Below are positions 1-36,176 of a DNA stretch of 36,176 nt, in pieces. The notes beneath the pieces were generated by a model. It was not told the DNA's origin and searched no databases. It saw nothing but the letters and a program-made list of their open reading frames with translations. The DNA is from Treponema sp. (GTDB lineage: Bacteria; Spirochaetota; Spirochaetia; Treponematales; Breznakiellaceae). The position numbers were made by a program, and so were the translations under genes. Location: NCBI GenBank assembly GCA_031279975.1, contig JAITHL010000169.1:1-36176 (forward strand), given 5' to 3'. Numbering within the stretch: the first letter of the stretch is position 1; each line of letters opens with the position of its first letter.

Positions 1-918
1 GGGCAGACCCTCTTCCAGGGCTGGTATACCGGCAATGGAAGCGGCGGCGATTGGGGAAACCGGTTTACCAGCGCATCGCAGGTTACGGCTGATATGACAG
101 TATACGCCAAGTGGGGAGCCGCAGCGCCCACAACATGCACCGTTACCTTCGATTCCCAGGACGGTTCTTCACCTCTCAGCGTAACCGTCAATAGCGGCGA
201 TACGCTCGGTACTTTGCTCCAGCCGGCAAAAGCGGGTAATACCTTCGGCGGCTGGTTCATGGCGGTCAATGGGGGCGGAACGCAATTTACCGGGTCAACG
301 CCGGTTACGGACGACATCACTCTATACGCGAAGTGGATCGTCACCCAATACACCGTTACCTTCGATTCCCAGGGCGGTTCCACCGTTCCCAATACAACCG
401 TCAATCATGGCAGTTCGCTTGGTTCGTCGTTCCCCGCCGCGCCCGCAAAAACGGGTAATACCTTCGGCGGCTGGTTCACGCAGGCCAATGGAGGCGGCAC
501 GGCATTTACCGGGACAACGCCGGTTATGGGTAATATCACGGTATACGCCAAGTGGACGGCCCAGAGCAGCGGCGGTGAATACAACCTAGTATGGGGAATT
601 TTCAATAGTTCTTTCAGTCAGGCTGAAAGCATCATTTTGTCACAGAAATGGACTGTTGAAAAAACGGACGGCGGTACAGCTGCGGGGGCCAAAGGCGCGG
701 AAGCGACAAAAATTTACAATTGGTGCCTGGCAAATGTTCAATTTACAGACGGCGGAACTGAACAAGGTTCTTTTGAAGAGATAGTGAATCTTTCAATAGA
801 CGGTGTTTCCGCTCCGCGCGGACTGAAAAACTGGGCGAATTACAACAAGGATAATGTTCCATTGGCAGGTATTTTTGACGGGGGAAGTTTTGTGGTGCTG
901 TTTTACATAACAAAATAA
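1..918 (+). CDS. Secreted InlB-type repeat protein, 3' part
   Basis: The reading frame is open from base 1, so the gene begins upstream and only 305 C-terminal residues are visible. It carries about two and a half Listeria/Bacteroides repeats of roughly 70 residues, each beginning with TVTFDSQ-G and ending GGWF...TVYAKW; they end near residues 37, 112 and 186. The repeats are very alike at DNA level (for example the run around 233-259 against 452-478), which suggests recent duplication. Residues from about 192 to the end form a non-repetitive domain with one Cys that I do not recognise; there is no LPXTG or other anchor. In known proteins such repeats are extracellular beta-rich spacers, so a surface or secreted adhesin-like role is inferred. 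The protein ends FYITK, then TAA. Confidence 0.85.
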   Translation, partial: GQTLFQGWYTGNGSGGDWGNRFTSASQVTADMTVYAKWGAAAPTTCTVTFDSQDGSSPLSVTVNSGDTLGTLLQPAKAGNTFGGWFMAVNGGGTQFTGSTPVTDDITLYAKWIVTQYTVTFDSQGGSTVPNTTVNHGSSLGSSFPAAPAKTGNTFGGWFTQANGGGTAFTGTTPVMGNITVYAKWTAQSSGGEYNLVWGIFNSSFSQAESIILSQKWTVEKTDGGTAAGAKGAEATKIYNWCLANVQFTDGGTEQGSFEEIVNLSIDGVSAPRGLKNWANYNKDNVPLAGIFDGGSFVVLFYITK

Positions 919-1136
919 TTAAACCGTTCATCATGCCGCATAAGGGCGCTGATTTATGGAAAAAAGGCGGTTTTATGCGGCATAAGGGTGCGGATATATC
1001 TCTAAAGAGGCACCCTTGGCAAAACTCCGTAGTGGTTCCGCTGCGCGGAACCACGCTTGCGGGGGGTACGGACGCGCGCCGGTGCCGGCAGCCAGCCGCA
1101 TGGGGGGCAGCGGAAGACCGCAGGGCTGGAGCGAGG

Positions 1137-1153
1137 GGGGCGCGCCCCTTTTT
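1137..1153 (+). terminator. Possible rho-independent terminator
   Basis: The self-complementary GGGGCGCGCCCC is followed directly by five T. It could end transcription from the InlB-type gene, although it lies 219 bases past the stop codon. The tight stem leaves almost no loop, so folding would have to open the central CGCG. Confidence 0.4.
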
Positions 1154-1213
1154 GTATCAATTGGGCGTAAAACCCTGGGGATTAGACTTCAATCCCTGGG
1201 ATTGGCGTTAATA

Positions 1214-1247
1214 GAGCTGTTCTGAAACTGAAGTTTCAGAACAGCTC
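1214..1247. repeat. Perfect 16-bp inverted repeat, GA loop
   Basis: The arm GAGCTGTTCTGAAACT (1214-1229) and its exact complement (1232-1247) are separated only by GA. There is no T-run on either side, so it is not a classic terminator. The GTTCTGAAAC part of the arm resembles the GTTCCGAAAC arm of the next hairpin (1309-1345), so both may belong to one dispersed repeat family. Confidence 0.8.
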
Positions 1248-1262
1248 CCGCTTAAAAACGCG

Positions 1263-1345
1263 GTTTCACCGGACTTTAGCCCGCAGGCTTTAGCCTGAGA
1301 AACTGCGGGACGTGTTCCGAAACCAACCGGGTTTTGGAACACGTC
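1263..1345 (+). repeat. Composite hairpin module, copy 1 (AACCG loop)
   Basis: The module starts with a 22-nt conserved block (core ACCGGACTTTAGCCC, 1263-1284). A small hairpin follows (CAGGCT/AGCCTG, about 1284-1297, inside an outer CCCGCAG/CTGCGGG pair), then a long hairpin at 1309-1345. The long stem is GACGTGTTCCGAAACC paired with its complement except for one G-T pair, with an AACC/AACCG loop. The same block-then-hairpin order recurs at 28701-28776, which is why I call it one module. Function is unknown; no T-run follows. Confidence 0.65.
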
Positions 1346-1349
1346 TAAT

Positions 1350-1533
1350 GTATTAGCAGACCATATAGTTGAAAGTAAATCCTTGCGTTTAACCCCAGCA
1401 AGTTATCAAAATGATCCCAATGAAGGAAAAGCCTTTTTTAAAAAATATTGAAGGATTTTCAGGTGAAAACGATTCGGCCCTTATTGATTGGGTTGAGTCG
1501 ATAAGAGAAGGAAGCATGGAGAAGGCAGCCTAA
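1350..1533 (+). pseudogene. Frameshifted ORF remnant
   Basis: One frame reads ADHIVESKSLRLTPASYQND up to about 1433 and stops at TGA just after a run of six T and six A (about 1425-1437). The +1 frame continues as NIEGFSGENDSALIDWVESI and ends in TAA at 1533. A single-base indel in the homopolymer run would join both halves, as expected of a decayed gene. The second half alone has an ATG at 1411 (40 aa) but no ribosome binding site. The LTPASYQNDPNEGKAFF stretch recalls TPR/DUF2971-type proteins; that resemblance is from memory and unverified. Confidence 0.35.
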
Positions 1534-1575
1534 AATTCCTAGCGCAATAGGGTAGAATAAAATCAGGAGGCGGGA

Positions 1576-1767
1576 ATGAGTTACCGGAGAATTACCCTGG
1601 AAGAACGGAAAGAGATATTCAGGCCGTATTACGTTGAACGGATGACATTGAAAGACATAAGAACTTTATACAACATTCCCCGAAAAACACTGCCAGGACC
1701 GGCGATTGCATTTACCCCTATCTTCCCTGCGAAAGTGTTGATTTATTCTATCAAAAATTCGAACTGA
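1576..1767 (+). pseudogene. IS30-like transposase N-terminal stub
   Basis: A good start: AGGAGG nine bases ahead of the ATG. The first ~38 residues (RRITLEERKEIF..., then TLKDIRTLYNIPRKTL) resemble the N-terminal helix-turn-helix of IS30-family transposases, whose usual start is LTLEERYEI. After about residue 38 the sequence no longer looks like that family and the ORF stops at 63 aa, against 300 or more for a full transposase; there is no DDE catalytic core. The neighbouring frame continues open (YPYLPCESVDLFYQKFELK) to about 1820, so this looks like a deletion junction. Probably non-functional. Confidence 0.45.
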
Positions 1768-1774
1768 AGGCCCG

Positions 1775-1862
1775 CAATCAGCGTTGCTTTAATGCGGTAT
1801 TTGCGCAACGAATGGGGTAAATACCGAGGACAACGCTGATTAGCGTCAAGTTAATCAGCGTT
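1775..1862. repeat. AATCAGCGTT inverted repeats
   Basis: Three copies of AATCAGCGTT occur: forward at 1776-1786, reverse at 1831-1842 and forward at 1852-1862. The last two form an 11-bp perfect stem with a 9-nt loop that begins 4 bases past the stop codon of the zinc-ribbon gene, so it could help end the ribosomal transcript, although no T-run follows. TTAATCAGCGTTACCCTAGG here closely matches TTAACCAGCGCTGCCCTAGG at the far end of the window (36044-36063). Confidence 0.6.
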
Positions 1863-1865
1863 ACC

Positions 1866-2048
1866 CTAGGACGCCTTCTTTTTCCCATGTTTTATGGCGG
1901 CCCGGCAGGTTTTACAAACCTTGATCTTCCCTTCTTCGGCTTCCTGTTCGTAGAGAATCTTCACGTTGCTTCGTTTACAAACCGGACATTCCCCCCGTCC
2001 ACGGGAGACCAATTCCCGTATTCCCTTTCCCCTATGCGCTTTCGCCAT
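1866..2048 (-). CDS. Small zinc-ribbon protein closing the ribosomal operon
   Basis: A 60-residue, very basic protein with two CxxC pairs (C21/C24 and C45/C48) 20 residues apart, the layout of a zinc ribbon. The N-terminus (MAKAHRGKGIREL) and lysine-rich C-terminus would suit RNA contact. It follows rplQ by about 70 bases with GGAGCGGGAAA before its ATG, so it is probably cotranscribed with the alpha operon. I think similar small proteins follow rplQ in other treponemes, but the function is not known to me. A ribosome-associated or RNA-polymerase-associated role is inference from position and charge only. Confidence 0.8.
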   Translation of the reverse strand: MAKAHRGKGIRELVSRGRGECPVCKRSNVKILYEQEAEEGKIKVCKTCRAAIKHGKKKAS

Positions 2049-2119
2049 TTTCCCGCTCCGTATACCTATAAAAATCTATCCAGCCCGCCCCGTACCACAC
2101 AACGGCAACGGACCGCCGC

Positions 2120-2536
2120 TTAAACCGCCGCCGTATTCTGTTTCTTAGCCTTTTTACGCCCCGATGCTTCGGAGGCCAATTGATAATCAACCAGTTCTAG
2201 GATAACTACTTCCGCCGCGTCCCCGTAGCGCTCGCCTAACTTGAGTATCCGGGTATACCCGCCGGGCCGCTCCTTCATCCGGGGAGCTATATTGGTAAAC
2301 AATTTTGCCACTATGCCCTCATCATACAAACGGCTTGAAACAATGCGCCGGTTGTGCACCGAATCGACCTTTGCCCGGGTAATCATTTTTTCCGCGCTCC
2401 GCCTGATTTCCAGGGCCTTTGCTTTGGTGGTCCTGATCCGCTCATATCTGAATAAGGAGGTCAGCATATTACGGCGCAAGGCTTTCCGATGAGCTGATGA
2501 ACGCTCAAGGGGGTTAAATCCTCTTCTATGTTTCAT
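2120..2536 (-). CDS. rplQ: Ribosomal protein L17
   Basis: Large-subunit protein near the exit tunnel. The start [20 protein letters not shown] and the following [12 protein letters not shown] stretch are diagnostic. Its 138 aa are slightly longer than the usual 115-130, the excess being a Lys/Ala-rich tail ([13 protein letters not shown]). The ATG lies inside the end of rpoA (11-nt overlap), and its Shine-Dalgarno GAGGAAG is formed by the Glu codons of the RpoA tail, so translation of the two is probably coupled. Confidence 0.97.
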
Positions 2537-3599
2537 CTTTTTCTTCCTCTTCCTCTTCTTCCTTTTCCCTTGGCGGAGTTCTAACCGCGTTCTTCAGTAA
2601 GTTCAGATCGGTTATGCCGAGGCTTAAATTCCATTCCCTCAGTTTTTCCTTAATTTCCTGAAGGGATTTCTTGCCGAAATTCCGCGTCTTGGTAATATCG
2701 TCTTCGGTTCTCCGGGTTAGTTCCCCAATGGTTGTAATATTGGCGTTCTTTAAGCAGTTGGAAGAGCGAACTGAAAGCTCCAATTCCTCCACCGGGGTGC
2801 TGAGAATTTGGCGTATCCGCTCATCTTCTTCGTCAATACAGTCATCCAACCCCAGATTGTTCTCATCAAAGTTGATAAATACCGCAAGATGATCCTTGGC
2901 GATCTTCGCGGCCTCAGCCAGGGCGTCGTCGGGTTTCACCGTGCCGTCAGTCCACACCTCAAGAATAAGTTTATCATAGTCGCTCCGCTGGCCCACCCGG
3001 GTAGGCTCTACCATGAATTTCACCTTCTTCACCGGGGAAAATATGGCATCCATCGGAATGGTTCCAATGGTTTCCAAATATTTTTCATTCACCTCGGAGG
3101 AAACATACCCGCGCCCTAAATCAATCTGGATTTCCATTTCCACATTGGCGTTATCCATCAGGGTCATCACATGCTGCCCCCGGCTCAGGACCTCCACTTC
3201 GCTGATCCGATCAAAATCGTCGCTTTTCACCTCCCGGTTTCCAGACCATTCGTAGTGTACAAGATGCTGTTCCGCCTCCATAGGAAGCCGCAGGCGTATC
3301 TGTTTAAGGTTATTGATAACCTCTAGCGTGTCTTCTACAATATTGGGGATGGTCTCAAATTCACTGGAAATGGCGTGAGCTACCCCGTCGGCATCCCGGG
3401 AGACGATCCGTACCGATGTAATAGCATAACCCTGTATCGATGAAAGGAGAACCCGCCGCAGGGTATTACCGATGGTGGCGCCAAAGCCCGGCTCAAAGGG
3501 AGCGGCGCTAAACTTCCCATAGTTCTGTTTCAGTTCGCCATGCTCATAAATAATACCCTTCGGACGTTTGAATCCATAAAGCAGATTCTTACGGGACAT
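2526..3599 (-). CDS. rpoA: RNA polymerase alpha subunit
   Basis: Assembly platform of core RNA polymerase. The N-terminal dimerisation domain (about 1-235) includes the hallmark [20 protein letters not shown]. The C-terminal domain (about 265-335) keeps the DNA/UP-element and activator surface: [12 protein letters not shown] with the conserved Arg at about 278, then the helix-hairpin-helix [10 protein letters not shown]. At 357 aa it is longer than the E. coli subunit (329) because of an acidic tail, [16 protein letters not shown]. Shine-Dalgarno AGGAGC; it follows rpsD after 9 bases, as in a standard alpha operon. Confidence 0.98.
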
Positions 3600-3608
3600 G
3601 AACGCTCC

Positions 3609-4244
3609 TTATTTAGAATAGTATTCAACAATCATCTGTTCTTTGATGTCCGCAAGATCCGTAATATCACTCCGCCGGGGAGCGGCAAGCAGTTTGCCTT
3701 TCATCCCGTCTGGATCAAGCTGGAGCCACGGCATAACGCCGGATTTGCCGAATTCCTTCAAGGCATCTTTAACAACCACAAGGTTCTTACTCCGTTCTTT
3801 AATTTCAACGGCGTCTTCGGGTTTTACCAAATAGGAGGGAACATTTACCCGCTTGCCATTGACCAGCACATGGCCGTGCAACACAATCTGCCGGGCCTGG
3901 CTCCTGCTTACCGCGAAACGAAGCCGGTATACCACATTATCAAGCCGACGTTCCAAGAGGACAAAAAGATTTTCGCCGGTAATGCCCGGCATACGCAGGG
4001 CCCGTTCAAAAAACAGATGGAACTGCTTTTCCTGCATACCATATATCCGCTTCAGTTTTTGCTTTTCCCGAAGCTGGCTGCCAAAATCCGAACGCTTTCC
4101 CGGCCTGGCTTTGGGGTCTTTCCCCGGCGCGGGCCTTTTCTTATTAATGGGGCATTTATCGCTCTTACAGCGTTCCCCTTTTAATACAAGCTTTTTCTGT
4201 TCAGCCCGGCATAACCGGCATACCGGTCCGGTATATCTTGCCAT
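3609..4244 (-). CDS. rpsD: Ribosomal protein S4, zinc-binding form
   Basis: Primary 16S rRNA binder that nucleates 30S assembly. The N-terminus carries C9, C12, C26 and C31, the zinc knuckle of the C+ type of S4; the S4 RNA-binding fold follows (ENLFVLLERRLDNVVYRLRF, then LVNGKRVNVPSYLVKPEDAVEI). 211 aa, normal for the family. In E. coli S4 represses its own operon by binding upstream of rpsM; the hairpin in the rpmJ leader here is a candidate site, but that is inference. Confidence 0.98.
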   Translation of the reverse strand: MARYTGPVCRLCRAEQKKLVLKGERCKSDKCPINKKRPAPGKDPKARPGKRSDFGSQLREKQKLKRIYGMQEKQFHLFFERALRMPGITGENLFVLLERRLDNVVYRLRFAVSRSQARQIVLHGHVLVNGKRVNVPSYLVKPEDAVEIKERSKNLVVVKDALKEFGKSGVMPWLQLDPDGMKGKLLAAPRRSDITDLADIKEQMIVEYYSK

Positions 4245-4259
4245 AGTGTTAGAACCCCC

Positions 4260-4661
4260 TTAGATACGCCTTGTTTTACGCGGCCTGCAACCATTATGGG
4301 GAACCGGCGTAACATCATTGATCGAGCGGACCTTGATCCCCAGGGCGCCCAGTTGACGGATTGCGGATTCCCGGCCTATTCCCGGCCCCTTCACATAGAC
4401 ATGCACCTCCCGCAACCCCGCTTGTATCGCCTTCTGAGCCGCCGTTTCGGTAACTGTTTGGGCCGCAAAGGGAGTGGATTTCTTAGCGCCCCTGAATCCC
4501 AAACCGCCGGAACTTGCCCAGGAAACCGCGTTGCCCATAAGGTCGGTGATGGTTACAATCGTATTGTTGAACGACGCCTGGATATAGACATTTCCTTCAT
4601 ATACGGTCTTTTTCTCTTTCCGCTTTTTGGTATTCTTGGTATTCTTCGTATTACCAGCCAC
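4260..4661 (-). CDS. rpsK: Ribosomal protein S11
   Basis: 30S platform protein. Recognised by [39 protein letters not shown] and the C-terminal [18 protein letters not shown]. The start is GTG, preceded by GGAGG five bases upstream. The first 18 residues are a Lys/Asn/Thr-rich stretch with a triple NTK repeat ([15 protein letters not shown]). 133 aa. It lies between rpsM and rpsD. Confidence 0.97.
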
Positions 4662-4677
4662 ACTTTCCTCCGCTTAT

Positions 4678-5043
4678 CTATTTCTTCTTTCCCGCGACGG
4701 TCTTCTTCTTTCCTTTTCGAGTCCGCGCATTGGTCCTAGTCCGCTGGCCCCTGAGGGGAAGGCCCTTCCGGTGCCGAAGCCCCCGGTAACAACCGATATC
4801 CATTAACCGCTTAATATTGAGGGCAATTTCAGTTCTCAGGCGGCCCTCAACCTTATAATCATTTTCAATGAGATGCCTGAGGGCATTCAATTCTTCTTGA
4901 GAAAGATCGTTAATCTTCCGCAAAGGATCAATCTCCGCCTTAACGCAGATAGCGCCGGCGCTGGGGCGGCCAATACCGAATATATAGGTCAACGCAATAT
5001 TTACGTGCTTATTGGGGAGGTCCACCCCCGCGATGCGCGCCAT
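4678..5043 (-). CDS. rpsM: Ribosomal protein S13
   Basis: Protein of the 30S head contacting the P-site tRNA and bridge to the 50S. Recognised by [20 protein letters not shown], the IFGIGR motif and [20 protein letters not shown] followed by a basic tail ([11 protein letters not shown]). 121 aa. The rpmJ stop codon is part of its ribosome binding site (TAGGAGCGGGT-ATG), so the two are tightly spaced. Confidence 0.97.
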
Positions 5044-5051
5044 ACCCGCTC

Positions 5052-5165
5052 CTAACCCTGCTTCTGCTTATGTTTCGGATTTTTGCAGATAATACGGATA
5101 ATTCCGTTCCGTTTAATCACCTTACACTTATCACAAATAGGCTTAACACTAGTCCGAACTTTCAT
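5052..5165 (-). CDS. rpmJ: Ribosomal protein L36, zinc-binding form
   Basis: A short 37-residue [23 protein letters not shown], then [17 protein letters not shown]. Length and sequence match bacterial L36, a small 50S protein contacting 23S rRNA. The zinc ligands C11, C14, C27 and H32/H33-type histidine are present, so this is the C+ form. It is the first gene behind the promoter at 5240-5269 and directly precedes rpsM. infA, map and adk, often found between secY and rpmJ in other bacteria, are absent. Confidence 0.95.
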
Positions 5166-5200
5166 CGTTTATACTCCCTTATCCCCGCTGGGCAAATAAA

Positions 5201-5228
5201 CTCTTTCAACCCTGCTATTTTGAAAGAG
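5201..5228 (-). promoter_or_regulatory. Leader hairpin ahead of rpmJ
   Basis: A perfect 9-bp stem (CTCTTTCAA with its complement TTGAAAGAG) and 10-nt loop, lying in the expected 5' untranslated region between the promoter (5240-5269) and the rpmJ start (5165). It is not followed by a T-run. An autogenous control site for S4, known in other alpha operons, would be expected hereabouts, but E. coli-like pseudoknot features were not verified. Confidence 0.5.
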
Positions 5229-5239
5229 CTGTAGCTATA

Positions 5240-5269
5240 ATAATAAAACGTTTTTTGCTATTTCGTCAA
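5240..5269 (-). promoter_or_regulatory. Sigma70-type promoter of the alpha operon
   Basis: On the minus strand TTGACG is followed by an 18-nt spacer and TATTAT. The -35 matches consensus at 5 of 6 positions and the -10 at 5 of 6. It lies in the only AT-rich gap (5166-5273) of the cluster, just after secY, and would drive rpmJ-rpsM-rpsK-rpsD-rpoA-rplQ and the zinc-ribbon gene separately from the S10/spc transcript. Confidence 0.65.
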
Positions 5270-5273
5270 TGAC

Positions 5274-6614
5274 CTATAAATTCCGTCCCCGCAGATGGCC
5301 TTTTTTGGTTAATCCGCCATGGTGATGCATTTTTAGCAACGCTTCAATTTGACTCATGGTATCCAGATCAACCCCCACGAGGATGAGGAGCGAAGTCCCT
5401 CCCATTATATAGGATATTGAGGGGGGGAAATCAAACAGGCGCTGGATTATCGTCGGCAGAACCGCGATGACCGCCAGATATAACGAGCCGGGAAGCACGA
5501 TCCGGTTTAATATCCTGGTTAGGTATTCCTCAATCCGTTCCGTTCTAATTCCTGGTATGGAGCCGCCGTTTTCCCGAATGTTTTTTGCTATTTCTATAGG
5601 ATTCAGGCTGACCTGGGTATAGAAATAGGCAAAAAATATAATCAGGAGTATGTATAATACGGTGTATAAAGCCCTGTCGGGACTTAAGGCCCGGGAAACA
5701 GCCTCCAGCCACGGCACCCCCCCCCCTCCGCCTATGGTTGAGGCGATTTGCAGGGGCAGGGTAAGGATGGATGAGGCGAAGATAACCGGAATAACCCCCG
5801 ACGGATTAATTTTAAAGGGAATGTAGGTGCTCTGGGATCCATACATCCGGCGCCCGACAACCCGTTTGGCATAGTGAACCGGTATTTTCCGCTGCCCCTG
5901 CTGTTCAAATACTACCAGGGCGACCACCGCGACAAACATAATGAAAACAACAATAACAAATACCAAATTCAAGTCCCCGTTTCGGACCCTGCCGATAAGC
6001 TCCCAGAGCGCGTGGGGCAGGCGGGCCACAATGCCGGCAAAGATCAAAAGGGATATGCCGTTCCCTATGCCCCGCCGGGTAATCTGTTCCCCTATCCACA
6101 TGAGGAACATGGTTCCGGTGGTTACCGTAAGCATGGCGATCAGGGTAAAGCGGACAATATCCATGTTGAGCAGATTCACCCCCTGCCCGGACGCGGAAAT
6201 AGTCCGGGCGTATTGGGTTACCGCAAAAGACTGGACCAAGCAAACCGCCACCGTGCCGATACGCTGATAGGATTGTATCTTTTTCCGGCCTCCCTCCTCT
6301 TGGGATATCTTCTTTAGACGGGGAAACACAATAAGGAGGAGTTGCATGATGATGGACATGGAGATGTAGGGCATAATACCCAGCATGAATACCGAAAAGT
6401 TTGAGAACGCGCCCCCGGCAAAAAAGTCAAGATAATCAATAATCGCGTTGCCCGAATTTTGCTGGGAAAGGAAATAGGCGTTTAATTCCCGGACATTAAC
6501 CCCCGGTATGGGCAACACCGCGCCTAAACGAAAAATAATCAGCATGAGGGCCGTAAAAATAATACGCTCCCGGAGTTCTTTTACCCGAAAAATACCGACT
6601 AATGGGTTGGCCAT
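5274..6614 (-). CDS. secY: SecY, Sec translocon channel subunit
   Basis: Inner-membrane channel for protein export and insertion. 446 aa with ten predicted membrane segments. Recognised by the N-terminal FRVKELRERIIFTALMLI, the plug-region GIMPYISMSIIMQLL, RIGTVAVCLVQSF, and the C-terminal GIRTERIEEYLTRILNRIV and TLLI-type last segment, ending in the cytosolic GGLTKKGHLRGRNL. Shine-Dalgarno GAGGA ahead of the ATG. It sits behind rplO as in most bacteria and probably ends the spc transcript, since a new promoter follows. Confidence 0.98.
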   Translation of the reverse strand: MANPLVGIFRVKELRERIIFTALMLIIFRLGAVLPIPGVNVRELNAYFLSQQNSGNAIIDYLDFFAGGAFSNFSVFMLGIMPYISMSIIMQLLLIVFPRLKKISQEEGGRKKIQSYQRIGTVAVCLVQSFAVTQYARTISASGQGVNLLNMDIVRFTLIAMLTVTTGTMFLMWIGEQITRRGIGNGISLLIFAGIVARLPHALWELIGRVRNGDLNLVFVIVVFIMFVAVVALVVFEQQGQRKIPVHYAKRVVGRRMYGSQSTYIPFKINPSGVIPVIFASSILTLPLQIASTIGGGGGVPWLEAVSRALSPDRALYTVLYILLIIFFAYFYTQVSLNPIEIAKNIRENGGSIPGIRTERIEEYLTRILNRIVLPGSLYLAVIAVLPTIIQRLFDFPPSISYIMGGTSLLILVGVDLDTMSQIEALLKMHHHGGLTKKGHLRGRNL

Positions 6615-6629
6615 GAAGTATTCCTCATC

Positions 6630-7124
6630 CTAAGCATCTGTTGCTTCATGCGATTTGGCGGCGGATTTCCCCGATGACGATCCTATAACACGGACGGTTC
6701 CGCCGGCCCTTTCAATTTTTTCTTTCGCCGATCCAGACAAAGCCTGAACCGCAACCGTAAGTTTTTTGGTAATTTCCCCTTCGCCCAGTATTTTTACCGG
6801 CTCCCGCCCCTTTGCTAACCCCTTGGCCGCCAACGTGGCCCTATTAACGGTATCACCCTCCGCGTACCGCTTTTCCAAATCCCCCACATTGATCACCTGA
6901 TAGTTTTTTTTAAAGGGATAATTAGAAAACCCCCGCTGGGCAAGACGCCGGAACAGGGGCATCTGGCCCCCCTCAAAGCCGATATAGGTTTTTCCGCCAG
7001 ACCGGGACTTTTGCCCCTTATTGCCTTTTCCGGCGGTAGTGCCCCGTCCGGACCCCTGGCCTCTTCCAACTATCCGTTTCCGTTTATTGGCACCCGCCGG
7101 GGCATGCAAGTTAAAATCGTGCAT
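6630..7124 (-). CDS. rplO: Ribosomal protein L15
   Basis: Late-assembling 50S protein. Recognised by the Gly/Lys-rich start (RKRIVGRGQGSGRGTTAGKG then NKGQKSRSG) and FEGGQMPLFRRLAQRGFSN. 164 aa against about 145 in E. coli; the extra is a C-terminal SSGKSAAKSHEATDA tail. It begins 3 bases after rpmD. Confidence 0.97.
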   Translation of the reverse strand: MHDFNLHAPAGANKRKRIVGRGQGSGRGTTAGKGNKGQKSRSGGKTYIGFEGGQMPLFRRLAQRGFSNYPFKKNYQVINVGDLEKRYAEGDTVNRATLAAKGLAKGREPVKILGEGEITKKLTVAVQALSGSAKEKIERAGGTVRVIGSSSGKSAAKSHEATDA

Positions 7125-7127
7125 TCC

Positions 7128-7337
7128 TCAACTCCTCTCCAACCCCTGGGAAGCCGGAAGCTCCTCGACCCGAACTAAATGGGCCACCACCTTCAGCATC
7201 CCCCGTATCGAGGGGCTCTCCTCCTGTTCAACGGTTGACCCAATCTTCCGCAATCCGAGGGAACGAACCGTCGCCCGCTGCTTTGGGAGGGAACCGATCA
7301 CGCTCCGCGTCAAACGAATCCTAATTTTCCGCGCCAT
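7128..7337 (-). CDS. rpmD: Ribosomal protein L30
   Basis: Small 50S protein. RIRLTRSVIGSLPKQRATVR and SLGLRKIGSTV are typical, followed by the usual HLVRVEE near the C-terminus. 69 aa against 58-60 usual; the extra residues are at the C-terminus (LPASQGLERS). Positioned between rpsE and rplO, 3 bases from each. Confidence 0.96.
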   Translation of the reverse strand: MARKIRIRLTRSVIGSLPKQRATVRSLGLRKIGSTVEQEESPSIRGMLKVVAHLVRVEELPASQGLERS

Positions 7338-7340
7338 ACC

Positions 7341-7862
7341 CTATCCCCATAATTCCTTGAGGGATTTCCCCCGGTTCTTGGCAACCGTTTTGGCATCCAG
7401 CATTTTATTAATACAATCAAAGGTGGCTTTCACCACGTTGTACTGGCTGGAAGCGCCTATGGATTTACTGAGCACGTCGGTAATGCCCCCAACTTCCATA
7501 ATGGCCCGCACTGGCCCGCCGGCAATGATGCCCGTGCCGGAACAAGCCGGTTTCAGAAGCACCCGGGATGCTTTAAATATCCCTTGAATCGCATGGGGTA
7601 TCGTGCCGTTTTTAATAGGAAGCTGTACTAAATTCCGTTTGGCCTTCTCGATGCTCTTACGGATGGCTTCAGATACATCATTCGCTTTGCCAAACCCATA
7701 CCCGACCTTCCCTTTCCGATCCCCCACCACCGTGAGGGCGGAAAAGGAAAAGCGCCGTCCGCCCTTAACAACCTTCGCGGTCCGGTTCAGCTTTACCAGC
7801 TTTTCAACAAATTCCTTCTCGCCGGAATGTCTGTCCCGGTCCCGATCTCTTGAATGTTCCAT
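7341..7862 (-). CDS. rpsE: Ribosomal protein S5
   Basis: 30S protein at the decoding region and mRNA entry. The double-stranded-RNA-binding-like N-terminal domain carries [19 protein letters not shown] and [14 protein letters not shown]; the C-terminal domain has [19 protein letters not shown]. 173 aa. An unusual Asp/Arg alternating opening, [16 protein letters not shown], precedes the domain. Shine-Dalgarno GGGGG. Confidence 0.97.
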
Positions 7863-7870
7863 TCCACCCC

Positions 7871-8233
7871 CTAGAACTGAATACCGGCTTTCCGGGCCCC
7901 GTCGGCCAATGCCTTTACCAACCCATGATACAGGTACCCGTTTCTATCAAAAACTACCGAGCCGATGTTTTTTTCCAGCAGCCGTTTACCCATAATCTCC
8001 CCTAATTGACCGGCCCCTTCCACGGTGGGCTTAATTGTTTTCAGCTCCTTTTCCAAGGTCGAGGCCGAAGCAAGGGTATGCCCCTTGGTATCATCAATTA
8101 CCTGGATTGACAAGGCCCGGTTGCTCCGCGCAACGCTCATCCGCGGACGTTCCGCAGTACCGGCAATGCGTTTGCGGATATGGATTTTCCGTTTCAGCCG
8201 TCTGCGGCCTTTCTCGATCATTTTTCGCTGCAT
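7871..8233 (-). CDS. rplR: Ribosomal protein L18
   Basis: 5S rRNA-binding 50S protein. [39 protein letters not shown] and the C-terminal [21 protein letters not shown] are typical. A GTG 12 bases upstream (8245) is possible, but it touches the AGGGGAG ribosome site, whereas the ATG at 8233 is 11 bases away from it, so I chose 8233 (120 aa). Confidence 0.95.
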
Positions 8234-8263
8234 ACGTTCCAGCACTCCCCTATTGGCCAGGCG

Positions 8264-8803
8264 CTATTTAACGCCGGATTTCCCGACCTTCCGTCGAATC
8301 TGCTCATGTTCGTAACGTATCCCCTTGCCCTTGTAGGGTTCAGGACGTCTGAGTTTGCGAATCTGCGCGGCAAATTCCCCAACCTGCTGTTTATTGACGC
8401 CGCTTATCACCAGCTTGCCGTTCGGTTCAACGGCTACGCCAATTCCATCGGGAATTCCCACATAAATATCATTGGAATACCCCAAATTCAATACCAAAAC
8501 CTTGCCCTGTATCTCGGCCCGGTAGCCAACCCCGGTAATAATAAGCGTCTTGGAAAATCCGCTGGTAACGCCGGCCACCATATTATGCAGCAGCTTGCGG
8601 TACAATCCATGATACGCCCGGGTTTGTTTTTCCTCATTCGCCCGGCGGACGATGATCTCCTCCTCCCGGGCATCAAAAATGATTACCGGATGATACTTTT
8701 GGGTTAATGTTCCCTTGGGGCCCTTGACGGTTATCATTGCATCCTGAAAATCCACCGTAACCCCCTTGGGAATAAGAACCGGAATTTTTCCGATACGCGA
8801 CAT
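8264..8803 (-). CDS. rplF: Ribosomal protein L6
   Basis: 50S protein near the factor-binding site. [15 protein letters not shown] is the standard start; an upstream in-frame start at 8839 lies inside rpsH and adds 12 residues foreign to the family, while GAGGA precedes the ATG at 8803. [20 protein letters not shown] and the C-terminal [24 protein letters not shown] are conserved. 179 aa. Confidence 0.97.
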
Positions 8804-8813
8804 ACCTATCCTC

Positions 8814-9212
8814 TTACCAAACGGTGCATATAATTTCACCGCCTACTTTTTTTTCAGCGGCCTTCTTTCCGGTGGTTACCCCTATTGAGGTTGACACAAT
8901 CAGAGTACCATACCCATTAAACACCTGGGGCATATTTTTATACCCCGTATACACCCGGCGGCCGGGCTTGGAGACCTTTTCAATGCCGTGAATAATCGAC
9001 CCGGCCTGTTCATCGTATTTTAAAAAAACCCGAATGGCGCTCAACCCATCCTGACTTACCTTTTTAAAATTCTTGATATACCCTTCTGTTTTTAAAATTT
9101 TGACAATTTCAAGCTTCAGCTTGGAGGTAGGGATATCAACCTTTTCATGTTTTGCCATACCGGCATTCCGGATCTTGGTCAACATATCCGCAACGGGATC
9201 CGATGTACTCAT
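8814..9212 (-). CDS. rpsH: Ribosomal protein S8
   Basis: 16S rRNA central-domain binder and, in E. coli, translational repressor of the spc operon. [20 protein letters not shown] and the C-terminal [20 protein letters not shown], then GGEIICTVW, are diagnostic. 132 aa. AGGAGAAGAGG precedes the ATG. Confidence 0.97.
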
Positions 9213-9226
9213 CCTCTTCTCCTACC

Positions 9227-9412
9227 TTACCAACTGGATTTTGTGACGCCCGGAATCAGCCCTTCGCTCGCAAACTTGCGGAAACAAAGACGGCACATTT
9301 CAAATTTCCGCAGATACCCCCGGGCCCTTCCGCAGATGCGGCATCGGTTAACTTTTCTCGTTTTATACTTCGGCGTCCGCAACGCCTTGATGATCATCGC
9401 TTTTCTTGCCAT
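9227..9412 (-). CDS. rpsN: Ribosomal protein S14, type Z (zinc-binding)
   Basis: The short, 61-residue form of S14 with zinc ligands C24, C27, C40 and C43 (CRICGR...CRLC). Recognised also by the C-terminal [20 protein letters not shown]. It assembles into the 30S head. Many bacteria swap this form for a zinc-free paralogue under zinc limitation; no second copy is visible in this window. Confidence 0.97.
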
Positions 9413-9420
9413 AATAGCTC

Positions 9421-9972
9421 CTATTTCCTGAAAGGCATCCCAAATTTAGCGAGAAATGCCTTGGCCTCCGCATCGGTTTGCGCAGTCGTAACAATTACAA
9501 TATTAAGCCCCGCTACCCGCTCAATTTTATCAAAATCAATTTCCGGAAAAATGATCTGTTCGGCGATCCCGACGGAGTAATTCCCATGCCCGTCAAAGGC
9601 GTTTTGGTTAACCCCCCGGAAATCCTTTACCCGGGGCAGCGCGATGTTAACCAAACGGTCTAGAAATTCATACATCATCGCGCCCCGGAGGGTTACTTTC
9701 GCGCCGATCTCCTGACCCTCACGGATCTTAAAATTGGCGATACTCTTGCGGGCCTTTGTTTTTACCGCCCTTTGCCCGGTAATAAGGGTTAAATCGGTAA
9801 TTGCCGCGTCCAGCAGTTTTTTGTTCTGTAGCGCGTCCCCAACGCCCATACTAACCACGATCTTTTCCAGCCTCGGGGTCTGCATAGGCGACTTATACCC
9901 GAATTCCTTAAAGAGTTCAGGAGCGACCCGCTCCTTATATATTTTTTTCAGCCGCGGTTCATAGCCCTTCAT
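9421..9972 (-). CDS. rplE: Ribosomal protein L5
   Basis: 5S rRNA-binding protein of the central protuberance. [52 protein letters not shown] and the C-terminal [15 protein letters not shown] are conserved. The start at 9972 ([10 protein letters not shown]) is chosen because GGGGAGG lies 8 bases upstream and the ATG shares a base with the rplX stop (TAATG); a start at 9990 would add MRGGVV inside rplX. 183 aa. Confidence 0.97.
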
Positions 9973-10298
9973 TACAACGCCTCCCCGCACTTCCGGCAGA
10001 CCCGGAGTTTCGTATCCCCATTCAGTTTATAGCCAATCCGGACCGGCCCGCATTTCTTACAGATAATCATGAGATTAGAGCTATGAATAGGCGCTTCAAT
10101 CTCAACAATCCCCCCCCTGTCTTGCTGGTTCCGGCGTTTCATGGCCTTTTTAACGGTATTGACCCCTTCAACCACAATCCGGTCCTTATCCCGCAGGATT
10201 TTCAAGATACGCCCCCGCTTTCCCTTATCCTTTCCCGCGATAACCTGGACGGTATCTTCCTTTTTTAGTTTAAATTTATGGTGCGCGTTCGCCGGCAT
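9972..10298 (-). CDS. rplX: Ribosomal protein L24
   Basis: Early 50S assembly protein. [20 protein letters not shown] is the KOW motif; then [12 protein letters not shown]. The C-terminal part has two CxxC pairs (C80/C83 and C101/C104), consistent with a zinc ribbon. 108 aa. Ribosome site GGAGGGGAG. Confidence 0.97.
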
Positions 10299-10345
10299 AT
10301 TACCGCTCCCCTCCTCTCAACCAATACCATGCTGATCTGTTCATA

Positions 10346-10714
10346 CTACAGCACCTCCGGGGCAAGAGATACGATTTTCATATAATCCTTTTCCCGTAAT
10401 TCCCGGGCCACGGGCCCGAAAATCCGTTTGCCCTTTGGATTCGAACTCGCGTCGATTATCACACAGGCGTTATCATCAAAGCGGATATACGTGCCGTCCG
10501 AGCGGCGGTATTCCTTATGGGTCCGTACCACCACCGCCTTTTCAACCGAGCCCTTCTTAATATTTGAGGCCGGAAGGGCATCCTTAACCGCAACAACTAT
10601 GATATCGCCAATACCCGCGTATTTCCGTTTAGAACCGCCAAGAACTTTTATACACTGCACAATCTTAGCGCCTGAATTATCCGCTACATTCAGGAAGGTC
10701 TCTACCTGGATCAT
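10346..10714 (-). CDS. rplN: Ribosomal protein L14
   Basis: 50S protein at the subunit interface. [20 protein letters not shown], the [13 protein letters not shown] block and the C-terminal [20 protein letters not shown] are unmistakable. 122 aa, the universal length. AAGGAG before the ATG. The 106 bases between it and rpsQ hold no gene, only GC-rich sequence including a GAACGCC/GGCGTT inverted repeat. Confidence 0.98.
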
Positions 10715-10820
10715 TTGCCCAATCTCCTTGTTGAACGCCCGCCTTCGGCGTTATGTTACCTGCCGCTGCCCGCGGCGCCGGACGCCCGCCGGTACGGATA
10801 TTGCTCCGCCGCCGCGCCGC

Positions 10821-11096
10821 CTACCGCGCCCGCTCAACAATCTCCCTCAGTTTCCAGCATTTTTCCTTGCTGACAGGACGGCATTCAATAACCCGCACCC
10901 GGTCGCCGGTTTTTGCGTCATTATGCTCATCATGCGCTTTTACCTTCTTGGTCCGGGTAACGTATTTCTTATACAGCGGATGCAGGGTTTTGGTCTCCAC
11001 CGCGACAACGATGGTTTTATGCATCCGGTCGCTCTTCACGATTCCCACAAATTCTTTTTTCCCGCCTTTCTTTGCCTTCAACGCCTGTTCTTCCAT
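10821..11096 (-). CDS. rpsQ: Ribosomal protein S17
   Basis: 16S rRNA-binding 30S protein with OB fold. [19 protein letters not shown], then [17 protein letters not shown] and [20 protein letters not shown] are typical. 91 aa with a 12-residue basic lead ([13 protein letters not shown]). Ribosome site AAGGAGCGGTT. Confidence 0.97.
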
Positions 11097-11108
11097 AACC
11101 GCTCCTTA

Positions 11109-11306
11109 TCAAGTTTTTTTAACCAACTCATGCTGCCAAATCAGGGTATTAAGCCGGGCAATCTGACGCCGCATCGTTCGTTTGAGAAGCGGATTTTCCA
11201 CATGGCCTATTACAATCTGAAAACGAAGCTCCATATATTTCTTATTAAGCTCATCCCGCTTTGCTTTCAGTTCTGGAAGGGTTAAATTCTTAAACGAATT
11301 CTTCAT
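11109..11306 (-). CDS. rpmC: Ribosomal protein L29
   Basis: Small alpha-helical 50S protein at the tunnel exit, where SRP and trigger factor dock. LTLPELKAKRDELNKKYMEL, RFQIVIGHVENPLLKR and RRQIARLNTLIWQHE match. I start at the ATG at 11306 (MKNSFKNLT, 65 aa) because the longer frame to 11339 begins within rplP with [11 protein letters not shown], foreign to the family. AAGGA and AGGT both lie upstream. Confidence 0.95.
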   Translation of the reverse strand: MKNSFKNLTLPELKAKRDELNKKYMELRFQIVIGHVENPLLKRTMRRQIARLNTLIWQHELVKKT

Positions 11307-11322
11307 AAGCAGACCTATTCCT

Positions 11323-11751
11323 TTATTCGCCCAGCGCAAATTCAGCCCGGACCACGACTTTCGTTTTAATCGGAAGTTTGGCGCCCGCTAAAATCATAGC
11401 CTCTTCCGCCAGCGCCCGGTCTATGCCCCCGCCCAGCTCAAACATGACCGTGCCAGGTTTTACCACCGCCACCCAATGATCTGGAGCGCCCTTCCCCTTT
11501 CCCATCCGGGTTTCGGCGGGCTTCTTGGTATAGGGTTTATCGGGAAAAATACGAATCCAGATTTTCCCGCCCCGTTTAATATGCCGGTTGAGGGCGATAC
11601 GGGCCGCCTCGATTTGCCGGTTGGTAATCCACATCCTATCCAGCGCAACCAGGGCGTAATCCCCAAACACAATCGTGTTGCACCGGGTCGCGTTGCCGGG
11701 CATGTTTCCCCGCTGCGCCTTCCGGTATCTAACACGCTTAGGACTTAACAT
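11323..11751 (-). CDS. rplP: Ribosomal protein L16
   Basis: 50S protein organising the A-site tRNA environment. Recognised by [53 protein letters not shown] and the [20 protein letters not shown] loop. 142 aa. AAGGAG before the ATG, 2 bases after rpsC. Confidence 0.98.
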
Positions 11752-11753
11752 AC

Positions 11754-12458
11754 CTAACTCCTTGCCGGGCCGCGCTCACGCCGTTTCCGCACTAAAGCCC
11801 CCGCGTCTTCTTTCTGCTCTTTCCCGTACTTCATCCCGTTATATACCCAGACTTTGACGCCAATGGCGCCAAAGGTGGTATGGGCTTCCGTAAAACCATA
11901 GTCAATATCCGCCCGCAGGGTATGCAGGGGGATACGCCCCTCCTTCGACTCTTCGGTCCGGGACATTTCAGCGCCCCCAAGCCGTCCGGAAAGGCGCACC
12001 TTCACCCCTTGGGCGTTGCCCTTCTTGACCGCGTTAGCAATGGCCTGCTTCATGGTCCGCCGGAAACTTCCCCGGGCCAACAACTGCCGGGCGATATTTT
12101 GGGCAATAATCTGGGCGTTGCCGTCGGCGTTGCGGACCTCCTTAATTTTAATCTGAATCTTCTTCGCCACATGTTTCTGTAGTTCCTGCCCTATCTTTTC
12201 GATGTTCGCGCCCTTTACCCCGATGATAACCCCCGGACGGGCAGTATGGATCGTTATGGTTATCCGCTGGGGGTACCGGACTATCTCCAGCTCCGCGATA
12301 TCCGCGCCCTTGGTTTCAGGCATCCTGGTAATGAGCTTGCGAAGTTTCAAATCCTCATGCAACGTATTAGCGTATTCTTTCGGGTCCACATACCAATGGG
12401 AAGCCCAGGCCTTATTGATGCCGATCCGTAATCCTATCGGGTTTACTTTTTGTCCCAC
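11754..12458 (-). CDS. rpsC: Ribosomal protein S3
   Basis: 30S protein at the mRNA entry channel with helicase role. The canonical start [13 protein letters not shown] is reached from a GTG at 12458, which has GGAGGG at good spacing and lies one base after the rplV stop; an upstream start at 12488 would add ten residues read from rplV. KH domain near 60-110 ([17 protein letters not shown]), C-terminal domain with [19 protein letters not shown]. 234 aa. Confidence 0.97.
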
Positions 12459-12459
12459 C

Positions 12460-12816
12460 TTACTTCCCTCCGATTTCGTCAATAACAACCGTTACATGGC
12501 AGAGCCTTTTTAGGAGCATATCCGCCCGTCCGCGGGCGCGGCACCAAACCCGTTTCATGCGGGGACCTTCGTCAATAAACACCTCTTTTACATACAGCGT
12601 ATCCTCATCCAACTGTTTATTGGCGTTCAGCGCGTTGGAAGCGGCGGACTTAACGGTTTTCTTGAGTATCCGGGCGCCCCGGTGGGGCATGTTCTCCAGT
12701 ATGGCGACCGCTTCTGGATAGGGTTTCCGCCGGATGATATTCGCCACAGGCCGGATTTTAAAGGGCGAGGCGATCAGATATTTTGTTACCGCGCGGTAAC
12801 CTTTCTTCGATTTCAT
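12460..12816 (-). CDS. rplV: Ribosomal protein L22
   Basis: 50S protein whose hairpin lines the exit tunnel. [40 protein letters not shown] and the hairpin region [20 protein letters not shown] are conserved. 118 aa. Its last codons (GAAATCGGAGGG) supply the ribosome site for rpsC. Confidence 0.97.
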
Positions 12817-12821
12817 GATTC

Positions 12822-13103
12822 CTATCCCTTAGAGGCTTTTTTATCCGACCCCGCATGTCCCCGGAAGATACGGGTAGGGGCAAATTCGCCGAGTTTATGG
12901 CCCACCAGGTTCTCCGTAATATACACCGGAATCCAGGTTTTTCCATTATGCACGGAAATGGTCCCCCCCACCATTTCAGGAATGATGGTAGAACAACGGG
13001 AATAGGTCTTGATCATTTTCCGCTCCCCGGCCTTGCTCATCTCCAGAACTTTCTTATAGAGGCTCTTCTCGATAAACGGCCCCTTCTTAATGGATCGTGA
13101 CAC
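12822..13103 (-). CDS. rpsS: Ribosomal protein S19
   Basis: 30S head protein beside S13. [20 protein letters not shown] and the C-terminal [20 protein letters not shown], then [12 protein letters not shown], are diagnostic. The start is GTG with AGGAG seven bases upstream. 93 aa, standard length. Confidence 0.97.
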
Positions 13104-13112
13104 CCTGCGCTC

Positions 13113-13943
13113 CTACTTCTTCTTCCCGCGGCTTACGATGAACCGGGATGAAGGTTTATGTTTATTCCGGGTTTTATACCCCTTAGTAGGCTGTCCCCAT
13201 GGGCTGACCGGATGCATACCCTTATTTTTACCCTCTCCGCCGCCGTGGGGATGATCAACCGGGTTCATGGCCATACCCCGAACCGTTGGACGGACCCCTA
13301 ACCATCGTTTTCGCCCCGCCTTCCCAAACTGGATATTCATGTGATCTTCATTGCCCACCGTTCCGATAGTGGCGCGGCACTTCTTAAACACCATGCGCAT
13401 TTCACCGGAGGGGAGTTTTAGGGTAACATAATCTCCTTCCTTCGCGGCAATGAGCGCTCCGGAACCCGCGGACCGGGCCATTTGCCCCCCCCGGCCCAAG
13501 GTCAGCTCGATATTATGCACCGTAAAGCCCAGGGGAATATTTTCCAAAGGAAGTGCGTTGCCGGTTTCAATGGGCGCGTTGGGCCCGCTCATAACTACCG
13601 ATCCAACAGCCAGCCCCTTGGGGGCGATAATATACCGCTTTTCCCCATCCGCATATTTTATTAAGGCAATATGGGAACTCCGGTTCGGATCATATTCCAA
13701 GGTTGCGACCTTGCCGGGGACGCCGATCTTATCCCGCTTAAAATCAATGGTCCGGTAGCGGCGTTTATGCCCTCCCCCTTTGTGGCGGACGCTGATCCGC
13801 CCCTGCGAATCCCGGCCCGCCCGTTCAGACCGTCCGGCGGTAAGGGATTTTTCCGGCTTTGTTTTTTTCGAGAGATCGGAAAAATCCAAACTTATCCACT
13901 GCCGCATACCGGGAGTGATTGGTTTATACGTTTTAATGCCCAT
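13113..13943 (-). CDS. rplB: Ribosomal protein L2
   Basis: Core 50S protein needed for subunit association and peptidyl transfer. [40 protein letters not shown] and the C-terminal [18 protein letters not shown], which contains the conserved His of the peptidyl-transferase region, identify it. 276 aa, standard. GGGATGAAGT before the ATG. Confidence 0.98.
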
Positions 13944-13953
13944 ACTTCATCCC

Positions 13954-14241
13954 TTACAAGCCCTCAAAGAGGGATATCTTTTCATTCTTAGGAAGTTTAA
14001 CAATTGCCTTCTTCCATCTCGCGGTATAACCAGCCTTATACCGCTGGCGTTTCGGTTTTCCCGCGACGACCATAACCGTACAGGAAACCGGATGCGCCTG
14101 AAACAGCCGGCGCACCGCTTCTTTTATCTGGATTTTCGTGGCGGAAAAGGCCACCTTAAACACATACTTTCCCTCTTCCCGCAACAGATTCGTTTTCTCC
14201 GATAATACCGGTTCTATCAGGATTTGTTCATAGGTTAACAT
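13954..14241 (-). CDS. rplW: Ribosomal protein L23
   Basis: Exit-tunnel protein that docks trigger factor and [23 protein letters not shown], then KYVFKVAFSATKIQIKEAVR, and a basic RYKAGYTARWKKAIVKL segment. 95 aa. It overlaps the end of rplD by 7 nt, and the rplD codons provide GGAGG for it. Confidence 0.96.
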   Translation of the reverse strand: MLTYEQILIEPVLSEKTNLLREEGKYVFKVAFSATKIQIKEAVRRLFQAHPVSCTVMVVAGKPKRQRYKAGYTARWKKAIVKLPKNEKISLFEGL

Positions 14242-14882
14242 TCCCCGGCCTCCCCGCTTGCGGCGCCGTATTTGCCGCTCAGATTTTTAGCGGCGCTTTC
14301 CAGCATGAGTACCCGGCGCCCGTAAAAAAGATCATGGGCCCGCAACCGGTTGTAGGAAAGGAAACTCAACCAGGGAATATTTGCCCCGGCCCGCTTTACC
14401 ATGGCGTCGTCATCCTTGAGAATGATAACCGTCCGCTCCGCCGGGCCGAATTGGTTCAAAATCCCCGCCAGTTCCTTGGTTTTGCCCGAGGCGATTGAAA
14501 AATCCTCCACCACCCTTAAACAACCGCTTTGGGCTTTCAGGCTTAATATGGTCTTTAAGGCCAGCCGTTTTGCCTTTTTGGGTATGGTGTATGAATAATC
14601 CCGCGGCTTGGGGCCGAAAATAACGCCCCCCCCCACCATGACAGGAGACTTCTTATCCCCCCGGCGGGCGCGTCCGGTCCCCTTCTGTTTATAGGGTTTT
14701 GCGTTGGAACCGTGTACTTCGCCCCTATCCTTGGTACAGGCGGTTCCCAGCCGTTTATTGGCAAGCTCATTTTGAATGGCGTACCAAATGACATCGTCAT
14801 TTATTGGAAGCCCGAATACGGTATCATCCAGCGCTATGCTTCGCAATTCCTTACCGTCAATAGAAAATACTGTTCGATCCAT
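14235..14882 (-). CDS. rplD: Ribosomal protein L4
   Basis: 50S tunnel protein; in E. coli also the autogenous repressor of the S10 operon. The extended loop [20 protein letters not shown], then [20 protein letters not shown], and [19 protein letters not shown] are typical. 215 aa. No S10-leader-like structure was identified upstream of rpsJ, so L4 control is not shown here. Confidence 0.97.
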
Positions 14883-14900
14883 TGCTCTCTCCAGGGAATA

Positions 14901-15521
14901 CTACCTTTTCACCGCGGCTCTTACTACCACAAGCCCCTTATTAACACCCGGTACCGCGCCGCGAACCATGATGAGCCGTTTTTCCGTATCTACCTTAACC
15001 ACCCTAAGGCTTAAAACAGTGGTTTGCTCACGCCCCATCCGTCCGGGCAGTTTAATATTTTTAAATGAACGCCCAGGATAGGTAGACTGCCCGGTTGAGC
15101 CGGGTTCCCGGTGGAATTTTGAGCCATGAGACCGCCGCCCGCCGGCAAAACCCCAGCGCTTCATTACTCCCTGAAAGCCCTTGCCCTTGGAAATCCCGGT
15201 TACATCCACATACCGGCAGCCTTCCAAAACCTCTACCCCCAGGGAATCACCCACCGCGCAGTCCTTTTCAAAATTCCGAAATTCTTTAATATGCTTTTTC
15301 GGGGTAATAGTTTCTGAAAACTGCCCTTTATAGGGTTTATTAATCTTTATCGGTTTCATCTCATCCACCCCAAGAACCGCGGCCGCGTACCCGTCCTTTT
15401 CCTGGGTCTTGAGGGCGACAACAATATTCGGATCAATGCGTATTACCGTTACGGGAACCAGGTTGCCGTCCGGGTCGAATATCTGGGTCATCCCCACTTT
15501 CTTGGCCATAAGACCTATCAT
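14901..15521 (-). CDS. rplC: Ribosomal protein L3
   Basis: Early 50S assembly protein reaching toward the peptidyl-transferase centre. IGLMAKKVGMTQIFDPDGNL, GTSKGKGFQGVMKRW-like GISKGKGFQGVMKRWGFAGG and SHGSKFHREPGSTGQSTYPG are typical. The ATG at 15521 is preferred over a GTG at 15533 because TGGAG sits seven bases ahead of it. 206 aa. Confidence 0.97.
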   Translation of the reverse strand: MIGLMAKKVGMTQIFDPDGNLVPVTVIRIDPNIVVALKTQEKDGYAAAVLGVDEMKPIKINKPYKGQFSETITPKKHIKEFRNFEKDCAVGDSLGVEVLEGCRYVDVTGISKGKGFQGVMKRWGFAGGRRSHGSKFHREPGSTGQSTYPGRSFKNIKLPGRMGREQTTVLSLRVVKVDTEKRLIMVRGAVPGVNKGLVVVRAAVKR

Positions 15522-15533
15522 GACACACTCCAC

Positions 15534-15646
15534 TTTTCGGGCGCCTATTCCCCGGCCTCTCAGCCGCGATACCGGAACTATCCGCCCGTTTCATTACCCT
15601 AGGGCGCCCGCCGCATCCGCCGGGGCGTTATCCTGCGCCCGCCTGT
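15534..15646. other. GC-rich spacer between rpsJ and rplC
   Basis: 113 non-coding bases in a place where bacteria usually have only a short gap. It holds CCTAGGGCGCCCGCC and several GGCGCC/GGGCGC stems. It contains no ORF with a ribosome site. A similar GC-rich spacer lies at 10715-10820 between rplN and rpsQ. Confidence 0.6.
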
Positions 15647-15958
15647 CTATTGCTTTATTTCCACATCCACGCCGGCGGGAAGCTCAAGCTTCATAAGGGA
15701 ATCCATAACCTCCGCGGAGGGATTAATTATATCAATCAATCGTTTATGGGTCCGCATTTCAAACTGTTCCCGGGACTTCTTATTCACATGGGGTGAACGA
15801 AGCACCGTTACCTTATTAAAACGGGTCGGCAACGGAATGGGACCGGTAACCTTTGCCCCCGCCTTTTGAACCGTTTGAACGATAGATTTCGCGCTCTGGT
15901 CAATAAGTTCAACATCAAAACCGCGCAACCGTACGCGAATTCGTTCCTTAGCAGCCAT
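15647..15958 (-). CDS. rpsJ: Ribosomal protein S10
   Basis: 30S head protein that in E. coli doubles as the transcription elongation factor Nus[21 protein letters not shown], then [20 protein letters not shown] and the loop [16 protein letters not shown] are conserved. 103 aa. AGGAGGAATA precedes the ATG. It follows tuf after 77 bases, so it probably shares the tuf transcript. Confidence 0.98.
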
Positions 15959-16035
15959 TATTCCTCCTGATGGGCAGGGTAGTATCTTTTATTCGGTTAT
16001 AAAAGACCATCCCCCCTCCCATACGCCGCAGGCGT

Positions 16036-17226
16036 TTATTCGATAATTTCGATAACCTGTCCTGAAGCTACCGTTTTTCCGCCTTCCCGGATAGCAAAGC
16101 GGAGCCCCTTTTCCATGGCGATAGGATGAATAAGCTCGCCGGAAATCTCCGTATTATCCCCCGGCATAACCATCTCTTTTCCGTCGGGAAGTTTGACGGT
16201 TCCGGTAATATCGGTGGTCCGGAAATAGAACTGCGGGCGGTACCCGGTAAAGAAGGGGCTGTGCCGCCCCCCCTCCTCCTTGGATAAACAGTATATCTGC
16301 CCCTTGAATTTACTGTGGGGCGTAATGGAACCGGGCTTGGCAAGCACCTGGCCCCGCTCGACTTCCTTCTTTTCTATGCCCCGGAGCAGGGTTCCCACAT
16401 TATCGCCCGCCTGGGCTTCATCCAGGAGCTTATTGAACATTTCAATACCCGTTACCACGGTCTTCTTGGTGGGCCTGATTCCCACAATCTCCACTTCCTC
16501 ATTCAGTTTCAGGATGCCCCGCTCAACCTTGCCGGTAACAACCGTGCCGCGGCCGGGAATGGTAAATACATCCTCTATGGGCATGATAAAGGGCTTGGCT
16601 TCGTCCCGTACCGGATCGGGAAAATAGGTGTCCATGGCCACCAACAGTTCCTCAATGGACGCGGTCGCATCGGGATTATCTGGCTCGCTCATAGCTCTAA
16701 ATGCCGAACCCTTGATGATAGGAATCTCGTCCCCGGGGAATCCGTTGTCTTTCAGCACGTCCTTGACTTCTTCCACCACCAATTCCACCAGGTCTGGATC
16801 ATCAAGCAGATCGATCTTGTTGAGGTACACGATCATGTGGGGCACCCCGACCTGGCGGGCCAGGATGATGTGTTCGCGGGTCTGGGGCATAACCGAGTCC
16901 GGGGCGGAAACAACCAGAACGGCGCCATCCATCTGAGCCGCGCCGGTGATCATATTCTTGATATAGTCGGCATGGCCGGGACAATCAATATGGGCGTAGT
17001 GGCGCTTCTCTGACTGATACTCCAGATGCCGGGTATTAATCGTAATGCCCCGGGCTTTCTCTTCCGGCGCGTTATCGATTTCATCGTACTTCATAACCTT
17101 ATCGCCGTATTTTTTTCCGCAATACATGGTGATCGCGGCCGAAAGCGTGGTTTTTCCATGATCGACGTGACCAATGGTTCCGACATTCATGTGGATTTTA
17201 GTTCTATTGAACTTATCCTTTGCCAT
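16036..17226 (-). CDS. tuf: Elongation factor Tu
   Basis: GTPase that delivers aminoacyl-tRNA to the ribosomal A site. G1 GHVDHGKT at residues 19-26, switch [17 protein letters not shown]3 DCPGHADY near 81, G4 NKID, G5 GSAF, then domain II ([20 protein letters not shown]) and domain III ([20 protein letters not shown]). 396 aa, standard. TAGGAGG gives a strong ribosome site. It heads the S10 cluster, an arrangement I recall from other treponemes; G4 reads NKID rather than the more common NKCD/NKVD. Confidence 0.98.
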
Positions 17227-17815
17227 TCATTTCCTCCTAAAACAAGTAAGGCGCACAAATCAACACCTTCGCGGCATGGGCGAAATATGTTGGTTCACTT
17301 CTTTGCGGAGCGCGTCCGCGTTCCGGGTTCATAACCCGGTTGTTTTTCAAACTCCCAAACGTCCGTTCCACGGGGCCTCCTCCTTATGGATATAAACGCT
17401 CCTTCTACCCCATGCGTATCCGCAGAACGCCGACGGCCTTGCCCCATAATCCGCAACCAGCGTTCCCAAGGCCCCCGGCGCGGTCTTGCGGCTTCCCCCG
17501 CGCCGCGCATGAGAGGATAGGTACTGATGGGATACAACCATGAAAACAACCGGCGGGATACGGCTACCCGAAGGGTCGCGCAACCCGGCTGCTTTTATTT
17601 TGTTCCACCTATCTCATCCCAGACATCGTAGTAAGAAACCAGGGCTTACCCCCCTGTTCCTGGATGATCGGTTTGGAGCGCCGATAGCGCCGCGCCCGTT
17701 ATCCGCGACGCGGCGCCGCTGTCCGGCCCTAGGGCCGGTCTCATGCGGACGTTTCGAAAAACCGTAATTTTCAAAAACGCCCTTTTTCAAAGGCCGCCCG
17801 GCGGACCAGCGCCGG
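17227..17815. other. Long spacer between rpsG and tuf
   Basis: 589 bases where many bacteria carry fusA. No gene is supported: the ORFs found here are short, lack ribosome sites and overlap inverted repeats. Visible structures are two adjacent hairpins at 17305-17319 (GCGGA/TCCGC) and 17323-17339 (CCGGG/CCCGG), the palindrome CCGGCCCTAGGGCCGG near 17722-17737, and a GCGGCGCCGC palindrome near 17712. A promoter for tuf is expected on the minus strand, but no clear -35/-10 pair was found near its start. Confidence 0.6.
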
Positions 17816-18289
17816 CTACCACCGGTAATGAGCAAATGCCTTATTCGCCTCAGCCATTTTATGGGTATCTTCCTTCTTTTTAAAGGCCGTACCCGTATTA
17901 TTATACGCATCCAGCAGTTCCGCCGCAAGCCTGTCGCCCATGCCGTGCCCCGAACGGGACCGGGCGGCGTTGATAATCCAGCGCATCCCCAATGCTTCCC
18001 GCCGGGATTCCCGGATATCCACCGGAACCTGATAAGTCGCGCCCCCGACCCGCCGGGATTTCACTTCGATATTGGGTTTGACGTTTTCAACTGCCTTGAG
18101 GAATACCTCCAGCGGTTCCTTGTCGGTTATCTTGGCCTGGAGCAAACCCAAGGCTTGATGCACAATCCGCAGGGTTATGGAACGCTTTCCCTCCCACATC
18201 ATGCGGTTGACAAACTTAGAAACCACCACGCTGTTATATTTGGGATCCGGGATAAGTTTCCGGTCCACCGTTTTTTTCTTCCGCCCCAT
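17816..18289 (-). CDS. rpsG: Ribosomal protein S7
   Basis: 16S 3'-domain nucleator of the 30S head. PDPKYNSVVVSKFVNRMMWE, then LEVFLKAVENVKPNIEVKSR and RVGGATYQVPVDIRESRREA are diagnostic. 157 aa, standard. It begins 15 bases after rpsL; AAGGA before the ATG. Confidence 0.98.
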   Translation of the reverse strand: MGRKKKTVDRKLIPDPKYNSVVVSKFVNRMMWEGKRSITLRIVHQALGLLQAKITDKEPLEVFLKAVENVKPNIEVKSRRVGGATYQVPVDIRESRREALGMRWIINAARSRSGHGMGDRLAAELLDAYNNTGTAFKKKEDTHKMAEANKAFAHYRW

Positions 18290-18304
18290 GTTCCTTACCT
18301 GATC

Positions 18305-18679
18305 CTAAGCCTTCGGCCGCTTCGCGCCGTACTTCGACCGGCCGCGTTTTCTATCCGTTACCCCCAGGGTGTCCTTCGCGCCCCGGATAATATGATACCG
18401 CACCCCCGGAAGGTCCTTTACCCGTCCGCCCCGTACCAATACCACTGAATGTTCCTGGAGATTATGGCCGATGCCGGGGATGTACGCCGTTACCTCGGTG
18501 CCGTGGGAAAGACGCACCCGGGCCACCTTCCGCAGGGCGGAATTCGGCTTCTTAGGGGTAACTGTCATAACCCGGGTACAGACCCCCCGCCGCTGGGGGC
18601 AGGAATGCAGGGCCGGAGACTTCGTTTTCGCGGTAATCTGCTGCCTGCCAAAACGAACCAACTGATTAATCGTAGGCAT
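18305..18679 (-). CDS. rpsL: Ribosomal protein S12
   Basis: 30S decoding-centre protein. The decoding loops [11 protein letters not shown] (K43, K44) and [13 protein letters not shown] (K88, P91) carry the unmutated residues whose changes give streptomycin resistance, so this is the sensitive form. C27 and C34 are the usual pair. 124 aa. It is the first gene behind the promoter at 18718-18746. Confidence 0.98.
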
Positions 18680-18717
18680 GGATACAATACTCCCTCAATT
18701 TCACGCTCGATGTACCC

Positions 18718-18746
18718 AGCCTAGCAAAAAAAAAAAAAAAGGTCAA
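18718..18746 (-). promoter_or_regulatory. rpsL-rpsG promoter with homopolymer spacer
   Basis: On the minus strand: TTGACC, then fifteen T plus GC (17-nt spacer), then TAGGCT. The -35 matches consensus at five of six positions; the -10 keeps the key T-A...T. It ends 38 bases ahead of the rpsL start. A run of 15 identical bases in the spacer is prone to slippage that would change -35/-10 spacing. Confidence 0.5.
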
Positions 18747-18793
18747 GCGCCGGTATGCAAATTTTTATGCGCGGCGCCCTTTCCGCGGGGGCT

Positions 18794-18940
18794 GCCAAAG
18801 CCGCCCCGCGGCTTTGGCTTGAGAGTTTGCGCTCTGCGCAAACTCTATCCGCCCAGGGTTTTTGCCTCCGGCAAAAAAACCAAGCTATCCGGCGAAGCCG
18901 GATAGCACCCCAACGCCCCCGCCGGGGGTCTAAGACCCCC
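18794..18940. repeat. Array of perfect short hairpins
   Basis: Consecutive perfect stems with 3-nt loops: 18794-18818 (GCCAAAGCCGC, loop CCC), 18822-18846 (AGAGTTTGCGC, loop TCT), 18884-18906 (GCTATCCGGC, loop GAA) and 18924-18940 (GGGGGTC, loop TAA), plus a slightly imperfect GGTTTTTGCC/GGCAAAAAAACC stem between the second and third. Stem sequences are unrelated but each is self-complementary. The array separates the end of the lipoprotein operon from the str promoter and may insulate transcription. Confidence 0.7.
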
Positions 18941-18975
18941 CCGGACCCCCGGATGCACCTCCGGCAATGCGGGGG

Positions 18976-20367
18976 TTAGCGCTCCTGGACAAGCGCTTTG
19001 TACGCATCGGTCCAACCAGCAACCGTATTGCCGCTGGTATAGGCCGCGAATTTGCCCCGGGGGACATAAATAGCGGTAAGGGAAGACCCCAACGCATCAA
19101 CGCCTAATACCGGGGGCGCGCCGGATTGCAGGGTAATGGTTTCCAGGCTGTTACAGCCGTCGAATGCCCCAGCCTCAATTTCGCGTACCGATTGGGGCAA
19201 GTCCACCGCTGTCAAGGCGCAGTCTTTAAACGCCTCAACGCCGATGGTTTCCAGGTTTTCCGGGAAGCCCGTCTCGGCAAGTTCTGAACAGCCGCTAAAG
19301 ACATAATCCCCTATAACCGTTACCGTACCGGGCAGGAAAAGGGATACCAATTTATCCCCATCTATCCGGCTGGCGGCGCTGGAAAGCCCCGGAATCAAAC
19401 CCGTACAGGAACTCAGGTCAAGGGCAACATACTTCCCCCCCAGGGCGTCAAAAAGCAGCCCCAGGGTATCGCCGTTCTGATCAGTGGTCTGCCCCCCCCC
19501 CAGCTCAACATACCGAAGATTCACCCGCGCACAATCAACGGCTGATGTGCCGGCGGCGCTCATGCCCGGATCGATCAAGGCGGCTTTCATTTCAGCGACG
19601 CTGAAGTATTCATATTCATAGAAACGGTAGGGCGCTCCCGCCGCCTGGGTGATCTCGCCGGGATATATATGGAGGGCTTCGGTCTTTTTCCGTCTGGCTG
19701 AGGAAAACCTAATATCTACCGTTACTAGGTAAAAACCCGCGGCCAATTGAACATACCCCGACGGCCTGGTTTTCAAATTGTTAATCGAAGCAGTAGTTTC
19801 CACGCCCCAAGCGCTGCCATTCCATGGGGCATAGGCAACAGGGGTTGTTCCATCAAGCTCAAAAATAGCGAGACTCCCCGCCACTGCGCCGCCGCAGTTC
19901 AGGTCATACACAAACAGGCCGGTTCCAGTAACAGGCGCCCATTCGTCAATGACCGCCTCCATTACCGCGGCGGGGCTGGTAATGGCAATGGTTTTTTCCC
20001 CCTCTATTACCGGGATTCCCTCTTGCAAGCCCTCCACGGTAATATCCCATGTACCCTGCGCCAAACTGCCTGAGTAGGTATAGACCCCGCTAGACAGGGT
20101 TGGATTATCTATCGTAACAAAGGGATTTTGCTCGCCGCTTTTGGTAAATTTGATGACAAACGCGTCAACGGTCATGTTCTTTGGCTGCAAGGTCCGCTCC
20201 CCGCCGGCAAGGCCGCCAGGAGGCTCCAGCCGGATGATAATCCGGGCGGAACCGGATGTTCCAGCGCCTTGAGCCTGGGGCGGATCGAGTATATTGGAAC
20301 ATCCCGCAAACATGAGGGCCGCCATTCCTAGGACCGCAAGCGCCGCGCCGATCGCGGATTTCTTCAT
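18976..20367 (-). CDS. Lipoprotein with BspA-type leucine-rich repeats
   Basis: A 463-aa predicted surface lipoprotein: signal peptide with lipobox ending FAGC at about residue 23. The middle (about 40-260) has beta-rich sequence I do not recognise (SARIIIRLEPPGG, DAFVIKFTKSGE, TWDITVEGLQEG). Residues from about 290 to 440 contain LRR_5/BspA-type repeats (FSGCSELAETGFPENLETIG; FKDCALTAVDLPQSVREIEA), the closing AIYVPRGKFAAYTSG being typical for that fold. Such repeats mediate host or surface contact in Treponema and Bacteroides. AGGAGG precedes the ATG, and only 15 bases separate it from the Ig-like lipoprotein upstream, so the two form an operon. Confidence 0.85.
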   Translation of the reverse strand: MKKSAIGAALAVLGMAALMFAGCSNILDPPQAQGAGTSGSARIIIRLEPPGGLAGGERTLQPKNMTVDAFVIKFTKSGEQNPFVTIDNPTLSSGVYTYSGSLAQGTWDITVEGLQEGIPVIEGEKTIAITSPAAVMEAVIDEWAPVTGTGLFVYDLNCGGAVAGSLAIFELDGTTPVAYAPWNGSAWGVETTASINNLKTRPSGYVQLAAGFYLVTVDIRFSSARRKKTEALHIYPGEITQAAGAPYRFYEYEYFSVAEMKAALIDPGMSAAGTSAVDCARVNLRYVELGGGQTTDQNGDTLGLLFDALGGKYVALDLSSCTGLIPGLSSAASRIDGDKLVSLFLPGTVTVIGDYVFSGCSELAETGFPENLETIGVEAFKDCALTAVDLPQSVREIEAGAFDGCNSLETITLQSGAPPVLGVDALGSSLTAIYVPRGKFAAYTSGNTVAGWTDAYKALVQER

Positions 20368-20382
20368 TTCCTATCCTCCTTA

Positions 20383-22545
20383 TTATGGCACAATCTGAAA
20401 GATAAACTCCCGGGAAAAGGGTATCCCTTTTTTTATCCCCACCACGGCGATATGGTGGATGCCCAGGGCATAGGCTGGATCGTCCGCGTTTATTCTGAAG
20501 GAAGGGCCGGTACGGGGGTTCAGGGTATCGCCGTCAATATACCAGGTAATCCCGCCGTCATAGCCGTTCCCGCGGGCGACCTGTAATAGCAAAGATTCAT
20601 CCCGCCCTTTGACGAGGCTCTTAGGCTTACTATCCCACCCGCCGGTATCGGCGCCCAATTCCCCGTCCATGGGCAGGACTATTGAAACAGCCGGCTTGCC
20701 CATTACCTTAACTACTTTAGTAACGGTCTTAGGCGCCGGCGGCGCGGAATTATCCAATCCCACGGATTCAATCTTCAGGGTTATCGTACTCGGCGGCTCA
20801 TCTGGAGCAATGGTTAGCGCCGTTTGCAGCCCCTCCGCAGCGCTAAGGCTGGTGCCCGCTTTCTGATGCCCGCTTATCGTCCACCTGACCTCGCCGCTTG
20901 CGCCCCCGGCAAGGGCTATCTGGGCGGCGCATTGCAGGGTTTGGCCCGGCTCCAAGGGTATATTGTTTCCGCTGGGACTTGTTATGGCGAGGGAACTGAC
21001 ATAAGAATTGCCGCTTACCAGCACCATCATAGAATGGGAAATAGCGCTGTCCCCGATGGCAACCGCCTTAATGGTTAGGCTGCTTGCCCCTTCGTTTGGG
21101 TCCACCGTGAGGGTTCCCGGGTAGTTGTCAGCCGCGGGCCCGGTAACGATGGCGGTCCCCCCATGGGTGTTACCGCTTACGCTCCAACGCACCGCGGAAT
21201 TGAAAGCGCCGGTCCCATTCACTATGGCGTAATAACCGCCGCCGCCGCCTTTCGCCGCAAGGGCCGGTCCCGTAACGGCTACGCTCATTACCTTAGCCGG
21301 AACCTCCGCCCCCGAACCGATTGTTATAACCGCGGTCCCGAAGATTTGGGTCTGGGCCGCGGATTCCGCCCGCACCGTGATCCGCGGCAATGCCTCATCA
21401 GCCGCCGCCTTCAAAACCCCCGCTTCCGAAATAACCGTTCCCGCCTTCTTTCCCCCTTCCTCTATGCTCCACCGGACCGCCTGGCTCACCGTTCCGGTTC
21501 CCAGGACCAGGGCGGTACAAAGGGTCTGGCCGCCCTGGGGCACGAACCATGCGCTGGGAATCACCACTACGCCGCTTATGACAGCGCTGTTTCCCCCGGC
21601 GCCCGCCACCGTTACCGCCGCCGTTGCGGACTTTGCGGGGTCCGCCAGGGAGAACGCCTTAACCGTCAGGGAAGCGGCGGTTTCATGTTCATCCACCCGG
21701 AGGACCCCCTCGCTGGTGACGCTGGTTCCCGGATGGTTCGCCCCCTCCACGCTCCAAACAACCGTCTGGGACGGATTCCTGGTCCCGCTTACCTGGGCCG
21801 CAAAGGTCTGGCTGCCACCGAGGGGCAGCCGCGCCGCGGAGGGATACAGCGCGACCTTGTCCACCGTCACGGTTTCGGAACTCACCGCAACCACTACCGC
21901 GGCGGATTTTTCGCTGTCCGCCGTTGAGACCGCCCGGATTATCAGGTTAGCCGCCGGCTCCTGGGGAGCCACAAAGAGTATCCCGTCAACTATCTTCGTT
22001 TCCCCCGATCCCCCGTCCACAGACCAGGCAACGCCTTGGGGCGGTTCCCCCGCGCCTTCTATTGCGGCGGTAAAGGGAAACGCCCCGCCCCGGAACGCGG
22101 TTCCCGAAGTGGGGCTGATGGATACGCTTTGCACCGAAGCAACCGTAACCGAGGCCCTGCCGGTTTTGCTTTTATCATACAAAGCGGTTGCCGTAACCTT
22201 TAAAGCCGTCGAGGTTTCATCCTCCCCCACGGTTAAGAAGCCCCCCTCCGGGGTAATAACGGTGCCCGGCGAGAGCGCCCCGGTTACAGACCAGCGGACC
22301 CCCTTGTCCGCCGCGGCCTTAACCGCTACCGCGGCGGCGAACTGTTTAGTCTTTCCCGTTAGAACCCGTTCAACCGGGGGGCTTACCAGCACTTCCAGAA
22401 CCTCCGGTATTTCCCCGCCGCCCCCATCGCCCCCATCGCCGCCGCCGGAATCCGCCGGGCAGCCCCCTAAACACCACGCGCTGAGTATGAGTAAGACGGC
22501 CAGCAAACGGCCCGCCCGCTTCCAAACATTTTTGCCATATCCCAT
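20383..22545 (-). CDS. Lipoprotein with six bacterial Ig-like repeats
   Basis: 720 aa from the ATG at 22545, which has GGGAGG 8 bases upstream; a longer frame to 22617 lacks a ribosome site and runs through the leader hairpin. The signal peptide ends LGGC (lipobox at about residue 29), followed by a Gly/Asp linker (GGGDGGDGGGG). Six Big-type repeats of about 85-95 residues follow, each with the pattern V.WSV.G...G..V...G.L.V...E....L.VKA...D..K...A.V.V. The last ~100 residues (WYIDGDTLN...) form a different terminal domain. Big domains build extracellular stalks of adhesins, so a surface role is inferred. Divergent from the symporter gene. Confidence 0.88.
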   Translation of the reverse strand: MGYGKNVWKRAGRLLAVLLILSAWCLGGCPADSGGGDGGDGGGGEIPEVLEVLVSPPVERVLTGKTKQFAAAVAVKAAADKGVRWSVTGALSPGTVITPEGGFLTVGEDETSTALKVTATALYDKSKTGRASVTVASVQSVSISPTSGTAFRGGAFPFTAAIEGAGEPPQGVAWSVDGGSGETKIVDGILFVAPQEPAANLIIRAVSTADSEKSAAVVVAVSSETVTVDKVALYPSAARLPLGGSQTFAAQVSGTRNPSQTVVWSVEGANHPGTSVTSEGVLRVDEHETAASLTVKAFSLADPAKSATAAVTVAGAGGNSAVISGVVVIPSAWFVPQGGQTLCTALVLGTGTVSQAVRWSIEEGGKKAGTVISEAGVLKAAADEALPRITVRAESAAQTQIFGTAVITIGSGAEVPAKVMSVAVTGPALAAKGGGGGYYAIVNGTGAFNSAVRWSVSGNTHGGTAIVTGPAADNYPGTLTVDPNEGASSLTIKAVAIGDSAISHSMMVLVSGNSYVSSLAITSPSGNNIPLEPGQTLQCAAQIALAGGASGEVRWTISGHQKAGTSLSAAEGLQTALTIAPDEPPSTITLKIESVGLDNSAPPAPKTVTKVVKVMGKPAVSIVLPMDGELGADTGGWDSKPKSLVKGRDESLLLQVARGNGYDGGITWYIDGDTLNPRTGPSFRINADDPAYALGIHHIAVVGIKKGIPFSREFIFQIVP
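22416..22447 (-). repeat. Gly/Asp linker microsatellite
   Basis: Short low-complexity run with two copies of CCCCCATCG flanked by GCC repeats. It encodes the Gly/Asp-rich linker right after the lipid-anchored Cys. Slippage in whole codons would change only linker length. Confidence 0.6.
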
Positions 22546-22606
22546 AATTTTCCTCCCGATCCCGTTTTCTTTCAAAAATGACCGGATTACTATACGACCC
22601 CTTGGG

Positions 22607-22639
22607 GGGTGTTCCAAAACCGGTTGTTTTGGAACACCC
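22607..22639 (-). repeat. Leader hairpin, AACCG loop
   Basis: Perfect 14-bp stem (minus-strand arm GGGTGTTCCAAAAC) with loop AACCG, the same loop as the hairpins at 1309-1345 and 28751-28776. It lies about 14 bases below the promoter -10 and about 60 bases above the lipoprotein start, so it would be in the mRNA leader. No T-run follows it (next bases CCCAAGG), so it is not an obvious attenuator. Confidence 0.75.
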
Positions 22640-22652
22640 TCCAGTTACCCTA

Positions 22653-22680
22653 ATTATAAGCCTTTTTTAGCGTTTTTCAA
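22653..22680 (-). promoter_or_regulatory. Promoter of the lipoprotein operon
   Basis: On the minus strand TTGAAA, 16-nt spacer, TATAAT: a perfect -10 and a -35 with 4 of 6 consensus bases. It is the strongest promoter-like sequence in the window and lies about 108 bases ahead of the chosen start at 22545. Confidence 0.75.
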
Positions 22681-22800
22681 CCAAAAGTTGTTTACCCCAT
22701 TGTAACAAAAAATAACCCGCGCCTCGCCTTCAGGCGCAAACCGTGTTTGAAGCGGACGCGACCCTTCCCCGCCCTTGGCGGGGCCAGTGCGCTATGATTT

Positions 22801-22827
22801 CTAATTCCTTATAACATAAGGAATTAG
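22801..22827. promoter_or_regulatory. Perfect 12-bp palindrome, possible operator
   Basis: CTAATTCCTTAT (22801-22812), loop AAC, then its exact complement (22816-22827). It lies between the divergent promoters, a suitable place for a regulator to bind, and is flanked by GCGCTATGATTT and TTTGCGCTCATTT. No regulator gene is adjacent, so the operator idea is inference; it may instead be another of the 3-nt-loop hairpins. Confidence 0.45.
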
Positions 22828-22946
22828 TTTGCGCTCATTTTTCAAGGACGAAATCGCAATTCTTTACAGCATAAAGAGTTAGCATACATAGCGCTCCGGC
22901 CCTGCCCACCCTTGCCCCCAAGCCGCCGATGGGGTATCATCGGCCC

Positions 22947-24185
22947 ATGAAGGTGTGGCTCAAATTATTACTCGCCGCCCTGGGGGGTATGCTCCTGGGA
23001 TTTCTGGCCCCGGAGGAAAACCCCGCATTCCTGGAGGCCCTGCGCCTGCTTGAGCGTTCCGCCATCCAACTGGGCCGGTATACGGTTCCGCCGGTCCTGT
23101 TTTTTTCCCTTACCATCGGGTTCTATGAATTACGGAAGGACGGCAAATTGCTGGCCCTTGCGGGCCGCGCCCTCGCGATTATGGCGGGCTGCGCACTGCT
23201 GGTTATCCTTGCGGGGCTCGCCGTTACCCTGGCGGTCCCCACGGGGCGGATTCCCCTTGCTGTTGCGGAACCGGGGGAAGCGGTTTCCCTAGAACTCACC
23301 CAAGCCGCGCTGGACCTCTTCCCTTCCAACCTGTTTTCCGCCCTAGTTTCAGGCGGGGCGTACCTCCTGCCCCTGGGGATAGCCGCCTATCTCCTGAGCA
23401 TCGGGCTTTCCTATGACCGGAACCATACCAAACCAGTTATCGCCCTCCTGGATTCCCTTTCCCGTATTTTCTACCATATAATGTCCTTTATCTCCGAATT
23501 ACTCGCCCCGGTTCTGATCCTGTTAAGCGCCTATTGGGCGATCCGCTACCGGGCCGTTGTCCGCATGGACCTCTGCCAGCCCCTGATCCTACAGTTGGGC
23601 GTTATCTGCGTCCTGTTGGGCTTCGGCCTGCTTCCCTGTTGCCTCTACGCCCTCAAGCCCAAGGCCAAGGCCAATCCCTGGGCGGCGGTCTACGGTTCCC
23701 TGGGTCCCGCCCTGGGGGCCTTCTTTTCCCAGGACCTCAATTTTACCCTGCCCCTGCTCCTGCGGCATGGCAAAGAAAATTTAGGGATACGGCGGCGGGC
23801 TAACGCCTTCAGCGCCGGACTGTTTGCCGTTTTCGGGCGGGCCGGAAGCGCTATGACGGCGGCGGTGGCCTTTATCGCAATACTCAGGTCCTATTCCAGC
23901 CTGGAACCGCGTTTTGAAGATATACTTGCCGTTGGAGGCCGGGCCTTCCTGCTTTCCTTTCTGCTCTTCCGCCATCCGGGAAACGGGGCCTGCGCCGCCC
24001 TCACGGTTCTCTGCTCCTGGTTCGGGCGGGGCTTTGAAGCGGGGTACAACATCCTCAAGCCCCTGGCCTTTTATCTTACCGCAACGGGCACGGTTCTGGA
24101 CGCCCTGATCAACGCCTATGCGTCCTATGCCCTGGGGAAACTATCGGGCCTCCAAAGGGACCAGCCAATACGGCGCTTTATCTAG
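22947..24185 (+). CDS. Divergent dicarboxylate/amino-acid symporter (DAACS family)
   Basis: Multi-pass membrane carrier, 412 aa, about eight hydrophobic segments beginning KVWLKLLLAALGGMLLGFLA. The order of motifs follows the SDF/GltP family: LGRYTVPPVLFFSLTIGFYE, then LRHGKENLGI corresponding to the family LR..EENLG, and a final TGTVLDALINAYA. However, the substrate and cation signatures differ: the serine-rich SSSAT is replaced by FFSQDLNFTLPL, and NMDGTA by FGRAGSAMTA. Substrate is therefore unknown. I use the ATG at 22947; an ATG at 22929 is possible and neither has a clear ribosome site. Confidence 0.75.
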   Translation: MKVWLKLLLAALGGMLLGFLAPEENPAFLEALRLLERSAIQLGRYTVPPVLFFSLTIGFYELRKDGKLLALAGRALAIMAGCALLVILAGLAVTLAVPTGRIPLAVAEPGEAVSLELTQAALDLFPSNLFSALVSGGAYLLPLGIAAYLLSIGLSYDRNHTKPVIALLDSLSRIFYHIMSFISELLAPVLILLSAYWAIRYRAVVRMDLCQPLILQLGVICVLLGFGLLPCCLYALKPKAKANPWAAVYGSLGPALGAFFSQDLNFTLPLLLRHGKENLGIRRRANAFSAGLFAVFGRAGSAMTAAVAFIAILRSYSSLEPRFEDILAVGGRAFLLSFLLFRHPGNGACAALTVLCSWFGRGFEAGYNILKPLAFYLTATGTVLDALINAYASYALGKLSGLQRDQPIRRFI

Positions 24186-24607
24186 GGGAAGCGCGGAATT
24201 TAGTTTTATTTCTATCTGGACCTGATTTTCCATGAGGACAGCGGGGCCGCAGGCTGTGAACAAGGCCGGGACAGGCGGTAAATAACCCGCTTAACTAATA
24301 CGGCATAATTCCCGCCCAGGTTGCCGTGGCGCTCAATATGCCGATAGACTTGGCTATACCCTGGGGAACTGCTGATTACGGACTGAAGGGCCGGGAACAA
24401 ACTTTTTAACCAGGTCCACGGATTATATAAAATCAGTGGACCCTTACATTCCGCCTGATCAAAACAGCGGCTACGCCCCAGACCGCTGCTCAAAACATCC
24501 TAGACTATTCACTGGGAATACCCCGTCTGTCCTGGGTCGCGGCCATAGGCCGGGTATAACCGGATACCTTTTAAAAACACACCCGGCTATGCCATTGGCC
24601 TTACTGC
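24186..24607. other. Intergenic region, weak ORF only
   Basis: A minus-strand frame (24212-24493, 93 residues, TTG start) reads PGYSQVYRHIERHGNLGGNY and AVLVKRVIYRLSRPC near its end, but has no ribosome site and I recognise no family. It might be a gene remnant. The stretch also holds GGTAT-AACCGG-ATACC (24553-24568), a short stem around the same AACCG loop seen in the larger hairpins. Confidence 0.35.
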
Positions 24608-24988
24608 TTAGAGCGCCGGTTCTTCTTCCGCTTGAGGAGCCGGAGCGGGCGCGGGGCTGGCAGCGGACCCAGGAGCCTTCGCATTTGCATACGCCGTGGT
24701 CTTGGTAAGGAAAACAAGCCATTTCGTTACTGTAGTAATTTTCTTACCCTCCGCCTGGGCCGCCATGACCGCGGCGGCATACTCTTCATACCCCGAGTCA
24801 ATGAGGCCAATAATAACCTTATATTCCGCGATTACTTCACCGCCCTCGGCCACTACCGGGGCCTTTGAAATAAGCCCGTGCGTGTCAGCGGTTCCGCCGA
24901 TAGAACTGGCTGTGGCGCAGCCCATCAAAGCAAATCCACACGCCAGTACCAATACCAGCGCCCCCAGCATAATTTTTTTGTTTGCCAT
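24608..24988 (-). CDS. Small lipoprotein
   Basis: 126 aa. Signal peptide with lipobox LMGC (Cys about residue 24), then a compact region (ASSIGGTADTHGLISKAPVV, IAEYKVIIGLIDSGYEEYAA, VTKWLVFLTKTTAYA) and a Pro/Ala/Glu tail. I recall similar small treponemal lipoproteins but cannot name a function. AAAGGAG precedes the ATG. GLISKAPVVAEGGEVIAEY suggests a compact folded domain, and a cell-envelope location is inferred from the signal. Confidence 0.8.
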   Translation of the reverse strand: MANKKIMLGALVLVLACGFALMGCATASSIGGTADTHGLISKAPVVAEGGEVIAEYKVIIGLIDSGYEEYAAAVMAAQAEGKKITTVTKWLVFLTKTTAYANAKAPGSAASPAPAPAPQAEEEPAL

Positions 24989-25045
24989 TGTCTTCTCCTT
25001 TACTTTGGCAACAAAGTTTTTGTTACACGCCTATTACGCGCAACA

Positions 25046-25073
25046 TTTATATATTGAACCGCTCCCTTCGAAA
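25046..25073 (-). promoter_or_regulatory. Possible promoter of the small lipoprotein
   Basis: Minus-strand TTTCGA, 16-nt spacer, TATAAA, 57 bases ahead of the ATG at 24988. The -10 is good (5 of 6), the -35 weak. An alternative is TTCAAT with TAATAG slightly downstream. Confidence 0.3.
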
Positions 25074-25123
25074 CGGCCCCCAACAGCCGGACGCATCCGG
25101 CGGCATTGGCTCAATAGGGTTGT

Positions 25124-25381
25124 TTACCAGCCTTCAGGCGGCAAACAACTTCCGCCGCTTGGCGGTTCCCGCACGATAAGCCGCGGCATGACGGGACGAC
25201 CACCCTGATTCCAAGGCGTCTGCCGGCAGGCGGTTATGTATAACTCCAGCCCGGTATCCACATAAAGAAGCCTTGCCTCCGGGAGGCTTCCCCCGGACCT
25301 TGCAAAAGGCCGCAGACCGCAGGTCTTGCCGTCTAAACGCGCCGCCTCTTTTATCGTACTGATGTAATATAAACTGGACAC
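25124..25381 (-). CDS. Hypothetical ORF, poorly supported
   Basis: 85 codons from a GTG with no ribosome site; an in-frame TGA lies 18 bases upstream of it. The sequence LLYVDTGLELYITACRQTPW and GGRPVMPRLIVREPP looks more protein-like than the competing frame in the same stretch. That competing frame starts with ATG at 25403 (MVKCAAVGVQF), and joining its first codons to this frame by one indel gives a plausible N-terminus, so this may be a frameshifted gene. No family recognised. Confidence 0.25.
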   Translation of the reverse strand: MSSLYYISTIKEAARLDGKTCGLRPFARSGGSLPEARLLYVDTGLELYITACRQTPWNQGGRPVMPRLIVREPPSGGSCLPPEGW

Positions 25382-25403
25382 CGACCGCCGCGCATTTCAC
25401 CAT

Positions 25404-25501
25404 GGGGATATGATACCCGATAATTGGATAATGCGCAAGCCCCCTAGGGTAGGTGAATAATTTTATATTTTTCCCCGTTTTCCACGGAAAAAGGGGAATA
25501 T
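25404..25501. other. AT-rich gap with imperfect hairpin
   Basis: Contains CCCCGTTTTCC paired, with one mismatch, with GGAAAAAGGGG (about 25475-25498), just left of the terminal-repeat element. No gene is visible. Confidence 0.5.
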
Positions 25502-25678
25502 CCCACTGTCAACAACTTAAGGGGGGACCGGGGGGCCTTTCGGCCCCCCGGCGGGGGCGTTACGGGGGCAGAGCCCCCGTTGAGGGGGTAGGGCGCAACG
25601 AAGCGCGCCCGTAGGGGTCGTACCCCAGAGGGGTACGCGACTTCCCCTTTCCTCATTTCTTAAGTTGTTGACAGTGGG
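25502..25678. mobile_element. 177-bp non-autonomous element with terminal inverted repeats
   Basis: Bounded by perfect 20-bp inverted repeats, CCCACTGTCAACAACTTAAG at 25502-25521 and its complement at 25659-25678. Inside are perfect hairpins: 25528-25551 (CCGGGGGGCC, loop TTTC), 25562-25580 (ACGGGGGC, loop AGA) and 25620-25636 (GTACCCC, loop AGA). No credible gene. A 19/20 match to the terminal repeat recurs at 28491-28510 beside a transposase-like remnant, so this looks like a MITE derived from that insertion sequence. No clear target-site duplication was identified at the outer edges. Confidence 0.7.
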
Positions 25679-25711
25679 GAACGCCCCCTTCCTTGCGGCA
25701 GCCTCTGGGCG

Positions 25712-28459
25712 CTATTTTTCCGTAAGGTTGTACACCCCGTCCCAGGAATCAGGCGGCGGGTTGGCCAAGAAGCCCCCGCACCGTTTCCGGTACAACCCGG
25801 CGGGTTTGTCCTCCCCGGCAACGGCCAAGGCTTCCTGAAACCCCTCCGCGGCCCGTTTCCAGTCCCGCCGCTCAAAGAACTCCAGCGCCCCGTGAAACAC
25901 CTCCACCAGCCGCTTTTGTCCGGCCCCGGCGCGTTCCCCGGTTTCAAGCAGCTCATAGAGCCGTACCGGTTCGCTGATGCCCACCACGCGGACCCGGTCG
26001 AGTTTTCTTACCAAGAGGCCGTTCCCGGCCTCCCGTACCGTATCTTCCGAGGCGAGTATCCAGGTCCCGTACTGTTTGTTCACCCCCTCAAGGCGCGCGG
26101 CAAGGTTTACCGCGTTTCCCATGATCGTATAGTTCATCTTGTTTTCCGTGCCCATGTTGCCGGCGACCATGAGGCCGGTGTTGACGCCAATACGGGTTAA
26201 CAGCGGGGCCGGGGACAGCTTTTCCCGCAGGACGCGGCGGTTGATATCCTTTTCGATCCGCTTCATGGCAAGCGCGGACCTACAGGCCCGCAGGGCGTGA
26301 TCCCCCAGTTCCAAGGGCGCGCCGAAGAACGCGATAACCGCGTCCCCTTCAAATTTATCGATGGTCCCCTTCTCGGCAAGAAGGGCGTCGCTCATGGCGG
26401 TAAGGTAGCGGTTCAAGAGGTCCACCAGGTCTTCCGGATCAAGCCGCTCGGCTATGCCGGAAAAGCCCTGGACATCAGTAAAGAGCGCGGTCATGCGGCG
26501 CTCGGTCCCCCCCAGCTGGAGCCGGGAGGGATCGGCGATAATTTCCCGCACCACCTCGCCGGATACATAGGTGGAAAAGGCTTTCCGGAGAAAGCTCTTT
26601 TCCCGTTCCGAACCGGTGTGGGAGATGATTTCCCGGACAACCACGGCGCTGTTCAAGGCCAGCAAGGTTCCCAGGGGCCCGAAAAAAATCCCTGTATACC
26701 GGAACAGCAACAGGGCCCCCAAGAGTATGCACGCCGCCGCCGTAAAACCCGCCGCCGTCCGGGGCAGGGGGGCAAGGGCCGCGGTGGCCGCGAAAAAAAG
26801 CGGCAGGAGGATGAGGGGAAGGAGCAGCCGCCACCAGGGGCTGAGGGGGCTAATGAAGGATTCGGAAAGTATTGTGTCCAGCACCGCCGCGTGGGTGCCC
26901 ACATTCATATATTCCCCCCAAAAGGGGGTGGCGGCTATGTCGGTGGTTCCCGTATCGACCCTGCCCAGGATGCAAAACCGGTCCCGGACATCTGCGGCAA
27001 TATGGGCGCTTATCCTTTCGTATTCCGCAAGATCGAGGGCCAGGTAGCCCGTCAGCTTGCGGATATACTCCGCCTCTTCTTGAAAGAGGGGGAAATCCTC
27101 CGGGAACGCTTCCTGGAGGCGCGGCAGGACGACGTGTATCCTGGCCGCGGGATCAAAGTCCGTAAGGCGGCGCAGCAGGTCCCGGCTTTGGGCGCGGTAC
27201 TCCACATAGGCGGCAAAGGCCGCGTCCAGCGCCTCCCGCTCAGGCGGCGGGCCTTCCAGCGCCAAGGCCGCGGCTCTGGACGCCCCTATCGCGGCATAGA
27301 GGCCGGCCAGTTCAGCCGCGTCAAGGGAAAGGCGGGCAAGGGCCGGATCGAACTGGGCAAAGAGGGCGGCGTCCACCGAATACAGGGCTTGGCTGTACTC
27401 TTTGAGTTCCGCCTCAATATCCTCAAGCCGGGCAAACCCGGCCAAGGAAAGATGCCGGTAACTGTGCTGGTAGCGATCCGGGGGCCAGTCAAGCAGCATA
27501 CGGCCCTGGCGGTCCAGGGGGATGGCGATGTCCTTGACCCCGCCCTGGGGAGGACGGGCGTTTTTGAGGATCAGCCGCCGCTTTTCCAATACCAGTTCCG
27601 GCCCGCCCAGATAGTTGAGCAGCGGGGCAAAGGCAAGCTGGGGATACCAATGATCCCGCACCTTCTGAACCAGGTATATCCGCCGCCGTATGCCGTCCCG
27701 GTCGATCTCTATGTTGGTAAACCCGGCCCCTTGGGCGGTCAGGGCAAAGGCGGGCAGGGCGGGCAGTATATCCCTAAACCTTCCCGCGGGCGTTCCTTCG
27801 CGGGCCTGGACCGGGCGGGAAAACCGCTCCTCCGCCAGGGCCCGGCGCCCGGCCTGTTCCCCGGACAAGGCTGCGGAACGGAGGTTTAAAGTAACCCAGC
27901 TCTTCCCGAACAGGGCGGAAGCCCGCACCAGGTAGCGGTCGTTATCCTGAGCTATGCCCCGGGCCTTGGCATAGAGGCGGTCCCGCTCGCCCCCGATAAG
28001 GCCGGAAAGCGCCCCTGCATAGAAGTCCAGATCGGGGCTCCGTATTCTGCCGGACTTCAGGGCCGCGAAAATATCCGACGCGGCGGCGTTAATTTCCCCA
28101 AAGCTCTGGTTAAAATCAGAACGCAAGCCCTGCCGCGCATATACGCTGTCCACCCCCTCCGGCCCCCGGTCGATGAACTCAATATCGAAGAGGGCGAGTT
28201 TCGCTCCGTATTCCTTGAGCCGCAAAAGGCAGTCCGCGATAATGGACCGGGGCCAAGGAAAAACGCCGTTATGCGCTATGGCGTCGTCGTCAACCTCAAG
28301 GAACACCACCGTATCGATACGGTCCCGGTCCTTCCTGAACCGGAGAAAAAAATCGTAAATCCGCCCGTCGTCCGCGGAACCGAGCGGGACCGTAAGGCCG
28401 CAGAGGGCGAAAAAAACCGCCGACGAAGCCCCTAAAACCGCGCTTTTCCATCCTTTCAT
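25712..28459 (-). CDS. CHASE2-domain class III adenylate cyclase
   Basis: 915 aa, makes cyclic AMP in response to an extracytoplasmic signal. A membrane segment at about 7-27 is followed by a CHASE2 sensor (about 30-545; FLEVDDDAIAHNGVFPWPRS and GAKLALFDIEFIDRGPEG), then about three membrane segments (550-620) and the catalytic domain (about 650-845). Metal-binding Asp662 (FTDVQGFS) and Asp706 (FEGDAV), purine-selecting Lys702 and Thr778 (the Lys/Thr pair of the CyaC/soluble-cyclase type), and transition-state Asn785 and Arg789 (VNLAAR) are all present, so it should be active. The C-terminal ~70 residues are TPR-like (FHGALEFFERRDWKRAAEGF). GGGATAGG precedes the ATG. Confidence 0.92.
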   Translation of the reverse strand: MKGWKSAVLGASSAVFFALCGLTVPLGSADDGRIYDFFLRFRKDRDRIDTVVFLEVDDDAIAHNGVFPWPRSIIADCLLRLKEYGAKLALFDIEFIDRGPEGVDSVYARQGLRSDFNQSFGEINAAASDIFAALKSGRIRSPDLDFYAGALSGLIGGERDRLYAKARGIAQDNDRYLVRASALFGKSWVTLNLRSAALSGEQAGRRALAEERFSRPVQAREGTPAGRFRDILPALPAFALTAQGAGFTNIEIDRDGIRRRIYLVQKVRDHWYPQLAFAPLLNYLGGPELVLEKRRLILKNARPPQGGVKDIAIPLDRQGRMLLDWPPDRYQHSYRHLSLAGFARLEDIEAELKEYSQALYSVDAALFAQFDPALARLSLDAAELAGLYAAIGASRAAALALEGPPPEREALDAAFAAYVEYRAQSRDLLRRLTDFDPAARIHVVLPRLQEAFPEDFPLFQEEAEYIRKLTGYLALDLAEYERISAHIAADVRDRFCILGRVDTGTTDIAATPFWGEYMNVGTHAAVLDTILSESFISPLSPWWRLLLPLILLPLFFAATAALAPLPRTAAGFTAAACILLGALLLFRYTGIFFGPLGTLLALNSAVVVREIISHTGSEREKSFLRKAFSTYVSGEVVREIIADPSRLQLGGTERRMTALFTDVQGFSGIAERLDPEDLVDLLNRYLTAMSDALLAEKGTIDKFEGDAVIAFFGAPLELGDHALRACRSALAMKRIEKDINRRVLREKLSPAPLLTRIGVNTGLMVAGNMGTENKMNYTIMGNAVNLAARLEGVNKQYGTWILASEDTVREAGNGLLVRKLDRVRVVGISEPVRLYELLETGERAGAGQKRLVEVFHGALEFFERRDWKRAAEGFQEALAVAGEDKPAGLYRKRCGGFLANPPPDSWDGVYNLTEK

Positions 28460-28490
28460 CGCCTATCCCTTCCAAAACGGGGGGAAGTCT

Positions 28491-28510
28491 CCCGCTGTCA
28501 ACAACTTAAG
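28491..28510 (-). mobile_element. Solitary insertion-sequence end
   Basis: CCCGCTGTCAACAACTTAAG differs by one base from the 20-bp terminal repeats of the element at 25502-25678. It lies 10 bases past the stop codon of the transposase-like fragment at 28521-28676, where an IS terminal repeat would be expected. Confidence 0.6.
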
Positions 28511-28520
28511 GATTTCCCCC

Positions 28521-28676
28521 TCAACAATTCGATTTATGGTTGTGGTGAAACCGCGTTTGCCGGGAGCTTTCTTTCCGGGGAACCTCCCGGTCAGGGCGCA
28601 CCGGCACTACCCGCCGTTTGATCTCCCCCGCCAGTTCCCTCATCAGCCGCGCCCGCACTCCTCCCCCTTTCGCCAT
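28521..28676 (-). pseudogene. Probable transposase C-terminal remnant
   Basis: 51 residues ending in TGA: MAKGGGVRARLMRELAGEIK, then RRVVPVRPDREVPRKESSRQ and TRFHHNHKSNC. The R.V.P.RP.R..PRK pattern followed by a basic/His tail resembles the end of IS4-type transposases (from memory, unverified). It has no ribosome site, an in-frame TAA lies just upstream, and the rest of the transposase is missing. The terminal-repeat copy downstream supports an IS origin. Confidence 0.4.
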
Positions 28677-28700
28677 CACTACTGCTTTTTAAAAATGGGT

Positions 28701-28776
28701 GTTTCGCCGGACTTTAGCCCGCGCCCGCGGGCCGGGAAATCGCAAAGGAACCTCTGAAACAACCGGTTTTTAGAGG
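28701..28776 (+). repeat. Composite hairpin module, copy 2 (AACCG loop)
   Basis: The opening 22 bases (core GCCGGACTTTAGCCC, 28701-28722) match 1263-1284 with one difference; a CGCCCGCGGGC palindrome takes the place of the small hairpin of copy 1. The second hairpin at 28751-28776 has arm CCTCTGAAAC, loop AACCG and a GTTTTTAGAGG arm with minor mismatches. The same order of elements and a trailing ATGTA are seen in both copies. Confidence 0.6.
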
Positions 28777-28887
28777 CCCCCTCATGTAATAACCGCCAAT
28801 CCACCACGGGAAGGCTTCCCCGCTTTTGCGGGGATACCTGCTTTAGCGGCCCCACGGGGCAGTCATTTTCCGGGGCATTATATGAAT

Positions 28888-29493
28888 TTACCCATTTTGA
28901 AGGCCCTGGGAACCGCCGGGCCGCAAGACTAGGCGGAGCGCCAAGTCAGACCACCGTTCGCGCCGCATTTCCCCCAATTCTTCCGGGGTTTTCCATACCA
29001 TGCCGGCAAGTTCCTCCGCCGGACGGGGCGTGTAACCCGTACAGCATTGGGCCGCGTATACCAGCCCTAGATGAACCCGGCCAACCCCGGTTTCCGCATC
29101 GTGAATAACGCCCCGGTAGGCAAGGCTTATCCGGCCTTCCGCAAAATCCGCCAATTCCTCTGATAATTCCCGCAGCATACCCGCCCGTATGGTCCCGGCC
29201 AAGGTCTCCCGCGCATCCCGTATATCAATATGGCCGCCGATGCCGCAGGAATACAAACCGCGCAGCCGGCGCTCCGCGCCGTGCCGGGGATAGCAGAGCG
29301 CCAGGCCGTTGCTTTGCCGCACCACCACATAGGGAATTATCTGCTTGTACGCCCCGTTGGTTTCAGCCTCAGCGCGTTCTACCCAGCGTATATCGGCGAG
29401 GGATACATAGGAGAAAAAATCAAGGGGCAGCGCGGCGGTTCCCCCGGTCCATGCCGCGGGCAGCCGCCGGGTTTCAACACAGCATATCTTCAT
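28888..29493 (-). CDS. Nudix hydrolase (COG4112-like)
   Basis: 201 aa. The Nudix box is recognisable as GGHIDIRDA...ETLAGTIRAG then MLRELSEEL, with the metal-binding REL.EEL; the spacing between the first Glu and REL is longer than the canonical GX5EX7REUXEEXGU. YVVVRQSNGLALCYPRHG and ERRLRGLYSCGIGGHI resemble the MutT-like group annotated as predicted phosphoesterase (COG4112). Substrate unknown, presumably a nucleoside diphosphate derivative. It follows the envelope operon after 63 bases on the same strand and may be cotranscribed; the ribosome site is weak (ATAGGCC). Confidence 0.8.
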   Translation of the reverse strand: MKICCVETRRLPAAWTGGTAALPLDFFSYVSLADIRWVERAEAETNGAYKQIIPYVVVRQSNGLALCYPRHGAERRLRGLYSCGIGGHIDIRDARETLAGTIRAGMLRELSEELADFAEGRISLAYRGVIHDAETGVGRVHLGLVYAAQCCTGYTPRPAEELAGMVWKTPEELGEMRRERWSDLALRLVLRPGGSQGLQNG

Positions 29494-29556
29494 TGCGGCC
29501 TATCCGCATCATCCCGCCCCCTCAAAACGCCGTAAGCCCGGCGGCGCGGGGGCCGC

Positions 29557-30855
29557 TCAAAACACCTCTTCCAGGACATAGAAGACGCTTTTATCGGTGC
29601 CGAATATGATCCGCTTGCCCGCTATCACCGGGGCGGAAAGCAACGCTCCCTCGGTGTCCATCTGCCAGAGGAACTTGCCATCCCGGGCGGCAATACAAAC
29701 CAGCTTGGGCGGCGTATGATCATCCCCCAGGAGGCCGAAATAGACCCGGTCGCCGGCTATAGTGGGGGCGGAACTTACGGGCGCGGCAAAAACCCGCTCC
29801 CAGCGAAGCGCGCCGGTTCCGGCGTCAAAGGCCCGGGCCATGCTGTCCCCTCCGGTATAAATCACCAGGTCCTTCCAAACCGTGGGGGCCATAAAATCAA
29901 GGAGCCCTGTCCCCCGGTAAAAGAGTTCCTCTAAGCGATCGTAGCGTTCCCAGGAGCTGTCAGGGCCGTCCGGACCTAAAACCCCTTGACGGCGCTGTCC
30001 CCATACCCGTTTTCCCGTGTGCCGGTTATAGGCATGGAAGTCCATGGATAAGCCGTCCCGGGCGGACGCGGTGGAGAAGTAGAGTATATCCTTCCAAACC
30101 GCGGAAAAGGAATACCAGCTCCCGGCGATTTCATTAAAGGGCAGGTACCAGAGGAATTCCCGTTTTTTAATATCATAGGGGCCGATAAGATGGACCCCCG
30201 GCCCGGTGGCAAAGTACATCACGTCGTCGGCCAGTAGAAAGGTAAAATTAATCCAACCGTGGTTTTCCAGTTGGAACCGTTCCCGGCCTTCAGGTGAAAG
30301 AAAATAAATGGCGTCCGTGTCGCCGACAAAAATGATAGTATCCCCGTAGCGTTCCACCTGGGAATTCACCTCGCTCCCGGTCCTGAAGTTCCATATCTCG
30401 CGGCCGCTCTTCCGGTCCAGGGCATAGACCTTGCCGTCCTTACTGCCGAAATACACCTGGCTGCTGTCGGCATAGGGAATGGAGTTGATCTCCGCCCCGC
30501 TTTTGAATACCCAGCGCATATAGCCGCTTTCCACATCCAGGGCGTAGAAATTCCCGTCTTCAGAGCCGAAATAGATGGTGTCCCCCATGACCACCGGCGG
30601 GTTCAGGGCTTGGATGGTATCATTGCCCTGATACTGGAGCTTTATCTTCCACCGGATGCCCAGGGGCGGGGATATGCGGGCGGCGCTTACCCCCCGGCCG
30701 CCCTGTCCCCGGAACTGGACCCAGTCGGATTCACGGGAGCAGGCCCCCAGGAGGGCAAGGCCCCACAAACAGCCCAGCAACAGCCCCCCCCAAGCCCCGG
30801 CTCCGGCAACCGCGCCGGTCCGGCGAAAAAAATCCTGTAACGTATCGCGTTTCAT
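29557..30855 (-). CDS. Beta-propeller (PQQ/BamB-like) lipoprotein
   Basis: 432 aa. Long N-terminal lead, then lipobox LLGAC (Cys about 39). At least six propeller blades with the repeated pattern GDTIYFGSEDGNFYALDVES / G..RW.F..G, for example SSQVYFGSKDGKVYALDRKS, GDRVYFGLLGDDHTPP and the final GKRIIFGTDKSVFYVLEEVF. Probably an outer-membrane or periplasmic scaffold, as with BamB, but no enzymatic PQQ signature is evident. The ATG overlaps the transglutaminase stop by 4 nt (ATGA), so translation is coupled. Confidence 0.87.
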   Translation of the reverse strand: MKRDTLQDFFRRTGAVAGAGAWGGLLLGCLWGLALLGACSRESDWVQFRGQGGRGVSAARISPPLGIRWKIKLQYQGNDTIQALNPPVVMGDTIYFGSEDGNFYALDVESGYMRWVFKSGAEINSIPYADSSQVYFGSKDGKVYALDRKSGREIWNFRTGSEVNSQVERYGDTIIFVGDTDAIYFLSPEGRERFQLENHGWINFTFLLADDVMYFATGPGVHLIGPYDIKKREFLWYLPFNEIAGSWYSFSAVWKDILYFSTASARDGLSMDFHAYNRHTGKRVWGQRRQGVLGPDGPDSSWERYDRLEELFYRGTGLLDFMAPTVWKDLVIYTGGDSMARAFDAGTGALRWERVFAAPVSSAPTIAGDRVYFGLLGDDHTPPKLVCIAARDGKFLWQMDTEGALLSAPVIAGKRIIFGTDKSVFYVLEEVF

Positions 30856-33272
30856 AAATAGGCAAGCCCGCGTAAACTGAACAGGCGGATAAGCAGCCCC
30901 CGGAGGCCCCGCCGCCTGGTCCGGTCTATGCTCTTCCGGTATTCCCGCTTCAGCCGCAGGAAGCGCTCCCCCGCTTCGGCTGGCTCCTTAAATTCCCGCC
31001 ACCGCAGTTCCGAATACAGGGCGGCAAAGGCCGCAAAGGGAGACGCCTCCCCCGGCGGGGCGTCAGCCGTTTCTGGAGGAAACAAGCGGGCGTATTCCAG
31101 GGCGGTCTTAGCGGCGGGTTTTATGGGTTTCCCATCCGCCGCGAGCCGCGCTAAAAGGAGGAGGTACAGGGAACGGGCCCCGGCCCTGCCGCCCCGGGCG
31201 GCCCCCAAGCGGAGCAGGATTTCCCGGCCATAACGGACGCCATAGGCGGCCAGCAAGGCAGCGGCGGCCAGCAAGCCCATGGCCCGGAGCGCCGCCCGCC
31301 AGGGAAACCGGCGGACCGGAACGGCCAGTCCGGTCTGGTCCAGTAGGGGGATCACCACATCCCGTAAATTGCCGTCTCCCAAGCCCGCCGGGGGAATGGC
31401 AAAGGCCGTCGCCTCAAAATCAAGCCAGCCGTAACCGGGGATATAACACTGCGCCCAGGAATGGCCGTGCGCGTCGGTTACGAGGAAGAGGTCTTCAAAG
31501 GGAAACTCCCGCAAAACCTCGATTTTGTTCCGCAATGCCGCAATGCCCCGTTTGTGGGCATCCGTTTGCAGGCCGCTTGCCGCGAGATAGCCGGTTACCA
31601 CCCGGGTGGGAATCCCGGCCAGCCGTCCCAGCAGGGCAAGGGCGTTTGAAAATTCAACGCAGTCCCCGTCTTTGGTGGTCTGGAGAAATTCAAGGGTCCC
31701 GGCGATGGAAGCGTCGTCCCGATCATTCACGTTGTATTGGTATTCCCGAAAACTCAGTAAAATGGCCAGTATGGTTTCCATATACGGGGCGGCCCCCGCC
31801 CCCGCCTTCCCGGTTCCGGTTTTGGCAAAAATATCCCGGAGATAGGGGTTCTCCCGTATGAGTTCCGCCCGCTTATTCCGCCATTGCGAGAGCGCGCGGT
31901 CCAGATGGGCGCTCAAAACCGCCCGTCCGGCCTCCCCCAGGGGAAACGCAAGATAGGAAGCCAGGGCGCTTTGTTCAGCGGCGCTTAGATACCGGATGGG
32001 GGAAAGCGCCAGCTTTAAGGGGTCTTGCGCGTACATAGCCGAGCGCACCCGGTGGATGTAGCGGAGGGGGCCGGTATTTTCGCTGAGAACCACCGGCTCC
32101 ACGGAAACGGGCCGGTAGGGGAGAAAATGCTGCGGCAGCGTTGAAAGGGAAAACACCTCCCGCTCTTCCCGGCCCTGGTCAAAGACCTGGCTGCCGGCAT
32201 ACCAGGTTTTGAAGAGCCGCGCGGAGGGCAGCAGGTTCAAGGGTTCGTCTTCCGTGGGAAGGAAGCCCTGTTCCGGGTCCAAGCCGCCCCGGAAGGAATT
32301 TCCCATATATACCGTATCCTGTTTTGAGGCCACCACCATCACCGTATACTGCTCACGCTCCCTGCCGCCGCCGCCGCGCCGGCGGCTCCTGCTTCCCCCC
32401 TCCTTTTCACTTCCGCTGGGATCGGGCCATTGGTCTTCTGAAAGACCACGCAATTCCGGCTGCCGCCCCTCGCCGTTGCCCGGAATGGTTCTGCGGTCCC
32501 TGGGCCTGCCCCCCCCCAGGTCTCTGGGTATGCCCCATTCGGTATCGTTGGACCGTATCGTTTCCTCAACCCGGTCGGAAAGCATATTGGTAATTATCCC
32601 ATTACGGACAAAATCGGCGGGCAGTATGCCAGCGGCCAGCGCCAATACCGCCGCCGCGCCCAAACCAAAAAAGGCCGCTTCCCGCCCGGCCCCGGAAACG
32701 CCCGGCGGGTGGAGGCAAAAATACACAGCCGCGCTATGGAGCAGAAATACCAGGATGGTCCAGGCCAGGATGAAGGGGGTAAGCCCCAGGGTTTGCCCGG
32801 AAACCTCCTCGCTGGAACGGGAAAAGGCCAGCAAACCGAAGCATATCCAGGCCAGAAAAAAGGGCTCCAGCACAGCCGGTTTGCCCCACCGGGGATGGTG
32901 GAACAGCAGCCAGGTTATGGTGAAGCTCAAAAGCCCCGCGCAAAAGGACGGAGCGGCGCCGGGGCCGAATCCTCCGGCGGCAATCGAGAGGGGGAGCAAG
33001 AACAGCAGGGCAAGGGCGAATTTATACCAGACGCTGCCCCGGGGGGCGGGCAGAAACGCGATAAGGGCTTCCAGGGGGATGATGATAAACCACTGGATAA
33101 GGCCGGCGCGATCATAGGGGACTGAAATCCCCGGATGGAGGAGTACCAGGCCGGCTACGCTTAGGTAGAGCAAGAGCCGGAAGCTAAAGAGGATACAGGC
33201 TGTAACGGGTTTCAAGCGCCCCTTGGGGCTGACCGTATGTCCGGCGCCCGGGGCCGGGGGAGACAATTTCAT
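30852..33272 (-). CDS. Membrane transglutaminase-like protein (TgpA/DUF3488 type)
   Basis: 806 aa. The N-terminal half has about six hydrophobic segments (first ~60-235), then a polar, Gly/Arg-rich linker (about 240-330), a transglutaminase core and a last membrane segment at about 655-680 followed by a cytosolic tail. The papain-like triad is Cys538 (DGDCVEFSNA), His604 (HGHSWAQCYIPG) and Asp618 (GWLDFEATAF), so the fold is catalytically complete. Family members are peptidase or cross-linking enzymes of unknown substrate facing the periplasm. 4-nt overlaps with genes on both sides place it in an operon with DUF58 and the propeller lipoprotein. Confidence 0.9.
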   Translation of the reverse strand: MKLSPPAPGAGHTVSPKGRLKPVTACILFSFRLLLYLSVAGLVLLHPGISVPYDRAGLIQWFIIIPLEALIAFLPAPRGSVWYKFALALLFLLPLSIAAGGFGPGAAPSFCAGLLSFTITWLLFHHPRWGKPAVLEPFFLAWICFGLLAFSRSSEEVSGQTLGLTPFILAWTILVFLLHSAAVYFCLHPPGVSGAGREAAFFGLGAAAVLALAAGILPADFVRNGIITNMLSDRVEETIRSNDTEWGIPRDLGGGRPRDRRTIPGNGEGRQPELRGLSEDQWPDPSGSEKEGGSRSRRRGGGGREREQYTVMVVASKQDTVYMGNSFRGGLDPEQGFLPTEDEPLNLLPSARLFKTWYAGSQVFDQGREEREVFSLSTLPQHFLPYRPVSVEPVVLSENTGPLRYIHRVRSAMYAQDPLKLALSPIRYLSAAEQSALASYLAFPLGEAGRAVLSAHLDRALSQWRNKRAELIRENPYLRDIFAKTGTGKAGAGAAPYMETILAILLSFREYQYNVNDRDDASIAGTLEFLQTTKDGDCVEFSNALALLGRLAGIPTRVVTGYLAASGLQTDAHKRGIAALRNKIEVLREFPFEDLFLVTDAHGHSWAQCYIPGYGWLDFEATAFAIPPAGLGDGNLRDVVIPLLDQTGLAVPVRRFPWRAALRAMGLLAAAALLAAYGVRYGREILLRLGAARGGRAGARSLYLLLLARLAADGKPIKPAAKTALEYARLFPPETADAPPGEASPFAAFAALYSELRWREFKEPAEAGERFLRLKREYRKSIDRTRRRGLRGLLIRLFSLRGLAYL

Positions 33273-34570
33273 AGGCCCACCTTGGCGTAATCAATGGTTA
33301 TCCCGCTGTTGGGAAGCTGGGGAGGACGCAATGCCCGGCTGGAACGGAAGCGGGGCCATTGGGGAAGGGGAAAAAAACCCTGGGCCGGAAAATTACTGAG
33401 GGAGAGGCGTTCCACAACCCGCGCCTCGCCGCCCGACGGGGGCTGGATGAAAAAGAGAAACACCGGCTTGGGCTGGCGGGCCAGGAGAAAGGCCGGAAGC
33501 CCCGCGTCGCAGGCTGTGGAAAACACATACAGCGGCCCGGCGGAGGAGTCCAGCGCAAGGGAAAAGGCATCCTCGTTCCCGGAAGGGCAGAAGGGCAGTC
33601 CCGCGAGGGTCTCCAAAAACGCCTCCAGTTCATCCGCGCCGCGGAGTTCCCAAACCTCCTGGGCGCTGCGGACCTGGAACACATAGGAAGCCTGTTCCTC
33701 CTTGAGGGCCCGCAAAAACTGGGCAAGCCGCGCCTTGGCCCGGTCCAAAAGCCAGAGGTCCCCCCAGGAAGGGCCGCTTGACGCGCCGCTTCCGCTGGTT
33801 TTCGGCGGGCGGCTACCGGGGCCGAAATTACGGAAGTACACCTCGATACGGCAAACCTTTTCCTGGTTGTCCGGGGATATGCGGGTGATAAGAGCATCGA
33901 TCCGCTCAGAACTTTTCCAGTTGATGTCCCGGAAACGGTCTCCCGGGGCATATTCCCGCATGTAGTACCGTTCCATGTCGCTGGCGCTCTTCATACGCTG
34001 GTCCTCCGCTCCCGCATGGGCGTCTATGCGGAAGGTTTTTTTCAAGCACGGGGCGCTTTGGACCGTCAGGGTCCGGCGTTGCGCTGTCCCGCAGGGAAAG
34101 GAAAAAAAACCGAAAAGGTCCCGGAGCCGGCATCTCCCCTCGCCTTGGAAGACCCCGGCCAGGGGAAAAACAAGGCCGAGCAAGGCCGTTGCCGCGCCCC
34201 GGGAAGCGGAAGTCTCGGCGTATACCCAGCAGCCCGGCCTCGATCCTGAGGGGAAAAAACGGCCCTTTACAACAAAGTGGATACGAAAGAACCACGGAAC
34301 CGGCCAATCAAGGCCGGTAACCGCCATCTCGGCCGCGGCGTTTGCCGTCAAGGGCAGGGGCGGCTTCCAACCCGGCTCCAGGGCCGCAAGCCGCCGGGCG
34401 CCCCAGGCCCCGGACAGGCCCAAAACAAGGCAGCATCCCAAGATCGCCGCCCCCAGGATAATCTCATAGGCGTTACGGCCGGCCAGGGAACGGATCAACA
34501 GCCCCGGCCCTAGCAGGATAAGGGCCAAGCCCGCGGGGGTGAAAAAGGGCTGAAAACGGGGCGGTATCAT
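33269..34570 (-). CDS. DUF58 protein
   Basis: 433 aa from the ATG at 34570, which sits in TGATG at the MoxR stop with GGGAGG 7 bases ahead; a TTG one codon earlier is possible. Two hydrophobic segments (about 12-30 and 37-58) are followed by a periplasmic-type beta domain and the DUF58 signature YYMREYAPGDRFRDINWKSS (about 203-222), then ERIDALITRISPDNQEK. DUF58 proteins regularly accompany MoxR and have a von Willebrand-like fold, here judged by family context rather than a visible MIDAS. It probably links the ATPase to the transglutaminase. Confidence 0.88.
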   Translation of the reverse strand: MIPPRFQPFFTPAGLALILLGPGLLIRSLAGRNAYEIILGAAILGCCLVLGLSGAWGARRLAALEPGWKPPLPLTANAAAEMAVTGLDWPVPWFFRIHFVVKGRFFPSGSRPGCWVYAETSASRGAATALLGLVFPLAGVFQGEGRCRLRDLFGFFSFPCGTAQRRTLTVQSAPCLKKTFRIDAHAGAEDQRMKSASDMERYYMREYAPGDRFRDINWKSSERIDALITRISPDNQEKVCRIEVYFRNFGPGSRPPKTSGSGASSGPSWGDLWLLDRAKARLAQFLRALKEEQASYVFQVRSAQEVWELRGADELEAFLETLAGLPFCPSGNEDAFSLALDSSAGPLYVFSTACDAGLPAFLLARQPKPVFLFFIQPPSGGEARVVERLSLSNFPAQGFFPLPQWPRFRSSRALRPPQLPNSGITIDYAKVGL

Positions 34571-35556
34571 CAAGCGCCCTCCCGGCGCTTCGATTCCACC
34601 GGCACGGAATGGAGTATGCCCTCCAGGGGCGTTTCCGGCGGTATGGCGGGGTCCCGGGTAACAATACGGTGGGCCATGGCGGGGATAAAGGTCTCTTTAA
34701 CCAGATCAACCGGCACATAGTCCAGCCCCCGGCACAGGGCAAGGGAGCGGACCAGCCGGGATATCCGCACGCCCGCGCGGGGGCTGGCCGGAATTTCTAT
34801 ATCAGGATGGACCCTCGTCTGCCGAACGCAGTCCACCAGGTATGCGCCCACATCGGGATGCAGATGCACCTGGTCCACCAGCTTTTTCCAGCGGATAAGG
34901 TCGGCGCTGCTGATCACGCTGGTAAAGGCGTCCCATGCGTCCGTTCTGCCATGCTGTTCAATAATAGCGCGCTCATCCTCCGCCGAAGGGTAGCCCAGGG
35001 AAAGGCGTATCATAAACCGGTCGAGCTGCGGCACCGGCAGGGGAAACAGGTGCACCCCCCGGAGGTTCATGGTGGCGATGATGAAAAAGGGGTCCCGCAG
35101 GGGATACAGCTTCCCTTCTATAGTAACGCTCTGTTCTTCCATCACCTGGAGGAAACTCCCCTGGGTTTTAGGGGTAAGCAGGTTAATCTCATCGCAAAGC
35201 ACAAAATGGGCAAACACCGGCCCCTTGTTAAAGATCAGTTCCCCCGAATGGCCGATGAAACGGTTATACCCCAGAATATCCTGGGGGAGCAGGTCAACCG
35301 TACACTGGATACGGTTAAACCCCTCCATCTTGACCTCCCCTCCCCCGGCTGTCATATCCTCCGGCCGCCAGCGGATAGACTGGGCCAAAGCCCGGGCCAG
35401 GGAGGTCTTCCCCACCCCGTGGGAATCGGCAAGAATGACATGCCCTCCGGCAATCTGGGCGGCAATAATGTACTCCAGCTTTTTGGTATCAACGGAAATA
35501 ATCTTTTTGATGTTCTGTATCAGCAGATCGATAGACTGTTTTACCTCGGCTTCCAT
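34570..35556 (-). CDS. MoxR-type AAA+ ATPase
   Basis: 328 aa chaperone-like ATPase. The P-loop (residues 44-51) reads DSHGVGKT where most MoxR proteins have GVPGLGKT: the first Gly and the Pro are replaced. Walker B is CDEINLL (Asp122, Glu123), sensor 1 is Asn164 (ATMN), and the arginine-finger motif QLDRF is at 177-181. FNRIQCTVDLLPQDILG is the family standard. The usual EINRAPPKTQ is EINLLTPKTQ. It heads the operon; such ATPases prime partner proteins, which here would be the DUF58 and transglutaminase products. Confidence 0.9.
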   Translation of the reverse strand: MEAEVKQSIDLLIQNIKKIISVDTKKLEYIIAAQIAGGHVILADSHGVGKTSLARALAQSIRWRPEDMTAGGGEVKMEGFNRIQCTVDLLPQDILGYNRFIGHSGELIFNKGPVFAHFVLCDEINLLTPKTQGSFLQVMEEQSVTIEGKLYPLRDPFFIIATMNLRGVHLFPLPVPQLDRFMIRLSLGYPSAEDERAIIEQHGRTDAWDAFTSVISSADLIRWKKLVDQVHLHPDVGAYLVDCVRQTRVHPDIEIPASPRAGVRISRLVRSLALCRGLDYVPVDLVKETFIPAMAHRIVTRDPAIPPETPLEGILHSVPVESKRREGA

Positions 35557-35562
35557 GGCCCC

Positions 35563-35591
35563 ATCTTAACGAAAAACCGGCATGGGGGCAA
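35563..35591 (-). promoter_or_regulatory. Possible promoter of the MoxR operon
   Basis: Minus-strand TTGCCC, 17-nt spacer, TAAGAT. The -10 ends only 6 bases ahead of the MoxR ATG, so transcription would begin at or near the start codon (leaderless). The weak ribosome site (AAGATGGGG) overlaps the -10. Confidence 0.35.
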
Positions 35592-35608
35592 GAACCGCCG
35601 GGGCGTAT

Positions 35609-35657
35609 AAAAAACGAGCAGCCCCCCAGGAGGAAGGGGCTGCCTTCAGTTTTTTTT
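35609..35657. terminator. Bidirectional terminator
   Basis: GCAGCCCC (35618-35625) and GGGGCTGC (35636-35643) form an 8-bp stem with a 10-nt loop. Eight T follow six bases later on the plus strand, and six A precede it (T-run on the minus strand), so it can stop transcription from either side. It shields the MoxR operon from a minus-strand gene beyond the window. Confidence 0.85.
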
Positions 35658-35825
35658 AAATGCGATACTTTTTTAACTCATACCATTTTTACTTCATCCG
35701 CTGACTTTTTTACCTAACAACTTTTTGAAATAGCCGTCGCATGGTTCTAAATAGAGTATCCGCCATGCCGGTAAAACCATACTACACCCAAAAGAATGAA
35801 TATGAACATTATTTTTAAAAAATTT
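35658..35825. other. AT-rich non-coding stretch
   Basis: No gene supported. A minus-strand frame at 35694-35780 (28 codons, WRILYLEPCDGYFKKLLGKK) has no ribosome site. Nothing else recognisable. Confidence 0.4.
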
Positions 35826-36077
35826 TAGGGAAGCGCTGGTTAAAAAAGCCTTATCAAAAGGGACCGCGGATTAACGCGGATTTTCACGGATTACCACGGA
35901 TTTTGTTACCGGTTAATCAGCGGCTATCAGCGGTTATCAGTGTAATCAGCGGTTAATAGCGGACCTGGTTAAAAAAGCATTATCAAACGGATTTTGTTAC
36001 CGGAAATCAGCGGTAATCAGCGGGCCTTGTTAAAAAGTCTGAATTAACCAGCGCTGCCCTAGGGAAGCACTGATTAA
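35826..36077. repeat. AATCAGCGG repeat element with inverted ends
   Basis: Outer inverted repeats at 35826-35843 (TAGGGAAGCGCTGGTTAA) and 36044-36061 match at 17 of 18 positions. Inside, CTGGTTAAAAAAGC occurs at 35836 and 35965, CGGATTTTGTTACCGG at 35897-35912 and 35988-36003, and AATCAGCGG many times, so about 130 bases are duplicated. The right end continues into a near-palindrome to 36077. The unit resembles the AATCAGCGTT repeats at 1775-1862. No coding capacity. Confidence 0.7.
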
Positions 36078-36176
36078 ATGGGATTTTCAGCGGGGCTGTA
36101 TTTTTTGCGGGGGGAGTACCGGCTGAAAAGCGGCAACCCGCCCGTCTCCGGCCCTCCTCCGGCATCATTCCGGGCG

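Follow-up and report, generated by a model that had tools for sequence, protein, structure and literature searches.

The 173-bp segment at positions 25504–25676 of the window (the whole stretch of Treponema sp. DNA analyzed here, 36,176 nucleotides) is very probably a MITE mobilized in trans by a transposase from an IS4-like IS of 1.35–1.38 kb with IS231-like ends, and at positions 28493–28682 there is very probably an IS of this type, reduced to its truncated 3′ end. This reading is supported by the ends shared between the two, 10-bp target duplications at other copies, a target bias, autonomous relatives, a copy resembling a deletion derivative, and nested insertions. The features of the region are as follows.

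25504–25676, no strand assigned: MITE-like non-autonomous element, defined by its terminal repeats, with the boundary taken from 7 perfect 10-bp duplications in 40 family pairs
25504–25521, plus strand: left terminal inverted repeat CACTGTCAACAACTTAAG
25659–25676, minus strand: right terminal inverted repeat
25494–25503, no strand assigned: 10-mer gggaatatcc of the left flank, which agrees with that of the right flank at 7/10 and may be a decayed target duplication
25677–25686, no strand assigned: 10-mer gggaacgccc of the right flank, which may be the other half of that decayed duplication (7/10)
25522–25658, no strand assigned: interior, 137 bp, GC-rich and palindromic
28493–28510, plus strand: terminal repeat of the IS remnant, CGCTGTCAACAACTTAAG
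28521–28682, minus strand: truncated 3′ end of an IS4-like transposase gene, about the 51 last codons and the stop (88.7% match to contig C51; tblastn)

The initial annotation described a 177-bp element with perfect 20-bp inverted repeats, and these are present at 25502–25521 (plus strand) and 25659–25678 (minus strand), flanking a non-coding element. Target-duplication statistics place the boundary at CACTGTC, 2 bases inside the 20-bp repeat, because the 10-bp duplications fit there. The refined element is thus 173 bp long with an 18-bp repeat, and the outer CC/GG of the 20-bp repeat agrees with the G...C preference at the target. A third copy of the repeat, reported in the same annotation as a 19/20 match lying 10 bases from the stop of a transposase-like fragment, was likewise found on the plus strand at 28491–28510 (CCCGCTGTC... 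versus CCCACTGTC...), with the stop codon of the minus-strand frame at 28521–28523, 10 bases inside the repeat. Between the element and the IS remnant lies a gene for a CHASE2 adenylate/guanylate cyclase (25712–28459, minus strand); the element is located 35 bp past its stop and the remnant starts 33 bp upstream of its start.

The 173-bp element is too short for a transposase gene, and apart from a short GGACCGGG-like match in its interior, IS sequence is confined to its ends. Neither the Rfam nor the tRNA scan of the window gave a match. Folding of the whole 177-bp stretch, compared with shuffled sequences, gave z-scores of −9.9 (plus strand) and −10.5 (minus strand); a strong fold is expected of a palindromic element, and we draw no functional conclusion from it.

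The end repeat is abundant in the genome that contains the window (G000, 2.62 Mb in 249 contigs, with an estimated completeness of 78%). A genome-wide search, which the initial annotation had proposed for the 20-mer, recovered 46 exact occurrences of the 16-bp core CTGTCAACAACTTAAG and 135 at ≤1 mismatch (66 forward, 69 reverse), versus none for a reversed control. Within the window, 3 sites match the core at ≤3 mismatches when position 11 is taken as C or G, while 100 shuffles of the window averaged 0.15 such sites and never had more than 2. Chance repeats were rejected on these two comparisons. The exact 16-mer also occurs in 12 stretches of viral contigs, probably about the number that chance would give in a collection of that size. 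A BLAST search with the whole element gave at least 94 matches in the window genome (40 of 309 candidates scored). The loci fetched from this genome contain 141 ends (≤4 mismatches in 18), which form 40 pairs of 93–434 bp; many ends have no partner under the pairing rules. The interiors of 35 of the 40 pairs, counting the window copy, show some similarity to that of the window element (E up to 1e-5), and 13 match at least 80% of it. Heuristic ORFs of ≥100 aa have a coverage of about 80%, and yet 33 of the 40 pairs are located outside them.

A perfect 10-bp duplication flanks 7 of the 40 pairs, against 0.077 expected from mismatched left and right flanks, and 10 pairs have a duplication of at least 9/10. 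Perfect matches of exactly 5–8 or 11–13 bp were found in no pair, and of 9 bp in one. Stricter pairing with fewer mismatches gave 31 pairs, likewise with 7 perfect duplications. The other 30 of the 40 pairs lack a 9/10 duplication, and many copies are therefore old, recombined or mispaired. Across the 141 ends there is a target bias, with G at −11 (0.73), G at −10 (0.72) and C at −1 (0.78). The outer flanks are thus G-rich 10–11 bp out and carry C at the end, corresponding to a palindromic target. The genome richest in ends, G083, has perfect duplications in 2 of 10 pairs and adds little, because the shared target motif makes 5.6% of its mismatched pairs perfect too.

The flanking 10-mers of the window copy agree at only 7 of 10 positions, and this copy is therefore either an insertion old enough for its duplication to have decayed or a product of recombination. 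Assembly of the window element from two older copies by recombination, rather than by one insertion, would be compatible with its being a MITE; besides the imperfect flanks, it is favored by the modular interiors of the copies and by 17 of 140 outer flanks that match a MITE interior. We nevertheless regard it as unlikely, since both 18-bp repeats of the element are perfect and an agreement of at least 7 is seen in only 3.1% of mismatched flank pairs.

A quite different explanation is a palindromic repeat of the REP/BIME type, retained for a role in an RNA or in the chromosome, for example as a 3′-end hairpin or terminator, with the IS-like ends being secondary; the z-score near −10, the mostly intergenic copies, the location just past the cyclase stop, and 5 of 68 core-module copies lying >200 bp from any recognized end in the fetched loci speak for it, but it is highly improbable given that the ends are common to transposase-bearing ISs, that perfect 10-bp duplications occur, that other genera have dissimilar interiors between the same ends, and that the other 63 core copies are near an end (a biased count, as the loci were chosen for ends or element matches).

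The MITE assignment thus agrees with the features of the element itself: it is short, lacks a transposase gene, has terminal inverted repeats, belongs to a family with a target duplication, and has many copies sharing the ends of an autonomous IS. The second part of the proposal concerns the remnant. The 51-residue fragment gave only a sub-threshold Pfam match to KH_TffA (0.031; 14.7 versus 22.6 bits), and PDB searches gave no match better than E 0.51, so its identity was settled via relatives. Three transposases from related genomes, P0001 (from G093), P0002 (from G100) and P0003 (from G083, cut by the contig start), match window positions 28524–28685 by tblastn. Their C-termini align with the fragment over 54 aa at 51.9% (E 1.9e-13), 59.3% (7.8e-16) and 57.4% (5.1e-14) identity, respectively, in keeping with its earlier description as transposase-like. 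Its C-terminus, FHHNHKSNC, is exact in 4 of 7 aligned transposases and 1 or 2 residues off in the other 3. A non-transposase origin of the fragment was rejected by this alignment to IS4-type C-termini.

At the nucleotide level, positions 28506–28682 are 88.7% identical over 177 bp to a degraded copy on contig C51. That copy has a left end with 1 mismatch, eight stops inside the matched transposase stretch, and a lysine in place of the catalytic glutamate of the YREK motif; Pfam assigned no family to two stop-free pieces of it. Transposase matches in the assembled window genome are limited to C51, the window fragment and contig C31, and an intact transposase was not found in this assembly. As only degraded pieces were assembled, the live source is either unassembled or gone.

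Relatives of the C51 transposase piece, whole or partial, were detected in 9 other genomes among 145 examined. As the initial annotation had anticipated, full-length ISs with these ends exist in genomes of the same family. The IS on contig C188 of G093 (L107 and L174, one element in both orientations) has both ends, is 1347 bp long, and is flanked by a 10/10 duplication. A second, on C221 of G100 (L108), has both ends and is 1362 bp long, with flanks that agree at 3/10. The third, on C48 of G143 (L109/L080), has slightly diverged ends, a length of 1383 bp and a 10/10 duplication; its open frame is just 322 residues, and it may be broken. Two further end pairs (L123 and L038) span 1169 and 1177 bp, with flanks matching at 4/10.

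The transposases P0001, P0002 and P0003 match Pfam DDE_Tnp_1 (6e-19, 3.1e-14 and 1e-20) and score 150.5, 147.7 and 119.6 bits against the NCBIfam model IS4_1 (NF033592, transpos_IS4_1), all above its curated cut-off of 115; by this model the predicted transposase is IS4_1. They share the YREK signature, Y-(2)-R-(3)-E-(6)-K, as YYKRWPIETKYNQLK, YYKRWPIETKYNQVK and YNKRRGIETEYKTVK, respectively, and the catalytic spacing in P0001 and P0002 is D-80-D-88-E. A single frame spans the conserved region, with stop-to-stop lengths of 430 (L072) and 468 (L073) residues; in L073 the frame is already open upstream of the IS end. The 2008 definition of the IS4 family, as worded in its source, comprises D(60~110)D(100~150)E, YREK, a duplication of about one helix turn, and a single ORF without frameshift (PMC2266710). 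The YREK motif, single frame, 10-bp duplication and first spacer agree with this definition, while the second spacer, at 88 residues, is about 12 short. Three annotated IS4 proteins (L275, L276 and L277) have D–E spacers of about 108, 100 and 104.

Compared with the IS231 subgroup of IS4, as characterized in the same paper by De Palmenaer et al. (2008), the ISs described here are alike in YREK, a single open frame and a 10-bp duplication (10–12 bp in IS231) (PMC2266710). The IS231 end pattern is CAT-------AA--TAA---, and CACTGTCAACAACTTAAG matches 7 of the 8 conserved positions of its Table 1 (CA at 1–2, AA at 11–12, TAA at 15–17) (PMC2266710). The third base is C here, in contrast to T in IS231, which sets the ends apart from that pattern; the size of 1347–1383 bp lies below the 1450–5400 given for IS231, and the D–E spacer is 88 as opposed to ∼100–150 (PMC2266710). 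The hosts also differ, being spirochaetes here and almost exclusively the B. cereus group for IS231, according to that source (PMC2266710). Because of the differences in the third base, element size and D–E spacer, we call the IS IS4-like with IS231-like ends and file it in no subgroup.

By analogy with the established biochemistry of DDE/IS4 transposases, the transposase would bind CACTGTCAACAA(C/G)TTAAG at the element ends and cut the element out, which would then be pasted at palindromic G-rich...C-rich sites with duplication of 10 bp. Mobilization of the MITE in trans is proposed on the same grounds. The link drawn in the initial annotation between the non-autonomous element and a mobilizing IS family therefore stands with regard to the shared ends; the interior is not shared, and the assembly has yielded no intact transposase. 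A copy of intermediate character is present on C31 (C31:2666-2788, 123 bp), where an end at each side encloses the IS 3′ end. The enclosed sequence and the window remnant share 94% identity over 103 bp. The flanks of this copy agree at 5/10, and it has the appearance of an IS shortened by deletion. A junction similar to that of C31, on one side only, occurs at C169:2994. Origin of the window MITE itself by internal deletion was rejected, as it contains no IS interior; the C31 copy does show one.

The initial annotation also suggested looking for empty sites in relatives, and here the search yielded no clean one. In the fetched flanks of 11 relatives of the cyclase gene (L209–L219), no end was detected at ≤3 mismatches; the L209 flank has two weak 4-mismatch matches. 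Because these relatives belong to other genera, with 48–58% protein identity, the result amounts to absence at related loci rather than a clean empty site.

Elements in other genomes share the ends and mostly not the interior. Six of 13 elements of ≤450 bp have a perfect 10-bp duplication (L031, L032, L033, L116, L117 and L118), compared with 0.17 expected from mismatched flanks. Interiors were compared between the 40 pairs of the window genome on one side and, on the other, these 13 elements plus 8 of the 10 G083 pairs (L169 and the second row of L159 were left out). For 19 of the 21, no similarity was found at E up to 1e-3; the best window-genome match of L120 is 19 bases. The interior of L032 (G002) is 97.9% identical to the window-genome type over 97 bp; the window type is thus seen in another genus, flanked there by a perfect duplication of its own, which reflects either recent transfer or a misbinned contig. 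A single cluster with CAGATTACACAGATT-type repeats accounts for 17 of the 21 interiors, from G012, G022, G083 and G093, and L116 stands alone.

The CAGATTACACAGATT pattern has 223 matches in five genomes. Among 30 fetched loci, which are partly non-independent as a few are neighboring matches in one repeat, one or more ends occur no further than 250 bp away in 8/8 for G083, 6/9 for G012, 1/9 for G022, 0/2 for G093 and 0/2 for G000. Since this repeat also occurs without ends, it may have been captured by them, judging from its distribution; alternatively, the end-less copies may be decayed MITEs.

In the window genome, outer flanks (60 bp) match a MITE interior at 17 of 140 ends versus 1 of 129 controls taken 600 bp further out. 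The joined flanks of a nested copy at C245:9206 match uninterrupted repeats at four other places with 83% identity; its duplication is 9 bp rather than 10 bp, and those matches have short gaps near the junction. From these two observations, copies in this genome commonly nest in repeats of their own kind. More tentatively, and as a possibility we would not favor at present, IS4-like ends could repeatedly capture unrelated, pre-existing dispersed repeats genus by genus, turning local palindromic repeats into high-copy MITE families; the captured repeat of the window genome would hold the preferred target motif, so that copies nest in themselves and diversify.

Among 291 genomes from the order, 32 contain the exact 18-bp end, with position 13 taken as C or G; all are in the same family (32/120, against 0/171 in other families). 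The 16-bp core at ≤1 mismatch occurs in 52 of 145 same-family genomes. G083 has the most ends, 205 + 191 (396) in a 3.3-Mb genome, and among its listed ends 16 of 100 are no more than 200 bp away from a contig's first base; the element probably also breaks assemblies. A transposase-alignment scan of genome contigs gave 22 loci, 17 of them in records titled Treponema, Spirochaetaceae or Spirochaetia, which, by their isolate names, are probably termite-gut MAGs; the other 5 belong to other groups, with 27–38% identity. Among the publication titles listed for MITEs or ISs of spirochaetes or termite-gut Treponema, none names these elements.

Mobile insertion cassettes such as MIC231 consist of transposase-less DNA between IS231-type ends that is moved in trans, and they carry passenger genes. 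The window element is similar in having transposase-less DNA between IS231-like ends, and different in being a 173-bp element without a known gene. In being short, non-autonomous and IS-derived, it also resembles bacterial MITEs such as MITEAba12, which has a different host (PMC6382973).

The elements reported here belong to a known kind, the MITEs, and constitute a new family within it, that of an IS4-like IS whose ends are IS231-like. They are mildly unusual in their abundance, in the differences between interiors from genus to genus, and in their self-nesting. Our understanding of transposition is unchanged by them; their value is that they explain an abundant class of repeats in one spirochaete family and provide a concrete example of the ends of one IS clade enclosing different interiors in different genera.

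Among the elements of other genomes that are bounded by the 18-bp terminal inverted repeats common to the MITE of the window and the IS4-like ISs, two stand out:

L032 (genome G002, contig C57), 1266–1518: element of the window type in another genus, with a perfect 10-bp target duplication.
L116 (genome G093, contig C267), 463–615: element with these ends, flanked by a 10/10 duplication.

In the interior comparison, the first shares 97.9% identity over 97 bp with a window-genome interior, and its presence in G002 may reflect recent transfer or misbinning. The interior of the second contains GTCATTGCG...CGCAATGACG, which resembles a dispersed repeat known in many unrelated bacteria, and matches no other interior among those compared (40 window-genome pairs and 21 elements from other genomes, itself included).

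Two other kinds of repeat are noted. Positions 28708–28776 of the window, adjoining the IS remnant, match contig C51 of the same genome at 90% over 70 bp (locus L049, 616–685); this repeat is distinct from, and no part of, the IS4-like IS. On contig C16 of G022 (L225, L233 and L236), numerous short GTGTCTGACACC / GCGTCTGACGCC-type palindromes adjoin CAGATTACGCAGATT repeats and apparently represent a separate repeat system that lacks these ends.

The CHASE2 and cyclase protein encoded at 25712–28459 has six matches in its own genome, itself included (E≤1e-40), and belongs to an expanded signalling family.

Ends of the general form CAATnTCAnnAACTTnAG are found close to IS4 transposases in two MAGs, one of Clostridiales and one of Lachnospiraceae, and in Desulfosarcina (L181, L193 and L275). 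Thus, it seems that this motif is distributed more widely than the spirochaetes.
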